Below are positions 1 through 64,000 of a stretch of 64,000 bases of DNA, piece after piece. Position 1 is the first letter of the stretch, and each line of letters starts with the position of its first letter. The translations under genes were made by a program, and so were the position numbers. The DNA is from Micromonospora nigra. Its GTDB lineage: Bacteria; Actinomycetota; Actinomycetes; Mycobacteriales; Micromonosporaceae. The stretch lies in contig NZ_FMHT01000003.1 of the NCBI RefSeq assembly GCF_900091585.1, positions 3,215,501-3,279,500 of the forward strand, written 5' to 3'. The notes beneath the pieces were generated by a model. The model was not told the DNA's origin and made no database searches. It saw only the letters and a program-made list of their open reading frames with translations.

Positions 1-604
1 GCAGGCCGACCAGGCCGGGGCCCTTGCTGCGGCGGGGGGCGACCTTGATCCGGGGTGCCTCGATGGTGATGGTGGCCAGCACGCGGCGGGCGATCTCCTC
101 CGGGTCGGGCGGGGTGCCGAAGCCGGGTGGCGGGGCGTCGAGTGGCACCGACGTCTGGTCGCCGAGACCGGCGTTGCAGGTGCGGGTGTACCACTGCTGG
201 CCGTCGGGGGCCTCGGGCTGCGGCTCGGCGAGCTTGTAGTAGCAGCCGTCGCCGTTGTTGAACCAGCCGAGCACGTCGTGGTAGCAGGGCACGGTGCGGC
301 CGTTCCACTGGCACTTGCCGCTGCCGCTGCCGCCGCCGGAGTTCCCGCCGTCGTCGCCGCCGTCGCCGCCACCGCCGGGGATGCCCGGGTCGTCGTCCCA
401 GACGCTGCAGTTGGGCTGCGCGGGCGGGCATTCGGCGCCGGGATCGGCGGCGAGCGCGGGCACGGCCCCGGCAGCCAGCAGCAGGGTCAGGCCGGCGGCG
501 AGCAGCGCGGCGCGGCGGGCGGGGGCGAGCACTGACGCGCGGCGGGCGGGGGCGAGCAGCGACGCGCGGCGGGCGGGAGCGCCGGCCGACCGGCGGGTCA
601 GCAC
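1..604 (-). CDS. Secreted Cys-containing protein (partial, runs off window edge)
   Basis: About 201 residues are visible; the C-terminus lies outside the window. The GTG start at 604 overlaps the stop of the upstream gene by 7 nt (GTGCTGA), which suggests translational coupling. The N-terminus is an Arg/Ala-rich tandem repeat followed by a hydrophobic signal core ending VPALAA, then a Gly/Asp/Ser linker, then a Cys-containing domain (KCQWNG, VPCYHD, DGCYYK, TRTCNAG) and a Pro-rich stretch. It resembles secreted actinobacterial proteins that databases often label 'ATP/GTP-binding protein', although no nucleotide-binding motif is visible. The function is unknown and the product is presumably extracellular. 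Confidence 0.75.
   Translation of the reverse strand, partial: MLTRRSAGAPARRASLLAPARRASVLAPARRAALLAAGLTLLLAAGAVPALAADPGAECPPAQPNCSVWDDDPGIPGGGGDGGDDGGNSGGGSGSGKCQWNGRTVPCYHDVLGWFNNGDGCYYKLAEPQPEAPDGQQWYTRTCNAGLGDQTSVPLDAPPPGFGTPPDPEEIARRVLATITIEAPRIKVAPRRSKGPGLVGL
510..583. repeat. 27-bp in-frame tandem repeat in a signal-peptide region
   Basis: Two near-identical 27-bp units (510-536 and 537-563) and a partial third (564-583) lie inside the gene that starts at 604. On the minus strand they encode 9-residue blocks of the form RRASLLAPA. The unit length is a multiple of three, so changes in copy number would lengthen or shorten the positively charged n-region without breaking the frame. Confidence 0.8.
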
Positions 605-1158
605 GGCTGGTCCTGGTGGGCGGCCCCGGTGCTGATCAGCCAGCGTCCGTCGGGGTAGCGGGTGGCGACGGCGGTGGCCAGGTGCCGGCTTCCGTCGCTG
701 CCGGGAACGGTGCGCTTGTTGCGGGTGAAGACCAGCCGGTAGCCGGTGGCGTCGAGGCAGTCCTGGATCTCCACGGTGGGCGGATCGGCCTCCAGGTCGA
801 CGGTGGTGACGGTCGGGTCGGAGCGCAGCGTGCCGGTGCCGACCGCGCCGTTCTCGCGGGCCCGGTGCAGGGCCAGCCGCACCTTGGTCAGCAGCGGGTC
901 GGCCACGTAGCGGGCCAGCTCGGGGTGTCGCGGGTCGCTGTGCCGCCCGGCGGCGCGCGAGGCGTCGAGATATCCGGCGTACGCGGCGAGGGCCGCCTCG
1001 GCCGCCGCCCGTTGCGCGGCGTCGCGGTCGGCGGGGGCGGCGGCCCGGCGGTCGGACGCCGTCCGGGTGGTCGCCTCTGGTTCGGCCGCGCACGCGGCGG
1101 CGGGGCCGACCGCCAGGGTCGCGAGCAGTCCGGCCGCCCAGCATCGCTGTCGTCGCAC
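598..1158 (-). CDS. Putative lipoprotein or secreted protein, first gene of pair
   Basis: A 186-residue product. The GTG at 1158 was chosen because AGGAGG (1165-1170) lies 6 nt upstream and the frame opens straight into a signal peptide (RRQRCWAAGLLA, then GPAAAC). The Cys may be a lipobox Cys, but the -3 residue is Ala rather than the usual Leu, so a plain secreted form is possible. The mature part is Ala/Arg-rich and helical, then a compact domain ending in DGRWLIS and a terminal Cys. No named family is recognised. It overlaps and probably co-transcribes with the edge-truncated secreted protein. Confidence 0.75.
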   Translation of the reverse strand: MRRQRCWAAGLLATLAVGPAAACAAEPEATTRTASDRRAAAPADRDAAQRAAAEAALAAYAGYLDASRAAGRHSDPRHPELARYVADPLLTKVRLALHRARENGAVGTGTLRSDPTVTTVDLEADPPTVEIQDCLDATGYRLVFTRNKRTVPGSDGSRHLATAVATRYPDGRWLISTGAAHQDQPC

Positions 1159-1750
1159 CGTCGTCCTCCTCGGTGTCCACCACCCGGTGGCCACCCTCGT
1201 GAGCCGGCCATCCGGGCAGGCGGCAGCGCGACCGATTGCGTCCGGCTGCTCGGTCGAACTACCCGCCACATTTACCGATACGGATCTTTAGGAATGCATG
1301 TGTCCCAGGTCGTCGGTTTCGTCCACGGTGGGTTGCGTCACACCCAAGGGGCGAGCATAGGCTGACGCCCGCCGATGCAACAGAGGCAATTCGTTCGAAC
1401 ACTTTGAGTGATGACAGGTGGTGGGTGCTGGTGGTTGCCGGCAGGTTGCGGGCGTCCGTCGGGCTGGGGTGGGGCGTGGGCGTCCGGACCCGGCACGCCC
1501 GGGGATCGACCCCTCGAGGGCCGGCCCACTGCCGTTTCACACCGGGTGGTGGGCGGGCTTTCTGGTCCGATCCGTCCCGCACTGCCCCGACTCAACGAAA
1601 GGGCGAATTGCAATCCGTGGGAATCTCACATGAGTGCGGGAAACGATTGGTGGGTGACACCCGTCATGCTCCGGGCGTCATCGGCTGTCACACGTCCACA
1701 TCGGCGACGCTACGGTCGGTCACCGGTGTCGGGGGGAGCGGGAAGCAGCC
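1159..1750. other. Divergent intergenic region (592 bp)
   Basis: This lies between the leftward secreted-protein pair and the rightward prepilin peptidase. No convincing gene, RNA or hairpin is seen. Base composition is less GC-rich near 1265-1400, which fits promoters for both directions. A perfect GTTCGAAC palindrome sits at about 1392-1399. Confidence 0.5.
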
Positions 1751-2509
1751 GTGACCCTCACCGAGACCCCGTCGGGCGTACGCCGCCACGGCCCCCGCGT
1801 CGCGGCCCTGCTGACCCTCACCCCGCTGCTGCGGCTGGCCGTCGTGCGGCACGCCGTACCCCCGGAATCTCCCCACCGGGCGGCGTGTGACGCCTGCGGC
1901 ACGCCGATCCGCCTCGACCGGCCCTGGCCGGTGCTCGGCCCCACCGCCCGGTGCGGCGGGTGCGGCACCCGGGTCGGCCCACCGCCCGCGACCGTGGAAC
2001 TGGCGACGCTGGCGGCGGTCGCCGTGCTGGTGCTGCTGGGGCCGCCCGTCGCCGTGCTCGTCGCCACCGCCTGGTGGCTGGCCTTCGCGGTGCCGCTGGT
2101 TCTCGTGGACGTGGCGGTGCACCGGCTGCCCGACCGGCTGACCTGGCCCGCCGCCGCCGGCACCTGGCTGGGGCTCGGCGTGGCCGCCCTGACCGGGCCG
2201 GGCCCCGGGCCCTGGCTGCGGGCCACCGCCGCCGGGCTCGGCCTGGCGGTGTTCTTCGCCGCCAGCACCCTCGCCTTCGGTGCGCGCGGCTTCGGCCTCG
2301 GCGACGCCAAACTGGCGGTGAGCGTCGGCCTGCTGCTCGGCTGGTACGGCTGGGCGCTGCCGGTCACCGGGCTGCTGCTGGCCCTGACCCTGTCCGCGCT
2401 GGGGGCCCTGGTGCTGCTGGCCACCCGCCGGGCCCGCTGGACGAGCCACCTGCCCTTCGGGCCCTACCTGGTGCTCGGTGCGGTCGGCGCGCTGCTGCTG
2501 GTGCGTTGA
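1751..2509 (+). CDS. A24 prepilin peptidase (PilD-like)
   Basis: A 252-residue polytopic membrane aspartic peptidase of the type IV prepilin family, which cleaves the leader of prepilin-like substrates. Two Cys pairs (C46xxC49 and C68xxC71) form the cytoplasmic zinc-type motif of full-length PilD. The catalytic Asp candidates are D110 (before HRLPD) and D175 in FGLGD. It ends with the family's PFGPYL block. The GTG start at 1751 follows a purine-rich stretch (1730-1742). No pilin, secretion ATPase or assembly gene is adjacent, so the substrate is not evident. In actinobacteria such stand-alone peptidases usually serve Flp/Tad or type II-like pili encoded elsewhere. Confidence 0.9.
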   Translation: MTLTETPSGVRRHGPRVAALLTLTPLLRLAVVRHAVPPESPHRAACDACGTPIRLDRPWPVLGPTARCGGCGTRVGPPPATVELATLAAVAVLVLLGPPVAVLVATAWWLAFAVPLVLVDVAVHRLPDRLTWPAAAGTWLGLGVAALTGPGPGPWLRATAAGLGLAVFFAASTLAFGARGFGLGDAKLAVSVGLLLGWYGWALPVTGLLLALTLSALGALVLLATRRARWTSHLPFGPYLVLGAVGALLLVR

Positions 2510-2630
2510 CCGGCCGCGTCGGCGTCCGTGACCGGCCACACCGGGCGACCACGTGTGCCCGGCGCGCTCACGGGGAACTGTCAGCCGGGCCTGGTTGGCT
2601 GACCGACGTCGGAGAGTTCCTGGAGGCCCA

Positions 2631-5036
2631 GTGCAGCGCACCCCCACCGCCGACCGCCCCCCGATCCGCCCCGAGGTCGACAGCGACGAGCGTTGGCGGA
2701 TCCGGCGCACCGCCGACGACTTCGACCGGATCGCCGAGACCGAGTCCATCTTCGCCCTGTCCAACGGCTGGGTCGGATGGCGCGGCACCCTCGACGAGGG
2801 CGTCCCGTGCGGCATGCCGGGCACCTACCTCAACGGGTTCCACGAGCGCCGCGAGGTGTCCTACCCCGAGGGTGGTTACGCGTTTCCGCTGCTCAGCGAC
2901 ACCGTGGTCAGCGCGCCCAACGCCTGCCTGGTGCGGCTGTGGGTCGACGACGAGCCGCTGGACGTACGCACCGGCACGCTGCGTGCCCACGAGCGGGTGC
3001 TCGACCTGCGCGCCGGGGTGGTCGAGCGGTACACCGACTGGGTGTCGCAGGGCGGGCGGGCCGTCCGGATCCGCAGCACCCGGCTGGTGTCGCTGCCGCA
3101 CCGCCGGGTCGGCGTGGTCGACTGGAGCGTGGAGGCGCTCGACGAGTCGGTCGAGATCCGGATCTCCTCCGACCTGCTGGCCAACGAGCGGGTGCCCGAC
3201 CGGGCCGGCGACCCCCGGGCCGCGTCGGTCATCGACGATCCCCTGACCGCCGAGCGGCAGCGCTCCGCCGGCACCGACGGGGTGCTCGTGCACCGCACCG
3301 ACCGCAGTGCGCAGCGGGTGGCGGTGGCCGTCGCCCACCACGTCGACGCCCCCGACGAGGTCGCCACCACCGTGGACTGCTCACCCGACCGGTTCCGGCT
3401 GACCCTGACCGGCACCCTTCCCGCCGGGCGGCGGATCGCGCTGACCAAGTTCGCCGCGTACGACTGCGCCCCGGTCGACGGTGCCGGCCCCGACGCCCTG
3501 GCCGACGAGGTGGTGGCCGCTGCCGACGCGGCGCGCGCGGAGGGCTTCGACGCCCTGCTCGCCGGCCAGCGGGAGGCGCTGGACGCCGCCTGGCTCACCG
3601 CCGACGTGGAACTCGACAGTGACGTCGAGTTGCAGCAGGCGATCCGGTTCGGGCTGTTCCACCTGCTTCAGGCGGGCCGACCGGACGGCGACCGGACCAT
3701 CCCCGCGAAGGGGCTCACCGGCAACGGCTACGACGGCCACGTGCTGTGGGACACCGAGGGCTACGTGTTGCCGGTGCTGACGTACGTGGCGCCGGGGGTG
3801 GCCCGGTCGGCGCTGCGCTGGCGGCACCACCACCTGCCGCAGGCCCGGGACCGCGCGGCGGAGCTGCGGCTGACCGGGGCGACGTTCCCGTGGCGCACCA
3901 TCGGCGGCGAGGAGTGCTCCGGCTACTGGCCCGCCGGCACCGCCGGCCTGCACGTCAACGCCGACATCGCCGACGCCGTGCTGCGCTACGTCGGGGCCAC
4001 CGGCGACGAGGAGTTCCTCGCCGAGGCCGGCCTGGAACTGCTGGTGGAGACCGCCCGGCTGTGGCACGGCTTCGGGCACGTCGCCGACGACGGCGCCTTC
4101 CACATCCAGGGCGTCACCGGCCCCGACGAGTACGCCGCCCTGGTCGACGACAACGTGTTCACCAACCTGATGGCCCGGCGCAACCTGCGGGGGGCCGCCG
4201 ACGCCGTGGAGCGGCTGCCCGAGGTGGCCGCCCGACTCGGCGTCGACCCCGCCGAGGTGGCTGGCTGGCGGGCCGCCGCCGACGCCGTCTTCGTCCCGTA
4301 CGACGACAAGCGCGGCGTGCACGAGCAGGCCGCCGGGTTCACCGGCCAGGCCGAGTGGGACTTCGCCAACACGTCCGAGGACGACTACCCTCTGCTGCTG
4401 CACTTCCCGTACCTGGAGTTGTACCGCAAGCAGGTGGTCAAGCAGGCCGACCTGGTGTTGGCGATGCAGCGCTGCCCGGGGGAGTTCACCGCCGAGCAGA
4501 AGGCCCGCAACGTCGCCTACTACGAGGCGCGTACCGTCCGCGACTCGTCGCTGTCGGCGTCCCCACAGGCGGTGCTCGCCGCCGAGGTCGGCCACCTCGA
4601 CCTGGCGTACGACCTGTTCGCCGAGTCGGTCATGCAGGATCTGGCGGATCTGGGCGACAAGACCGGCGACGGTCTGCACCTGGCGTCGCTCGGCGGGGCG
4701 TGGCTCGCGCTGGTGCAGGGCTTCGGCGGCATGCGCGACGACCGGGAGCTGCTCAGCTTCGATCCCCGGCTGCCGGCGTGCATCGACCGACTGGCGTTCA
4801 ACCTGCGCTGGCACGGCCACCGGCTGCGGGTCACCCTCACCGGTGCCGAGGCCCGCTACGAGCTGCCCGACGCCGACGGCGGCACCGCGATCGAGCTGTG
4901 GCACCACGGGGAGCGGCTGCGGGTCGCCGCCGGGGAGCCGGCCGTCCGACCGATGCCGCCGGTGCCCGACGCCGGCCCGGAGCCGTCGTGCCCGCCGGGC
5001 CGCCGCCCCACCCGCCGCTCGGCAGGCGAACGCTGA
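2631..5036 (+). CDS. Glycoside hydrolase family 65 protein (disaccharide phosphorylase/hydrolase)
   Basis: An 801-residue cytosolic enzyme of the maltose/trehalose/kojibiose phosphorylase family. The N-terminal beta-sandwich (to about residue 270) carries NGWVGWRG and GTYLNGFHE. The (alpha/alpha)6 barrel has GHVLWDTE, the HHHLPQAR block and GVTGPDEY, whose Glu (about E500) is the expected general acid. A C-terminal beta domain completes the family layout. The GTG at 2631 was chosen over an in-frame start at 2553 because GGAGG (2622-2626) precedes it and the family N-terminus begins just after. The sugar substrate cannot be told from sequence alone. No phosphoglucomutase or sugar transporter is adjacent. 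Confidence 0.9.
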   Translation: MQRTPTADRPPIRPEVDSDERWRIRRTADDFDRIAETESIFALSNGWVGWRGTLDEGVPCGMPGTYLNGFHERREVSYPEGGYAFPLLSDTVVSAPNACLVRLWVDDEPLDVRTGTLRAHERVLDLRAGVVERYTDWVSQGGRAVRIRSTRLVSLPHRRVGVVDWSVEALDESVEIRISSDLLANERVPDRAGDPRAASVIDDPLTAERQRSAGTDGVLVHRTDRSAQRVAVAVAHHVDAPDEVATTVDCSPDRFRLTLTGTLPAGRRIALTKFAAYDCAPVDGAGPDALADEVVAAADAARAEGFDALLAGQREALDAAWLTADVELDSDVELQQAIRFGLFHLLQAGRPDGDRTIPAKGLTGNGYDGHVLWDTEGYVLPVLTYVAPGVARSALRWRHHHLPQARDRAAELRLTGATFPWRTIGGEECSGYWPAGTAGLHVNADIADAVLRYVGATGDEEFLAEAGLELLVETARLWHGFGHVADDGAFHIQGVTGPDEYAALVDDNVFTNLMARRNLRGAADAVERLPEVAARLGVDPAEVAGWRAAADAVFVPYDDKRGVHEQAAGFTGQAEWDFANTSEDDYPLLLHFPYLELYRKQVVKQADLVLAMQRCPGEFTAEQKARNVAYYEARTVRDSSLSASPQAVLAAEVGHLDLAYDLFAESVMQDLADLGDKTGDGLHLASLGGAWLALVQGFGGMRDDRELLSFDPRLPACIDRLAFNLRWHGHRLRVTLTGAEARYELPDADGGTAIELWHHGERLRVAAGEPAVRPMPPVPDAGPEPSCPPGRRPTRRSAGER

Positions 5037-5134
5037 ACCCGACGCGTAAGCCGGTCGATCCGGTGCGGTGGGGCTCCGTTGTTCGGTGGGGCTCCGTTGG
5101 TCGGCCTGCGGCTGAGGCCGTCGGCGTGCCGGGC

Positions 5135-5536
5135 TCAGGTGGTCGGCGTGGCGGTGCGGTTCCGCCGGACCAGCCAGGTCACCAGGCTGACCGCCGTGCT
5201 GCCGGCGGCCATCCCGATCAGCACGAGGACGGCACCCACCACCCACAGGCCGCTGTCGTCGGAGCGGGCCGCGTGCCACGACCAGGGCACGGTGAAGGCG
5301 AGGGTCATCACGGGCGCCACCACCCAGGGCGGCAGCCGCCAGCCGGCGACGACCGCGATCGCCGCCAGGGTGACGACGCACCCGGCCACCTGCCACACCG
5401 AGTACGGCCCGCTGGTGGCCTCGGTCTCCGGGTCGACGGTGTAGCCGGTCTCCCAGCTCAGCCAGGCGACCCAGCACAGCACCGTCGCCGCCGCGAGGAT
5501 CAGGACGCCGAGGAACGGGCGGTTCTGCTTCGTCAT
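5135..5536 (-). CDS. Small four-helix membrane protein
   Basis: A 133-residue protein with four hydrophobic segments (near residues 8-27, 48-66, 72-88 and 98-125), short loops and a basic C-terminal tail (RRNRTA). No enzyme motif is visible and no family is recognised. The ATG at 5536 was chosen; an in-frame GTG at 5548 is also possible and would add four residues. It is the last leftward gene after the XRE run. An 18-bp direct repeat (about 5066-5101) lies just beyond its stop. Confidence 0.7.
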   Translation of the reverse strand: MTKQNRPFLGVLILAAATVLCWVAWLSWETGYTVDPETEATSGPYSVWQVAGCVVTLAAIAVVAGWRLPPWVVAPVMTLAFTVPWSWHAARSDDSGLWVVGAVLVLIGMAAGSTAVSLVTWLVRRNRTATPTT

Positions 5537-5605
5537 GCTCACGTCCACGATCCTGACGGAACAGACATCGCCGGGCGTGAGTACCCGTACCCACGATTCA
5601 GGCGG

Positions 5606-5860
5606 TCATCCGGCCTGCCGGGGTTCGTCGTGGTCGGGTGCCGCCGGATCGGTTGCCGCCTGCTGCTGCACCGGATCGCCCCAGCGCATCCGCCTGGTCG
5701 CTTCGAGGACGTTGCGGGCGGCGGTGGCCACCGCGCAGTCCGCCGTGTGGCAGATCGGGCAGCGACCGCACGGGGTGGGCTGGTGGTCGCGCAGGATCCA
5801 GCGGGCGGTGAGGGCCAGCCGGTTGAGGATCTGGGCCAGGGACAGGAACGGCGCGGTCAC
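5606..5860 (-). CDS. Small Cys-containing protein coupled to XRE regulator
   Basis: An 84-residue product whose GTG start (5860) immediately follows the stop of the upstream regulator (5863-5861), so co-expression is very likely. The middle contains a Cys-rich motif (PCGRCPICHTADC) that could bind zinc or be redox active. The N-terminal third is helical and the C-terminus is Gln/Asp/Pro-rich. No characterised family is recognised. The tight coupling suggests it works with, or is controlled with, the regulator encoded at 5861-7060. Confidence 0.7.
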   Translation of the reverse strand: MTAPFLSLAQILNRLALTARWILRDHQPTPCGRCPICHTADCAVATAARNVLEATRRMRWGDPVQQQAATDPAAPDHDEPRQAG

Positions 5861-7060
5861 TCAGCACACCCCGAGGGCGGCGGCCAACGGAACGATCGTC
5901 GCCGGGGCGTCCGGATGCCGGGCCACCCGGGCGAGCACCTCGCGGGCCGCCGGTCGGTGGCGTACCTCGGCGGGAGCGGTCCGGTCGGCGTCCAGCACCA
6001 TCCGGGCGGCGCCGGCCGGGTCGTCGGCCTGGAGGTGGGCGCGGGCGGCGTCGAGCAGGTGGGCGGCGCGGTGTTCGGCGGGCAGCCACCGCCAGCCGTC
6101 CCGCCCGACCGCCTTCTCGTGCCAGGCCACCGCGTCGCCCGCGTCGCCCAGTTCCACCGCCGCGACCGTGCGGGCCGCCGCGACAGCGGTGGGTCCGAAC
6201 GCGGTCCGGTGGTGGTCGTGGCCGTCGCCCACCCGGGCAGCCAGGTCGGCGGCCTCGTCCATCAGGTCGGCCGTGCCGTGGTCGTCTCCGCTGCGGGCCG
6301 CCGCGAGGGCGGCCTGCACCAGCAGGGTGCCGCACAGCGACAGCTCCGACGGCGGGCCGCCGTCGAGGTCCGGCGGGGCGATCCGGTACGCGGCGGCCCG
6401 CATCGTCGACACCGCCGAGCGCGCCCGGCCGGTGGCGCGCAGCACCTGCCCGAGCTGCACGGCCGCCGCTGCCACCAGCACCCGGTCACCGGTGGCGACG
6501 GCCATCGCCCGGTCGGCGGCCAACCAGGCCAGCTCGGCCTCACCGAGTTTCACCAGCAGCGACGCGGCCACCCGGTAGGTCTCCACCAGCGGCACCCGCC
6601 CCGACCCCGGCTCGCGGGCGAAGCAGCGCTGCGCCCCGATCACCAGATCCGGCAGCACGCCCATCAACTGCGGGTACCGGGCGTGCTGGTAGGTCGTCCA
6701 CGCATGCCCCACGCTGCGGGCCACCTGACCCACGGACGGCACGTCACTGCTGGGCACCCGCCGGCCAAGAGCCGTCTCGTACGTCGACAGGGCCGCCCGG
6801 ACGCGGTCCACGCCCTCGGCCCGTCCGTCCACGAGGGCGGGTTGGGCGTCGCGGCCCAGCAGCACCGCCCGGTCGATCCGCAGGACAGCGGCGATGTCCT
6901 GGAGGGTCGAGACCTTGTCCAGTGACCGGGCACCCCGCTCAACCTTGTCGACCCAGCTCTTGGACTTACCCAGCCGGTCGGCGAACACCTGCTGCGACAT
7001 CCTGCGTCGACCCCGCCAGTACGCCACCCGCCGACCGATCGGCAACAACTCACTACCCAC
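5861..7060 (-). CDS. XRE-family regulator with helical-repeat C-terminus (1 of 3)
   Basis: A 399-residue protein. Residues 8-60 form a Cro/C1-type helix-turn-helix (SQQVFADRLGKSKSWVDKVE). The remaining ~330 residues are Ala-rich helical hairpins resembling TPR units, a layout common in actinobacterial regulators whose ligands are mostly unknown. The GTG at 7060 has GAGGTGG 7 nt upstream. A GGGTAC-N5-GTACCC palindrome lies 78 bp upstream (7138-7154). It is followed without a gap by the small Cys protein. DNA binding is inferred from the fold; the regulated genes are unknown apart from likely autoregulation. Confidence 0.85.
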   Translation of the reverse strand: MGSELLPIGRRVAYWRGRRRMSQQVFADRLGKSKSWVDKVERGARSLDKVSTLQDIAAVLRIDRAVLLGRDAQPALVDGRAEGVDRVRAALSTYETALGRRVPSSDVPSVGQVARSVGHAWTTYQHARYPQLMGVLPDLVIGAQRCFAREPGSGRVPLVETYRVAASLLVKLGEAELAWLAADRAMAVATGDRVLVAAAAVQLGQVLRATGRARSAVSTMRAAAYRIAPPDLDGGPPSELSLCGTLLVQAALAAARSGDDHGTADLMDEAADLAARVGDGHDHHRTAFGPTAVAAARTVAAVELGDAGDAVAWHEKAVGRDGWRWLPAEHRAAHLLDAARAHLQADDPAGAARMVLDADRTAPAEVRHRPAAREVLARVARHPDAPATIVPLAAALGVC

Positions 7061-7137
7061 GACACCACCTCAAGCCGGTACGGCAACTCCCCTAAAGTCG
7101 CTGCCGCATCACGCTAGGTAGTGCCTTCGTGGTGGTG

Positions 7138-7154
7138 GGGTACACGGCGTACCC
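7138..7154. promoter_or_regulatory. Candidate operator, GGGTAC-N5-GTACCC
   Basis: Inverted repeat with 6-bp arms GGGTAC (7138-7143) and GTACCC (7149-7154) around ACGGC, in the gap upstream of the regulator starting at 7060. The same arms and spacer length recur, with longer arms, upstream of the next XRE gene (8403-8425). The repetition next to paralogous regulators makes an operator likely. Confidence 0.6.
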
Positions 7155-7169
7155 GGTGACGGGGTGTAC

Positions 7170-8384
7170 CTACAGGTCAGTGGCACCGATTCGGCGGGCG
7201 AGGTCGACCGCTTCGGCGCGGATCGCCGCCGGTGCTTCGCGGCACAGCCGGGTGACCATGTCCTGCGCGACCGGTGAGTAGCGGACCGTCTCCGGCGACG
7301 TCGCCTCGGCTCGCCCAAGTAGATGCAGTGTCGCCTCCCGCGCACCCTCCAGATCGGCCGAACGGGCCAACTCCACGAAGTGCCGGCCCCGGCGCTCCGT
7401 CGACGGGATCGACGCCGGGTCCAGGGCATGAGCACGGCGCTGTGCCTCGTCCGGATCGCCCAGGTCCACCGCGCACATCACCGCGTACACGTCGACCAGG
7501 GGCCGGGAAACCCGGGTCCGCAGACCAACGAAGCCGTCGGGCAACGCCCGGTCGACAACCGTACGGGCGGCATCCCAATCCGACCATGCACCCTGGTCGC
7601 CGGTCCGGGCGCGGGTGAGCGCCGCACAGAGATGCAGGTCAGCCAGCATCTCCGCCCACTCGGTGCCGCCATCCGCGACCCGCGGCTCGATCAGTCCGCG
7701 CGCCTGCCGAAGCCGATCCAACGCCTCGTCACCACGGCCGACAGCACGCAACAGGTGTGCTGCGTACCAACTCGCCTGCGCGATGGCCAGCGGATCGTCC
7801 GCGTCCAGGGCGGCGGTCATCCCGCGATCGACGGTGAGCCACACCATCTCCCGGTCGCCATGCCAGGCCAGGTAAGCCTGTGCGAGGTGGTATGCCTGGG
7901 CGAGCAGGGTGAGGCTCGCCCGTCGATCGTCGCCGTTGTGCAGCCGAGTCGCGCGCTGGGTGGCGTCGAGCAGGCCCGGAAGGATCTCGCCCGCCGCCGT
8001 CCGCTGGTGTCGGGACGTGTGCCACGTCTGCCAGGCCGAATCGACCGCGCCACGTAGGTAGTCGGTGCTTTCCGGTTCGCCGTCGATAGTGATGTGCCAG
8101 GCGGTCAGCGCCCGGCGGACGTCGTTGACGGCGGGATGGCTGGCCCGACCGTCAAGGGACAGCGCGACTTCTGGACCGAACAGATCACCGAGATCTCGCA
8201 CCCCGAGGTGTGGAGCCAACTGCTGCGCCGCGCGCAGCGTCAACGATCGGCGACCGTTCTCGATGAACTTCACCGTGGTCGGCGAGAGCCCGCACAATCC
8301 GGCGAGCCGCTCACGGGAGAGGCCAGCGGCACGCCGGAGCCGCTCGACACGCTGACCTGGGGTGGGCTGCTGTTCGCTGGTCAC
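7170..8384 (-). CDS. XRE-family regulator with helical-repeat C-terminus (2 of 3)
   Basis: About 404 residues. The N-terminal helix-turn-helix (LSRERLAGLCGLSPTTVKFI) is followed by ~330 residues of TPR-like helices. The GTG at 8384 is preferred because GAGG (8394-8397) lies 8 nt upstream; the in-frame GTG at 8393 abuts that site. A perfect palindrome sits 19 bp upstream (8403-8425), where it would overlap the promoter or transcription start, so negative autoregulation is plausible. It is paralogous in layout, not closely in sequence, to its two neighbours. Confidence 0.85.
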   Translation of the reverse strand: MTSEQQPTPGQRVERLRRAAGLSRERLAGLCGLSPTTVKFIENGRRSLTLRAAQQLAPHLGVRDLGDLFGPEVALSLDGRASHPAVNDVRRALTAWHITIDGEPESTDYLRGAVDSAWQTWHTSRHQRTAAGEILPGLLDATQRATRLHNGDDRRASLTLLAQAYHLAQAYLAWHGDREMVWLTVDRGMTAALDADDPLAIAQASWYAAHLLRAVGRGDEALDRLRQARGLIEPRVADGGTEWAEMLADLHLCAALTRARTGDQGAWSDWDAARTVVDRALPDGFVGLRTRVSRPLVDVYAVMCAVDLGDPDEAQRRAHALDPASIPSTERRGRHFVELARSADLEGAREATLHLLGRAEATSPETVRYSPVAQDMVTRLCREAPAAIRAEAVDLARRIGATDL

Positions 8385-8402
8385 GGAAGACACCTCGCCC
8401 GA

Positions 8403-8425
8403 GTGGGGTACATCGTGTACCCCAC
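8403..8425. promoter_or_regulatory. Candidate operator, 9-bp perfect palindrome
   Basis: GTGGGGTAC (8403-8411) and GTACCCCAC (8417-8425) are perfect inverted arms around ATCGT. It lies immediately upstream of the XRE gene starting at 8384. The GGGTAC-N5-GTACCC core matches the site at 7138-7154. A single half-site of the same sequence (GGGGTACATCG) occurs at 9877-9887. Confidence 0.7.
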
Positions 8426-8509
8426 CGTACGCGCCGGTGTTGGGGTGTGGGAAGGAATGCAGGACCGGCTTCTACGCCCTGACGACATGCTCGGATCAGA
8501 GAACCAAGG

Positions 8510-9745
8510 TCAACCGTCCTGGCTACGGACGGGTTGGTGGCCTTGCCCGTTGCCAGCCTGTTCGCGTTGGTCCGGCCTTCGCGTAGACGCACTCCATACC
8601 TCGTACACGTTGCGTAGCGCCGACGCTTCCGCCGCGCCGGTCAGCTCGACCCGCCGGAGCACCTCACGCGCCCGCCACCAGCTCGACGACACGACGCGCC
8701 CGGACCGGACAGCGTCGGCGGCCACGACGCTGGCCTCGTCGGGTTGACCGGCGGCCACCAGTGCCATGGCGAGATCAAGACGGGCGGACGCGGAGCGCCG
8801 TGGTCGGTCGCCGCCGTCACCGCGCGGATCCAGCTCCGCCAGGGCTGCCCGAGCGACCTGCTCGGCCGCCGGGTCTCCCGCCCAGGACAGCGTCGTCGCC
8901 GTGTAGGCCAACGCCTTCGTCGGGTCGTACCGATAGTGGTGTTCGGCCTGGTCCGGCACGGGCAGGTTCGCGGTCAACCGTTCCAGGCGATCCAGCGCAT
9001 CACGCGTCCGCCGCACATCACTCAGGCGCGCCCACACCCGCGCCTCCTGGGCGGTCGCCTGGATGTGCGCCGAACTGCCTCGGGGAGCCACCCGTTGGGC
9101 CTGCTGCGAGAGGTCGACGGCCTGCCGGTAGTTGCCACGGGTGAGCCAGTCCCATGCCTGAGTCTCCAGGCACCATGCCTGAATCTCCGGGTGCTCACCG
9201 TCCTCAGCGAGTGACGTGGCGGCGGCCAGGTGCGCGCCGGCTGCTGATCGTTGCAGAAGGTCGATGTGTACGGTCGCGCGCAGCACCGCCAACCAGCCGC
9301 CAGCGACGATGAGGCGTCGACGCTGTGCCAACGTGCCGCGACCGTCGAGCAGTCGGCCCACGTAGGCCAGTTGCCGCCGCACCATCGGCAGCAGGTCAAC
9401 CGGTCGGGTGGTCGCGTAGGCGCTCGCCAGATCGTCCACATTCGCCTCGATCCGGGCGAGCGTGTCGGCGCTGACGTCAGTGGCCCGTACCCGCGCCAGC
9501 AGTTCGCCCGCCTCGGCGTCGTGATCGACAGGTTGGTCGACGAGACGAGCGAGCGTCCCGCCGGCATTCAGCACTTGGTCAAGATGCTGTGCCGTCTCAG
9601 GCGTGGGAGCCTTTGATCCCGTCTCCAGGTCGTGCAGGTGGCTCTTGCCCCGGTGGGCGAGCTGCCCGAGCGCCCGCAGGGACAGACCCTGGTTCGTGCG
9701 CAGTGCGAGAAGTTGGGCACCGAAGCGCGGATCGACGTGCGACAC
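8510..9745 (-). CDS. XRE-family regulator with helical-repeat C-terminus (3 of 3)
   Basis: A 411-residue protein. The N-terminal helix-turn-helix (LSLRALGQLAHRGKSHLHDL) is followed by TPR-like helices rich in Ala, Arg and Trp (WCLETQAWDWLTRGNYRQAV). The GTG at 9745 has GGGAG 7 nt upstream. It is the first gene of the leftward regulator run, but 126 bp and the 8403-8425 palindrome separate it from the next gene, so that gene probably has its own promoter. Its role is unknown. Similar Streptomyces and Micromonospora regulators sit beside morphology, signalling or phage-response genes. Confidence 0.85.
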   Translation of the reverse strand: MSHVDPRFGAQLLALRTNQGLSLRALGQLAHRGKSHLHDLETGSKAPTPETAQHLDQVLNAGGTLARLVDQPVDHDAEAGELLARVRATDVSADTLARIEANVDDLASAYATTRPVDLLPMVRRQLAYVGRLLDGRGTLAQRRRLIVAGGWLAVLRATVHIDLLQRSAAGAHLAAATSLAEDGEHPEIQAWCLETQAWDWLTRGNYRQAVDLSQQAQRVAPRGSSAHIQATAQEARVWARLSDVRRTRDALDRLERLTANLPVPDQAEHHYRYDPTKALAYTATTLSWAGDPAAEQVARAALAELDPRGDGGDRPRRSASARLDLAMALVAAGQPDEASVVAADAVRSGRVVSSSWWRAREVLRRVELTGAAEASALRNVYEVWSASTRRPDQREQAGNGQGHQPVRSQDG

Positions 9746-9925
9746 GACGACGCTCCCAGGTAGCGGGTTGGCGGAGTCAGACCGGTCGGCGGCTCACTGC
9801 TACGGACAGTACATCGGACTCGTCGATGCGTGACGGCCGGAGCCGCGCTGTTGCTGCCCTACGTGCCTCGGCGTCGGGGTACATCGAGGGTCATAGGGTT
9901 CTCACCCGTACCTACGATCACGACT

Positions 9926-10039
9926 ATGGAAGGTTTCTTTGGCTTCGGCGCGCTGCTCTGCTGCGGTTTCGTTTGCCTGATGCTGCTCTGTGCGGTCGTT
10001 GCGCTGTCGGCGGCCTGGTGGCCCGCGAAGCGGACGTGA
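9926..10039 (+). CDS. Possible 37-residue membrane peptide
   Basis: The ATG at 9926 opens a 37-codon frame with one strongly hydrophobic, Cys-rich segment (ALLCCGFVCLMLLCAVVALS) and a basic tail. There is no ribosome-binding site, but a -10-like TACGAT (9913-9918) ends 7 nt before the ATG, as in leaderless actinobacterial genes. The half-operator GGGGTACATCG (9877-9887) lies upstream. An earlier in-frame start at 9830 is less likely. The frame could be fortuitous. Confidence 0.4.
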   Translation: MEGFFGFGALLCCGFVCLMLLCAVVALSAAWWPAKRT

Positions 10040-10116
10040 CGGCTGTCGTAGTAGATCCCCGGTCAGCCAGACCAGAACCCCTGTGCCGGTCGCGGCCGGT
10101 CCTGCTGACAGACGAA

Positions 10117-10151
10117 GGTGCGGCCTCTCCCCGACGGGGAGAGGCCGCACC
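10117..10151 (-). terminator. Strong hairpin terminator of the secreted-protein gene
   Basis: Perfect 16-bp stem (10117-10132 with 10136-10151) and a 3-nt loop, 21 nt past the stop of the leftward gene at 10173. There is no clear U-tract, which is usual for high-GC actinobacterial terminators. Confidence 0.8.
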
Positions 10152-10172
10152 CTGCTGCCGGGTGGTGGTAGG

Positions 10173-11771
10173 TCAGGCCGCTGGCAGGCTGGTGAACACC
10201 AGTGGCCCGGACGGTGCCGGAACTCCGCTGTTGGGGTAGCCCCAGGACGCTCTGTTGCCCGCCGAGGTGCTGAGCGAGAAGCCCACCGTGTACGTGCCCG
10301 GCGGCAGATCGCGGAAGTGGACCGGCAGCGAGACGTGCCCGTCGGGCCCGACACTGATCCCGCCGCCCGCGCCGCCCACCGAGTGGCCGAGGGAGTTGTA
10401 GATGGTGGTCGAGAACCCGGTCACCGGAGCGAGCGTGACATCGTCGATGGTGACGTCGACGGTGATGCCGTTGAACAGGTCGCCCGGAGCAGCTTCGGTG
10501 CGGCTGAGCGCTGCCGCGGTCGCCACCGGCCGGGTCGTGTCGGGCACCCGGGTGGCCTGCAGGTCCAGCCCCGGCCCGCCGTAGTGGGTGCCGTACACCG
10601 AGACCGAACCGGCCGCGTCGGTGAGCAGGATGCCGTCGATGGTGCAGGAAGGGGCCAGCGAACTCATCACCACCGGAAGTGAGTACGTGCCCGCCGGCCC
10701 TTCGGTCAGCACCTGGTTCCAGGTCGAGCAGCCCCGGGTCTCGACAGTGGCGGTCAGCGCGCCCTGTACTCCGCTCGCGGTGAACGTCAGCGTGGTCGAC
10801 GCCGACTCGCGCCAGTTGTTCACCTGCGTCGGGTTCAGCGCGAACCCGGTCGCGTTGATCACCTCATTACGAGTGACCCGCACCGTGGGCGTGTCGAGGT
10901 CGGTGAAGCGCCTGGTGTTGCCAGCCCGGTCGGTCAGGCTGACCGACCTGATCGCCCACTCGCCGGTGGGGCTGCCCACGGGCAGGGTCACCGGCAGGTT
11001 GCACTCCAGGAACCAGATGTCCCAGACCTGGCTGTCGCCACAGAGCTGATATCCCTGGCCGCTGTCGACCAGCGTGAACGGCGACACGATCGTGGCGGTG
11101 CCGGGACCGTCCAGCACCAGGCGGCCCTTCCAGAAGCCCGCGCCCGGTTCGTCCTGGACATACAGTCCATACCGCAGGGTCGCGCCAGAGCCGCTGTCGT
11201 ACACGTAGGGCCTGGTGGGCGAGGCGAGCCAGACACCCTCGGTCGCCGGCGGTGCGGTGTCGGGAGTCTGGGTGGCGGTCAGTACGGCCGCTGGGCTGAT
11301 CTTGTCGCCGGACATGGTTCGCGTGGTGCCCTGGTCGTCGGTCGCGGTGATCTTCGTGACGCGGTACGTCACCGGCGCGGCCGGGCCGTACTCGGACACG
11401 AGGACGTCGTACGCGTACGACGAACTGGCGATCCCACCGGTGTGCGGCCCGACGACGGGCCAGCCGCCGTTCAGACCGAAGCGGATCTGCTCGACGGGCC
11501 CGACCGCCGTGGTGCCGCTGAAACGCCGCACATAGATGCTGCCGTTGAGGTCGCGGGCCGTGGTCGACGTGTCGGTGACCGTCCAGTTCAGGGTGACGGT
11601 CGTGCCCCCGGTGGTCGTGTCGACATGGTCCGTCGAGAACCCGATGCCCGAGAAGGCGATCTTCGGCTTCGCCGCCGCGACGGCCGGCGCGACCGCCGCC
11701 GTGAGCAGTACCGTGGTCGCGGTGACGGTGGCCAGGATGCGTGTGACTGCGCGAAGGCAGGCAGCTGCCAT
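10173..11771 (-). CDS. Secreted Thr/Ser-rich Ig-like protein
   Basis: A 532-residue product. The ATG at 11771 has GGAGG 4-5 nt upstream. A Sec signal peptide (residues 1 to about 33, ending APAVAA) precedes several beta-rich segments with Thr-Val alternation, DTTGG/DTTRP-like boundaries and a few Cys. Three to four Ig-like or fibronectin-like modules of about 110 residues seem likely. No catalytic motif, LPxTG anchor or C-terminal membrane helix is seen, so it should be released outside the cell. No named family is recognised. It is monocistronic, with a strong terminator downstream. Confidence 0.8.
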   Translation of the reverse strand: MAAACLRAVTRILATVTATTVLLTAAVAPAVAAAKPKIAFSGIGFSTDHVDTTTGGTTVTLNWTVTDTSTTARDLNGSIYVRRFSGTTAVGPVEQIRFGLNGGWPVVGPHTGGIASSSYAYDVLVSEYGPAAPVTYRVTKITATDDQGTTRTMSGDKISPAAVLTATQTPDTAPPATEGVWLASPTRPYVYDSGSGATLRYGLYVQDEPGAGFWKGRLVLDGPGTATIVSPFTLVDSGQGYQLCGDSQVWDIWFLECNLPVTLPVGSPTGEWAIRSVSLTDRAGNTRRFTDLDTPTVRVTRNEVINATGFALNPTQVNNWRESASTTLTFTASGVQGALTATVETRGCSTWNQVLTEGPAGTYSLPVVMSSLAPSCTIDGILLTDAAGSVSVYGTHYGGPGLDLQATRVPDTTRPVATAAALSRTEAAPGDLFNGITVDVTIDDVTLAPVTGFSTTIYNSLGHSVGGAGGGISVGPDGHVSLPVHFRDLPPGTYTVGFSLSTSAGNRASWGYPNSGVPAPSGPLVFTSLPAA

Positions 11772-11880
11772 GTGTCCTCCCCGTTGATGGCGACCGGACC
11801 GCGACGGTCCGGTCTGCGCGGGCCGCCGAACCGGGGACCGCGCGCGCAGCGTATTCGATGCGCACCAGGGCGGGAAGCGC

Positions 11881-11937
11881 CGGTCACCCCGGGGCGGGCG
11901 GGCAGCGCAGCCCAGCCCGCCCGCCCCGGGATGACCG
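11881..11937 (-). terminator. Long GC hairpin, terminator of the methyltransferase operon
   Basis: Arms of 23 nt (11881-11903 and 11915-11937) pair with a single mismatch around an 11-nt loop, 17 nt past the stop of the leftward methyltransferase gene. The size and symmetry allow it to stop transcription from either side. Confidence 0.85.
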
Positions 11938-11954
11938 GCGTACCTGGCTCCCGG

Positions 11955-12746
11955 TCAGCGGATCGCGGCGATGACGCGGTCGTCGAACTCCTGCCAAACC
12001 ACCTCGACGGCGCCGAAGCCGGCGTCGGACAGGGCGGCCAGGTGCAGCGCCAGGATCGGCTCCGCGTGGCTACGGTCCAGGTCGGCGAAGCGTCGGTTCC
12101 GTTCGGCCGAGACGGCGGCCAGGGCCGGTTCCGCTTCGGCGGCTTCCCAGAACGCCCGCCAACCGCTGACCATGTCGGCACCGAAGGCCGCCACGGCGTG
12201 CCGGGCCCGCCGGGCCTCGGCCATCTCCTGGAACCTGCCCCGTTCCCGGCCGAACGGGATGTTGTCCGCGTTCAGCAGGATCCCGCCGGGACGGAGCAGG
12301 GTGCCCATCCGGCCGTAGAGGGCGACCAGGGCGTGCGGCGGCAGCCAGTGCAGCGCGGTGCTGCTGAGCACCGCGTCGACCTGGTCCAGACCGAGCAGGT
12401 CGAGCAGGTCCGGCCGGCTGATGTCGGCGTCGACGAAGCGCAACCGGTCGCCGAGGTCGGTGGAGCTCTGCCGACCGATCTCCAGCAGCACCGGGTCGAA
12501 GTCCACCGACACGCAGGTCGCCGCGGGGAACCGGGCCAGCAGCCGGCGGCCCAGCGAACCCGGGCCACCGGCCAGGTCCAGTGCGACGAAGTCCTCCGGC
12601 AGCACCTCCGCCAGGACGTCGAACATCGCCTCGAAGCGGGCCTCCCGGTGTGGCAGGTAACCGGTCTGCTGGTCGTCCCAGCGGCGTTGCCACTCCGTCC
12701 AGTCCACCCTGGTCCGCTCGTCGCTCACCACTGCGTTCTCCGGCAT
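11955..12746 (-). CDS. Class I SAM-dependent methyltransferase
   Basis: A 263-residue enzyme. Motif I is ALDLAGGPGSLG (about residues 55-66), followed by the acidic end of beta-2 (VSVDFDP), motif-II-like VDADIS, and SSTALHWL, which is typical of trans-aconitate/ubiquinone-type methyltransferases. The ATG at 12746 shares its A with the stop of the upstream gene (TGATG), so the two are translationally coupled. The substrate is not evident. Pairing with an opine-dehydrogenase-like enzyme suggests modification of an amino-acid-derived small molecule, but nothing in the sequence proves this. Confidence 0.88.
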   Translation of the reverse strand: MPENAVVSDERTRVDWTEWQRRWDDQQTGYLPHREARFEAMFDVLAEVLPEDFVALDLAGGPGSLGRRLLARFPAATCVSVDFDPVLLEIGRQSSTDLGDRLRFVDADISRPDLLDLLGLDQVDAVLSSTALHWLPPHALVALYGRMGTLLRPGGILLNADNIPFGRERGRFQEMAEARRARHAVAAFGADMVSGWRAFWEAAEAEPALAAVSAERNRRFADLDRSHAEPILALHLAALSDAGFGAVEVVWQEFDDRVIAAIR

Positions 12747-13852
12747 CACGCCGCCTCCTCCATCGATCGGGTTCGGTCCGGTGCCGCCGAGGAGGCCCGC
12801 AGCCACCCCCGGAGGCCGTCGTGGTCCAGGTCGCCCAGGCCGAGCCGTTCCAGGGTGCGCCCGGTGCGGCGGTGGTCCGCACCCGACAGCGTCGCGGCCA
12901 GGCTGATCATGGCGCTGACCATCGGGGTGGGCACGCCGGCGCGCTGGCCGAGCTGCTCCAGCGGAACCAGCGTGTTGACCACGTCCTCCTGGAGGAGCCG
13001 GTCGTCCACGCTGGTCGGCGCGGTGACCCCCCGGTAGACCCAGGTCGAGCGCATCGCGCTCAGCAGGTTGGTGGTGTCCACCCCGCCGTAGTAGCGGTCC
13101 AGCAGTTCCGGGGTGGGCACCAGCGTCGCGTCGTAGGCCTCGGCGACCGCCCGGAACTCCCGTTCGACGGCCTCCAGCAGGCACACCGTACGTTCGGAGA
13201 GGCCCTCCTCGTAGAAGAGCACCCGCTCGGCGCGATCGATCTTCCCGAGATTGGCGTACGAGATGACCACGTGCGCCATCGCACCGAAGTCGTTCACCCC
13301 GCGGTGCACGAGGTTGGTCGCCGCCGCCAGGCCGGGAAAGACCCGGGCGAGGAAGGGGAGGTGCTCGTCGACGGCCGGCCGCCGGGGCGACGAGAGGAGG
13401 TTCCAGCCCTTGCGGGCCATCGCCACCCTGCCGTCCGGCAGCACCCGGGCGGCCAGGATGCAGTCGGTCTCCAGCACTTCCACCGACTCGGGCGCGCCAC
13501 GTTCGTACAGGTCACGGGAGACCACGACGCTGCCGAAGAGCTTGCTGGAGAACAGGACGACCACCTGGCCGGGACGCAGTACGGGTGCCAGGGTGGCGGC
13601 GACGTCGGAGTAGGCGGTGGTGACCGTCGCGATGAAGATCACGGGACAGGTCTGCGCGAATCGGGCCAGGTCGTCGGTGACCTCCGCGATCGGGAAGGTG
13701 CCCTCCAACATGCCCGTCGTGCTGATCGAGCCGCTGGTGGCCACCGCTGCGAGTTTCTCCGGACGTCGGGCGTAGATGCTGACCTCGTGGCCGTGCCCGG
13801 CCAGGTGCGCCGCGAGCGCCTGGCCGATGTTGCCGGAACCCACCACGCCCAC
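12746..13852 (-). CDS. NAD/NADP octopine/nopaline dehydrogenase family protein
   Basis: A 368-residue enzyme from the GTG at 13852. The N-terminal Rossmann fold shows GVVGSGNIGQALAAH, and the C-terminal helical part carries HRGVNDFGAMAHV, equivalent to the catalytic His/Asp region of opine dehydrogenases. Family members reductively join an amino acid to a keto acid or act on related 2-hydroxy acids. Start choice is awkward: GGGGAGG (13873-13879) lies 20 nt from this GTG but 5 nt from an in-frame ATC at 13867, and an in-frame TGA blocks any earlier start. It is coupled to the methyltransferase gene. Confidence 0.85.
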   Translation of the reverse strand: MGVVGSGNIGQALAAHLAGHGHEVSIYARRPEKLAAVATSGSISTTGMLEGTFPIAEVTDDLARFAQTCPVIFIATVTTAYSDVAATLAPVLRPGQVVVLFSSKLFGSVVVSRDLYERGAPESVEVLETDCILAARVLPDGRVAMARKGWNLLSSPRRPAVDEHLPFLARVFPGLAAATNLVHRGVNDFGAMAHVVISYANLGKIDRAERVLFYEEGLSERTVCLLEAVEREFRAVAEAYDATLVPTPELLDRYYGGVDTTNLLSAMRSTWVYRGVTAPTSVDDRLLQEDVVNTLVPLEQLGQRAGVPTPMVSAMISLAATLSGADHRRTGRTLERLGLGDLDHDGLRGWLRASSAAPDRTRSMEEAA

Positions 13853-14169
13853 ACGTTGCGTGTCGATGGCTGCCTCCCCTGTTCACGCCGATGCCATGGA
13901 TCGCTGTCGATCATCGACGTTTGGTCGGGCCGGCGACACACCCGAACGAGGTGGCTCGGACCGTCGCCCGAGGCCCCCGGTCGAGCCCACCGGTCGAGCC
14001 CACCGAACGGGTACGCGCCGGAGGGCACCGATCACCGGAACCCGGTCGGGGTGGCCACGAAGGTGCACGTCGGTGCCCGGCCGGTCGGAGCCGGCCGTCC
14101 CCGGTTGTGCACGCCGTTCGAGGACGTGGGTACCGGCCGCTTCCACTCAGGTCGGCCGGCTCGAAGGCA
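13853..14169. other. Intergenic region with short tandem duplication
   Basis: It contains the Shine-Dalgarno-like GGGGAGG for the leftward opine-dehydrogenase gene and a 13-bp direct duplication (GGTCGAGCCCACC twice, about 13978-14003). No gene or hairpin terminator is convincing. Confidence 0.5.
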
Positions 14170-15000
14170 TCAGATTCCGTCGCGCAGGTCCACGACGGGA
14201 CGACTCCCGCCCGAGCCGTTCCAGGTCACGCCGAAACCATGTGCGCGGAAGGTGCGGACGATCAGGTCACCCACCCGCTCCATGTCGCCCGGCCCGCCTT
14301 CCGGAGCGCCCCAGAACGCCAGCGGGAGGCGGCTGGTGCGCTTGGCCCGGTTCGTGTCCTGCCGCGTGTAGTAACAGAAACCGTGCAGCCCGGCCGCCGC
14401 GCCGCCCCGCTTCCGGTAGGCCTCGGCGCAGTCGGCGAAGCCGTCCTCCTGGGTACGCCCGGTGTCCGGCAGAGCCACGACACCGGCATCGGTGAGGGCT
14501 TCGAAGACGGTGGTGATCCGGTCACTGGCGGCACGCCACTGGGCGGCCCGCATCCGCACGGGATCGGGCTCCGGAGCCGTCGGCGGCGGGACGGGTCGGC
14601 CGGTGACCCGGGCGAGCAGCTCGCCGACGGCGGGCATCATGACGTTGCACAGGACATGCTGCCCGGCGTTCGTGGCGACGTCGGCTTCGGCACCGGCATC
14701 CAACAGCAACTGCACGGCATCGGTCGACGGCGCGAACTCCGCCGCCAGGAACAGCGCGGTCCGGCCGTCCGCGCTGCGATGTTCCAGCGGGGAGCCGGAT
14801 CGTACGAGAAGGTCCAGGACCGCCAGATTCCGCTCCACGGGTGTGGTGTCGGCACCGATCGCCGCCATCTGTAGGGCGGTGAACCCGTGCGGGCTGACGG
14901 CCGACACGTCCGCCCCCGCGCGGATATGGTCCTGAACGGCTTGCACGTCGCCCAGCCGAGCGGCTTCGAAGATGGTCGACTGGTTGAACCGGGCTGTCAT
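14170..15000 (-). CDS. Ankyrin-repeat protein with DUF6891-like C-terminus
   Basis: A 276-residue soluble protein. Residues 8-120 contain three ankyrin repeats (GADVSAVSPHGFTALQMAA, then DGRTALFLAAEF, then LLLDAGAEADVATNAG). Residues 150-276 resemble the DUF6891 domain, with the conserved LHGFCYYTRQDTNRA block and a final GFGVTWNGSG strand. The ankyrin part suggests protein binding; the C-terminal function is unknown. The ATG at 15000 has no strong ribosome-binding site. It is a stand-alone leftward gene, 53 bp upstream of the Nramp-like gene's stop. Confidence 0.85.
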   Translation of the reverse strand: MTARFNQSTIFEAARLGDVQAVQDHIRAGADVSAVSPHGFTALQMAAIGADTTPVERNLAVLDLLVRSGSPLEHRSADGRTALFLAAEFAPSTDAVQLLLDAGAEADVATNAGQHVLCNVMMPAVGELLARVTGRPVPPPTAPEPDPVRMRAAQWRAASDRITTVFEALTDAGVVALPDTGRTQEDGFADCAEAYRKRGGAAAGLHGFCYYTRQDTNRAKRTSRLPLAFWGAPEGGPGDMERVGDLIVRTFRAHGFGVTWNGSGGSRPVVDLRDGI

Positions 15001-15053
15001 GGCGTGTCACGGTACCGACTCGCCCGGAAGGTGCGGACGATCGGAAGTCCGGC

Positions 15054-16421
15054 CTAGCCGATCACCTGCTGCCACACGTAGTACGCCGCGAAACCGGCGA
15101 AGAACACGATCGCGATCACCACGAGCGTGGTGGCCGCCCAGCCGGCCCGTAGGGCGGACGGCAGCGTACGCCGGTTGAGCCAGAGTACGAGCGCCGCGAC
15201 CAGCGGGATGTGCACGGCCTCGATGGACCCCGCCAGGGTGAGCAGTGCCACCGGGTCGCCGAAGATGACGAACACCGCGAACGGCAGAACCGCGAGCCAC
15301 CCGATCACGGCGACCCGGCCGATGACCGTGGGGCTGGCCCACGGACGCTGCGCGAGGTGGGACGGCAGCACCTTGCGAATGCCGTCCGTGTACAGCCGCT
15401 GCCAGCCGTCGATGTTGGTCAGCGTGGCCGTCCAGAAGGCCGAGATGAGGCCCACCGCCATCAGCCAGAACCCGACACTGCCGAACACCTCACTGAACAG
15501 CGTGGTCAGGTCGCGGGCGACGTCGGACTCCGCCGGCACGATGCCCTCCGGGCGCAGCAGCTCCGCACCGAGGATGAGGAACGCGACCGTGATGATCCCC
15601 ACGCCCACCACGGCGAACGTCGAGTCGAGCGTCATGGTCCGCAACCACTGACGCACCCGGGCCACCTGGCCGGCATCCAGGCTGCGCGGGTCGAGGCGGC
15701 CCGGATGCTCCAGCGCGCCGACGCCGACGCCCTTCGCCGCGACCCAGTACGAGTACCACATGAGCCCGGCAGCGCCGTTGGACAGGAAGCCCAGCCAGGG
15801 CAGGATGTCGGCGACCACGAGGTCCTCGGGCACCGTGGGCACCACACCGGATGCGGCCTCGCCGAGGCTCGGGCCGACGAGTACGGCGGCCACCACGACA
15901 CCGATCGCCAGTAGCAGCCCGATGATCCGGGACACCCACTCCACCCCGGTGTAGCGGCCGAACAGCACCAGGCCGGCCGCCGCCGCGATGACCACTCCCG
16001 TCCAGAGTTCGATCGGGCCGGGCGCGGCCAGAGTGAAGGCGCTGGCGGCGGCGCTCGCGATGCCGGCGATGGCCGCGACGCCGACCACCAGTTGCGGCAC
16101 CAGGATCATCCACAGTGCCCATCCACGCGGGCCCGGCAGGTCGGCCATCCCGCTGAGCAGTCGCTGACCGGTCACCACGCTGTAGCGCCCGATCTCCCGG
16201 GTCACGAAGAGCTTGAGCACCAGGGCCGCGATCAACGCCCACATCAACGTGTACCCGTACTGGGCGCCGACTCGGGGGGTGAACAGCAGTTCGCCGGTGG
16301 CCAGGGCGGCCATCGCCCAGAGCACGCCCGGCCCGATGTACCCGAGTTTGGCGCGACCGGTGGGCGGTTCCGGCACCTCCACCGCTCTGTCACGACTCTT
16401 GACCGTTGCCTGTTCCAACAC
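15054..16421 (-). CDS. Nramp-family transporter with non-canonical ion-site motifs
   Basis: About 455 residues with 11 predicted membrane helices in the Nramp/LeuT arrangement (opening GYIGPGVLWAMAALATGE). Canonical Nramps carry DPGN in helix 1 and MPH in helix 6 to bind Mn or Fe. Here the corresponding positions read ATGE and, in helix 6, MWYSYWVAAKG, so ordinary divalent transition-metal transport is doubtful. Related divergent clades move other ions or organic substrates. The GTG at 16421 (AAGGG upstream) is preferred over an in-frame GTG at 16478. The gene stands alone. Confidence 0.82.
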   Translation of the reverse strand: MLEQATVKSRDRAVEVPEPPTGRAKLGYIGPGVLWAMAALATGELLFTPRVGAQYGYTLMWALIAALVLKLFVTREIGRYSVVTGQRLLSGMADLPGPRGWALWMILVPQLVVGVAAIAGIASAAASAFTLAAPGPIELWTGVVIAAAAGLVLFGRYTGVEWVSRIIGLLLAIGVVVAAVLVGPSLGEAASGVVPTVPEDLVVADILPWLGFLSNGAAGLMWYSYWVAAKGVGVGALEHPGRLDPRSLDAGQVARVRQWLRTMTLDSTFAVVGVGIITVAFLILGAELLRPEGIVPAESDVARDLTTLFSEVFGSVGFWLMAVGLISAFWTATLTNIDGWQRLYTDGIRKVLPSHLAQRPWASPTVIGRVAVIGWLAVLPFAVFVIFGDPVALLTLAGSIEAVHIPLVAALVLWLNRRTLPSALRAGWAATTLVVIAIVFFAGFAAYYVWQQVIG

Positions 16422-16511
16422 CCGTACCCTTCGATCGCCGGATCTCTCGGAAGGGTCCGTACCCACGGAGGCCGGCACCCTACCGGTCGGCTACCGGATC
16501 CGGTCGGGCGC

Positions 16512-16778
16512 TCATGCCGGACCGGGCGGTCCGGACGGACCGACGGGACGCACACTGAACAGGTCACCCGGCTGGCAGCCGAACACGTCGCAGATGGCGG
16601 TCAGGGTGGAGAACCGGACGGCTCGGGCCCGGCCGTTCTTCAGCACCGACAGGTTCACCACGGTGACTCCGACCCGCTCGGCGAGTTCGGCGAGAGTCAT
16701 CCGGTGCTCGATGAGCAGTCGGTCGAGGTGGCAGACCACCCGATGGCTGGCGGGCTGCTCGTCGTCGACCGGGGCCAT
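16512..16778 (-). CDS. Small XRE regulator (YozG-like)
   Basis: An 88-residue protein that is almost entirely a Cro/C1-type helix-turn-helix (MTLAELAERVGVTVVNLSVL) ending near GCQPGDLF, the classic end of this subfamily. The ATG at 16778 overlaps the stop of the DUF2975 gene (TGATG). DUF2975 membrane proteins are regularly paired with such regulators in Gram-positive bacteria. It probably represses its own operon through the repeats at 17436-17474. Confidence 0.88.
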   Translation of the reverse strand: MAPVDDEQPASHRVVCHLDRLLIEHRMTLAELAERVGVTVVNLSVLKNGRARAVRFSTLTAICDVFGCQPGDLFSVRPVGPSGPPGPA

Positions 16779-17413
16779 CACACCAGTCCTTCGAGGTCGG
16801 CGCGCAGTGCCGCGCCCCGGCGCAGGAACTCGGCCGCCGCGCCGAGGCCCAGGCCGAGCAGCAGGGTGGTCACCGGCAGGTCGATGACGGTGTGCAGCGC
16901 GAACACCTGGTCAGGCTGCCAGGCGTGCCGGGCCGCTCTGACGAGTGTGAGATGACCGGCGGCCTGGAGTGCGGCGGCCAGCGATCCGCCGAGCAGGAGC
17001 ACGGCGGCCGCCGCGCCGACCCGGCGGGCGTTACGGGGGTGGAACGGGTCCGCGGTACGCAGCGACCGCACCACCCGCCACAACAACGCTCCGGTCGCCG
17101 CGATGACGGCCGCGAGCAGCAACGCCGGTCCGAAGATCCAGAGTCGGTCCCCAGCGGTCGGCTCGGCCACGGTCAGGATGGCGGCTCCCTGGGGAGCGAG
17201 CGTGAAGCGACCGGCCGTGACCTGCGCACCGAGGTCGGCCGTGGGCGTCACTGTCACGGGCACGACCAGGTTGTCGGCGACCAGAGCGCCGACCGCCGAA
17301 CCTGCGACCAGCAGGGCGCCGAGCGCCACGGCGCCCGCCGTGACCGCTTCGAAGGCACCCTGGCCCGTCGGACCTGTGCGGGAACGACGCCTCTGTCCGA
17401 GTTGATGGAGCAC
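16778..17413 (-). CDS. DUF2975 membrane protein
   Basis: A 211-residue protein with four hydrophobic segments (two N-terminal, a paired block around IFGPALLLAAVIAATGALL, and a last one before FLRRGAALRADLEGLV). This fits the DUF2975 family, whose biochemical role is unknown. The GTG at 17413 is chosen because GGGGAGG (17421-17427) lies 7 nt upstream; an in-frame ATG at 17437 lies before that site and inside the operator region. It is coupled to the XRE gene downstream, as expected for this family. Confidence 0.8.
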   Translation of the reverse strand: MLHQLGQRRRSRTGPTGQGAFEAVTAGAVALGALLVAGSAVGALVADNLVVPVTVTPTADLGAQVTAGRFTLAPQGAAILTVAEPTAGDRLWIFGPALLLAAVIAATGALLWRVVRSLRTADPFHPRNARRVGAAAAVLLLGGSLAAALQAAGHLTLVRAARHAWQPDQVFALHTVIDLPVTTLLLGLGLGAAAEFLRRGAALRADLEGLV

Positions 17414-17435
17414 CAGGAACCCTCCCCAGATCGAC

Positions 17436-17474
17436 ATTCGATATGTACTCCCTATAGTATCGAAATTCGATATG
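17436..17474. promoter_or_regulatory. Candidate operator between DUF2975 and CPBP genes
   Basis: Two copies of ATTCGATATG lie 29 bp apart (17436-17445 and 17465-17474). The second is part of a perfect inverted repeat TATCGAA-A-TTCGATA (17458-17472). The stretch is strikingly AT-rich for this genome and contains TATAGT-like -10 sequences. It sits between divergent genes, next to a self-encoded XRE regulator. Confidence 0.65.
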
Positions 17475-17543
17475 CCGCCGGTGGGCCACCCGGCACCGGT
17501 ACGCCGAACGACCAAGCCACCCACCTGAGAGGTCGGACCAGCC

Positions 17544-18230
17544 GTGGTCATCCCCGTACCCGTCCGCACCGCCGGGCTGTTCCTCGCCGGCTCGCTGATC
17601 TGCTTCGTCGTTCCACCGCTCGCTGCGGGCCTGTTCGCGGCCGACGGGACGCCGGTGGTACTGCTCGCGGTCGCCGGCGCCGAACTGGTGTCGGCCGTCC
17701 TCCTCATCACCTGGTGGCTGCGCCGCCACGGGTTCGACCATCGGACTCTGGGCCTGACGTCGCGCCACTGGCGGCGGGACACGCTGATCGCGGCGGCCAC
17801 CGTTCCGCCCCGCCTGTTGCTGGAGTTCGGGGTGCTGCTGCCCGCATCCGGTGGCGCGGCCAACCCGGAGGTCCAGGAGATCCTACGGATGACCACCGGC
17901 GGTGCGGTCGCAGTGGCCGCCGCCCTCGTGCTGGGTGTCGTGGGTGGCGGCATCGCCGAGGAGTTGTACTTCCGCGGATTCCTCCTCGGGGCGATTCCGC
18001 ACCGATTCACCCGGCCACGGGTGGCGTTGCGGGTGGCGGCGGTCGTCTCGGTGCTCCTGTTCGGCCTGCTGCACCTGCCGGCCAACGCGCTGAACGCGCT
18101 GTCCATCGCCGTCGCCGGGCTGGTCTACACCGGGCTCTTCCTGGCCACCCGCCGACTGACGGCAGCCGTGGTGGCCCACGCGTTGTGGAACACCGCCGCG
18201 GTCGGCGCAGTCCTCGTCAGCTACGGCTGA
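17544..18230 (+). CDS. CPBP-family intramembrane metalloprotease
   Basis: A 228-residue polytopic protein of the Abi/CAAX-protease family. The glutamate pair and Arg of motif 1 are E139-E140 and R144 (AEELYFRGFL), motif 2 has H177 (FGLLHLP), and motif 3 has H212 and N216 (AHALWN). All catalytic residues are therefore present. Family members process prenylated proteins, self-immunity targets or signalling proteins; the substrate is unknown here. The GTG start at 17544 has GAGAGG about 15 nt upstream. It is divergent from the DUF2975/XRE pair and may share its control region. Confidence 0.88.
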   Translation: MVIPVPVRTAGLFLAGSLICFVVPPLAAGLFAADGTPVVLLAVAGAELVSAVLLITWWLRRHGFDHRTLGLTSRHWRRDTLIAAATVPPRLLLEFGVLLPASGGAANPEVQEILRMTTGGAVAVAAALVLGVVGGGIAEELYFRGFLLGAIPHRFTRPRVALRVAAVVSVLLFGLLHLPANALNALSIAVAGLVYTGLFLATRRLTAAVVAHALWNTAAVGAVLVSYG

Positions 18231-18452
18231 GCAGGGGTTCGCCGCCCCGGCCGGGGTCGGCGGCACGGCCTGCACCGCATCTGACCCTCCCGGATGCCCA
18301 CGCCGACCGATTCGTACGGTGATCACTCCCCGCAGTCAGGTGCGTGGGCCGGAGGTGCCACCATGCGAACCACCTCGCCACCATCGCCGGTGATCCACCA
18401 ACCATAAGTTTGCCCAGCTCATCCGATGCGTCGGCGGCGACATTGGGCCGAG

Positions 18453-18472
18453 TTGGCTAAGGTGTTAGCTAA
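18453..18472 (+). promoter_or_regulatory. Direct repeats upstream of toxin-antitoxin pair 1
   Basis: TTGGCTAA (18453-18460) and TTAGCTAA (18465-18472) are direct repeats with a 12-bp period, the second itself palindromic. They lie just before AGGAGG (18476-18481) and the antitoxin start. The placement fits the usual autoregulatory site of Phd/VapB antitoxins. Confidence 0.5.
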
Positions 18473-18488
18473 ACGAGGAGGTCGGATG

Positions 18489-18743
18489 ATGTCGGCTGAG
18501 GCTGTGCACTACAACATGCATGACGCCAAGACTCATCTGTCGCGCATCATCGAACGGGTGGAGCGCGGCGAGGAGATCATCATCGATCGGGCGGGCACCC
18601 CGGTGGCGAAGGTGGTGCCGCTGGTCCGACGGGCCAACCGCACCGCAATCGGCTCCCTCGCCGGGCAACTGGACCTCTCCGGCGACTGGGACTCCCCCCA
18701 GACCAACGCCGAGATCGCCAACGACTTCGGCATCGGCGCATGA
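18489..18743 (+). CDS. Phd/YefM-type antitoxin, pair 1
   Basis: An 84-residue antitoxin. The N-terminal DNA-binding domain (NMHDAKTHLSRIIERVERGE) is followed by EIIIDRAGTPVAKVVPL, the hallmark of the Phd/YefM family. The C-terminal segment (SGDWDSPQTNAEIANDFG) would wrap the toxin. The ATG at 18489 is 7 nt from AGGAGG; the adjacent ATG at 18486 is also possible. Its stop overlaps the toxin start (ATGA). Confidence 0.92.
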   Translation: MSAEAVHYNMHDAKTHLSRIIERVERGEEIIIDRAGTPVAKVVPLVRRANRTAIGSLAGQLDLSGDWDSPQTNAEIANDFGIGA

Positions 18744-19114
18744 CCCTGCTGCTGGACACCCACGTCGTGCTCTGGGCCATCACCGGCGATGCGACCCTCG
18801 GCACCGAGTTCCTCGACCAGTTACGCCACGAGCCAGACATACTTCTCTCCCCGGTCAGCCTGTGGGAGATCACCATCAAGCAGAGTGCGGGGAAGCTCGC
18901 CGGCCCACCCGACCTCGCCGAGCGGGTGAGGGACATGGGCTTCCAGGAACTCCCGGTGACCCACGCCCACGCCATCACCGCCGGCCGCCTCCCACCCCAC
19001 CACCGCGATCCCTTCGACCGCATGCTCGTGGCACAGGCGATCACCGAGGGTCTGACCCTGGCCACCCGAGACGCGTCGATATCGCTGTACGACGTGGACG
19101 TCCTCAAGGTGTGA
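18740..19114 (+). CDS. PIN-domain toxin (VapC-like), pair 1
   Basis: A 124-residue PIN ribonuclease. The expected acidic quartet is present: D6 (LLLDTH), E43 (SLWEIT), D93 (DPFDRM) and D111 (LATRDA). PIN toxins cleave tRNA or rRNA when their antitoxin is lost. It overlaps the antitoxin by 4 nt. The sequence belongs to the COG3744 branch that typically pairs with Phd-type antitoxins. It appears intact. Confidence 0.92.
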   Translation: MTLLLDTHVVLWAITGDATLGTEFLDQLRHEPDILLSPVSLWEITIKQSAGKLAGPPDLAERVRDMGFQELPVTHAHAITAGRLPPHHRDPFDRMLVAQAITEGLTLATRDASISLYDVDVLKV

Positions 19115-19142
19115 TCGGCCGGGCTCGTCCCGGCCTGCCAAG

Positions 19143-19322
19143 AACCACACGACGACGGCCCCGGGGCTGCGGCTCGTGGTCGAGCTCGCCGCAGCCCCGG
19201 CCCTCCGCGACCACCACCTCCTTCCCAGCGTGCGCGCCGAGCTGCTGCCGGCACGACCCGCCGAACTGCTGGCCAGTCGTCATGGCCTGGACCTCGTCGA
19301 CCTCTGGTCGGCGAACAGGTAG
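19143..19322 (+). pseudogene. C-terminal remnant of an ECF sigma factor-like gene
   Basis: A frame without a start reads PGLRLVVELAAAPAL, then RDHHLLPSVRAELL, and ends at TAG 19320-19322. This matches the helical C-terminal extension of DUF6596-type extracytoplasmic sigma factors (blocks like 'YHLLHAVRADLL'). No sigma2 or sigma4 region is present upstream, since toxin pair 1 occupies that space. It is a truncated relic. The assignment rests on one block of resemblance. Confidence 0.5.
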
Positions 19323-19348
19323 CCCGGATGACGCCAGGAGCTAGATTC

Positions 19349-19370
19349 GTAGAACATCTGGTTCTACACT
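19349..19370 (+). promoter_or_regulatory. Operator and leaderless promoter of toxin-antitoxin pair 2
   Basis: GTAGAAC (19349-19355) and GTTCTAC (19361-19367) are perfect inverted arms around ATCTG. A -10-like TACACT (19365-19370) overlaps the right arm and ends 7 nt before the antitoxin ATG at 19378, so the transcript is probably leaderless and binding here would block the promoter. Confidence 0.7.
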
Positions 19371-19377
19371 CGTATCC

Positions 19378-19656
19378 ATGGAACGCATCGGTGTCCGGGA
19401 GCTGAACCAGAACACGAGCCAGGTGTTGGCTCGGGTGAGTGGCGGCGAGACCGTCGAGATCACCGATCGCGGACACCCGATCGCCCGACTTGTTCCGGTA
19501 GGCGACGACAGGTCGGTGTTGGCCAAGTTGGTAGCGGCAGGGCGAGCCGTCGCCCCAACCGGCGGCGGCTCTGTGCCACTTCCACCGAAGCTCGGTGACG
19601 AAAAGGTGGACGTGGCCGCCTCCCTCGCTGCGATGCGTGACGAGGAGCGCTGGTGA
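19378..19656 (+). CDS. Phd/YefM-type antitoxin, pair 2
   Basis: A 92-residue antitoxin beginning MERIGVRELNQNTSQVLARV, then GETVEITDRGHPIARLVPV, the typical VapB/Phd DNA-binding fold. A Pro/Gly linker leads to an acidic C-terminus (SLAAMRDEERW). There is no ribosome-binding site; the -10 element ends 7 nt before the ATG, indicating a leaderless message. Its last codons overlap the toxin start (GTGA). It is unrelated in sequence to pair 1 beyond the common family. Confidence 0.92.
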   Translation: MERIGVRELNQNTSQVLARVSGGETVEITDRGHPIARLVPVGDDRSVLAKLVAAGRAVAPTGGGSVPLPPKLGDEKVDVAASLAAMRDEERW

Positions 19657-20063
19657 TCTATCTCGATTCAGCTGCCGTCGTCAAGCTGGTTCGGCAGGAG
19701 ATGTGCAGCGCCGACCTTGTCTCCTGGCTCAACAAGCACGACGACGTGCCGCTGGTCTCCTCCGCTCTCGTCGAGGTGGAAGTGCCCAGAGCGCTGCGCC
19801 GATCAGCTCCGCAAGCTTTGATCGGAGTACCGGCTGCCGTCGGACGGCTGTTCCGACTGGAGATCGACAGCACGATCCGTGCGACCGCAGCCGCGTTCGC
19901 CGAGCCGGCGCTCCGCAGCCTCGACGCCATCCACCTGGCCACCGCCCAAGTACTGACCAACGAGTCCGGCACGGCACTCACCGCCTTCGTCACCTACGAC
20001 CGGCGGTTGCTCGAATGCGCCAAGGAAGCAGGACTGCCCGTAGCAAGCCCCGGTCAGAACTGA
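19653..20063 (+). CDS. PIN-domain toxin (VapC-like), pair 2
   Basis: A 136-residue PIN ribonuclease starting with GTG. The acidic residues are D5 (IYLDSA), E41/E43 (LVEVEV), D91 (RSLDAIHLATA) and D116 (FVTYDRRL), so the active site looks complete. It is translationally coupled to the antitoxin upstream. Together with pair 1 it flanks a sigma-factor relic, suggesting that addiction modules outlasted the element that carried them. Confidence 0.92.
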   Translation: MIYLDSAAVVKLVRQEMCSADLVSWLNKHDDVPLVSSALVEVEVPRALRRSAPQALIGVPAAVGRLFRLEIDSTIRATAAAFAEPALRSLDAIHLATAQVLTNESGTALTAFVTYDRRLLECAKEAGLPVASPGQN

Positions 20064-20286
20064 CCCACGAATTCGCCACCCTGGTGGGGAGTCCGGTCGT
20101 CGTATGGCAGCGCGGCCAAGACATCGACCGTGGCCTGCCTTTCTGCTACCTGCACCCCTCCGTTCGGGTATCCGTTCGGTGGACCGGATGTGGCACAACC
20201 CGAACCGCATTCCCGCAGCTCAGGGTGGGATAGTGACTGTCACACCGTACGGCTCCGACGGCCGTAACGCGGGCGCAGGTCCGCTC

Positions 20287-20319
20287 CCCATGCTCGGCTC
20301 GCAGTCAGCCGAGCATGGG
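20287..20319. terminator. 13-bp hairpin downstream of toxin pair 2
   Basis: Perfect inverted arms 20287-20299 and 20307-20319 with a 7-nt loop, 224 nt past the toxin stop. It could end the toxin-antitoxin transcript or shield the following short frame. Confidence 0.5.
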
Positions 20320-20326
20320 AGGAACA

Positions 20327-20452
20327 ATGGGCCAGAATTGGCGTGGTGGTCGTGGCCGCCGATCGGCCACTGCCGGTGCTTACCGACCTCGTCGGCATCG
20401 GCGGCGGGGGTGTGACCACTGGTTGACGTCCTACGGCTTCGCGACGGCCTGA
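20327..20452 (+). CDS. Possible 41-residue Arg-rich peptide
   Basis: The ATG at 20327 follows GGGAGG (20317-20322) by 4 nt and opens a 41-codon frame that is extremely basic (RGGRGRRSATAG, then RRHRRRGCDHWL). No family is recognised. It lies between the hairpin at 20287 and the integrase remnant, where a small element protein such as an excisionase might be expected. It lacks a recognisable winged-helix pattern and could be non-coding. Confidence 0.3.
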   Translation: MGQNWRGGRGRRSATAGAYRPRRHRRRGCDHWLTSYGFATA

Positions 20453-20489
20453 GTCAGCCTCGCCAATGGGGCGCTTCGACCCCTCGCTT

Positions 20490-21267
20490 GTAAGTTCTGG
20501 GCGCATCGTCCGGGCCCCAGTGCTGCGCCCAGGGCAAGGACCAGCGGCGTAAGCCCGCCCAGCGTCGCTGCTGTGTCCTCGGACGCTGCTGCCAGGATCT
20601 GCCCTCGGCAACGAGCGTCACCCATCTGCGGACCGTGCTCCGGACGCTGCTCTCCCAGGCGATCATCGACGGGCTGATCACCCGCAACGTCGCGTCCCTG
20701 GTGAAGCTGCCGCCGGTACGTAGGCGCAAGCGGAAGGCGTGGACGAGCGACGAGGCGCGGCGCTTCCTGGAGTCGGCTCGCGTCGACGACGATCCGCTCT
20801 ACGCCGCTTACGTTCTGGTCCTGGTGCTCGGTCTGCGCAAGGGTGAAATGTTGGGGCTCACCTGGGCGGATGTCGACCTCGACGCGGGGGAGTTGACCGT
20901 CGACCGACAGCTTCAGCGGGTCGGTGCCGAACTGCTGCACCGGGAGACGAAGACGGCCGCCTCGGACGCCACCCTGCCGCTGCCGGACATCTGCACCGTG
21001 GCGCTCGACCGCCGCCGTGCCGCGCAGACCGTCGCCCGGGATGCCGCTGGTCCGGCCTGGCAGCCTTCCGACCTGATCTTCACCACCCGGTACGGGCGGC
21101 CGGTCGAGCCGCGCAACGTCAACCGCTTCTGGGACCGGCGTTGCGATGCTGCCGGAGTCCGGCGGATCACCGTCCGGGACGCACGGCGGACCTGTGCCTC
21201 GCTCCTGGCGGACCTGGACGTGCACCCTCGGGTGGCGATGCAGATCCTCCGGCACGCCTACTGCTGA
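20490..21267 (+). pseudogene. Tyrosine recombinase (integrase) remnant
   Basis: A phage-type integrase lacking its N-terminal arm-binding domain. The visible part begins in the core-binding region (VTHLRTVLRTLLSQAI; a frame open from about 20490). The catalytic domain shows the first Arg in LGLRKGEMLGLTWADV. The second catalytic box (normally HDLRHT) has become RDARRTCASLLADLD, the next box reads ILRHAYC and then stops, so the nucleophilic Tyr is missing. It ends 68 bp from the 3' end of tRNA-Lys and points at it, the usual geometry of an element integrated at a tRNA. It is inactive as it stands. Confidence 0.85.
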
Positions 21268-21335
21268 CTTCGCTGCTGTGCCGCGCCTGATCACGGTTTC
21301 CAAAGCCCGATCAGGGCCGCTGACCTGGGGTGGAG

Positions 21336-21407
21336 TGGGCCGCCAGGGACTCGAACCCTGAACCTATGGATTAAAAGTCCACAGCTCTGCCATTGAGCTA
21401 GCGGCCC
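21336..21407 (-). tRNA. tRNA-Lys (UUU)
   Basis: Reading leftward from 21407: a 7-bp acceptor stem GGGCCGC with GCGGCCC, a four-bp D stem, an anticodon stem GTGGA/TCCAT with loop CTTTTAA (anticodon TTT), and a T arm CAGGG-TTCGAGT-CCCTG. The gene is 72 nt, with discriminator A and no encoded CCA. The integrase relic adjoins its 3' end. Confidence 0.96.
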
Positions 21408-21749
21408 GCTGGGCCATCAGGCTACCCGATCGTCCGCCTTCGGGTTGTGATGTGGTCCGCCCCGCTGCACACCGCCCGCGTACGGATGAATCGGCCGGAG
21501 CCTTGCTGGCTCAGGCCCCGTGCCGGCAGCTGTGCCCGGATCTGCCTTCCCCGAGGCCGGGCAGCACAGATGTGACCCGGCCGACGGGTTGCCCTTCAGT
21601 GCCCGAGCACACGTGTCCGATAGACGACGTCCTGGGTTGACAACCACTCCGCGCCGGTGACGCGTGAGCAGGGTGCGGTGGTGCCGCCGGCGATGCCCGA
21701 CAGTGCCGCCGGCGACCCGACCCGTACCACCTCGTCAGGGAGAACAACC
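21408..21749. other. Intergenic region upstream of the flavoprotein gene
   Basis: This holds the tRNA-Lys promoter on the minus strand and the leader of the flavoprotein gene on the plus strand (AGGGAG before 21750). No further gene is supported. Confidence 0.5.
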
Positions 21750-22913
21750 ATGAGTCAGCCCGCCGACCTCCTCCGCGCAGCCCGTGAGCTCGCGGCCACC
21801 ATCACCGCTCGCGCCCCGGAACTCGACGCCGACCGCGGCCTGCCCGCCGACCTGCTCGCCCAGCTGAAGAAGGCAGGGTTCTTCCGGATGTTCGTGCCGC
21901 GCAGCCACCACGGCCACGAGGTCGACCTGCGTGTCGGACTCGACGTGTTGGAGACGCTGGCGCGTGCCGACGCCTCGACCGGCTGGACTGTCATGATCGG
22001 ATCCGAGACGCCGCACCTGGTGGCGCTGCTGGAGCGCGAGCAGTTCGACAAGTTCTATGCCAACGGCCCCGACGTGATCATCGCCGGCGGCTTCAACGCC
22101 CAGGGCGTTGCCGAGGTCGTCGACGGCGGCTACGCGGTGAACGGCACGTGGGCATTCGCCAGCGGCAGCGCGCATGCTGACTGGATCTTCGGTAACTGCG
22201 TGGTGACCCGCGACGGCCAGCCGCTGCCCGGCGCGACCGAAGGAGTGCCGCACCTGCGCTCGATGCTCGTGCCCGCCGGGCAGGCGCAGATCATCGACAC
22301 CTGGCACGTCCTGGGCCTGCGCGGCACCGGCAGCAACGACGTGGCGATCTCGAACGTACGGGTCCCGGCCGAGCACACCTTCGACCTGTTCACCGGCGCG
22401 CCGTGCGTGCCCGGTCCCGGCTTCGTCGCCCCGCTGGTGCACTTCGTGCTGCATCTCGGCGCGGTGGCCGTCGGCATCGCGCAGGGCGCGCTGGACGAGA
22501 CCGTGGCGATGGTCAACTCTGGCAAGCAGCGGCTGTACGCCAAGAACGGGCTCAAGGACTCGCCGGTGTTCCACGTCCACCTGGGACGGGCCGAGCTGGA
22601 CGTTCGAGCCGCCCGGGCTCTGCTGCACGAGGTGGCCGACGAGGTGTGGGCAGCTTGCGAGCACGACCCGGCCGCGCTCACCGAGCTGGCCCCGCGTGCC
22701 TCGGCGACGCTGGCCTGGGTGACCGAAGCCGCTGTGCGGGCCGTTGACACCTGCTACCGCAGCGGCGGTGGCGCAGTGGCCCGCAACTCGTCGGCGATCC
22801 AGCGCCGGTTCCGTGACATGCACACCTTCAGCCAGCACGCGGCGGTGGCGGAGGGCTGGCTGGCCACCGGCGGAGCGGCCCTGCTGGGTCAGCCGCAGGG
22901 CCTGGCGTACTGA
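21750..22913 (+). CDS. Acyl-CoA dehydrogenase-like flavin monooxygenase/hydroxylase
   Basis: A 387-residue protein of the acyl-CoA dehydrogenase fold, closest in pattern to the flavin-dependent hydroxylase branch (HpaB/HsaA/DszC-like). Visible blocks are FFRMFVPRSHHGHEVD, ASTGWTVMIGS, AFASGSAHADWIFGNCV, WHVLGLRGTGSND and the C-terminal SAIQRRFRDMHTFSQHA, a His-rich end typical of that branch. The catalytic Glu of true acyl-CoA dehydrogenases is not apparent. Such enzymes need a separate flavin reductase, which is not adjacent. The ATG at 21750 follows AGGGAG. It lies intact between the integrase and DISARM relics and could be cargo. Confidence 0.85.
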   Translation: MSQPADLLRAARELAATITARAPELDADRGLPADLLAQLKKAGFFRMFVPRSHHGHEVDLRVGLDVLETLARADASTGWTVMIGSETPHLVALLEREQFDKFYANGPDVIIAGGFNAQGVAEVVDGGYAVNGTWAFASGSAHADWIFGNCVVTRDGQPLPGATEGVPHLRSMLVPAGQAQIIDTWHVLGLRGTGSNDVAISNVRVPAEHTFDLFTGAPCVPGPGFVAPLVHFVLHLGAVAVGIAQGALDETVAMVNSGKQRLYAKNGLKDSPVFHVHLGRAELDVRAARALLHEVADEVWAACEHDPAALTELAPRASATLAWVTEAAVRAVDTCYRSGGGAVARNSSAIQRRFRDMHTFSQHAAVAEGWLATGGAALLGQPQGLAY

Positions 22914-22921
22914 GGGCTTCC

Positions 22922-23520
22922 ACCTCGGCTGAGCTTTCGAACCAGATCGACGTGTACGCCCCGGAGGGCCGCGGACCGCAGCTCGGCTACCACCTCGGCG
23001 ACCCGTACGCGGCGAAGCTCGCCACGAGCAGTCTGCTCCGGGCCGCCCGGATGACCTCGACGATCACGGAACTGGTCAGCCCTACGGGCACGGCTGCACT
23101 GGTCGGCCCGCTGACTGCCAGCTCGGTGCGCCTCGCGTCCGCGCGCCCGTACAGGAGGGCTGCGCTGAGCAGGGCGAGAGCGACCGCTGGGCCGGGAAGG
23201 TCGGGTGCCTCGGTCGAGGTGGTGGTTGCCCCGCTCGCAGAAGGTCCGCCCTGGTCCGGCTGGCGACGGCGTACCGCGATGGTGAAGGCGGTGAGGCCGA
23301 GGTACGCCTCGGTCTTGCCGCCACCGGTGGGGAACCAGAGGAGGTCGGCGACGGCCTGGCCGGCGTCGTCACCCCGCTCCCGGTGCCGGGACGTCGGGTC
23401 GGGGGAGGCGAGCAGCGTGATGCCGGCGGCGATCCGGTCGGCCGCCTCACGGTCGTCGCGTAACGCCTCGCGCACCCGGCGGCGATAGCCGTCGAGCCGT
23501 CGTTCCGGAGAACCCGATGT
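22922..23520 (-). pseudogene. Collapsed DISARM defence locus: drmA fragment fused to drmC fragment
   Basis: Reading leftward, the first part matches the DISARM helicase DrmA: RLDGYRRRVREALRDDREAA, then DRIAAGITLLASPDP, then an internal loss, then the Walker A block LLWFPTGGGKTEAYLGLTAF (about 23294-23338). The frame then passes into a phospholipase-D-like segment resembling the DrmC N-terminus (ELAVSGPTSAAVP, VIVEVIRAARSRLLVASFAAY). That frame stops at 22987, but a frameshift near 22997-23012 continues the match (VAEVVAELRSAALRGVHVDL). drmB is absent between them. The order drmA-(drmB)-drmC on one strand fits a DISARM operon shrunk by deletion. No functional system remains. Confidence 0.72.
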
Positions 23521-23580
23521 CCACCCTGTCCGGTCAGCGCGGCAGGTTGAATCACCGGCGCGGATGGGTAAACGGGCGAC

Positions 23581-23781
23581 ATGACTGAGCTGCCGACGAA
23601 CATTCTGACGGACGCTGGCTTCACGGCTGACGAGGCCGATGACATCGTTCAAGGCTTGGTGCAAGGTATTGACCTGCATCAAGACACGCAGCGCACACAC
23701 TCCGTCAACATCGACGAACTCTCCCCAGAGAAGAAGGAGGCGCTCGAGCGGTTCAACATGGCTGTCGCTGCGGACCGCTGA
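23581..23781 (+). CDS. Small acidic protein, unknown
   Basis: A 66-residue product (start ATG at 23581; MTELPTNILTDAGF, then ADEADDIVQGLVQ, then a helical, acidic C-terminus). Codon third positions are far less GC-biased than in neighbouring genes, which suggests recent acquisition. No family is recognised; size and charge would suit an antitoxin, anti-restriction or peptide-type product. It ends 9 nt before a strong hairpin. It interrupts the wreckage zone and appears intact. Confidence 0.5.
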   Translation: MTELPTNILTDAGFTADEADDIVQGLVQGIDLHQDTQRTHSVNIDELSPEKKEALERFNMAVAADR

Positions 23782-23790
23782 GACGAGCAC

Positions 23791-23837
23791 CGACCGGCGT
23801 CCCGACGCGTGCTCAATGATTGTCGGGACGCCGGTCG
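23791..23837. terminator. Bidirectional hairpin between convergent genes
   Basis: Perfect 16-bp arms 23791-23806 and 23822-23837 with a 15-nt loop. The right arm overlaps the final codons of the leftward fragment ending at 23813, and the left arm follows the stop of the rightward small gene, so it could serve both. Confidence 0.75.
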
Positions 23838-24034
23838 CGCAACGTGGAGTAGCCGGCGTAGTAGCGGCCGAAACCGTAGCCGCCGGCCGCCAGGGTGGCC
23901 AGCGCCCAGGGCCGTAGCCGGTCGCGCAGCTTGTCGGGCGCCAGCCGATCGACCGGCACCCGGAGGACCCCGAGCAGCTCGTACCACTGGTCAGCCGTGC
24001 CGGGGTCGACACCGCGCTGCTCGGCGAGGGAGTG
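23813..24034 (-). pseudogene. C-terminal gene fragment of unknown family
   Basis: A 73-codon open stretch without a start, bounded upstream by an in-frame TAG (24035-24037) and ending at a natural TGA beside a terminator. It reads like real protein: HSLAEQRGVDPGTADQWYEL, then VPVDRLAPDKLRDRLRPWAL, then GGYGFGRYYAGYSTLRD. The family is not recognised. The preserved stop and terminator suggest the 3' end of a once-functional gene cut off by the sequence now carrying the DUF5753 fragment. Confidence 0.5.
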
Positions 24035-24240
24035 CTACGCCAGCAGGTCGGCGGACCGGCCGGGATGAGCGCTCAACTTGATCACCTCGTTTGGCTGGCG
24101 ACCGAGCGGCCATACCAGATCGAGATCCGGTCGTTGCCGTTCTCTGCTGGCGCGCACCCTGCGCTCGACGGCTCCTTTCAGATCCTGTCATCTCCGTCGC
24201 CCAGGTTGCCCGACCTGGTCAGGCAGGAGATGCTGCTCCC
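24017..24240 (+). pseudogene. DUF5753 fragment of an XRE regulator
   Basis: The frame reads LLGEGVLRQQVGGPAGM, SAQLDHLVWLATERP and IEIRSLPFSAGAHPALDGSF. This matches the C-terminal DUF5753 ligand domain that follows a helix-turn-helix in many actinobacterial regulators. The DNA-binding half is missing and the normal continuation after SPRLPDLV is lost. In intact systems such genes often sit beside small DUF397 proteins. This is another piece of the decayed region. Confidence 0.7.
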
Positions 24241-24350
24241 GGCTTCCTCACCGGCCTCAAGGTCGAGTCCGCACGTCAGTCGTCGCCACCTGCCTTCAGA
24301 ACCTCCACGCGGAGCTCTTCCGCCTCGCCGGCGGCTGAGTACCTGGTGCG

Positions 24351-25172
24351 CTATGCCGTCGAGGTGAGGCCGCCGCGCGGTCGGGCGACGTCCTCCTCGG
24401 CGGCCGGTGCGTATCCCTCGTCGACGCTGACCTTGCGGGCGATGATGCCGAGCAGGACGCCGTAGACCACCTTGGAGGTGATGTCGGCGACGGTGTAGGT
24501 GATCTGCCGGGCGACGACGCCGTCGGCGGAGTCCCACATGGCCGGCATCAGGTATGCGCCGGGGTAGAGCATCCAGGAGACCAGCACCAGCCACCACACG
24601 CCCTTGGCGATCGGGCGGGCGGAGGCGGGCAGCCGGCTGAGGTTGCCGAAGATCGTCCGGGCCACCAGCACGAGCAGCAGGACGAAGAACGCGGTGCTGA
24701 CCAGGCCCCAGATCCAGAACGGTGCCGAGCGTTCCACCTCGTAGAACTGGCCCGCGTAGCCGGTGTAGATCATCGCCAGGCCGCCGGCGACGAATAGGAC
24801 CCAGGTGCGGTGGAACGCGCGCCCGGTGATGCCGAGCACCACCAGCAGCTGGATGAGCAGCACCGGCACGTCGATCGACCAGTTCATGTAGCGGTAGCCG
24901 TTGGTGAACAGTGTGTCGCTCTGCACCCACGCGGAGCCGTTCCAGTCGAACGCCTCGGACCAACGTTGGGACAGCACCCACAGCTCGAAGAACGCCGAGA
25001 TCATGACGACCGCGGACAGGGTCGAGGCGAGTTGGTAGCGCCGGTCGGAGCTGTTGCGGGTGAGCAGGAAGTAGACCAGGCCGGCGGCCATCACCGCGTA
25101 GCCGAGCGTCAGCACGTGCGAGACGATCGTGTACTGGTCGACGTTGTAGTCGAACATGTTCTCGAAGTTCAC
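24351..25172 (-). CDS. NDQ-type microbial rhodopsin (light-driven sodium pump)
   Basis: A 273-residue protein with seven membrane helices. Helix C reads RYMNWSIDVPVLLIQ, placing N97, D101 and Q108 at the three positions that define sodium pumps of the KR2 type (N112/D116/Q123 in KR2). Helix G has D230 and the retinal-binding K234 (VADITSKVVYG), as D251/K255 in KR2. Proton-pumping rhodopsins carry D-T-D/E at the helix C sites, so outward Na+ pumping is predicted, with H+ as a possible fallback. The GTG start at 25172 follows a GGGGG stretch. It is divergent from the retinal-forming Blh gene across 55 bp, so the two are probably expressed together. Confidence 0.9.
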   Translation of the reverse strand: MNFENMFDYNVDQYTIVSHVLTLGYAVMAAGLVYFLLTRNSSDRRYQLASTLSAVVMISAFFELWVLSQRWSEAFDWNGSAWVQSDTLFTNGYRYMNWSIDVPVLLIQLLVVLGITGRAFHRTWVLFVAGGLAMIYTGYAGQFYEVERSAPFWIWGLVSTAFFVLLLVLVARTIFGNLSRLPASARPIAKGVWWLVLVSWMLYPGAYLMPAMWDSADGVVARQITYTVADITSKVVYGVLLGIIARKVSVDEGYAPAAEEDVARPRGGLTSTA

Positions 25173-25227
25173 GGTGCCCCCGTCCGACCAGCACTAATAC
25201 CCACAAATCAGGTTATATGGTCCGTGG
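25173..25227. promoter_or_regulatory. Divergent promoter region, rhodopsin and blh
   Basis: A short AT-richer spacer. TTATAT (25213-25218) is a good -10 for the rightward blh gene, 9-10 nt before its GTG, so that message is probably leaderless. On the minus strand TATTAG (about 25194-25199) could serve the rhodopsin gene. No regulator site is recognised. Confidence 0.5.
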
Positions 25228-26202
25228 GTGGGGGTGTGGGCGGATCAGCTTCCCGCCCGGGTCGCCGTCGGCGGCTCCCGGGCACTGGTCGTCGCCGTGC
25301 TCGCCGTCGAACTGGTGGTGCCCGGCGGCTGGGGCGACGCGGACCGGGCCCTGCTGCTGGCCGGGCTCGTCGTCGGTGTCCCGCACGGCGCGCTGGACCA
25401 CCTCGTACCCCGGATCGTGCTCGGCCGGCGGGCACCGCACCCGGCGCTGCTCGCGGCCGGCTACGCCACCCTGGTCGTGGTCGTCTTCCTCGCCTTCCGG
25501 GCGCTGCCCGGCGTCGGTCTGCTGGCCTTCCTGCTGCTGTCCGTCGCCCACTTCGGCACCGGCGAGACCGCCGTGGCCGACCTGCGCGCCGGCCGGCCCC
25601 CGCAGGCTGCCCCGCTCACCGCCGCCGCGTTCGGCGCCACCGTCGTGCTGCTGCCCCTGGCCGCCCACCCGACGGAGGTCGGGCCCCTGGTGGCGGCGCT
25701 GTCCGGGGGTGCCGCCGGCCTGACGCCCGGCCAGGCCCGCGCGGGCGTCGCGGCCGTGCTCACCCTGGCCGCCCTGGCCGGGGTACGCCTCCTGCGGCGC
25801 GGCGACCACGCCGTCGCCGCCGAACTGGCGCTGCTGGTGACCCTGGTGCTGGTGGTGCCGCCGTTGGCGGCGTTCGGGGCGTACTTCGGCGGCTGGCACG
25901 CCCCCCGGCACCTGGCCCGGCTGGTGGCGGCCGACCCGGTCAACGCCGCCGACCTGGCCGCCGGTCGACTGGCCCGCCCGCTGGGGCGGCTCGCCCGGCA
26001 GGCGGCACCGCCCAGCCTGGCCGCGCTCGGGGCGTTGGCCGTGTTCTGGCTCGCCGCCGACTGGCCGGAGTCGGCGGCCACCGCGCTGATGCTCGTCGCC
26101 GCGCTCACCGTGCCGCACGCCCTCGTCGTCGCCGTGCTCGACCGCCGCGCCGGGCCCCCGAGAACCACCCCTCGTGGCAGCCGGGCGGGCGTCGGCTCCT
26201 GA
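25228..26202 (+). CDS. blh: Brp/Blh-family beta-carotene 15,15'-dioxygenase
   Basis: A 324-residue polytopic membrane enzyme that splits beta-carotene into two retinals. Family His motifs are present: VPHGALDH (H53, H58), VAHFGTGE (H108), GGWHAPRHLAR (H224, H228) and a late VPHAL. These ligate the catalytic iron. The GTG at 25228 is used; there is no Shine-Dalgarno sequence and the -10-like TTATAT suggests a leaderless transcript. It is divergent from the rhodopsin gene, the usual partner. No carotenoid genes (crtE/B/I/Y) lie in the window, so the substrate must come from elsewhere in the genome. Confidence 0.9.
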   Translation: MGVWADQLPARVAVGGSRALVVAVLAVELVVPGGWGDADRALLLAGLVVGVPHGALDHLVPRIVLGRRAPHPALLAAGYATLVVVVFLAFRALPGVGLLAFLLLSVAHFGTGETAVADLRAGRPPQAAPLTAAAFGATVVLLPLAAHPTEVGPLVAALSGGAAGLTPGQARAGVAAVLTLAALAGVRLLRRGDHAVAAELALLVTLVLVVPPLAAFGAYFGGWHAPRHLARLVAADPVNAADLAAGRLARPLGRLARQAAPPSLAALGALAVFWLAADWPESAATALMLVAALTVPHALVVAVLDRRAGPPRTTPRGSRAGVGS

Positions 26203-26326
26203 CCGGGCGGAGGTGACCTACCGGGTACGCGCCTTCCGGTCCGCCGCGAAGGCCCTGTCCGCGCTACCGCCCCGGCCGGACGGCGATCGGGCGGTTGGAG
26301 CGCTGCGGACCGGGTACGGGCAGCAC

Positions 26327-27409
26327 ATGCGGATCGTGGTGGTGGGGGCGAGCGGGAACGCGGGGACCGCGCTGGTGCGCCGGCTGCGGCGGGAGCGTGC
26401 GGTGGAGATCGTCGGGGTGGCCCGAAGGCTACCCGGGCAGGATGCCGGGGAACCGTACGACCAGGTGGAATGGCACTCCTGCGACATCGGTGCGCCCGGG
26501 GCGGCCGACCAACTCGCCGGGGTCTTCGCCGGGGCGGACGCGGTGGTGCACCTGGCCTGGCAGATCCAGCCCAGTCACGACCAGCGGGTGCTGCACCGCA
26601 CCAACGTCGGCGGCAGCAACGCCGTCGCCGAGGCGGTGACGCGGGCCCGGGTCCCCGCCCTGGTGTTCGCCTCGTCGGTCGGCGCGTACGCGCCCGGTCC
26701 CAAGGACCATCCGGTCAGCGAACGCTGGCCGGCCACGGGGGTGCCCGGATCGTCGTACAGCCAGGACAAGGCCGAGGTGGAGGCGCTGCTCGACCGGCTG
26801 GAACGGGACCAACCCGACCTGCGGGTCGTGCGGATGCGCCCCGGGCTGATCTTCCAACGGCCGGCGGCCACCGAGATCACCCGGTACTTCCTGGGCCCGT
26901 TCGCGCCGGTCCGCCTGCTGCGGTACGGGCGCATCCCGCTGGTGCCCGCGAACCGGCGGCTGCGGATGCAGGCCGTGCACGCCGACGACGTCGCCGACGC
27001 GTACGCCCGCGCGATTCTGGGCGACGCGCGCGGCGCGTTCAACGTGGCGGCGGACCCGGTGCTGACCCCGGAGCTGGTGGCCAAGCACTTCCACGGCTGG
27101 ACGGTGCCGGTGGCCGCCCCGGTGCTGCGCGCCGCCGCCGCGTTGACCTGGCGGGCCCGCCTCCAGCCCGTCGACGCCGGCTGGGTGGAGCTGGCCCTCA
27201 ACGTGCCGCTGATGTCCAGCGAGCGGGCCGAGACGGAACTGGGCTGGCAGCCGCGCACCGACGCGGTGACGGCCTTGAAGGAGTTGTTCGCCGGCATGGC
27301 CGGGGGCGCCCACACGGCCACCCCGCCGATGACCGCCGCACCCGACCTGCCGGGCCGTCCCGGCGGCCTCGTCAAGGGACGGCTCGCCGGCCACGGCAAC
27401 CCCTACTGA
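26327..27409 (+). CDS. NAD-dependent epimerase/dehydratase family protein
   Basis: A 360-residue extended short-chain dehydrogenase. The N-terminal Rossmann motif is VVVGASGNAGTALVRRL. The catalytic region shows FASSVGAYAPG followed by SSYSQDKAEVE, where the canonical YxxxK is altered to YSQDK, keeping Tyr and Lys spacing. The C-terminal part carries the substrate-side blocks RLRMQAVHADDVADAY and ELGWQPRTDA. Substrate unknown. The ATG at 26327 begins the Rossmann strand; the ribosome-binding site is weak. Confidence 0.88.
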   Translation: MRIVVVGASGNAGTALVRRLRRERAVEIVGVARRLPGQDAGEPYDQVEWHSCDIGAPGAADQLAGVFAGADAVVHLAWQIQPSHDQRVLHRTNVGGSNAVAEAVTRARVPALVFASSVGAYAPGPKDHPVSERWPATGVPGSSYSQDKAEVEALLDRLERDQPDLRVVRMRPGLIFQRPAATEITRYFLGPFAPVRLLRYGRIPLVPANRRLRMQAVHADDVADAYARAILGDARGAFNVAADPVLTPELVAKHFHGWTVPVAAPVLRAAAALTWRARLQPVDAGWVELALNVPLMSSERAETELGWQPRTDAVTALKELFAGMAGGAHTATPPMTAAPDLPGRPGGLVKGRLAGHGNPY

Positions 27410-27471
27410 CTCGGCCCGGTCGACCGGCGGCGAAGCTCGGTGTGGGCGCCGGTGACCGAGTGGCGGGTATG

Positions 27472-27512
27472 AGGGTTCGACTCGGCGGCGAACAGGGTTC
27501 GACTCGGCGGCG
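27472..27512. repeat. 22-bp tandem duplication between convergent genes
   Basis: AGGGTTCGACTCGGCGGCG occurs at 27472-27490 and again at 27494-27512. It lies between the stops of the epimerase gene and the leftward beta-helix lipoprotein. No coding role is visible. Confidence 0.7.
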
Positions 27513-27544
27513 GGGCGAGCGGTGTCGGTTGCCGGGCCACCGGG

Positions 27545-28747
27545 TCAACGCAGGGTGGAGGAGGTGACCGTGGGATTGCGGGCACCGAGGAAGAAGATGC
27601 CGGGATACCCCCTGGTCTCGAACCCACGACTCGGGTTGCGGCGCAGGGTCGACCCCTCGACCGTCATCGTGCCGGACCGGTCGTTGCTGACGAAGAAGAC
27701 CGCGCCACCGCCCTCCCGGGCCACGTTGTCCTCCACCACCGAACCGGCGATCCGCAGGGTGAACCGGTTGCCGTCGCAGTAGATCGCCCCGCCGCTGCCG
27801 CCACCCGGCGTGCCCGACCGGGCCGGGTTCGCGCCCCGGCCGACGGCCTCGTTGTCGCGCAGCACGCTGTTGAGCACCACCCAGGAGACGCCGATGCTGC
27901 TCAACGCGCCGCCGTTGGCGCAGGACCCGCCCGTGAACGTGCTGCCCACCACGTAGACGGGCCGGTTGTCGTACTGGCTGAGCACCCGGATCGCCGCGCC
28001 GCCCACGTCCGGGCCGGTGGGGTCGCACCGGTTGTCGACGAACCGCGAGTTGACCACCTTGACCCGACCACCCCGGACGAAGATCGCCCCACCGCCGCCG
28101 CCGTCGGTCCGCTCGCCGGTGGCGTTGCCTGCGGTGAAGGTCAGGTTCTGCACCGTGAGCTGCGGGTGGTCCTGGTTCTGGCAGTGCGAGGTGGTCCAGC
28201 CCTGTGCCCCGTCGCAGGTGTTCATGTAGAGGATCCGCCGTCGGCCCTGCCCGCTGAGGGTGACCAGGCCGCCCCCGTCGATGACGACCTTCGGCCCGTT
28301 GGCGTTGCGTACCTTGGCGGTGGCGGTCATCGCGATGGTCACGGGTCGCGGGCCGCAGTCGAAGGTGATGACGCCGCCTGCGGCGACCGCCTTGACCACC
28401 GCCGCCGACGTGCAGCTCGCCGGGGTGCCGGAGCCGACCGTCCGGTCCGGCCGGGAGGTGTCGACGGCCCGCGCCTCCGCCGGCACGCCCGCCCTGCCGC
28501 CCGGGTTGCCGGCCTTCGGTACGGGGACCGCAGCGGTCGGTTTCGGGCTCCGGGCCGCCCCGGGTCCGCCCAGCCCCACCCGGGGCGTGGGGGCGGCGGC
28601 GGGACCGGCCGGGGTGGGCCCACCGGCCGGGGCGGAGTCGGTGGCCGCGGCGGTCGGCACGTCGCCGTCGCCCGTCGGGCCGCCGCAGGCGGTGAGGAGG
28701 GTGAGCACGGCGAGCGTGCCGACGATGGCGGGGGAGGTCAGGCGCAC
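27545..28747 (-). CDS. Lipoprotein with right-handed beta-helix domain
   Basis: A 400-residue product. The signal peptide ends in a good lipobox (LLTAC, Cys at about 21), so it is probably lipid-anchored outside the membrane. A Pro/Ala/Gly linker (to about 100) leads to a beta-helix of the pectate-lyase/polymorphic-outer-membrane type, with coil turns such as GPKVVIDGGGLVTLSG, VQNLTFTAGNA, NSRFVDNRCD and GSTLRRNPSRGF. Catalytic residues of pectate lyases cannot be assigned, so binding or structural roles are as likely as polysaccharide cleavage. The gene stands alone. Confidence 0.85.
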   Translation of the reverse strand: MRLTSPAIVGTLAVLTLLTACGGPTGDGDVPTAAATDSAPAGGPTPAGPAAAPTPRVGLGGPGAARSPKPTAAVPVPKAGNPGGRAGVPAEARAVDTSRPDRTVGSGTPASCTSAAVVKAVAAGGVITFDCGPRPVTIAMTATAKVRNANGPKVVIDGGGLVTLSGQGRRRILYMNTCDGAQGWTTSHCQNQDHPQLTVQNLTFTAGNATGERTDGGGGGAIFVRGGRVKVVNSRFVDNRCDPTGPDVGGAAIRVLSQYDNRPVYVVGSTFTGGSCANGGALSSIGVSWVVLNSVLRDNEAVGRGANPARSGTPGGGSGGAIYCDGNRFTLRIAGSVVEDNVAREGGGAVFFVSNDRSGTMTVEGSTLRRNPSRGFETRGYPGIFFLGARNPTVTSSTLR

Positions 28748-28804
28748 CGGCCGATGGTAGGAGGCGGCCGGGCCGCTGGCGAGCCCGCGCCCCGGACGGC
28801 GCGC

Positions 28805-29524
28805 TCAGTCCTCGACGATGTCGGAGATCACGACGGTGACGTTGTCCGGTGCGCCGGCCTGGTGGGCGAGCTTGACGAGCTGCTCGCCGCAGTGCTGGCG
28901 ATCGGAGTACGAGGCCAGCGCCGAGGCGATCGAGGCGTCCTCCACGTAGTCGGACAGCCCGTCGCTGCACAGCAGCAGCCGGTCGCCGGCCAGGACGGTG
29001 AGCGCGCCGATCGCGGGCGGCGCGTCGGAGCCCTGCACGGCGCGGGTGACCAGGGACCGCTGCGGGTGGTGCCGGGCCTGGTCGCGGGTGAGCGCCCCCT
29101 GGTCCACCAGCGCCTGGACGAAGGTGTCGTCCCGGGTGAGCTGGGTCAGCTCGCCGTCACGCAGCAGGTAGCAGCGGGAGTCGCCGACCTGGGCCAGCAC
29201 CAGCGTGTTCCCGGCGAGCAGCCCGGCCGTCAGCGTCGTACCCATGCCGTCGCGGGCGGGGTCGGCGGTGATGGCGGCGTGGATGCGCTGGTTGGCGGTG
29301 CTGACCACGGCCCGCAGGGCGTCGGCGGCGGCGTCGGGAGCGGTCGGCGGGATCAGTTCGTCGAGAATCCGGATGACGATCTCGCTCGCCACCTCGCCCG
29401 CGGGCAGTCCACCCATGCCGTCCGCGACCGCGACGAGGCGGTCGCCGGCGAGGGCGGAGTCCTCGTTGTTGGTCCGGATCAGGCCGATGTCGTTGAGGAT
29501 GGCCGAGCGGAGGATCAGCGTCAT
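28805..29524 (-). CDS. PP2C-family Ser/Thr protein phosphatase
   Basis: A 239-residue cytosolic phosphatase (PPM family). Metal-binding motifs are present: NDIGLIRTNNEDS, VADGMGG, GMGTTLTAGL, VGDSRCYLL, CSDGLSDYV and the C-terminal PDNVTVVI. It is compact like PstP/Stp1 catalytic domains but has no membrane helix or extracellular part. The usual partner kinase (PknB cluster) is not adjacent, so its target is unknown. Confidence 0.93.
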   Translation of the reverse strand: MTLILRSAILNDIGLIRTNNEDSALAGDRLVAVADGMGGLPAGEVASEIVIRILDELIPPTAPDAAADALRAVVSTANQRIHAAITADPARDGMGTTLTAGLLAGNTLVLAQVGDSRCYLLRDGELTQLTRDDTFVQALVDQGALTRDQARHHPQRSLVTRAVQGSDAPPAIGALTVLAGDRLLLCSDGLSDYVEDASIASALASYSDRQHCGEQLVKLAHQAGAPDNVTVVISDIVED

Positions 29525-29661
29525 GCGTCAAGCTTGCCAAGAACACCCGCCCGGCGTCTTTCCGCACTCCCGCTACTGCGGTGGAAATGTCGACGGTCCT
29601 GGTTGTCGCCGCACGGCCGGTCCGGCATCCCGGCGGTGCCACCCCGGCCGTCGGCGGTCCA

Positions 29662-30258
29662 TCATGGCCGTCGGCGCGGGTAGCGCAGCAGCAGACTGGC
29701 GGCGACCTCCTCGTCGCCGACGGCGGCGTACCCGTGCGGCACGTCGGCGTTCCAGCGCAGGTGTCCGCCCGCCGTGGCGGTGAGCGGCGCGTCGGTCGGC
29801 CCGGCGCGTAGCACGCCCGCGAAGACCGTGACGTGTTCGGTGACCCCGGGCTGGTGGGCCGGGGAGAGCTGACCCGGCCCGGGGCTGACCCGCATCCGGT
29901 ACAGCTCGTAGGTGGCGTCCGCGTCGTCGAAGACCTCCAGCAGGGTCGCGGCGACCGCCGCGCCGCGCACGGTGGGACCGGCGGTCGGGCTGGACAGCAC
30001 GGCCGTCAGGGGTACGCCGAGTTGCGCGGTCACCGCGTACAGCGTCTCCAGGGTCGGGTTGCGGGTGCCGCGTTCCAGCCCGGACAGGGTCGCCTTGCCG
30101 ACCCCGGCGAGTCGAGCCAGCGCCGACAACGACATGCCCCGCTCCTCGCGCAGCCTGCGGACCCGGGTGCCGACGGTCCCGGCGTCCGCCTCGGGGCTCG
30201 GCGGGACGGGACGGTCGGGTTCGTCGGCCGTTCGGTGGGCTGGTGACGGCTGCGGCAT
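29662..30258 (-). CDS. XRE-cupin transcriptional regulator
   Basis: A 198-residue regulator. Residues 30-90 form a helix-turn-helix (MSLSALARLAGVGKATLSGL ending in RGTRNPTLETLYAV). Residues 110-195 form a cupin sensor domain (YRMRVSPGPGQLS, HVTVFAGVLRAG, DVPHGYAAVG). Such proteins sense small metabolites and control the neighbouring transport or catabolic gene. It is divergent from the BenE-like transporter, with a palindrome between them (30283-30300). Confidence 0.9.
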   Translation of the reverse strand: MPQPSPAHRTADEPDRPVPPSPEADAGTVGTRVRRLREERGMSLSALARLAGVGKATLSGLERGTRNPTLETLYAVTAQLGVPLTAVLSSPTAGPTVRGAAVAATLLEVFDDADATYELYRMRVSPGPGQLSPAHQPGVTEHVTVFAGVLRAGPTDAPLTATAGGHLRWNADVPHGYAAVGDEEVAASLLLRYPRRRP

Positions 30259-30282
30259 CCCGCTATGGTGCTACACGTTCAC

Positions 30283-30300
30283 CGTTCCGTTTACGGAACG
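30283..30300. promoter_or_regulatory. Candidate operator of the XRE-cupin regulator
   Basis: CGTTCCGT (30283-30290) and ACGGAACG (30293-30300) are perfect 8-bp arms around TT, in the gap between the divergent regulator (start 30258) and transporter (start 30315). It lies 15 bp before the transporter ATG, where binding would block transcription or translation start. Confidence 0.7.
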
Positions 30301-30314
30301 AGGGGGGTGGGGGC

Positions 30315-31643
30315 ATGGTCGGGCGTACGCAACCGGTGCTGGCCGGCGTGGTGACCGCGCTGGTCGGCTTCGCCAGTTCCTTCACCGTCGTGCTGGCCGG
30401 GCTGCGTGCCGTCGGCGCCACCGACGCCCAGGCGGCCTCGGGCCTGCTCGTGCTCTGCGTCGCCTCCGGCGTCTGCGCGGCCTGGCTCGGCCTGCGGCAC
30501 CGGCTGCCGATGAGCGTCGCCTGGTCGACACCCGGCGCGGCCCTGCTCGTCGCCACCGGCCCGGTGCCCGGCGGCTGGCCCGTCGCCGTGGGCGCGTTCC
30601 TCGTCTCCAGTCTGCTGATCGTGGCCGCCGGCCTGTTCCCGGCGCTCGGTCGGGCGGTCGCCGCGATCCCCCGCCCGGTCGCCGGGGCGATGCTCGCCGG
30701 AGTGCTGCTGCCGTTGTGCACCGCCCCCGTCCGGGCCCTCGTCGAGGTGCCCGCGCTGGCCGCCCCGGTGGTGCTGGCCTGGCTGGTGCTGCACCGCCTC
30801 GCCCGCCGGTGGGCGGTGCCCGGCGCGCTCGCCGTGGCCGTGGTGGCGATCGCGGCGACCACGCCCGCCGCCGCGCTCGACCCCGCCGGCCTGCGCCCCG
30901 TCCTGGAGTTGACCGCCCCCGCCTGGAGCCTGCCGGCGCTGGTCGGCCTGGCGCTGCCGCTGTTCCTGGTGACCATGGCCGCGCAGAACGTGCCCGGCAC
31001 GGCCGTGCTCGTCGGCTACGGCTACCGGCCGCCGCTGGGCTCCGCGCTGCGCACCACCGGGCTGGTCGGAGCGGTCGCCGCCCCTGCCGGCGGGCACGCC
31101 GTCAACCTCGCGGCGATCACCGCCGCCCTGGCCGCTGGCCCGGACGCGCACCCCGACCCGGAACGTCGGTGGATCGCCTCGGTCACCGCCGGTGCCGGGC
31201 TCGCCCTGCTCGGCCTGGGCGCCGGGCTCGCCACCACCCTCGTCGCGCTCTCCCCACCCGTGCTGGTGGAGGCGGTCGCCGGGCTGGCGTTGCTGGGGGC
31301 GCTGGCCACCGCGCTGTCGTCGGCGCTGGCCGAACCGGCCGACCGGGAGGCCGCCGTGATCACCTTCGTGGTCACCGCGTCGGGAGTGTCCCTGCTGGGC
31401 GTGGGCGGCGCGTTCTGGGGGCTGGTGGCGGGACTGGGGATGCTGCTCCTCTTCCGCCGGCGCGGGACGCCGCTCGTGCGCCGGCCCAGGACACCATCGA
31501 CGCGGGCGCCGGGGACGCCGCCGTCGGACCGGGCGCCGGTGGCGGCCGGCGGTCCCGGCTCCGGCTCCGGTGGGGGCGGGGCCGTCACTCCTCCGGATGC
31601 AGGTCGGCCACCGGAACGCCGAGACGAACCCGCTCGTCGGTGA
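30315..31643 (+). CDS. BenE-family benzoate/aromatic acid transporter
   Basis: A 442-residue protein with 11-12 membrane helices in the BenE pattern: GFASSFTVVLAGLRAVGA, then MSVAWSTPGAALL, then MAAQNVPGTAVLVGYGY, then GGHAVNLAAITAALAAG. The last is the family's helix with bound substrate. Family members import benzoate with protons. The last ~70 residues are a hydrophilic Pro/Arg/Gly tail that overlaps the 3' end of the convergent gene at 31585. The ATG at 30315 follows a G-rich stretch. No aromatic catabolism gene is adjacent, so the true substrate is open. Confidence 0.88.
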   Translation: MVGRTQPVLAGVVTALVGFASSFTVVLAGLRAVGATDAQAASGLLVLCVASGVCAAWLGLRHRLPMSVAWSTPGAALLVATGPVPGGWPVAVGAFLVSSLLIVAAGLFPALGRAVAAIPRPVAGAMLAGVLLPLCTAPVRALVEVPALAAPVVLAWLVLHRLARRWAVPGALAVAVVAIAATTPAAALDPAGLRPVLELTAPAWSLPALVGLALPLFLVTMAAQNVPGTAVLVGYGYRPPLGSALRTTGLVGAVAAPAGGHAVNLAAITAALAAGPDAHPDPERRWIASVTAGAGLALLGLGAGLATTLVALSPPVLVEAVAGLALLGALATALSSALAEPADREAAVITFVVTASGVSLLGVGGAFWGLVAGLGMLLLFRRRGTPLVRRPRTPSTRAPGTPPSDRAPVAAGGPGSGSGGGGAVTPPDAGRPPERRDEPARR

Positions 31644-32007
31644 CCGTGTCGATCTGCTCGGCCAGCACGTACACCGCGCCGGCGGGGACCAGGTCGGTGG
31701 AGACCTTCAGGTAGCCGGAACGCAGCAGCCGGGCCGCCAGGTCGGCGGGCACGTCGGGCTCCTCCACGGCCGCCGACTCGATCAGCTCGTCCAGACTGCC
31801 GCCCGGGTCGGCGGTCGGCGCCGCCTGCACGGTCACGGCGTTCGGGTCACCCCGCTGGACGAGATCCACGACGCCGACCTCCACCCCACCCGGGTCGACG
31901 ACCCGCATGCCGGTGGTGACCCGGGAGAGCACGGCCTGCTGTCCGGCCCCCCGCGGCTCCGTCCGATGTCCCGCGTCCGCCCGCTGCCCGCTCCCCTGCT
32001 GCTCCAT
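31585..32007 (-). CDS. PRC-barrel-like small protein, unknown role
   Basis: A 140-residue product from the ATG at 32007. After a charged Gln/Arg-rich N-terminus, residues 30-140 look like a small beta-barrel pair (GMRVVDPGGVEVGVVDLVQ, then LRSGYLKVSTDLVPAG and AEQIDTVTDERVRLGV), as in DUF2171/PRC-barrel proteins. Function unknown. Its 3' end overlaps that of the BenE-like gene by 59 bp on the opposite strand. A shorter form from an internal GTG (LSRVTTG) is possible. Confidence 0.7.
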   Translation of the reverse strand: MEQQGSGQRADAGHRTEPRGAGQQAVLSRVTTGMRVVDPGGVEVGVVDLVQRGDPNAVTVQAAPTADPGGSLDELIESAAVEEPDVPADLAARLLRSGYLKVSTDLVPAGAVYVLAEQIDTVTDERVRLGVPVADLHPEE

Positions 32008-32113
32008 CTCCGTGCGGTTCCCGGCCCCCGCTGCGGCCAAACCCGGGCCGACGGGATGCGCCGTCCGGCGCGGCGGCACCAAACTTTCCGTCGGGTCGAC
32101 AACGGGGCCACGG

Positions 32114-32362
32114 TCAGGGGGTGGGCGTCCAGCCGGACGGAGGACGCGGGGACAGTTCGCGCCAGGTGTCCGTGCCCTGGAGCAGCGCCCGGACGGTCTC
32201 CTCGGCCTCCTCGACGCTGGGGTACTCGTAGAACCGGGAGACGCCCTCCGCCCCGCCGGCCCGCTGCTCGACGTGCCACCTGTCGGCGTCCGCGCGGAGG
32301 AAGACGTCCCGTCGGGCCAACCGCCCCCACTTCCCGTTCCACCAGTGTCTGCGCTGCTCCAT
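32114..32362 (-). CDS. Small conserved-looking hypothetical protein
   Basis: An 82-residue soluble protein, Trp- and Arg-rich (HWWNGKWGRLARRDVFL, then ADRWHVEQR, then FYEYPSVEEAEETVRALLQG). The pattern of strand-strand-helix with conserved-looking aromatic residues suggests a real single-domain protein. The family is not recognised. Start ATG at 32362. It is 107 bp upstream of the PRC-barrel-like gene in the same direction. Confidence 0.65.
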   Translation of the reverse strand: MEQRRHWWNGKWGRLARRDVFLRADADRWHVEQRAGGAEGVSRFYEYPSVEEAEETVRALLQGTDTWRELSPRPPSGWTPTP

Positions 32363-32398
32363 GGCGGGACTCTATCGAACATGCGTACGAAAGGAAGG

Positions 32399-32425
32399 GG
32401 CCCCTGCGGGATTCCCGCAGGGGCC
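32399..32425 (-). terminator. Hairpin terminator after mscL
   Basis: Perfect 12-bp stem (32399-32410 with 32414-32425) with a 3-nt loop, 18 nt past the mscL stop. Confidence 0.85.
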
Positions 32426-32443
32426 GATGTGCGTACGCCGGGT

Positions 32444-32917
32444 TCAGCGCCCGGTGGGCGGTTCCTCCCGCCGGCCGAGCACGTCGTCCAGGGCGCCGCG
32501 CTGTTGACCGGGCGTGTTGTGGCCGGCGGCGACCAGCGCGTCCCGGATCTCGGTGAGCAGCTTGACCTCCTCGCTGGGCGCGGCCGGCGGCGGCTCCTCG
32601 CCCCGCTTGCGCCGCTCGGCCAGCCGGTTCATCGGGAACACCACCAGGAAGTACAGCGCCGCCGCGGTGAGCACGAACGTGATCACCGCGTTGACGAAGG
32701 TGATCCAGTCGAACTCGACACCGCGGACCGTCCACACCGCCCCGTCGATTCCGTCCGGACTGTCGGTGAGCAGCAGCACGAACAGCGTGATCAGCGGCTT
32801 GAGGAACGCGTTGGTCAGCGAGGTGACCACCGCCGTGAACGCCGCGCCGATGACGATACCGACCGACAGGTCGACGACGTTGCCGCGCATGATGAAGTCT
32901 TTGAAGCCCTTGAGCAT
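32444..32917 (-). CDS. mscL: Large-conductance mechanosensitive channel MscL
   Basis: A 157-residue membrane protein that forms a pentameric emergency valve releasing solutes on hypo-osmotic shock. The N-terminal amphipathic helix and TM1 are typical (MLKGFKDFIMRGNVVDLSVG, then VIGAAFTAVVTSL). TM2 is FVLTAAALYFLVVFP, followed by the charged cluster ERRKRGEE. The C-terminal helix has EVKLLTEIRDALVA. Length matches actinobacterial MscL. The ATG at 32917 is 40 bp downstream of the FadR regulator's stop. Confidence 0.96.
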   Translation of the reverse strand: MLKGFKDFIMRGNVVDLSVGIVIGAAFTAVVTSLTNAFLKPLITLFVLLLTDSPDGIDGAVWTVRGVEFDWITFVNAVITFVLTAAALYFLVVFPMNRLAERRKRGEEPPPAAPSEEVKLLTEIRDALVAAGHNTPGQQRGALDDVLGRREEPPTGR

Positions 32918-32957
32918 CCGTACTCCCGAGGTGTCCGGTCTTTTCGTCGGGCACAAC

Positions 32958-33641
32958 CTATGCCCCGGGCGGGGGCTCCAGAAAAGCGCCGGCCTCGACC
33001 GCCGCGCGCTCCGGGTCGCCGGCCCGGATCGCCGCCACCAGTCGGGCGTGGTCGACGTGGCGTTCGGGCTCCAGCGTGTCGCCCATGGCCGTGGCGATGG
33101 TGCGGCGCAGGGCGGTGCCGACCGAGGCGTACAGCTCGGCGAGCATGCGGTTGTGCGCGGCGGCGACCACCGCCGTGTGCAGGGCGGCGTCGGCCTCGAC
33201 GAACTCGTCGACCCGGCCGCCGCGCCAGGCCGCCTCGCGGGCGGCGAGCGCGTCGTCGAGGGCCGCCAGGTCGTCGGGGGTACGCCGCAGCGCGGCCAGC
33301 CGCGCCGCCTCCACCTCGAAGGCGCGGCGCACCTCGACGACCTCTGCCGTGCGGTCGTCGGTGAGCCGACGGGCCACCACGGGAGCCAGTTCGTCGGTCG
33401 ACACCACGTACGTGCCGGAGCCCTGCCGGCACTCGAGCACCCCGGCGTGTGCCAGCGCCCGGACGGCCTCGCGGACGGTGTTGCGCCCCACGCCGAGGGC
33501 GGCGACGAGCTGCGGCTCGGTGGGGATCCGTCCGCCCACCGGCCACTCGCCGCCCAGGATGCGTTCCCGGAGCTGGGCGATCGTGTCGCGCACCCGCTGC
33601 CCGCGCGGGGGTACGGCGGCGGGGTCATCCGACGGTGTCAC
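32958..33641 (-). CDS. GntR-family regulator, FadR subfamily
   Basis: A 227-residue regulator. The winged helix (residues 15-80) has GGRIPTEPQLVAALGVGRNT and VRALAHAGVLECRQGSGTYV. The C-terminal all-helical FCD domain (about 95-220) contains the metal/ligand residues D (EADAALH) and His residues (AHNRMLAEL, VDHARLVAAI). FadR-type proteins respond to carboxylic acids. It is divergent from the CynX-type transporter, which is its probable target. The start is GTG at 33641. Confidence 0.92.
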   Translation of the reverse strand: MTPSDDPAAVPPRGQRVRDTIAQLRERILGGEWPVGGRIPTEPQLVAALGVGRNTVREAVRALAHAGVLECRQGSGTYVVSTDELAPVVARRLTDDRTAEVVEVRRAFEVEAARLAALRRTPDDLAALDDALAAREAAWRGGRVDEFVEADAALHTAVVAAAHNRMLAELYASVGTALRRTIATAMGDTLEPERHVDHARLVAAIRAGDPERAAVEAGAFLEPPPGA

Positions 33642-33690
33642 TGCTTACACTCCCGGCCGAAATTCATCCCATGATTGTAGGTTCGAGGGC

Positions 33691-34985
33691 GTGATCCCGC
33701 CCCCGCCCCCCACCGCCGTGCCCCCGGCCCCCGCCGAACACGCGGGTCCGGCGGGCCGCGAGGACGGCCACGGCGGGCAGCACCTCCGGCCCGCCGCGCG
33801 CAACCGGTCCCGGCACAGGATGCTGGTGCTGGCCGGCATGGTGCTGGTGGCCCTGAACCTGCGCGCCGCAATCACCAGCCTCGGCGCGCTGCTCGACGAG
33901 GTACGCGCCGGGCTCGGGCTCTCCGGCGCGATGGCCGGCTTCGTCACCACCCTGCCCACGATCGCGTTCGCCGGGCTGGGCGCGGCCACCCCGTGGCTGG
34001 TCCGCCGGCTCGCCCCGGCCCGGTTGCTGGTGCTCGCCATGCTCGCCCTGACCGCCGGGCAGGCGCTGCGGGTGGTCACCGACTCGGCCGCCGCGTTCCT
34101 GGTCACCAGCGCGCTGGCCCTGGCCGGTATCGCGGTGGCGAACATCCTGCTGCCGATGCTGGTCAAGCAGCACTTCCCGCACCGCGCCGGGCTGGTCACC
34201 GGGGCGTACACGATGGCCCTGACGGCAGGCACGACGGTGGCCGCGGCGGCGGCCGTGCCGGTCGCACACGCCTTCGGTTCCTGGCGGGCCGGCCTGGGCG
34301 TCTGGGCGGCCATGGCCGCGGTGGCCGTCGTACCGTGGGTGCCGCTGGCGCTGCGGGCCCGCGCCGCCGCGCGCCGCGCGGCCCCGGCGCGCACCCCCGC
34401 ACCCGGATCCGGCCCGGCCGCACCCGGCTCGGCTGGGCCATGGCGGTGTACTTCGGGGCGCAGTCGCTCAGCGGGTACGCGATCATGGGCTGGCTGGCAC
34501 AACTGTTCCGGGACGCCGGTTTCCGGCCGCAGGACGCGGGCCTCCTGCTCGCCGGGGTGACCGCGCTCGGCGTGCCGATCGCGCTGCTCATGCCCGCCCT
34601 GGCCGGCCGGCTGGCCACGCTGCGCCCGCTGGTGCTCGGGCTGACCGCCGCGTCGACGCTGGCCTACCTGGGGCTGGCGCTGGCGCCGCAGGCCGGCGCG
34701 CTGCTCTGGGTGGCGCTGCTGGCGATCGGGCAGGGGGCGTTCCCGATGATCCTCACCACGATCGGTCTGCGGGCCCGCACCGCCGAGGGCACGGTGGCGC
34801 TGTCGGCCTTCGCGCAGAGCACCGGGTACGTCATCGCGGCCCTCGGGCCGCTGCTGGTGGGCGTCCTCTACGAGGCGACCGGCGGGTGGACCGCGCCGAT
34901 CGGCTTCCTGCTGTTCGCGCTCGTGGTGCAGGCGGGCGCGGGCCTGGTGATCGCCCGTCCCCGCCATATCGAGGACGAGCGGTGA
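33691..34985 (+). pseudogene. CynX/NimT-family MFS transporter, frameshifted
   Basis: Two frames together make one 12-helix major facilitator of the cyanate/2-nitroimidazole exporter family. The N-terminal half runs from GTG 33691 (MLVLAGMVLVALNLRAAITS, then IAVANILLPMLVKQHFPHRA). The C-terminal half lies in another frame and ends at 34985 (MAVYFGAQSLSGYAIMGWLA, then GQGAFPMILTTIGLRA). The switch lies in the GC-rich linker between helices 6 and 7 (about 34355-34430). A genuine frameshift would kill the protein; an assembly or read error in this linker is equally possible. Divergent from the FadR regulator. Confidence 0.8.
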
Positions 34986-34995
34986 GCGGTGACGG

Positions 34996-35352
34996 TCAGG
35001 AGGAGGCCGGAGTGGGGTCGCCCGCGACGGCCTGGTCGACCGTCGGGTAGGTGTGCAGCACCTCGACCAGGCCGCTCACCTCAAGGATGCGCAGCACCCC
35101 GCGCTGCGGAGCGGCCAGGCGCACCACGCCACCGGCCTCGTCGCAGCTGTTCTTGGCCCGGACGAACACCGACAGCCCGGTCGAGTCGCAGAACGAGACC
35201 TCCGCCAGGTCGAACACGAGACGGCTGCGGCCCTTGTCGAGCAGATCCGTGATCTGGTCCTGCAACTGCGGAGCGGTCGCCATGTCCAGTTCGCCCGCCA
35301 CCGCCACGACGACCACGTCGCCACGCTGTTCCGTGTGCACCGTCAGGGACAT
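34996..35352 (-). CDS. STAS-domain anti-sigma factor antagonist
   Basis: A 118-residue single STAS domain (SpoIIAA/RsbV type). The phosphorylatable Ser is S57 in the motif SFCDSTGLSVF. Unphosphorylated, such proteins bind an anti-sigma kinase and free its sigma factor. The ATG at 35352 has GGAGG 8 nt upstream. It faces away from the stressosome operon starting at 35515 and may act in the same network. Neither a cognate anti-sigma kinase nor a sigma factor is adjacent. Confidence 0.92.
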   Translation of the reverse strand: MSLTVHTEQRGDVVVVAVAGELDMATAPQLQDQITDLLDKGRSRLVFDLAEVSFCDSTGLSVFVRAKNSCDEAGGVVRLAAPQRGVLRILEVSGLVEVLHTYPTVDQAVAGDPTPASS

Positions 35353-35514
35353 CAGCAAGACCTCCTGTTATCGACAGGAACGGTATCCCACCATCGGGCC
35401 GGTACGCAGAACGGGACCGACATCCGGTGCCGTCCGTCATTCCTTTGCTGCGCGGCAAGTAGCGCCCGGGTCTGCGGTGATAGAGTCCGCCCGGTCCGGG
35501 CGAGGGAGTTCACC

Positions 35515-36369
35515 ATGGCGTTGAGCACGGAAGAGAGCAGTCGACTGGTCGACCTGCTGACGGGGCACGGCGACCAGGTCACCCGCCGGTGGACCGAGCT
35601 GGTCGCCGGCTCGCTGCGGGGCCGGCTGACCCAGGCCGAGCTGGGCCGGCAGGTGGAGGATCTGCACCGGGCGCTGCTCGACGCCCTGGGCAGGGGAGCG
35701 CAGGACCTGACCGTCGAGGGGGCCACCGAACTGCGGGCCGTGCTGGCCGAGCTGTCCAGGGGCCGCGCCCGACAGGGCTTCTCCGCCACCGAGACCGCCA
35801 CCAGCATCTTCTCCCTCAAGGACGCGCTGCTGCCGCTGGTCGAGGAGACGGGTGGCTCGCTGCGCGACTACGTGGCCTACACCGCGCTGGTCGACCAGAT
35901 GGCGCTGTTCACCTTCGAGACCTACGTGCGTACCCGGGAGAGCCTGATCGCCGACCAGGCCGAACAGCTGCTGGAGCTGTCCACCCCCGTGGTCAAGCTC
36001 TGGGAGGGCGTGGTGGCCGTGCCGCTGGTCGGCACGCTCGACTCGGCCCGCGCCCAGGTGGTGATGGAGCGGCTGCTGCAGACCCTGGTCGACACCGGCT
36101 CGCCGTACGCGATCATCGACATCACCGGCGTCCCGGCGGTCGACACCCAGGTCGCCCAGCACATCCTCAAGACGGTGGTGGCCGCCCGGCTGATGGGCGC
36201 CGACTGCATCATCTCCGGGATCCGGCCGCAGATCGCGCAGACCATCGTGGCGCTCGGCATCGAGTTCGGTGACATCGCCACCAAGGCCAGCCTCGCCGAC
36301 GCGCTACGGCACGTGCTGCGGCTGACCGGCGTGGAGACCGGTCGCCGCCGGCCTCGCCGGGAGGCGTGA
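35515..36369 (+). CDS. rsbR: RsbR-type stressosome co-antagonist
   Basis: A 284-residue protein. The N-terminal ~140 residues form an all-helical sensor domain of the RsbRD type (WTELVAGSLRGRLTQAELG, then GFSATETATSIFSLKDALL). The C-terminal STAS domain has the two phospho-acceptor threonines, T174 (PLVGTLDS) and T211 (VPAVDTQVAQ), equivalent to T171 and T205 of Bacillus RsbR. It forms the stressosome core with RsbS and is phosphorylated by RsbT. ATG at 35515; its stop overlaps rsbS (TGATG). First gene of a six-gene operon. Confidence 0.93.
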   Translation: MALSTEESSRLVDLLTGHGDQVTRRWTELVAGSLRGRLTQAELGRQVEDLHRALLDALGRGAQDLTVEGATELRAVLAELSRGRARQGFSATETATSIFSLKDALLPLVEETGGSLRDYVAYTALVDQMALFTFETYVRTRESLIADQAEQLLELSTPVVKLWEGVVAVPLVGTLDSARAQVVMERLLQTLVDTGSPYAIIDITGVPAVDTQVAQHILKTVVAARLMGADCIISGIRPQIAQTIVALGIEFGDIATKASLADALRHVLRLTGVETGRRRPRREA

Positions 36370-36779
36370 TGGAGCGGGTGCCGATCCTCAAGATCGGCGA
36401 CATCCTGCTGGTCTCCATCCAGGTCGACATGTCCGACCAGACGGCCCTCGCCCTCCAGGACGACCTCGCCGAGCGGATCGTCGACACCGGCAGCCACGGC
36501 GTGATCATCGACATCACCGCGCTGGACATCGTCGACTCGTTCGTCGGCCGGATGCTGTCGACCATCGCCTCGATCTCCAAGGTGCTCGACGCCGAGACGG
36601 TCGTCGTCGGCATGCGGCCCGCCGTGGCCATCACCCTCGTCGAACTGGGGCTGTCGCTCAACGGCATCCGGACGGCCCTGAACGTCGAACGGGGCATGGA
36701 ACTGATCGCCGCCTTCCACGCCGAGGAGCACGACGACCACGACGACGATCCGGACTTCGAGCCCACGGCGTCGCCGTGA
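36369..36779 (+). CDS. rsbS: RsbS stressosome antagonist
   Basis: A 136-residue STAS protein with the phosphorylatable S57 in ALDIVDSFVGRML, matching S59 of Bacillus RsbS. It sequesters RsbT in the resting stressosome. The C-terminus has an acidic tail (HAEEHDDHDDDPDFE) longer than in Bacillus. It overlaps both neighbours (TGATG upstream, GTGA downstream), so the three core proteins are made in step. Confidence 0.95.
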   Translation: MERVPILKIGDILLVSIQVDMSDQTALALQDDLAERIVDTGSHGVIIDITALDIVDSFVGRMLSTIASISKVLDAETVVVGMRPAVAITLVELGLSLNGIRTALNVERGMELIAAFHAEEHDDHDDDPDFEPTASP

Positions 36780-37192
36780 CCGGCGTCGAGACGGGCCTGC
36801 CCAGGGCGCAGCCGGTCAGCAGCGACGAGGACGTCGTCCGGGTCCGGCAACTCGTCCGCACCGTGGCGGTCGCGGTCCGGCTCTCCCTCGTCGACCAGAC
36901 CAAGGTCGTCACCGCGGCCAGCGAACTGGCCCGCAACACCCTGGTCTACGGCGGCGGGGGAACGGTCGAGGTGAGCGTGGTCGACAACGGCCACAAGCAG
37001 GGCGTACGGATCGTCTTCGCCGACACCGGGCCCGGCATCGCCGACCTCGACCTGGCGCTGACCGACGGCTACACCACCGGGGGCGGGCTCGGCCTCGGCC
37101 TCAGCGGGGCCCGTCGGCTCGTCGACGACTTCGACATCCGAACCGCCGTGGGCGAGGGAACACGTATCACGGTCACCAAGTGGTCGCGATGA
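36776..37192 (+). CDS. rsbT: RsbT switch-protein kinase
   Basis: A 138-residue GHKL-type Ser/Thr kinase. ATP-binding boxes are visible: N-box AASELARNTLVYGG, G1 FADTGPGIADL, and G2 GGGLGLGLSGARRL. It phosphorylates RsbS and RsbR on stress, leaves the stressosome and activates a downstream phosphatase. Start GTG 36776, overlapping rsbS; its stop overlaps the next gene as ATGA. Confidence 0.95.
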   Translation: MTGVETGLPRAQPVSSDEDVVRVRQLVRTVAVAVRLSLVDQTKVVTAASELARNTLVYGGGGTVEVSVVDNGHKQGVRIVFADTGPGIADLDLALTDGYTTGGGLGLGLSGARRLVDDFDIRTAVGEGTRITVTKWSR

Positions 37193-38199
37193 CCGGCGAC
37201 GCGGTCACCGACCGCGGAGTCTGGTTCCGGGTGGACGACGGCGGCACCGGCAGCGCCGCACGACGGGCCGCCGAACGGCTCGCCGGGCAGCTCGGCTTCG
37301 ACGAGGCCCGCACCGCCGACCTGTCGATCGTCGTGGCGGAGCTGACCAGCAACCTGGTCAAGCACGCCCAGGACGGGATGCTGCTGCTGCGCCCGGTACG
37401 CGCGGAGCAGGAGGCCGGCGTGGAACTGGTCGCCATCGACTCCGGGCCCGGTATGGCCGACGTCACCGACTCCGCCCGCGACGGGCACTCCACCACCGGC
37501 ACCCTCGGTATCGGGCTGGGCGCGATCGTGCGCCAGGCGAGCTGGTTCGACGCGTACTCCCGGCCGGGTCGGGGCACCGTCATCGCCGTCCGGGTCTGGC
37601 CGGGGCAGGACCCCGGCCGGGCGTGGGTGGACGGGCTGACCCGACCGTTGACCGGCGAGACCGTCAGCGGCGACGGCTGCGCCTGGCGGATCGTCGACGG
37701 CCGCCGACAGGTGCTGGTCAGCGACGGACTGGGGCACGGGCCACTCGCCGCCGCCGCCACCGACGCCGCGCTCGCGGCCTTCCGCGTCGCGCCCGCGGCC
37801 CCGCCGACCGAGGTCGTCGCCCACCTGCACCGGTCGATGGCACACACCCGGGGGGCGGCCCTGGCGGTTGCCGAGCCCGACCCGGAGACCGGCCTGCTGC
37901 GCTACGCCGGCCTCGGCAACATCACCGGCGCGCTGCTGACCTCGGACGGTCGGCGCGGGCTCGTCTCGCTGCCCGGCATCGCCGGGCACCAACGGCCGGT
38001 GATCCGGGGCTACGAATACCCGTTCGACGCCGGTTCGCTGCTGGTCATGCACTCCGACGGGGTGGTCGACCGGTGGCGGCTCGACGACTACCCGGGGCTG
38101 GCCGAGCGCTCGCCGCTGGTGGTGGCCGCGACGGTGCTGCGCGACGCGGGCACCCGGCGCGACGACGCGGGCGTACTGGTGGCGAGGGCCTGGTCATGA
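37189..38199 (+). CDS. HATPase plus SpoIIE-type phosphatase (RsbX-like position)
   Basis: A 336-residue protein. The N-terminal ~135 residues are a GHKL ATPase of the RsbW kind (VVAELTSNLVKHAQDG, then IDSGPGMADV, then GTLGIGLGAIVRQ). The C-terminal ~190 residues form a short PP2C/SpoIIE domain (VSDGLGHGPLAAAATDAA, LGNITGALL, MHSDGVVDRW). In Bacillus the equivalent slot holds RsbX, a phosphatase that resets RsbR/RsbS. Here the phosphatase is fused to a kinase-like domain, so one protein could carry both activities. It overlaps rsbT and the following kinase gene by 4 nt each. Confidence 0.9.
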   Translation: MTGDAVTDRGVWFRVDDGGTGSAARRAAERLAGQLGFDEARTADLSIVVAELTSNLVKHAQDGMLLLRPVRAEQEAGVELVAIDSGPGMADVTDSARDGHSTTGTLGIGLGAIVRQASWFDAYSRPGRGTVIAVRVWPGQDPGRAWVDGLTRPLTGETVSGDGCAWRIVDGRRQVLVSDGLGHGPLAAAATDAALAAFRVAPAAPPTEVVAHLHRSMAHTRGAALAVAEPDPETGLLRYAGLGNITGALLTSDGRRGLVSLPGIAGHQRPVIRGYEYPFDAGSLLVMHSDGVVDRWRLDDYPGLAERSPLVVAATVLRDAGTRRDDAGVLVARAWS

Positions 38200-39542
38200 C
38201 GGCGGCGCTGCTGCACATGGCGCTGCGGGTGGAACAGGACATCTTCGTGGTCCGCCAGCGTGGCCGGGAGGTCGCCGCGGCGGTCGGCCTGGAACACCAG
38301 GATCAGGTACGCATCGCCACGGCACTGTCGGAGGTGGCCCGCGACCTGCTGCGCGGCACCGGCGGGGCCGACGTGATCTTCGCCGTCGTCACCACAGCGG
38401 ACGGACGCAGCCACCTGCGGGTGGACCTCGTCCCCGTGGCACCACTGCCCGACGGCCGGTACGAGCCGCAGTCGGGGGCCGTGGCGCGCCTGGTGGACAC
38501 ACTGAGCGTGGTGGCGGGGACGGAGGATACGGTCGTGAGGATGTCCCGACGGGTTCCACTCACCGCGCAGACGCTCACCCCGGAGCGTCTCGCCGAGCTG
38601 CGTGCCACATTGGAACGGACGGCCCCCGGCACCGCCGAGGAGGAACTCGCCACCCAGAACGCGCAACTGGTCACCGCCCTCGACGAGGTGCGCAGCCAGC
38701 GCGACGAACTGGCCCGCCTCAACGAGGAACTGGAGCAGACCAACCAGGGGGTCATGGCGTTGTACCACCAGCTCACCGACGAGCTGGAGGAGACCAACCG
38801 GGGGGTGGTGGCGCTCTACGCCGAGCTGGACGAGAAGTCGGCGCAGCTGCGGGCGGCCAGCGAGTCCAAGAGCCGTTTCCTGGCGAACGTGAGTCACGAG
38901 CTGCGCGCCCCGGTCACCGCCGTCATCGGGTTGGCCCGGCTCCTGGCGGACTCGGCCTCCGACCCCCTCACCGCCGAGCAGGCCCGCCAGGTGGGGCTGA
39001 TCCGTTCCTCCGCATCGGACCTGCTGGCCCTGGTCAACGAACTGCTCGACCTGGCGAAGGCCGAGTCCGGCCGGATCGAGCCGAACTGGGCCGAGGTCGA
39101 CCTGCGGGCCCTGTTCGGCCAGCTTCGCGGCACCCTGCGGGCCGTCCGGACGGAGGACGAGGTCGAACTGGTGGTGGAGGACCCACCGGCACCGGCCAGC
39201 CTACGCAGCGACGAGGTGCTGCTCGCCCAGGTGCTGCGCAACCTGTTGCACAACGGGCTGAAGTTCACCGCCTCGGGCGAGGTGCGGCTGCGGGCCGAGC
39301 GGCGGGACGGGCACTGGTGGCTGTCGGTCTCCGACACCGGCCCGGGCATCGCGCCGGAGCTGCACGAGCGAATCTTCGAGGAGTTCTACCAGGTGCCGGG
39401 GGCGACCCGGGTCAACGGCACGGGCCTCGGTCTGCCGTACGCGCGACGGCTGGTGACCCTGCTCGGCGGCACGCTGGAGCTGACCAGTGAGCCCGGCCGG
39501 GGGAGCACCTTCACGGTCTCGCTCCCGGTGGGCGGAGCGTGA
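38196..39542 (+). CDS. Soluble sensor histidine kinase with degenerate RsbT-like domain
   Basis: A 448-residue protein without membrane helices. Residues 1-125 resemble an RsbT/RsbW fold (VRQRGREVAAAVGLEHQDQV, IATALSEVARDLL) but lack the G1 and G2 ATP boxes, so this domain probably only binds partners. A coiled coil (about 145-225, NEELEQTNQGVMALYHQL) leads to HisKA with H234 in NVSHELRAPV, then a complete HATPase (VLRNLLHNGLKFTA, DTGPGIAPEL, GTGLGLPYARR). It links the stressosome to phosphorelay, most simply to the response regulator encoded next. Confidence 0.9.
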   Translation: MTAALLHMALRVEQDIFVVRQRGREVAAAVGLEHQDQVRIATALSEVARDLLRGTGGADVIFAVVTTADGRSHLRVDLVPVAPLPDGRYEPQSGAVARLVDTLSVVAGTEDTVVRMSRRVPLTAQTLTPERLAELRATLERTAPGTAEEELATQNAQLVTALDEVRSQRDELARLNEELEQTNQGVMALYHQLTDELEETNRGVVALYAELDEKSAQLRAASESKSRFLANVSHELRAPVTAVIGLARLLADSASDPLTAEQARQVGLIRSSASDLLALVNELLDLAKAESGRIEPNWAEVDLRALFGQLRGTLRAVRTEDEVELVVEDPPAPASLRSDEVLLAQVLRNLLHNGLKFTASGEVRLRAERRDGHWWLSVSDTGPGIAPELHERIFEEFYQVPGATRVNGTGLGLPYARRLVTLLGGTLELTSEPGRGSTFTVSLPVGGA

Positions 39543-39543
39543 C

Positions 39544-41082
39544 GTGGACAGCGGCGCGACGACCGTCCTGGTGGTCGACGACAGTCGAACCAAGCGTTAC
39601 CTGCTGGTCAGCTGGCTGAGTCGGGCCGGCTTCACGGTTCTCGAGGCGGAGACCGGCGGCGAGGCGCTGGCCCGGGTCGGGGTGGACAAGATCGACCTGG
39701 TGGTGCTGGACGTTCGGCTGCCGGACCTCAGCGGCTTCGAGGTCTGCGAACGGATCAAGACCGCGCACCCGGCGCTGCCGGTGATCCACGTGTCGGCGCA
39801 CGCCGTGGACCCGAACGACCGGACGCAGGGCCTCACCCGGGGTGCGGACGCCTACCTGGCCGAACCGATCGAGCCCGACGAACTGGTCGCCACCGCACAC
39901 GCCGTGCTGCGCTACTACCAGGCCCGGAAGCGGGCCGAACTGCTCGCCGAGCGGCTGACCGGGCTGGCCGACACCACCGTGGCGGTGCACGCGGCACCGA
40001 ACTTCACCCGGCTGCTGGCGGCGGCGGCACACGGTGCCGCGCAGATCTTCAAGGCTCCCGCGGCGGTGGTCGCCGAGACCTTCGACGGGGACTGCCTGGC
40101 CGGGGTGTGTTCCGGGCCGGATGCCGAGGCCGGCCTGGTGACCTGGGTGGTGGACGACACGGCCGTGCCGGTCGGGGCGACCGTGCGCGTCGACCCGTCG
40201 GAGGCCTGGGCGCTGGTGGACTGGCCGTCCGGGGACACGGTCACCGTGGCCGCCGCCCGGCTTCGGGACGACCGCGCGCCCCTGTACGTGGTGGTGCCCA
40301 CCGGCACGCAGATCGCCCGGACACCGGTGTTGGTGCAGTTGGCGCAGGCGGTCGCGTCGGCGGTGGAGGCGCAACGGTCCTTCGACGAGGAACACCGCAT
40401 CGCCGTCACGCTCCAGCGCAGCCTGCTGCCGCGCCGTCTACCGGAGGTCGCCGGCCTCGACTTCGCCGTGCGCTACGAGCCGGCGAGCGCCCGCACGGAG
40501 GTGGGCGGCGACTTCTACGAGCTGGTGATGCTCGACGGTCACCTGCTGCTGGCCGTCGGCGACGTGGCCGGGCACTCGCTGCACGCCGCCACCGTGATGG
40601 CCGAACTGCGCCACGCCGTGCGGGCGTACGCGGTGGAGGGGCACCAGCCGGGTGAGATCCTGCACCGGGTCAACGAGCTGATGCGGACGCTGCTGCCGAA
40701 CGAACTGGCCACGATCTGCGTGCTGCTGATGGAGCCGGGCACGGGTCGGGTGCGGCTGGCCAGCGCCGGCCACCTGCCACCGTTGATCACGATGGACGGG
40801 AAGGTCGAGTACGTGCACCACTCGGCCCCGCTGCTCGGCGTCCGCGCGCCCCGACCCCCCGACCTGGAGTTCGTGCTGCCGGCCGGCGCCACCATGGTCT
40901 TCTACACCGACGGGCTGATCGAACGCCGGGACGCCACCATCGACGACGGGCTGGGGGCCCTGGCGCGGTGCGCCGAGCACGTCGAGCCGGACCTGGACCG
41001 GTTCTGCCAGCGGCTGCTGGTGGAGCTGGCTCCGGACGAGATCCAGGACGACGTCGCCGTGGTGGCTCTCCGCCGCCACTGA
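39544..41082 (+). CDS. Response regulator with GAF-like and SpoIIE phosphatase domains
   Basis: A 512-residue protein: a receiver domain (residues 6-125; phospho-acceptor D56 in VVLDVRLPD), a GAF-like middle (about 140-280) and a C-terminal SpoIIE/PP2C domain (RSLLPRRLPEVAG, VGGDFYELVML, GDVAGHSLHAA, ASAGHLPPLI, FYTDGLIERRD). Phosphorylation by the preceding kinase would switch a phosphatase that acts on STAS antagonists. The GTG start at 39544 is 1 nt after the kinase stop. This is the last gene of the stressosome operon and its likely output. Confidence 0.92.
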   Translation: MDSGATTVLVVDDSRTKRYLLVSWLSRAGFTVLEAETGGEALARVGVDKIDLVVLDVRLPDLSGFEVCERIKTAHPALPVIHVSAHAVDPNDRTQGLTRGADAYLAEPIEPDELVATAHAVLRYYQARKRAELLAERLTGLADTTVAVHAAPNFTRLLAAAAHGAAQIFKAPAAVVAETFDGDCLAGVCSGPDAEAGLVTWVVDDTAVPVGATVRVDPSEAWALVDWPSGDTVTVAAARLRDDRAPLYVVVPTGTQIARTPVLVQLAQAVASAVEAQRSFDEEHRIAVTLQRSLLPRRLPEVAGLDFAVRYEPASARTEVGGDFYELVMLDGHLLLAVGDVAGHSLHAATVMAELRHAVRAYAVEGHQPGEILHRVNELMRTLLPNELATICVLLMEPGTGRVRLASAGHLPPLITMDGKVEYVHHSAPLLGVRAPRPPDLEFVLPAGATMVFYTDGLIERRDATIDDGLGALARCAEHVEPDLDRFCQRLLVELAPDEIQDDVAVVALRRH

Positions 41083-41614
41083 ACCGGGCCGGCCGCCGGT
41101 TGTCGCGGACCGGCTGATTCCGCGGTCGTCGCCCCGGCCGACGACCCCCGACGTCTTGACACCTTCCGTAGTCTGATCGTCACGTGGAGAAGTCGCATGT
41201 CATCGGCCGACGTAACGTCGGCGAACATGGGAGCGCTTTCTGATGCGAAAGGCCCGAACGCCGGGCCCGCGTCGGGGCCGGACCGCCCCGACGCGCCTGG
41301 CAGCGGGAGATCGTCACATGCGTCATCAACTCCGGGCGGCGCCGCGGGCCGTCGACCGGACCCGTCGTCGCCGACTGATCGCCGTCGTCGGCACCGCGAC
41401 GGGCGTCGGCCTGCGCGCAGGTCAGGGCCTGCCCGCCGGTCGGGGCCTGCCCGCCGGTCGGGGCCTGCCCGCCGGTCGGGGCCTGCCCGCCGGTCGGGGC
41501 CTGCCCGCCGGTCGGGGCCTGCCCGCCGGTCGGGGCCTGCCCGCCGGTCGGGGCCTGCCCGCCGGTCGGGGTCGGCCCACCTTCCGACCCCGTCCAACTG
41601 GGTGGTTGGGGTGG
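41083..41614. other. Convergent intergenic region with truncated frames and minisatellite
   Basis: 532 bp between the stressosome operon and the leftward oligopeptidase gene. A TTGACA (41156-41161) precedes a 19-codon frame (GTG 41184) whose stop lies beside an ATG at 41243 opening a basic frame (RTRRRRLIAVVGTATGVGL) that runs into the 18-bp repeats and never stops before entering antisense to the oligopeptidase. It may be the head of a lost secreted-protein gene. No intact gene is supported. Confidence 0.4.
41425..41568. repeat. 18-bp minisatellite, eight copies
   Basis: Eight near-perfect tandem copies of GGGCCTGCCCGCCGGTCG occupy 144 bp between convergent genes. The unit is a multiple of three, so several frames on both strands stay open (GLPAGR repeats rightward, GPDRRA leftward). 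There are no spacers, so this is not a CRISPR array. Copy number should vary between strains by slippage. Confidence 0.95.
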
Positions 41615-43711
41615 TCAGGCGCGACCGAGCCGGTCGAGGATCCAGGCGTTGACGAACGCCTCCTCCCGCCAGGAGTCGTAGCGGCCGCTCGGGCCGCCGT
41701 GCCCCGCCCCCATCTCGGTCTTGAGCAGGTAGTCGCCCTGCGGCGCCACCGCCCGCAACCGGGCGACCCACTTCGCCGGCTCGTGGTAGAGCACCCGGGT
41801 GTCGTTCAGGCTGGTCACCGCGAGGATCGCCGGATAGTCGTGGGCGGCCACGTTCTCGTACGGCGCGTACGAGCGCATGTACGCGTACACCTCCGGGTCC
41901 TCCAGCGGGTTGCCCCACTCCTCCCACTCGGTGACGGTCAGCGGCAACGACGGGTCGAGGATGGAGGTCAGCGGGTCCACGAACGGCACCTGCGCGACGA
42001 TGCCGGCGAACGCGTCCGGCGCGAGGTTGGCCACCGCGCCCATCAGCAGACCACCCGCCGAGGCGCCCCGGGCGACCAGGCGCTCCGATGCCGTCCACCC
42101 GGACTTGACCAGGTGCCGCGCGCAGGCCACGAAGTCGGTGAAGGTGTTCTTCTTGGTCAGCATCTTGCCCTGGTCGTACCAGTGCCGCCCCAGTTCACCG
42201 CCGCCGCGTACGTGCGCCACGGCGAAGACGACCCCACGGTCCAGCAGGGACAACCGGGGGACGGAGAACCACGGGTCCATGCTGGCCTCGTACGAGCCGT
42301 AGCCGTAGATGACGCACGGCGCGGACCCGTCTCGGGGCACCCCCCGACGGTGGACGACGGAGATCGGCACCCGGGTGCCGTCGTCGGCCAGCGCCCAGTC
42401 GCGCTGCTGCTCGTAGTCGGTCGGGTCGAACTGCCGACCGTCAGGACCGGGCTGCACCGGCTTGCGCCGCAGCAGCACCATCTCGCGGGTCACCAGGTCG
42501 TAGTCGTACACCGAGTCGGGGGTGACCAGGGAGGTGTAGCGCAGCCGGACGCGGCTGGTGCGGTATTCGGGGTTGACGTCCAGCGCGACGCTGTGGAGCG
42601 GTTCGGGGAAGGCGATGTCGTGACCGTCGCCGTCGCCGACCGGCAGGACCCGCAGCCCGGTCAGGCCCTCGCTGCGGACGGTCAGCACGAGGTGGTCGGA
42701 GAAGGCGTCCACCGACTCCAGCCGGGTGCCCGGCGAGTGTTCGATCAGGGGCACCCAGTCGCCGGGGGCGTCCGCCGAGGTGTACGCCAGTGCGAAGTCC
42801 TCCGCGTCGTCGTTGTGCAGGATCAGGAACCGGTCACCGTGGTGCTCGACCGAGTATTCGACACCCTGCCGACGCGGCGCGACGACGGCCGGTTCGCCCG
42901 TCGGGTCGGCGGCGGGGATGACGTGGACCTCGCTGGTGGTCTTGCTCGCGATGTCGATCAAAATGAAGCGTTCCGAGCGGGTCAGCTCGACGGAGACCCA
43001 GAAGCGTTCGTCGTCCTCCTGGTAGACCACGGTGTCGTCGCTGGCGGGGGTGCCGATCACGTGCCGCCACACCCGGTTGGGCCGCCACGTCTCGTCGACG
43101 GTGAGATAGAACAGCGCCGACGCGTCGGCGGACCAGGCGGTGCCGTAGAAGGTGTCGGGCACCTCGTCGGGCAGCAGCTCGCCGGTGACGAGATCCTTGA
43201 CCCGCAGGGTGAACCGTTCGTCGCCGGAGTTGTCGACGGAGTAGGCCAGCCAGCGCCCGTCGGGGCTGACGTCGAACGCGCCCAGCGCGAGGAAGTCGTG
43301 CCCCTCGGCGAGCAGGTTGCCGTCGAGCAGCACCTCCTCACCGTCGAGCGGCGCTCCGGCCACGCTGACCGGAGGCGTGGTCTCGCCGTCGCGGACCGCC
43401 CGGCGGCAGTGCACCCCGTACTGCTGCCCCTCGACCGTGCGGGTGTAGTACCAGTGGTCGCCCTTGCGGGTGGGCACCGACCGGTCGGACTCCTGCGTGC
43501 GCCGGCGGGTCTCCTCGAACAGCTCGTCGCGCAGCTGGGCGAGGTGGGCGGTGCGCGCCTCCGTCCAGGCGTTCTCGGCGGTCAGATAGGCGATCGTCTC
43601 CGGGTCGTCCTTCGCGGCCAGCCAGGCGTACTCGTCGACGACGACGTCGCCGTGGTGGACGCGCTCGGTGGGTACGCGCTTGGCGGCGGGGAGGGGGGTC
43701 TCGGTGGTCAC
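41615..43711 (-). CDS. S9 family oligopeptidase B (protease II)
   Basis: A 698-residue cytosolic serine peptidase. An N-terminal strand and a seven-bladed beta-propeller (to about 420) shield a C-terminal alpha/beta-hydrolase. The triad is S551 (RGASAGG), D637 (SLNDTRV) and H671 (GAGHGG), spaced as in E. coli PtrB. The YGSYEASMDPWFS and AHVRGGGELGRHWY blocks are typical of the oligopeptidase B branch, which cuts short peptides after Lys or Arg. GTG start at 43711. Monocistronic. Confidence 0.94.
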   Translation of the reverse strand: MTTETPLPAAKRVPTERVHHGDVVVDEYAWLAAKDDPETIAYLTAENAWTEARTAHLAQLRDELFEETRRRTQESDRSVPTRKGDHWYYTRTVEGQQYGVHCRRAVRDGETTPPVSVAGAPLDGEEVLLDGNLLAEGHDFLALGAFDVSPDGRWLAYSVDNSGDERFTLRVKDLVTGELLPDEVPDTFYGTAWSADASALFYLTVDETWRPNRVWRHVIGTPASDDTVVYQEDDERFWVSVELTRSERFILIDIASKTTSEVHVIPAADPTGEPAVVAPRRQGVEYSVEHHGDRFLILHNDDAEDFALAYTSADAPGDWVPLIEHSPGTRLESVDAFSDHLVLTVRSEGLTGLRVLPVGDGDGHDIAFPEPLHSVALDVNPEYRTSRVRLRYTSLVTPDSVYDYDLVTREMVLLRRKPVQPGPDGRQFDPTDYEQQRDWALADDGTRVPISVVHRRGVPRDGSAPCVIYGYGSYEASMDPWFSVPRLSLLDRGVVFAVAHVRGGGELGRHWYDQGKMLTKKNTFTDFVACARHLVKSGWTASERLVARGASAGGLLMGAVANLAPDAFAGIVAQVPFVDPLTSILDPSLPLTVTEWEEWGNPLEDPEVYAYMRSYAPYENVAAHDYPAILAVTSLNDTRVLYHEPAKWVARLRAVAPQGDYLLKTEMGAGHGGPSGRYDSWREEAFVNAWILDRLGRA

Positions 43712-43779
43712 GGCGTCACGTTACCGGCACCGCGCCCCGCCCGGCGCGGTCTCGTCGGAGCGACATACCACCGGACTGT

Positions 43780-43795
43780 TCGAACACATGTACGA
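43780..43795 (+). promoter_or_regulatory. LexA-like (SOS) box overlapping a -10 element
   Basis: TCGAAC-ACAT-GTACGA (43780-43795) differs at one position from the actinobacterial LexA consensus TCGAAC-N4-GTTCGA. It overlaps TACGAT (43791-43796), a -10-like element ending 6 nt before the ATG at 43803. LexA bound here would block the promoter. Confidence 0.5.
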
Positions 43796-43802
43796 TGACG
43801 GG

Positions 43803-45140
43803 ATGGCGGCAGCAGTGAGTGACACCGACCGGCCCGGCGCCCTCGACATCACCCGACGGTTGACCGGGATCTGTGGCCCGTCCTTCGCCCGCCTCGCCGG
43901 CCCGGCCGACGAGGTGGCCGGATGTCCGGCCCGCTGGGTGGCCGTGCCCGGCGAACCACGGGCCGCCGCCGAGGTGTTGCGGCTGGCCGTCGCGCACGAC
44001 CTGACGGTGGTGCCCCGGGGAGCCGGCACGAAGATCGACTGGGGTGCCACCCCCGACCGGCTGGACATCGTGCTCGACACCGGCCGCCTCGCCGGGATCG
44101 GCCACCAACCGTCCGCCGAGACCGTCGAGGTGGGCGCGGGAACCCCGTTGCGCGCGGTCCAGGCCACTCTGGAACGCGCAGGCCGGCGGCTCGCGATGGA
44201 CGCTCCGTCGCCCGGAGCCACCGTCGGCGGGGTGCTCGCCGCCGGTGAGTCCGGTCCACTGCGGCTCCGCCACGGCAGCGCCTGCGAGCAGCTCGCCGGC
44301 CTGCGCTACCTCACCGCCGACGGTGACCTCGTCGAGATCGGGGGCGGTGCCGCCGGGCTCGACCGGGCCCGCCTGCTCTGCGGCGCCCAGGGTGCGCTGG
44401 GCGTGCTGGTCGCCGCGACGCTGCGGGTGCAGGCCGCCCCGGCGAGCCGGATGTGGGTGTCCCGCCCGGTGGAGAACCCCATGGAGGTGCGCGAACTGGT
44501 CCGCACGGTGCTCGGCGCCCGGCTGGACCCGGCTGCGGTCGAACTCGATCTGCCGGCTGGCGTGCGGCCCCGGCCGAGGCAGGGCGGCCGGGCCGAGGCG
44601 ATGTCCCGCCACCCGTCCGTGACGGGGCGGGCCACGGCCGCCGCGGGCTCCCTCACGGTGCTCCTGGAAGGCGGTCCGTCCGATGTGGCTGATCGCGCCA
44701 ACCGGCTGGGTGCCCTGTTCGGGGCCGAAACGGCCGTCACCCGGTCGGCGCCGCGCTGGTGGCGGCACTACCCGTTCGCGCCGGGCGACACCGCGCTGCG
44801 GCTGGAGGTGCCGATCGAAGACCTGCACGCCGCCGTCTACGCGTTGTGCGACGCGTCCGGTGCGCCGGTGGCCGTACGCGGCTCCGCCGGGCTGGGCGTG
44901 GTGCACGCCGCCCTGCCCGGGGCGATGCCCGCCGAACGGGTCGCGATGATCCTCGCCGCCGTACGCGCGGTGCTGCTCGCCCGGCAGGGCCGCTGCGTGG
45001 TGGTGTCCGCGCCGCCGGCCGTGCGCCGGGCCGTCGACCTGTGGGGCGAGCTGGCCGGCGTGGCCGGGATGCGCGCCGCCCGTGACGACCTCGACCCGCA
45101 CCGCCGCCTGGCACCGGGCCGCCTTCCCGGCGGCCTCTGA
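43803..45140 (+). CDS. FAD-binding oxidoreductase, GlcE-like
   Basis: A 445-residue protein of the vanillyl-alcohol-oxidase/PCMH FAD family. The FAD-binding half shows LTVVPRGAGTKIDWG, VEVGAGTPLRAVQA, APSPGATVGGVLAAGESGP and LRYLTADGDLVEIGGG. The C-terminal part fits the glycolate oxidase GlcE subunit rather than GlcD; the usual GlcD and GlcF partner genes are missing. ATG 43803 is preferred because TACGAT lies 6 nt upstream (leaderless); 43788 and a GTG at 43815 are alternatives. The LexA-like box suggests damage control, unusual for this family. Confidence 0.87.
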   Translation: MAAAVSDTDRPGALDITRRLTGICGPSFARLAGPADEVAGCPARWVAVPGEPRAAAEVLRLAVAHDLTVVPRGAGTKIDWGATPDRLDIVLDTGRLAGIGHQPSAETVEVGAGTPLRAVQATLERAGRRLAMDAPSPGATVGGVLAAGESGPLRLRHGSACEQLAGLRYLTADGDLVEIGGGAAGLDRARLLCGAQGALGVLVAATLRVQAAPASRMWVSRPVENPMEVRELVRTVLGARLDPAAVELDLPAGVRPRPRQGGRAEAMSRHPSVTGRATAAAGSLTVLLEGGPSDVADRANRLGALFGAETAVTRSAPRWWRHYPFAPGDTALRLEVPIEDLHAAVYALCDASGAPVAVRGSAGLGVVHAALPGAMPAERVAMILAAVRAVLLARQGRCVVVSAPPAVRRAVDLWGELAGVAGMRAARDDLDPHRRLAPGRLPGGL

Positions 45141-45183
45141 GACCGGCGGCGACCCCGCCGAGGCGGCGCGGTGACGACGGCCC

Positions 45184-45202
45184 GCGCAGTGGTGCACTGC
45201 GC
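45184..45202. terminator. Short hairpin between convergent genes
   Basis: Perfect 8-bp arms GCGCAGTG (45184-45191) and CACTGCGC (45195-45202) with a 3-nt loop, between the FAD gene stop (45140) and the SpoIIE gene stop (45298). Confidence 0.6.
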
Positions 45203-45297
45203 GTGCGGCGGTGTGCGCTGCCCGCGAGGCCGGCGGGTTCGGTGTGCCCTGCTCGCGCGGCGGTGTGCGTGCCCGCGTGGCGGTGCACAGGCGGTCG

Positions 45298-47370
45298 TCA
45301 GCCGATGTCGTTGCGCAGCACCAGGATCGCGATGTCGTCGCGGGGCGTCTCGACGGAGAAGTTGATCGCGATTGCGCGCAGTCGGGCCGCCACCACGTCC
45401 GCCGGATAGCCGGCCAGCGGTGCGGCGGCGTCGCGGAGCCGGTCCGTGCCGAACAGCTCGCGTCCCCGCCGCCGCTCGGTCACGCCGTCGGTGTAGAAGA
45501 CCAGGCAGTCGCCCGGGGCGAGCGGGAGCGCCGTGGCCGGCGTGGCGATCGAGTCGAGCAGGCCCAGCGCGGTGCCGCCGGTGCCGACGAACGTGGCCGC
45601 CCCGCCGCCGGAGCGCAGCAGCACCGGCCGGTCGTGCCCGGCCAGGTGCAGCTCCACGTCGAGCTGGTCGCCGTCGCCGGGGCCCACCGCCGCCAGGGCC
45701 AGCGTGCAGTACCGGCCGCTGCCCCGCTCGACGAGTGTGCCGTTGAGCCGCGCCAACACCTCGGGCAGCGGCTTGCCGTCCCCGACCAGCACCCGGATCA
45801 CGTCCCGCACCAGGCCGGTGACCGCCGCCGCCTGCACGCCCTTGCCGGAGACGTCGCCGATCACCACGAGCCAACGGCCGTCCGACAGCGGCACCACGTC
45901 GTAGAAGTCGCCGCCGACGTCGACGTCACCGCCGGTCGGGACGTACTCGGCGGCGAGGCCGATGCCCTCCACCACGGGCAGCACCGGTGGTAGCAGCGAC
46001 TGCTGCAACGCCTGCGCCACCCGGCGACGTTCGGCGTGGATCCGGGCGTTCTCGATGGCCAGGGCAGCCCGGCGGGCCACGTCCTCCAGCACGGCGACCT
46101 CGTCCGGGTCGTGCCGGTGCCGCAGGTGCCGGCCCACGGCCAGGGTGCCCAGCCGCTGGCCCCGAGCGATCAACGGAACGGCGAAGCCCTCCATCGGCGC
46201 ACCCAGCGGCATCTGGGTGCCGTTGCGGGACGCCTCCCGCAGCCGCGCCTGCACCGAGTCGGGCCCGGTCTCGCGAAGCACGGCGTGCAACTGCGGCAGC
46301 ACCGCCTCGTCGGAATGGCTGGCCGCCGCGAGTTTCAGCCGGCCCCACTCGTCGGTGGTGTGCACGGCGCACCACTGCCCGAGCCGGGGCACCACCAGCT
46401 GTGGCACCAGCGCCATCGTCAGCTCGACGTCCAGTGACTGGGCGAGCAGTTCGCTGGCCTCGGCGAGGAAGGTCAGCCAGGACTGCCGGCGCAGGTCGGC
46501 GCGGCGCAGCCGGTCGTTCTCCAGGTGCAGCGACAGCCGCTCCGCGGCCAGCACCGCCAGCGGCCGGGCGTACGCCGTCGGTGCCGCGTCCAGCTCCAGC
46601 TCCCCGGCGTACGGGCGGTGCACGGTCAACGGCACCCGCACCAGTTCGTTGCCGGTTCGTGGCTGACGACCGTACCGGGCGAGGACCTGGCTGCCCTGTC
46701 CGTCGCCGCGGTCGAGCCGTACCACGCCGCCGGCCGCTCCCACCATCTCCGCGAGCCGGGTGAGCAGGCTGGCCGCGAACTCGGGCAGCGGGTCCTCCGC
46801 GTACGGGTCGGGGGCGGTCTGGAGCAGCTCGGTCACGGCGCCGGCGCTCGGCGCTTCGGGTTCACCCCCGCCGGCTCCGGTGGCCGCCGCCACGGCTGGC
46901 GGTCGGTGGTCCCACCCGTTGCCACCGGGGCCGGACAGGTCGAGCCGGAACCAGACCCCCTTCCCGGTGGGCAGGTAGGTGGTGCCCCAGCGGCTGGCGA
47001 AGTGGTCGACGAGCAGCAGGCCGCGCCCGCGCTCGGTGACCTGGGAGATGTCGGCGGTGTTGTTGCGCACACCGACGGTCAGCTCGTCGACGGGGCCGGA
47101 GGCGAAGTCGGAGACGGTGACGGTGAGGCCCACCCGGTCGGCGACGACCTCGATGTCCAGTTCGGTGCGGGCGTGCTCGACCGCGTTGGTGGACAGCTCG
47201 GTGGTCAGCAGCAGCGCCTCGTTGAGCAGATCGTCGAGGTGCGCCTCGGCGAGCACGCTGCGCACGACGGCCCGTGCGGCGGCGGGCGTACGCCGGTCGG
47301 CGGGAAGGCGGACCCGCCGGACGCGCTCGTCTGGGCTGCCGTCCGTCGCGGGCCCCGTCTCCGCTGACAC
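45298..47370 (-). CDS. HATPase-GAF-SpoIIE partner-switching protein
   Basis: About 690 residues. Residues 15-150 form an RsbW-like HATPase (LLLTTELSTNAVEHART, VSDFASGP, ERGRGLLLVDHFASRWG). A linker precedes a GAF region (about 260-440, LTFLAEASELLAQSLDVELT). The C-terminal SpoIIE/PP2C domain shows QQSLLPPVLPVVEG, VGGDFYDVVPL, GDVSGKGVQAAAV and YTDGVTERRRG. Kinase and phosphatase in one chain suggest control of a STAS switch, perhaps the one at 52604 or 34996. GTG 47370 is preferred (GGAGG 8 nt upstream); GTG 47391 is an alternative. Divergent from the poly-HAMP kinase gene. Confidence 0.9.
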   Translation of the reverse strand: MSAETGPATDGSPDERVRRVRLPADRRTPAAARAVVRSVLAEAHLDDLLNEALLLTTELSTNAVEHARTELDIEVVADRVGLTVTVSDFASGPVDELTVGVRNNTADISQVTERGRGLLLVDHFASRWGTTYLPTGKGVWFRLDLSGPGGNGWDHRPPAVAAATGAGGGEPEAPSAGAVTELLQTAPDPYAEDPLPEFAASLLTRLAEMVGAAGGVVRLDRGDGQGSQVLARYGRQPRTGNELVRVPLTVHRPYAGELELDAAPTAYARPLAVLAAERLSLHLENDRLRRADLRRQSWLTFLAEASELLAQSLDVELTMALVPQLVVPRLGQWCAVHTTDEWGRLKLAAASHSDEAVLPQLHAVLRETGPDSVQARLREASRNGTQMPLGAPMEGFAVPLIARGQRLGTLAVGRHLRHRHDPDEVAVLEDVARRAALAIENARIHAERRRVAQALQQSLLPPVLPVVEGIGLAAEYVPTGGDVDVGGDFYDVVPLSDGRWLVVIGDVSGKGVQAAAVTGLVRDVIRVLVGDGKPLPEVLARLNGTLVERGSGRYCTLALAAVGPGDGDQLDVELHLAGHDRPVLLRSGGGAATFVGTGGTALGLLDSIATPATALPLAPGDCLVFYTDGVTERRRGRELFGTDRLRDAAAPLAGYPADVVAARLRAIAINFSVETPRDDIAILVLRNDIG

Positions 47371-47526
47371 CCCCGTATCCTCCACCGCCACCCGCCCGCT
47401 GCCAAGCCGATCACCGATCAGACGCTCCGGGCCCGCCCGGCGGTGCGACGTGGCGCGACCAGGTCACGGGCACAATGATGGGGTGGCCGGCCGCTGGCCG
47501 GGAACCGTCGAGATGAGCGAGGAATG

Positions 47527-51896
<4,370 letters not shown>

Positions 51897-51900
<4 letters not shown>

Positions 51901-52451
51901 GCCAGGTCGCCAAGGCGCTGCTGGTGGACGATCGCAGGGAGAACCTGATGGCCCTGGAGGCGATCCTCCAGGGTCTGCCGGTGCAGTCGGTGGCGGTGGA
52001 GAGCGGTGAGGCGGCGCTCAAGCAACTGCTGGTGGACGACTTCGCGGTCATCCTGCTGGACGCGCAGATGCCGGACATGGACGGTTTCGAGACGGCGAGC
52101 CACATCAAGCGCCGGGAGCGTACCCGGAACGTGCCGATCATCTTCCTCACCGCCGCGGACCGGGACGCCCAGCTCGCCCTGCGCGGATACGCGGTCGGTG
52201 CGGTGGACTATCTCACCAAGCCGTTCGACCCGTGGGTGCTGCGGGCGAAGGTGTCGGTGTTCGTGGACCTGTGGGTGAAGACCCGCCAGTTGACCGCGCA
52301 GTCGGACGTGCTGCGGGAACGCGAGACCCAGTGGCGGACGCTCACCGAGGCCGTGGACGAGGTCACGAGGCTGCTGCGCGGTGACGACCCGGACGCCCGC
52401 GCCCGCGCTGTCGCCCTCCTGGAGAACGCCCGCTGGCACCCCACCCCCTGA
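51897..52451 (+). CDS. Response regulator, receiver plus helical tail
   Basis: A 184-residue protein. The receiver (residues 5-125) has DD at 11-12, phospho-acceptor D55 (ILLDAQMPDMDG), T in FLTAADR and K in DYLTKPFDP. The remaining ~60 residues are a coiled-coil-like helix (RQLTAQSDVLRERETQW) without a DNA-binding or enzymatic domain. It overlaps the poly-HAMP kinase gene by 4 nt (GTGA) and is its likely phosphorelay partner, possibly acting through protein contacts. Confidence 0.92.
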
Positions 52452-52498
52452 CTCCACCCGCTCCCGCCTCCACCCGCCCGGCCCATGCGCCCATCCGG

Positions 52499-52559
52499 TT
52501 GATCATGAAACTGTGGCCGCCCGGAGTCCGGAACGTCGGCGACAACTTCATGATCGACT
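52499..52559. repeat. Imperfect inverted repeat between convergent genes
   Basis: Arms of 17 nt (52499-52515 and 52543-52559) share GATCATGAA/TTCATGATC with three substitutions and enclose 27 nt. The location between convergent stops suits a bidirectional terminator. The TTGATCATGAA end resembles dispersed intergenic palindromes of Micromonosporaceae as I remember them, but this could not be checked. Confidence 0.6.
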
Positions 52560-52603
52560 GCGCCGGGTGGGGGGCGGCGGGGGTGGGTGTGGGGAGGGGT
52601 GGG

Positions 52604-52939
52604 TCAGGTGGTGGGGGACTCGTTGCGGATCATCAGGGCGGAGCGGAGGCCCGTGATGTCCAGGACGCGGAGCAGGAACTCACCCACGTTGGTCAGGATC
52701 AGCAGGGTCTGTGCGTGGCTGGCCTTGCGGCTGAGCACCACCAGGGTGCCGAGGCCCTGTGAGTCGCAGAACGTGACCCCGCCCAGGTCGAGCACGATCC
52801 GCGGCGGCGGTTCGGTCAGCACCTCGTTGACAACCGTCGACAACTGGGCGGCCGTGAGCATGTCGATCTCACCGGCGAGACGAAGCACGGCCTCGTCACC
52901 CGTCCGGTGTACGGTGATGGACAGTTCGGCACGATCCAC
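52604..52939 (-). CDS. STAS-domain anti-sigma factor antagonist
   Basis: A 111-residue single STAS domain. The phosphorylatable Ser is S60 in [13 protein letters not shown]. The rest matches SpoIIAA-type proteins ([29 protein letters not shown]). It may be a substrate of the SpoIIE phosphatases encoded at 39544-41082 or 45298-47370. Start GTG at 52939. Leftward, convergent with the kinase/response regulator pair. Confidence 0.92.
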
Positions 52940-53231
52940 CCGGTCAGCCTAGCGCGATCTCTCCTGCCCGGCCTGCCGAGGCGGGTGACGTCGACCGCCC
53001 GGAATCCGGCGAACGCGCCCCCGGCGGTGGGCGGGCCCAGCGTCCCGCCGCCCCGTCCTCCGCTCCGAACCGTCCCCCGCCCCGCCCGGCTGGTGGGCCG
53101 TGACCCCGCCCGGCTGGTGGGCCGGGCCCCGCCCCCGCTACCGGACCGTGGCCCGGCGGCAGGTGAGTCTGGTAACCCCGAGCCGGGGTGCCTGCCGATT
53201 CCCCGCCCGGCGCTGACACAATGGCGGCATC

Positions 53232-54574
53232 GTGACCGATACGTTTCCCGCCGGATCCGGCCGCTACCCGGTCGACGCCCCGGCCTCAGAGGCCCTGTTC
53301 GACCGCGCCCGCGCCATTGTGCCGGGCGGGGTGAACTCCCCCGTGCGCGCCTTCCGCGCGGTGGGCGGCACCCCGCGCTTCATGGTCCGGGGGAGGGGCC
53401 CTGGCTGTACGACGCCGACGACCGACGCTACGTCGACCTCGTCTGTTCGTGGGGGCCGCTGATTCTCGGGCACGCCCACCCCGAGGTGGTCGCCGCCGTG
53501 CAGGCCGCCGCCGCGAAGGGCACCAGCTTTGGCGCCCCCACCCCCGGTGAGGTGGAGCTGGCCGCCGTGATCGTCGACCGGACACCGGTCGAGCAGGTCC
53601 GGCTGGTCAACTCCGGCACCGAGGCGACGATGTCGGCGATCCGGCTGGCCCGCGGCTTCACCGGCCGATCCAAGATCGTGAAGTTCGCCGGCTGCTACCA
53701 CGGGCACGTCGACGCGCTGCTCGCCGCCGCCGGCTCCGGCGTGGCCACGCTCGGCCTGCCCGACTCTCCCGGCGTGACCGGTGCTGCGGCCAGCGAGACG
53801 ATCGTGCTGCCCTACAACGACATCTCGGCCGTGGAGGCGGCGTTCGCCGCCGAGGGCCCGCACATCGCCGCGGTCATCACCGAGGCCGCCGCCGGCAACA
53901 TGGGTGTGGTGGCCCCCCGCGACGGCTTCAACCAGCAGTTGGCCCGGATCGCCCACGCGCACGGGGCCCTGCTCGTCGTCGACGAGGTGATGACCGGGTT
54001 CCGGGTGTCCCGCACCGGGTGGCACGGCCTCGACCCGGTCGACGCCGACCTGTGGACGTACGGCAAGGTCATGGGGGGTGGGCTGCCCGCCGCGGCGTTC
54101 GGCGGGCGCGCGGAGATCATGGCGCGGCTGGCTCCCGCCGGCCCGGTCTACCAGGCCGGCACCCTCTCCGGTAACCCCCTCGCGTGCGCCGCCGGCCTCG
54201 CCACGCTGCGGCTCGCCGACGAGGCGGTCTACCGCCGGCTCGACGACACGGCCGCCGTCGTGGGCAAGCTGGCGTCCGACGCGCTGGCCGCCGCCGGGGT
54301 GCCGCACCGGCTGTCGTACGCGGGCAGCATGTTCTCGATCTTCTTCACGGACGCCGACGTCGTGGACTACGACAGCGCCCGCACCCAGCAGGTGCCCGCG
54401 TTCAAGGCGTTCTTCCACGCGATGCTCGCCGCCGGGGTCTACCTGCCGCCGAGCGCGTTCGAGTCGTGGTTCGTGTCGGCGGCACTCGACGACGCCGCAC
54501 TGGAACAGATCGCCGCCGCCCTGCCCGGGGCGGCCAACGCGGCGGCTGCGGCAGGCAACGGGGGGTTGCGGTGA
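53232..54574 (+). CDS. hemL: Glutamate-1-semialdehyde 2,1-aminomutase HemL, frameshifted
   Basis: PLP enzyme converting glutamate-1-semialdehyde to 5-aminolevulinate for haem. GTG 53232 opens the N-terminus ([30 protein letters not shown]); the match then moves to another frame from [17 protein letters not shown] to the stop at 54574. The G run 53389-53393 has five bases where six would restore GEGPWLYD, so a single missing G explains the break. Later motifs are intact: [36 protein letters not shown] and PLP Lys in TYGKVMGGG. HemL is essential in C5-pathway bacteria, so a sequencing error is the simplest reading. It heads the cytochrome c maturation cluster. Confidence 0.9.
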
Positions 54575-54632
54575 GCGCGAGGAGTGAGCCGGGCCTGCGA
54601 GCCCCGCAGTCGCGAACAAAGGGGGCGCAGCG

Positions 54633-55280
54633 GTGAGCGATACGGTGGTCCACGTGCTGCGGCACGGCGAGGTGCACAACCCGGACAGCATTCTCTACGG
54701 CCGGCTGCCCGGTTTCCGTCTCAGCGAGTTGGGCGTGCAGATGGCCAAGGCCGCTGCCCAGGGCCTGGCCGAGCGGGAGGTGGTGCACGTCGTTGCCAGC
54801 CCGCTGGAACGCGCCCAGCAGACCGCCGAGCCCATCGCCGCCCAGTTCGGGCTGCCCGTCGGAGAGGACGAGCGGCTGATCGAGAGCGCCAACTGGTTCG
54901 AGGGCAAGAAGGTCTCACCCGGTGACGGCTCGTTCCGCGACCCGCGTAACTGGTGGGTGTTGCGCGACCCGGTGACCCCCAGTTGGGGCGAGGCCTACCG
55001 GGCCATCGCCGAGCGGATGTTCGCCGCGCTGCACGCCGCGCGGATCGCCGCCGAGGGCCGCGAGGCGGTGCTCGTCTCCCACCAGCTGCCCATCTGGACC
55101 CTGCGGCGGTATGTGGAGCGGAAGCGGCTCTGGCACGATCCGCGCAAGCGTCAGTGCGGCCTGGCGAGCCTCACCTCGTTCCACTTCGACGGCGCGAAGG
55201 TGGTCGGCATCGGCTACTCGGAGCCGGCCGCGCACCTGATCGCGATGTCGCCGACAGCCCGGACGGCCAAGGGGGCCTGA
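54633..55280 (+). CDS. Histidine phosphatase (phosphoglycerate mutase) family protein
   Basis: A 215-residue cytosolic enzyme. The catalytic motif is VLRHGEVHNP near the N-terminus, with the second Arg region SPLERAQQTAEPIA and the later His in VLVSHQLPIWTLR. Members are often found between hemL and the resA/ccdA genes in actinobacteria; the substrate is unknown. GTG start at 54633. Its stop overlaps the thioredoxin-like gene (TGATG), placing it in the cytochrome c maturation operon. Confidence 0.9.
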   Translation: MSDTVVHVLRHGEVHNPDSILYGRLPGFRLSELGVQMAKAAAQGLAEREVVHVVASPLERAQQTAEPIAAQFGLPVGEDERLIESANWFEGKKVSPGDGSFRDPRNWWVLRDPVTPSWGEAYRAIAERMFAALHAARIAAEGREAVLVSHQLPIWTLRRYVERKRLWHDPRKRQCGLASLTSFHFDGAKVVGIGYSEPAAHLIAMSPTARTAKGA

Positions 55281-55852
55281 TGGACGCCCGGAGGTGGACC
55301 GCCGGTCTGCTCGCCGCCGTGACCGCCACGGTGGCCCTGACCGCCTGTTCCTCGGACGGGGAGGCGGGCTGCGCGAGTGAGGCCGGCATGGTGCAGTGCG
55401 CGCCCGACGAGCGTGGTGACGCTCCGACGATCGCCGGTGAGCTGCTCACCGGCGGCCGGTACGACGTCGCCGCCCAGCGCGGCCAGGTGGTCGTGGTGAA
55501 CTTCTGGGGTTCGTGGTGTGCGCCCTGCCGGGCCGAGGCCGACGACCTGGAGGCCACCTACCAGGCCACCCGGGGTTCCGGGGTGACCTTCCTCGGCATC
55601 AACGTGCAGGACAGCAGGGACAAGGCGATCGCCTTCGAGGAGGGCCGGGTGACGTACCCGAGCATCTTCGACCCGGCGAGTCGCCTCGCCCTGGCCCTGG
55701 ACATCCCGCCGAACAGCATCCCGGCGACCGTCGTGCTCGACCGGGACGGGCGCATCGCCACCGTCATCCGGGCTGCGGTCACCCGGGACGATCTCCAACC
55801 CATCGTCGAGCGGGTCGCCGCGGAGTCAGCTCCGCCGACCGGCGAACGCTGA
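55280..55852 (+). CDS. TlpA/ResA-like thiol-disulfide lipoprotein
   Basis: A 190-residue lipoprotein: signal peptide with lipobox (VALTAC, Cys about 23), then a thioredoxin fold with the active site FWGSWCAPCRAEADDL and the cis-Pro loop NSIPATVVLD. It is expected to reduce apocytochrome c haem-binding cysteines outside the membrane, using electrons passed through CcdA encoded next. ATG 55280 overlaps the upstream stop; its own stop overlaps ccdA (TGATG). Confidence 0.93.
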   Translation: MDARRWTAGLLAAVTATVALTACSSDGEAGCASEAGMVQCAPDERGDAPTIAGELLTGGRYDVAAQRGQVVVVNFWGSWCAPCRAEADDLEATYQATRGSGVTFLGINVQDSRDKAIAFEEGRVTYPSIFDPASRLALALDIPPNSIPATVVLDRDGRIATVIRAAVTRDDLQPIVERVAAESAPPTGER

Positions 55853-56712
55853 TGGGCGAGACCTTCGGTCAGCTCGCCGAGTCCGGCCCGCTGCTGCTCG
55901 CTGTGGGCGCGGCGGCCCTGGCCGGGTTGGTCAGCTTCCTCTCCCCGTGCGTGCTGCCGCTGATGCCGGGCTACCTGTCGTATGTCACCGGCCTGGCCGG
56001 CGTGGACCTTGAGGGCCGCCGCCCGCCGGCCACGACAGCCGCCGACCCGGTCCCGTCCGCCGACCCGGTCCCGTCCGTCGCCGCCCCGGCCGGGGTGGCG
56101 GTGCGCGAGCGGACCACGACGGCCGTGGTCGCCGTCAAGGGGCGGGTGCTCGCGGGGACGCTGCTGTTCGTTGCCGGGCTCACCGCCGTCTTCACCGCCA
56201 CCGCCATCCTGTTCACCAGCGTCGGCCGGGTCTTCTTCGAGTACGAGCGCACGCTGGAGATCGTCATCGGGGCGCTGGTGGTGCTGCTCGGGCTCGGCTA
56301 TGTCGGGGTGCTGCCCGGACTGCAACGCGAGTTGCGGATCAACCGGCTGCCGGCCGCCGGCCTGGCCGGTGCACCCGTCCTCGGGGCGGTGTTCGCGCTC
56401 AGTTGGGTGCCGTGCACCGGCCCGACGCTCGCCGCGGTGCTGGGCATGGCCGCCACCAGCGGGCAGACGGATCGGGCGGTCACGCTGGCCGTGGCGTACT
56501 GCCTCGGGCTGGGGGTACCGTTCGTCGTCTTCGGGCTGGCCTTCGAGCGCCTGCTCGGGGTCTTCCGCGCCGTGCGGCGGCACAGCCGCTGGGTCACCCG
56601 CGTCGGCGGGGTGCTGCTGGTCATGATCGGACTGGCGTTGGTCACCGGCGGGTGGACCAGCGTCGTGATCTGGTTGCAGACCACCATCGGGGTGGGTGAG
56701 GTGAGCATCTGA
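55852..56712 (+). CDS. ccdA: Cytochrome c biogenesis protein CcdA
   Basis: A 286-residue membrane protein with six helices. The two redox Cys motifs are SFLSPCVLPLMPGYLSYVTG (helix 1) and SWVPCTGPTLAAVLG (helix 4). It carries reducing power from cytosolic thioredoxin to the external ResA-like protein. A Pro/Ala-rich insertion (about residues 60-85, with a PVPSADPVPS duplication) lies in the loop after helix 1. It overlaps both neighbours (TGATG). Confidence 0.94.
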   Translation: MGETFGQLAESGPLLLAVGAAALAGLVSFLSPCVLPLMPGYLSYVTGLAGVDLEGRRPPATTAADPVPSADPVPSVAAPAGVAVRERTTTAVVAVKGRVLAGTLLFVAGLTAVFTATAILFTSVGRVFFEYERTLEIVIGALVVLLGLGYVGVLPGLQRELRINRLPAAGLAGAPVLGAVFALSWVPCTGPTLAAVLGMAATSGQTDRAVTLAVAYCLGLGVPFVVFGLAFERLLGVFRAVRRHSRWVTRVGGVLLVMIGLALVTGGWTSVVIWLQTTIGVGEVSI

Positions 56713-58370
56713 TGACGGTCGTGGACGACCGGCCGCAGACCCCGGCCGAGGCGCCCCGGCGCCGGCCCAACCCGCTGCTGGCCCTGCTGCGCAACTCGTG
56801 GCGGCAGCTCACCAGCATGCGTACCGCCCTGATCCTGCTGTTCCTGCTCGCGGTCGCCGCGATCCCCGGTTCGGTGCTGCCGCAGCGCGGGGTCAACCCG
56901 GAGGACGTCCGCGACTACTTCGCGGCGAACCCCGACCTGGCCCCCGTCCTGGACCGCCTCGGCGCGTTCGAGGCGTTCGGCTCGGTCTGGTTCTCCGCCA
57001 TCTACCTGCTGCTGTTCACCTCGCTGATCGGCTGCATCACCCCCCGGCTGCGCGATCACGTGCGGGCGTTGCGGTCGAAGCCGCCGGCCGCGCCGAGGCG
57101 GCTGGACCGGCTGCCCCAGCACACGGTGTTCGCCGCCCCGGCGGGTGGCGTGCCGGCGCTGGTCGGGGCGCTGCGGGCACGGCGCTGGCGCGTCGTGGTG
57201 CGCGGCGACGAGGTCTCCGCCGAGAAGGGCTACCTCAAGGAGACCGGCAACCTGCTGTTCCACGCTTCGCTGGTGGTCGTGCTGGTCGGGGTGGCGTTGG
57301 GATCCTGGTACGGCTGGAGCGGCAACCGGCTGCTCGTCGCCGGTGAGGACAACGCGTTCTGCAACACCCGCCAGCAGTACGCGGAGTCGAAGCTGGGCCC
57401 GCGCGTCGGCAGCGCCGACCTGCCCCCATTCTGCGTGCGGCTCGACGACTTCGAGGCCCGGTTCCTGGAGTCGGGCCAGGCGGAGTTCTTCAACGCCGAG
57501 GTGACCGTCGACGAGGCCGGCGGCACGCCACGGACCGCCGACTTCTCGGTCAACTCGCCGCTGCGGCTCGACGGCGCGAACGTCTACCTGCTCGGTCACG
57601 GGTACGCGCCGGTGCTGCGCTACACCGACCGGTACGGCCGCACCCAGACCAGCACCACCCCGTTCCTGAGCACCGGCGACGTCGGGCTGACCGGGGAGGG
57701 ACTGGCCGCCTACCCCGACGTCAACGTCGACCCGGCCACCGGCGAGCGGAACCCCGATCTCCAGATGGCCTTCACGGGCCTCTACCTGCCCACCGCCCCG
57801 GAGGAGGGGCCGTTCACCCGGTCCGAGCACCCCACGGAGCGCAACCCGGCCGTGAACCTGGTCGCCTACCGGGGCAACCTCGGCCTGGACGCCGGCATCC
57901 CCGGCTCGGTCTACGAGCTGGATCAGCGGCAGGTGCGCGAAGGCAAGGTCACCGAGGTCGGCACGAAGCTGCTCAGGCCCGGCGAAACGTGGACGCTGGA
58001 CGACGGCACGACGCTGGAGTTCCTGGGAACCGAGCCGTACATCGTGCTGTCGGTGCGCCACGATCCCGGGGCGACGCTGCTGCTGGTGGCCTCCGTCACG
58101 CTGCTGACGGGCCTGATGGGGTCGCTGTTCGGCCGGCGCCGCCGGGTCTTCCTCCGCGTGCTGCCCCCTGGTGGGGGTGTCGCCGACCCCACAGGTGGAT
58201 CTCCGACGGGCGGTAGTAGCTTGGTCGAGGCCGGTGGCCTGCCGCGCACCGACCAACCCGGGTTCGCCGACGAGTTCGCCCAGCTCGTGTCCGCGCTCAG
58301 CGGCGACGGGCGGGACGGCGACGAACGCGACGCCGGTGACCGGGCCGGCGCGCGAGAAGGAGCCGACTGA
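56712..58370 (+). CDS. resB: ResB, System II cytochrome c maturation
   Basis: A 552-residue membrane protein. Three N-terminal helices (ALILLFLLAVAAIPGSVLPQ, FSAIYLLLFTSLIGCI, LLFHASLVVVLVGVALGSW), a large extracytoplasmic domain (about 220-440) and a fourth helix (LLLVASVTLLTGLMGSL) match the ResB/Ccs1 plan. With CcsB it moves haem across the membrane and attaches it to apocytochromes. The C-terminal ~70 residues are a Gly/Asp-rich extension. The ATG overlaps ccdA's stop. Confidence 0.94.
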   Translation: MTVVDDRPQTPAEAPRRRPNPLLALLRNSWRQLTSMRTALILLFLLAVAAIPGSVLPQRGVNPEDVRDYFAANPDLAPVLDRLGAFEAFGSVWFSAIYLLLFTSLIGCITPRLRDHVRALRSKPPAAPRRLDRLPQHTVFAAPAGGVPALVGALRARRWRVVVRGDEVSAEKGYLKETGNLLFHASLVVVLVGVALGSWYGWSGNRLLVAGEDNAFCNTRQQYAESKLGPRVGSADLPPFCVRLDDFEARFLESGQAEFFNAEVTVDEAGGTPRTADFSVNSPLRLDGANVYLLGHGYAPVLRYTDRYGRTQTSTTPFLSTGDVGLTGEGLAAYPDVNVDPATGERNPDLQMAFTGLYLPTAPEEGPFTRSEHPTERNPAVNLVAYRGNLGLDAGIPGSVYELDQRQVREGKVTEVGTKLLRPGETWTLDDGTTLEFLGTEPYIVLSVRHDPGATLLLVASVTLLTGLMGSLFGRRRRVFLRVLPPGGGVADPTGGSPTGGSSLVEAGGLPRTDQPGFADEFAQLVSALSGDGRDGDERDAGDRAGAREGAD

Positions 58371-59455
58371 TGTCCGCACTGTCCGACCTGCTGGTCACGT
58401 TCGCGACCCTGGCGTACCTGATCGGGATGATCAGCCACGCCGTCGAGTACGCGCTCGGCAACGCCCGCGCGCGGGCCGCCACCGCGACGCCCACCCGAGA
58501 GCTGGTCGGCGCGGGGGCCGGCGGCCGGGCGGTCGGCACGCTGCCCACTGAGAGCGACGCTGGCGGTGACGGTGACGGCGGCCGGGCGGTCGGTGACGCG
58601 GTCGGCGCGCTGTCCGGCGTCGGCGACGGGGCTGCTGCCGGGGCCGATCGGTCGGTCGTCGCGGGTCCGCCGAGCCGGGCCGAGCGGACCGCCGCGCGGG
58701 CGCGACTGGCCGGGCGGGTTGCCGTCGGGGTCACCGCCGTGGCCGCCGTGCTGCACCTGGCGGCCCTGGTGACCCGGAGCCTCGCGGCCGACCGGATGCC
58801 CTGGGGCAACATGTACGAGTTCGTGCTGACGGTCTCGTTCATCGGGGTCGCCGCCTGGCTGGCGGTGCTGTGGAAGGTGCCGTCGCTGCGCCGCCTCGGG
58901 CTGTTCCTGACCCTGGTCATGGTGCTGCTGGTGGCCACCGCCGAGCTGGTGCTCTACACCCCGGTCGTGCCGCTGCTGCCGGCGCTGAACTCGTACTGGT
59001 TCATCGTGCACGTGTCGACCATCGTGTTCGCCTCGGGGCTGTTCCTGCTGGGCGTGGTGCCGGCCGTGGCGTACCTGATGCGCAACGGCTACGAGCAGGG
59101 CCGGCGCAGCTTCCCGTACACCCTGGCGAAGCGGATGCCGGCGGCGGCGGCGCTGGAGCGGCTGACCTTCGTGCTGCACGCCTTCGCGTTCCCGATCTTC
59201 ACCTTCGCGGTGATCGCGGGGGCGATCTGGGCGGAGGCGGCGTGGGGCCGGCCGTGGGGGTGGGACCCGAAGGAGACGTGGGCGTTCATCTCCTGGGTGG
59301 TGTACGCCGGCTACCTGCACGCCCGCGCCACGCCCAGCGTGAAGCGCAACGTGGCCGCCTGGCTCGCCATCCTGGGCTTCCTGACGGTGATGATGAACCT
59401 GTTCGGGGTGAACATCTTCTTCGAGGGCCTGCACTCGTACGCCGGCGTCGACTGA
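58370..59455 (+). CDS. ccsB: CcsB (CcsA-type), haem-handling cytochrome c synthetase subunit
   Basis: A 361-residue membrane protein. The WWD haem-binding domain is clear (WAEAAWGRPWGWDPKETWAF), flanked by conserved His residues (ISHAVEYALG, IVHVSTIVFASG, YAGYLHARAT). Residues ~45-105 are an Ala/Gly/Asp-rich insert between helices 1 and 2, common in actinobacteria. Final gene of the overlapping ccdA-resB-ccsB series; with ResB it forms the System II synthetase. Confidence 0.95.
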   Translation: MSALSDLLVTFATLAYLIGMISHAVEYALGNARARAATATPTRELVGAGAGGRAVGTLPTESDAGGDGDGGRAVGDAVGALSGVGDGAAAGADRSVVAGPPSRAERTAARARLAGRVAVGVTAVAAVLHLAALVTRSLAADRMPWGNMYEFVLTVSFIGVAAWLAVLWKVPSLRRLGLFLTLVMVLLVATAELVLYTPVVPLLPALNSYWFIVHVSTIVFASGLFLLGVVPAVAYLMRNGYEQGRRSFPYTLAKRMPAAAALERLTFVLHAFAFPIFTFAVIAGAIWAEAAWGRPWGWDPKETWAFISWVVYAGYLHARATPSVKRNVAAWLAILGFLTVMMNLFGVNIFFEGLHSYAGVD

Positions 59456-59626
59456 CCCGCAGCCGCTGGATGGAGAGGTTCACTTCCCAGAACTGTGGTT
59501 CTACGTTCTGCAGGGTGTGGTGCCCGCCAAACCTCCGGACATCGTGGTGGATGCGTGGGATGCCCCACAGCGGTGACGGTGACCCGGCTTCGCCACCGGC
59601 CCGGGCGGTGCGGGAGACTTGCTGGC

Positions 59627-61087
59627 ATGGCGGTTCGTGGCTTTCCGTACACCGATCTCAAGGACTTCCTCGCGGCGCTGGAGCGTGCGGGTGAGCTGAA
59701 GCGGGTGGCCGTACCCGTCGACCCGACCTTGGAGATCAGCGAGGTCGTGACCCGGACGGTCCGCGCGGGCGGCCCGGCGCTGCTGTTCGAGCGTCCCACC
59801 CGTGGCGAGATGCCGGTGGCGATCAACCTGTTCGGCACCGAGAAGCGGATGGCGATGGCGCTGGGCGTCGAGTCGCTGGACGAGATCGGCGAGCGGATCG
59901 GCGCGCTGGTCAAGCCGGAGCTGCCGGTCGGCTGGTCCGGCATCCGCGAGGGCCTCGGCAAGGTCATGCAGCTCAAGTCGGTGCCGCCGCGCAAGGTGAA
60001 GACCGCCCCCTGCCAGCAGGTGGTGTACCGGGGCGACGACGTCGACCTGAACCGGTTGCCCGGCCTCCAGGTGTGGCCCGGCGACGGCGGGATCTTCCAC
60101 AACTACGGGCTGACCCACACCAGGCACCCGGAGACCGGCAAGCGCAACCTGGGCCTCTACCGACTCCAGCAGCACTCGCGCAACACCCTCGGCATGCACT
60201 GGCAGATCCACAAGGACTCCACCGCCCACCACGCGGTCGCCGAGCGACTCGGCCAGCGACTGCCCGTCGCCATCGCCATCGGCTGCGACCCGGTGGTCAG
60301 CTACTCGGCCAGCGCGCCGCTGCCCGGCGACATCGACGAGTACCTGTTCGCGGGCTTCCTGCGCGGCGAGCGGGTCGAGATGGTCGACTGCCTGACCGTG
60401 CCGTTGCAGGTGCCGGCGCACGCCCAGGTGGTGCTGGAGGGCTACCTGGAGCCCGGCGAGCGGTTGCCCGAGGGCCCGTTCGGTGACCACACCGGCTACT
60501 ACACGCCGGTCGAGCCGTTCCCCGTGCTGCACGTCGAGACCATGACCATGCAGCGCGAGCCGGTCTACCACTCGATCATCACCTCCAAGCCCCCGCAGGA
60601 GGACCACGGCCTGGGCAAGGCCACCGAGCGGATCTTCCAGCCGCTGCTCAAGCTGCTGATCCCCGACATCGTCGACTACGACCTGCCGGCCGCCGGGGTG
60701 TTCCACAACTGCGCGATCGTGTCGATCCGCAAGCGCTACCCGAAGCACGCCCAGAAGGTGATGAACGCCATCTGGGGCGCGCACCTCATGTCGCTGACGA
60801 AGCTGATCGTGATCGTCGACGAGGACTGCGACGTGCACGACTACGACGAGGTCGCGTTCCGCGCCTTCGGCAACGTCGACTACGCCCGCGACCTGCTGCT
60901 CACCGAGGGACCGGTGGACCACCTCGACCACTCGTCGTACCAGCAGTTCTGGGGCGGCAAGGCGGGTGTCGACGCCACCCGCAAGCTGCCGACCGAGGGC
61001 TACACCCGGGGCTGGCCGGAGGAGATGACGATGGCCCCCGAGGTGGTCTCCCTGGTCGACAAGCGCTGGAAGGAGTACGGCATCTGA
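59627..61087 (+). CDS. UbiD-family decarboxylase, menaquinone biosynthesis
   Basis: A 486-residue prenylated-FMN-dependent decarboxylase. Family blocks include GGIFHNYGLTHTRHPETG, RLQQHSRNTLGMHW, EGPFGDHTGYYTPVEPFP and GKATERIFQPLLKLLIPDIV. The overlap with mqnP (TGATG) assigns it to the futalosine route, where it removes the ring carboxyl group of the naphthoate intermediate. Its cofactor is made by UbiX (63318). The ATG at 59627 has GGGAG about 11 nt upstream. The 171-bp gap before it holds an AGAAC-TGTG-GTTCT palindrome (59489-59502) of unknown role. Confidence 0.93.
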   Translation: MAVRGFPYTDLKDFLAALERAGELKRVAVPVDPTLEISEVVTRTVRAGGPALLFERPTRGEMPVAINLFGTEKRMAMALGVESLDEIGERIGALVKPELPVGWSGIREGLGKVMQLKSVPPRKVKTAPCQQVVYRGDDVDLNRLPGLQVWPGDGGIFHNYGLTHTRHPETGKRNLGLYRLQQHSRNTLGMHWQIHKDSTAHHAVAERLGQRLPVAIAIGCDPVVSYSASAPLPGDIDEYLFAGFLRGERVEMVDCLTVPLQVPAHAQVVLEGYLEPGERLPEGPFGDHTGYYTPVEPFPVLHVETMTMQREPVYHSIITSKPPQEDHGLGKATERIFQPLLKLLIPDIVDYDLPAAGVFHNCAIVSIRKRYPKHAQKVMNAIWGAHLMSLTKLIVIVDEDCDVHDYDEVAFRAFGNVDYARDLLLTEGPVDHLDHSSYQQFWGGKAGVDATRKLPTEGYTRGWPEEMTMAPEVVSLVDKRWKEYGI

Positions 61088-61992
61088 TGGCGACCGCCGT
61101 CGAGACGCGACCCGGCCGGGTCACCTCCTTCCTCAGGCTCGTCGCCATCGAGCACTCGGTGTTCGCCCTGCCGTTCGCGTACCTGTCGGCGTTGACCGCG
61201 ATGCAGGTCGACGGGGGGCGGGTGCGCTGGCTCGACCTGCTGCTGATCACCGTGGCGATGGTCGGGGCACGGACGTTCGCGATGGCCGCGAACCGGATCC
61301 TCGACCGTCGCATCGACGCGCTGAACCCGCGTACCGCCAACCGGGAGATGGTGACCGGCGCGGTGAGCCCGCGGACGGCCTGGACCGGCGCGGCCGTCGC
61401 CCTGGTGGTGTTCCTCGCCGCCGCAGCCCTGCTCAACCCGCTCTGCCTGGCGCTCGCGCCGCTGGCCGTGGTGCCGCTGGTCGTCTACCCCTACGGCAAG
61501 CGGTTCACCAACTGGCCGCACGCCATCCTCGCCGTCGCCCAGGCGGTCGGCCCGGTCGGCGCGTGGCTGGCGGTCACCGGGACGTTCGCCGGCTCGTGGC
61601 CCGCCTGGCTGCTCGGCGTGGCCGTCGGCCTGTGGATCGGCGGCTTCGACCTGATCTACGCCTGCCAGGACGCCGAGGTCGACCGGGAGATCGGGGTGCA
61701 CAGCGTACCGGCCCGTCACGGGGTGCCCTTCGCGCTGCACGCCTCGACCGTCGCCCACGTGGTGACCTTCGCACTGTTCGGATGGTTCGGGGTGCTGGTC
61801 GGCTTCGGCTGGCTGTTCTGGATCGGCCTGGCGCTGACCGCCGTCGCGTTCGGCTACCAGCACGTGGTGGTCACCCCCACCGACCTGAGCAAGGTGAACC
61901 GGGCGTTCTTCACCGCCAACGGTTTCGTCGGCATCGCGCTGTTCGTCTTCGCGCTGCTCGACCTGGTGGTGCGGCTGGGCCTGCGCCCCTGA
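61087..61992 (+). CDS. mqnP: Menaquinone biosynthesis prenyltransferase MqnP
   Basis: A 301-residue UbiA-superfamily membrane enzyme that attaches the polyprenyl tail to the naphthoate ring. The two Asp-rich motifs are NRILDRRIDALNPRTANR and YACQDAEVDREIGVHSVPAR, with eight to nine helices in total. The actinobacterial MqnP branch, rather than MenA or UbiA, is indicated by EHSVFALPFAYLSAL and the link to UbiD. ATG overlaps the decarboxylase stop. Confidence 0.94.
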   Translation: MATAVETRPGRVTSFLRLVAIEHSVFALPFAYLSALTAMQVDGGRVRWLDLLLITVAMVGARTFAMAANRILDRRIDALNPRTANREMVTGAVSPRTAWTGAAVALVVFLAAAALLNPLCLALAPLAVVPLVVYPYGKRFTNWPHAILAVAQAVGPVGAWLAVTGTFAGSWPAWLLGVAVGLWIGGFDLIYACQDAEVDREIGVHSVPARHGVPFALHASTVAHVVTFALFGWFGVLVGFGWLFWIGLALTAVAFGYQHVVVTPTDLSKVNRAFFTANGFVGIALFVFALLDLVVRLGLRP

Positions 61993-62104
61993 GCCGACGC
62001 GCTGTCGGGAGCGCCGGGGCCGCGGCCCTGGCGCCGGGCGGTTCCGGCCGCTGTCGGGAGCGGCGGGACCGCACCCGCTGCCGGGCGGTTGCGGGCGGCG
62101 ACGA

Positions 62105-62158
62105 GCCGGTCCACCTCCCGGGCCCCGGTGGGCCGGTCCACCTCCCGGGCCCCGGTGG
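62105..62158. repeat. 27-bp tandem duplication next to terpene synthase stop
   Basis: Two copies of a 27-bp unit (62105-62131 and 62132-62158) abut the stop codon of the leftward terpene synthase gene. Each contains the self-complementary CCCGGGCCCCGG-like core, so the pair might act as a weak terminator or reflect slippage. Confidence 0.8.
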
Positions 62159-63139
62159 TCAGCCGACCGAAGCGGATGCCAGGTCGGGGCCGGGGTAGCG
62201 GGCGCTCTCCAGCGTCCACTCGACGGTGCCGACCACGGCGGCGGCCACCACGTCGAGGTGGTCGCCGACGGCCTCGTTCAGCGCCGCCCCGAAAGACGGC
62301 ACGGCGGCACGCAGCTCCTGGAAGCGGTGCATCGCCTCGCGCCAGCGCTCCGCCGCCAGCCGCACCGCCGCAGCCTCCGGGACGCGCCGCTCGGCGGCCA
62401 GCGCCAGCACCAGGTTGTGCCCGCCGGAGGTCGCCCGGTCCCGGTCGAGCGAGGCGATGTCGTTGTACCAGGACACCAGGTCGTTGCCGGTGGCGGCGAT
62501 CCGGCGCACCGACGGGTGGTGGTAGACCGCGTCCGGCAGCAGCCGCCCGGTCACGAACTCCACCAGCGGGTACGACACGTAGGTGGCAGCGGTCGCCCGG
62601 CGCAGCTCGACGTACTCGGCGACGCCGGGAACATGGCCGGTGTCCTTGTTGACCGCCTCCCGCCAGGTGCCGTCGAGATGGTGGGCGACCGCGTCGGCGA
62701 ACCGCGACCGCCAACGGGCCGGCATCCGGCGGCGCGGCTCCCGCCACGCCCTGAGCAGCAGCCGGCGCAGCGGGCCGGTCAACCCGGCGTGCCGCAGCCG
62801 GGGGTCGCCGCGCAGCACTCCCAGCGTGCCGTCGCGCAGCGCCCGGATCCGCTCGGGTGGCAGCCTGTCCGGCCCGTCACAGGCGTCGTCGACCAGGAAG
62901 AACCAGGTGAACAGGGCGGTCAGCACGCGCAGGTCGGGCTCGGTGGCGTCGGGATACAGCCGGCCGGCGTACCGGGCGAACCGGGCCTTCGACAGCCGCT
63001 CCCGTCCGGCCGCGTCGAGCGGCAGGCCGACCTGCGGCAGCCAGTCGAGCAGCCACTCCTGCACCCCGTCGGCGTGCGGGGACAGCCGGGCCGGGAGCGG
63101 ACACTGCGCACGCAGGGACCAGAGGACCTCGCCCGTCAT
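62159..63139 (-). CDS. Class I terpene synthase
   Basis: A 326-residue cytosolic cyclase. The aspartate-rich metal motif is D84-D85-x-x-D88 (FLVDDACDGP) and the NSE-type motif is NDLVSWYND (N219, S223, with Asp replacing Glu at 227). Size and layout match bacterial sesquiterpene or related C10-C15 cyclases. The product cannot be predicted. The ATG at 63139 follows GAGAGG by 8 nt. No oxidase, methyltransferase or prenyl-diphosphate synthase is adjacent. Confidence 0.9.
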   Translation of the reverse strand: MTGEVLWSLRAQCPLPARLSPHADGVQEWLLDWLPQVGLPLDAAGRERLSKARFARYAGRLYPDATEPDLRVLTALFTWFFLVDDACDGPDRLPPERIRALRDGTLGVLRGDPRLRHAGLTGPLRRLLLRAWREPRRRMPARWRSRFADAVAHHLDGTWREAVNKDTGHVPGVAEYVELRRATAATYVSYPLVEFVTGRLLPDAVYHHPSVRRIAATGNDLVSWYNDIASLDRDRATSGGHNLVLALAAERRVPEAAAVRLAAERWREAMHRFQELRAAVPSFGAALNEAVGDHLDVVAAAVVGTVEWTLESARYPGPDLASASVG

Positions 63140-63317
63140 CCCGGGTTCCTCTCCCGCAGTTGCTTCCGGTGGATCGCTTTCGAGGCAGCATCCCAGATCG
63201 GAATGATTCTCGCTTACCGGTCGGTACGTCAGGACACAAGCGGCAATCCGGAAGGCGCGGACTAACGGGGTGGGGGCGGGCGGTTCTCCCCGGCGGTGGT
63301 CAGGCAGGCTGTACGGC

Positions 63318-63947
63318 ATGCGCGAACCATGGGTGGTCGGTGTCTCGGGAGCGTCCGGCACGCCGTACGCGGCGGCGGTCGTCCGCGGGCTGCTCGACGC
63401 GGGTCAGCCGGTGGACCTGATCGTCTCCCGGGCGGCCCGGCTGACCGTGCTCGACGAGACGGGCCGCCCGTTCCGGGACGCCCACTGGGCCGACGACCTG
63501 GCCGCCTGGCTGGGTCGTGACCTCGACGGGGCCGACGTGCGGCACTGGCCGGCCGGCGACCTCGCGGCCGGGCCCAGCAGCGGCTCCTACCGGGTACGCG
63601 GCATGGCGGTGGTGCCCGCCAGCACGGCCGCCTGCGCCGGCATCGCCATCGGACTGTCCAAGGACCTGTTGCAGCGGGCTGCCGAGGTCAACCTCAAGGA
63701 GCGCCGCCCACTGGTCGTGGTGCCGCGGGAGACCCCGGTGACCCGCAGCCACCTGGAGCACCTGATCGCGCTGCACGACGCGGGAGCGGTCGTGCTTCCC
63801 GCCAGCCCCGGCTTCTACGGTGCCGGTGCGGCGGCCTCCGCCGCGCAACTCGTCGACTTCGTGGCCGGAAAGGTGCTGGACGCGCTCGGGGTCCCGCACA
63901 CGCTGTTCCACCGCTGGGCGGGACAGCTGAACGCGGACCGGACCTGA
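63318..63947 (+). CDS. ubiX: UbiX-type flavin prenyltransferase
   Basis: A 209-residue flavoprotein that makes prenylated FMN for UbiD-type decarboxylases. Motifs: VVGVSGASGTPYAAAVVRGL (FMN/phosphate binding), VVPASTAACAGIAIGLS, PLVVVPRETPVTRSHLEHL and ASPGFYG. The segment after residue 40 is shorter and more Asp/Trp-rich than in E. coli UbiX. It lies 1.3 kb beyond mqnP, beyond the oppositely oriented terpene synthase gene, and supplies the cofactor for the decarboxylase at 59627. Confidence 0.93.
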   Translation: MREPWVVGVSGASGTPYAAAVVRGLLDAGQPVDLIVSRAARLTVLDETGRPFRDAHWADDLAAWLGRDLDGADVRHWPAGDLAAGPSSGSYRVRGMAVVPASTAACAGIAIGLSKDLLQRAAEVNLKERRPLVVVPRETPVTRSHLEHLIALHDAGAVVLPASPGFYGAGAAASAAQLVDFVAGKVLDALGVPHTLFHRWAGQLNADRT

Positions 63948-64000
63948 AGCCCGGCCCGCGTTCCGATACGCACCAGATCAGTACATGCCCGCGTTGGCCG

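Follow-up and report, generated by a model that had tools for sequence, protein, structure and literature searches.

The rhodopsin-Blh gene pair and its retinal supply

Within a 64,000-nucleotide stretch of the Micromonospora nigra genome, hereafter the window, we identified a cassette of two divergent genes, consisting of an NDQ rhodopsin of sodium-pump type on the reverse strand (24351..25172) and a Brp/Blh beta-carotene 15,15'-dioxygenase of the lineage here designated BLHw on the forward strand (25228..26202). The 55 bp between their start codons (25173..25227) are partly conserved in two sister cassettes, and a scan of positions 24200-26400, which covers actinomycete promoters poorly, returned no sigma-70-like promoter. 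The predicted rhodopsin comprises 273 residues and matches PF01036 at 136.1 bits (cut-off 24.6). Translation from its GTG start yields (M)NFEN, and the pattern MN[FVI]EN opens all nine of its nearest relatives (alignment A1).

Alignment to KR2 of Krokinobacter eikastus (PDB 4xtl) equated N97, D101 and Q108 of the window rhodopsin with the KR2 residues N112, D116 and Q123, and likewise R94 with R109, S59 with S70, D230 with D251 and K234 with K255. The codon of D101, the aspartate of the motif, lies at 24870..24872 on the reverse strand, and N97 and Q108 share helix C with it. The N, D, Q, R, D and K residues were retained in 121/121 aligned rows, comprising the query and 120 matches listed of 1507, one of which is the window's own protein. 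The NDQ motif and the K234/D230 retinal site had been proposed in the initial annotation, and both were confirmed with exact coordinates.

Three further positions distinguish the window protein from KR2, namely E63 (KR2 L74), L67 (KR2 Q78) and T87 (KR2 D102). According to the available portions of PMC11006869, Subgroup 2 of the NDQ rhodopsins is defined by Glu at the KR2 L74 position, with D102 absent or substituted, and its member ErNaR carries Leu at KR2 Q78. The window protein bears all three of these marks. Its E63, encoded at 24984..24986 on the reverse strand, corresponds to ErNaR E64, which that source describes as an additional Schiff-base counterion position. Among the same 121 rows (the query and 120 matches listed of 1507), the position was occupied by Glu in 107, Ile in eight, Gln in five and Ala in one, and Glu was found in all 17 NDQ rhodopsins of Micromonospora. 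By this residue criterion the predicted protein is a NaR of Subgroup 2 and not a new kind. In the 88-row tree presented below, the Truepera row has Ala at this position.

The Blh gene encodes 324 residues and exceeds the cut-offs of both PF15461 (170.1 versus 28 bits) and TIGR03753 (169.4 versus 95.25 bits). H53, H108, H224 and H228 were invariant among 107 rows of at least 280 residues, and H297 was retained in 105 of them, in keeping with the earlier description of a dioxygenase with intact histidine motifs. Upon searching the whole genome (6.36 Mb in three contigs), we found no other Blh match. A second rhodopsin is encoded elsewhere in the genome and, since this is the only Blh found, the one enzyme would serve both. 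The view that the rhodopsin has its own retinal-forming enzyme therefore holds as to the partnership but not as to exclusivity.

A carotenoid cluster (C3:3198164-3204697) was identified approximately 36-41 kb from the cassette, outside the window. It contains idi and crtI, both above NCBIfam cut-offs, together with a crtE-like prenyl synthase gene and a crtB-like SQS_PSY gene, neither of which reaches them; the end of the crtB-like gene is 12.1 kb short of the window and approximately 36 kb away from the rhodopsin gene. One SQS_PSY match was found in the genome (253 bits). A single strong lycopene cyclase match, of the CrtY type, lies 2.9 Mb away (241 bits), above the Pfam cut-off and below that of NCBIfam (94 versus 209.5 bits), while no CarR-type cyclase matched anywhere in the genome. 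Two weak cyclase matches were also detected, which mean little because PF05834 matches in 10/14 control genomes. The statement that no carotenoid genes are nearby is thus correct for the window itself but not for its surroundings, and with the distant cyclase the genome holds crtI, crtE-like, crtB-like and CrtY-type genes. Also at this cluster (locus L005) are a gene for a MerR/B12-binding regulator (1664-2635), whose top NCBIfam match is CarH at 52.6 bits, far under the cut-off, and a photolyase gene beside the carotenoid genes (6686-8197). These perhaps constitute a light-response cluster, possibly acting on the rhodopsins too.

Placement of the two proteins among their relatives

Compared with chains of known structure, the window rhodopsin scored 214.7-220.2 bits against those named sodium-pumping rhodopsins, approximately 212-216 bits against chloride pumps, and 108-121 bits against xanthorhodopsin-type proton pumps. 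The chain of PDB 8qle, which we take to be ErNaR, scored 211.7 bits, versus 220.1 for KR2. The top match, 8jh0 (226.1 bits), was deposited as a xanthorhodopsin, yet its sequence has the NDQ motif. Since chloride pumps score as close as sodium pumps, the sodium-pump assignment rests on the NDQ residues; overall scores set the window rhodopsin apart from proton pumps, and the motif alone sets it apart from chloride pumps. Two other identities were rejected on these grounds: an actinorhodopsin, xanthorhodopsin or other outward proton pump, for which helix C would carry a DTE-type motif where NDQ is found, and a chloride pump, which is ruled out by D101 where NTQ proteins have Thr, overall scores not separating the two classes.

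Phylogenetic reconstruction was performed on 102 rows (93 NDQ and nine NTQ, with two loci of broken frame omitted), and more carefully on the 88 that remained after 14 near-duplicates and long branches were removed. Neither tree contained xanthorhodopsin or actinorhodopsin rows, for which the comparison comes from the PDB scores. In the 88-row tree, the Micromonosporaceae NDQ rows form a single clade (support 100/99) far from the nine NTQ rows, which form one clade of their own joining Hymenobacter and Spirosoma NDQ rows; motif and tree thus agree in placing the predicted pump among NaRs, as first suggested. Adjacent to the Micromonosporaceae clade, with weak support (78/54), are rows of Modestobacter, Blastococcus and Pseudokineococcus. 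Within the clade, the NDQ rhodopsins of cassettes branch outside those of the core locus described below (96/89). Membership of the window NDQ in the core-locus clade, considered as a candidate placement, is at odds with this best tree, although a tree forcing both its row and that of M. phaseoli into this clade was not rejected (p-AU 0.459).

The tree also bears on Subgroup 2 itself. A clade comprising KR2 and rows with Leu or Ile at the L74 position is nested among Glu rows, with three state changes overall, and holding the 53 Glu rows together cost 28.9 log-likelihood units (p-AU 0.041). Given that this test was picked after the tree was seen, we regard it as a hint only that Glu at this position is paraphyletic, in which case Subgroup 2 would not be a clade, nor its residue a simple clade marker.

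The window Blh is not of the resident type. It is 82% identical to that of M. phaseoli and 41-47% identical to those of the Micromonospora core locus. In a quick tree with long branches, BLHw (support 99), represented by four rows of which two are one and the same protein, groups with Geodermatophilus, Blastococcus and metagenomic Blhs, and 20 core-locus rows form a separate clade (100), in a sampling where most non-core rows were found with BLHw as the query, which favours its grouping.

Rhodopsin loci across Micromonospora and the insertion site

To place the cassette in the context of the genus, 160 Micromonospora genomes were surveyed, the window's genome included. Rhodopsins above the cut-off were found in 24 genomes (at E<=0.001 the number is 27, including three below the cut-off) and Blh in 25, namely all 24 with a rhodopsin and one of the other 136. 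By best match, the 40 rhodopsins divide into 17 NDQ and 23 xenorhodopsin-like proteins, the latter at only 48-49% identity in three genomes (G068, G099 and G111). NDQ rhodopsins occur in 17/160 genomes, 16 of which also possess the second kind. Fourteen of the 17 share one organization, in which the NaR gene is divergent from an adjacent xenorhodopsin-like gene, with a different Blh (BLHm) located after the latter; flanking guaA and GMC oxidoreductase genes were identified in 11 of these, and lay outside view in the remaining three (G072, G092 and G119). Seven more genomes lack an NDQ rhodopsin but possess the second rhodopsin with BLHm, and one (G135) has an NDQ rhodopsin and Blh without the second rhodopsin. 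In the window's genome and that of M. phaseoli (G077), only the second rhodopsin is found at the guaA-GMC locus, which lacks both the NDQ and the BLHm genes that flank it elsewhere, and a divergent NDQ-BLHw pair is found at another site. The same pair is present in G135. We infer that the guaA-GMC set represents the older state in this genome.

The one genome with Blh and no rhodopsin above the cut-off (G071) retains a guaA-Blh-GMC arrangement (L153 9744-10553), and its Blh stretch, like that of locus L024, holds one stop as translated. G135 has a partial second Blh match of 54.7 bits (L151 8871-9251), 68 kb from its cassette, which is perhaps a remnant.

NDQ rhodopsins were also found in records of Modestobacter, Blastococcus and Pseudokineococcus. 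Together with their frequency in the genus, and with a Micromonospora NaR expressed as early as 2017 (PMC5531490, in the portions available), this does not bear out the initial annotation as worded, which had called an NDQ pump in such an actinobacterium unusual. Pairing outside the genus was surveyed in 49 genomes drawn from 80 loci, leaving out 10 Micromonosporaceae, nine NTQ and 12 others; the 49 include several MAGs and one locus (L078) whose motif is unconfirmed. A xenorhodopsin-like match at E<=0.001 was present in 14/49, and near-full-length at 42% identity or more in 8/49. NaR-xenorhodopsin pairing was accordingly dismissed as a general rule, being a minority state outside the genus.

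The second rhodopsin of the window's genome (family match C3:2068006-2068653; L001 1498-2196) is an intact gene of 232 residues (147.5 bits), located 1.17 Mb from the cassette between guaA and the GMC oxidoreductase gene, with no Blh adjoining. Among PDB chains it is closest to Anabaena sensory rhodopsin (ASR; 184 bits), followed by a xenorhodopsin (155 bits). An Asp counterion and a cytoplasmic Glu/Asp pair equivalent to PoXeR E35/D216 are present here and in 23/23 of the genus, D216 being the proton acceptor of PoXeR (PMC5118547, available portions), and the protein is without a long Arg-rich tail. The Pro described for XeRs at the BR D212 position (PMC7704677, as far as available), and also found in ASR, is absent, with Ser205 in its place. 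At this position the genus has Ser in 19/23 and Pro in 4/23, and the 120 matches listed of 226 homologues have Ser in 38 and Pro in 82. The protein is xenorhodopsin/ASR-like and a possible H+ importer.

The cassette forms part of an insert of approximately 4.9 kb (21430..26291) between a tRNA-Lys(ttt) gene on the left (21335..21407, reverse strand) and a gene of the NAD-dependent epimerase family on the right (PF01370; 26327..27409, forward strand). Besides the cassette, the insert contains an acyl-CoA dehydrogenase gene and a DISARM remnant with a DrmA piece then a DrmC piece in one frame (22987..24012, reverse strand), the latter part of a wreckage zone. A tyrosine integrase fragment (PF00589; 20635..21267, forward strand) lies on the opposite side of the tRNA gene from the insert. 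Matches to the epimerase gene at 78-85% were found in 20/24 same-genus relatives. The distance from tRNA-Lys(ttt) to this gene is 4.9 kb in the window, 0.8 kb in M. phaseoli, where the cassette is elsewhere, 0.45 kb in G034 and 11.5 kb in G088, and in G140 and G085 no tRNA-Lys was found within the 12.5 kb inspected on the corresponding side of the epimerase gene. Thus, of five relatives inspected at the insertion site, two have a short gap, one a longer gap, and in two the tRNA-Lys was unseen. The acyl-CoA dehydrogenase of the insert is patchy too, because it is matched in 4/24 relatives only (63-65%). The side of the tRNA gene away from the integrase fragment varies among relatives, and the region resembles a variable island adjoining a tRNA gene.

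When positions 10000-45000 of the window were compared with 20 kb around the pair in M. phaseoli and G135 (blastn, E<=1e-10), only the cassette matched. The matched spans in the two genomes were 24357-26150 (86%) and 24361-26150 (76%), and identity falls to background at the ends of the cassette genes. The NDQ-BLHw pair hence occurs in three genomes with unrelated flanks. No mobility gene was found inside the cassette, and no edge repeat was seen by eye. These comparisons suggest that the cassette moved between genomes, and the acquisition by transfer first proposed for it gains support from the insert beside tRNA-Lys and from the recurrence of the pair in two other genomes. A rhodopsin donor outside Micromonosporaceae is not established by them, because the NDQ protein falls beside the resident NDQ clade.

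Proposed function, alternatives and known systems

Taken together, these findings make it probable that the locus is a horizontally acquired two-gene cassette encoding an NDQ-family pump that exports Na+ and a divergent retinal-making Blh, with transport, retinal production, expression and direction of transfer each deduced from sequence and gene content. Host idi, crtE-like, crtB-like and crtI genes and the CrtY-type cyclase would supply beta-carotene, which Blh would cleave to retinal bound at K234. By analogy with KR2 and ErNaR, light would isomerise this retinal and the Schiff-base proton would pass to D101; Na+ would enter from the cytoplasm, be held transiently near N97 and D230, and exit outward. 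E63, D101 and D230 would form the counterion set of Subgroup 2, in which E63 may keep D101 deprotonated at low pH.

The rhodopsin might instead act mainly as a proton pump in its native habitat, with an ordinary role in light-driven proton motive force, given that KR2-type NDQ pumps move H+ when Na+ is absent (PMC9728251, in the sections available). We consider this unlikely, as E63 belongs to the Subgroup 2 residue set and the proton currents of ErNaR were negligible even when the internal pH was 5 (PMC11006869, available sections). A comparably small chance is given to a history without transfer, in which a resident NaR was relocated within the genome and Blh was lost and then regained. The position of the window NDQ in the Micromonosporaceae clade, adjoining the resident proteins, and the unrejected placement inside the core-locus clade would accord with such a relocation, but it must contend with the low identity between the window Blh and the core-locus Blhs, with the separation of their clades, a split that the sampling favours, and with the unrelated flanks in three genomes.

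That the pair is decaying or silent within the island seems very improbable: both reading frames are open with catalytic residues retained, and the genome's only Blh is in the cassette while the second rhodopsin remains intact, against which stand the integrase fragment and DISARM remnants nearby and the promoter scan noted above. Beyond the acquired Na+ pump and Blh favoured here, a broader reading, to which we attach only a slight probability, is that NaR (Na+ out) and the xenorhodopsin-like protein (H+ in), served by one Blh, together perform near-electroneutral light-driven Na+/H+ exchange, and that selection has kept the pairing. This reading draws on the observation that NaR and Blh are gone from the usual locus and a foreign-looking pair is found elsewhere, while the H+ half has stayed. 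Such a paired light engine, if real, would have little effect on membrane potential.

Light-driven Na+ pumps, as predicted here, are a patchy trait of a large antibiotic-producing genus (17/160 genomes), and in some genomes NaR is carried by a small gene pair that seems to have changed place. The genus therefore offers a natural series, in which the rhodopsins are side by side in 14 genomes and apart in two, the second occurs without NaR in seven and NaR without the second in one, and through which one may test what keeps a Na+ exporter together with a possible H+ importer. Among the open-licence papers searched, we found neither the divergent NaR/xenorhodopsin locus nor the separate NaR-Blh pair of Micromonospora.

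Several known systems share features with the one described here. The NaR of Micromonospora sp. CNB 394, named MNaR in PMC10743670 and expressed in mammalian cells in 2017, gave a small photocurrent of only 1-2 pA, as did KR2 under that condition (PMC5531490); in the portions of these sources available, it shares genus and NDQ type with the window rhodopsin, and its gene neighbours go undescribed. Because Glu occupies the L74 position in 17/17 NDQ rhodopsins of the genus, it probably carries this residue as well, and would be a second earlier-studied Subgroup 2 member beside SrNaR, given as the only one in the available text of PMC11006869. ErNaR (Erythrobacter sp. HL-111) resembles the window rhodopsin in its NDQ motif, Glu at L74, Leu at Q78 and loss of D102, and its Na+ pumping is barely pH-dependent (PMC11006869, available sections). 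In the 88-row tree, however, the rows of Erythrobacter and Aurantiacibacter fall with those of Acidimicrobiia and not with Micromonospora.

For M. coxensis, M. echinofusca, M. halophytica and M. siamensis, PMC5765111 lists genes named 'proteorhodopsin' and 'sensory rhodopsin II' together with carotenoid genes, and since both gene names appear there, the presence of two rhodopsin genes in one Micromonospora strain may have been published before under different names; an NDQ motif, a sodium pump, a xenorhodopsin and a shared locus go unnamed in the available parts of that source. Parvularcula oceani possesses NaR, ClR and XeR, seemingly without an outward proton pump (PMC5118547, available portions), and so provides a precedent for NaR/XeR co-occurrence, with a chloride pump besides. 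Its PoXeR resembles the second rhodopsin in the Asp counterion, the acceptor Asp D216, the E35 equivalent and the lack of an Arg-rich tail, and differs from it at the position of Ser205, which is Pro in XeRs and ASR and D212 in BR. The pump type is already known in Micromonospora; new, relative to these systems, are the layout of the NaR/xenorhodopsin locus and the displaced NaR-Blh pair.
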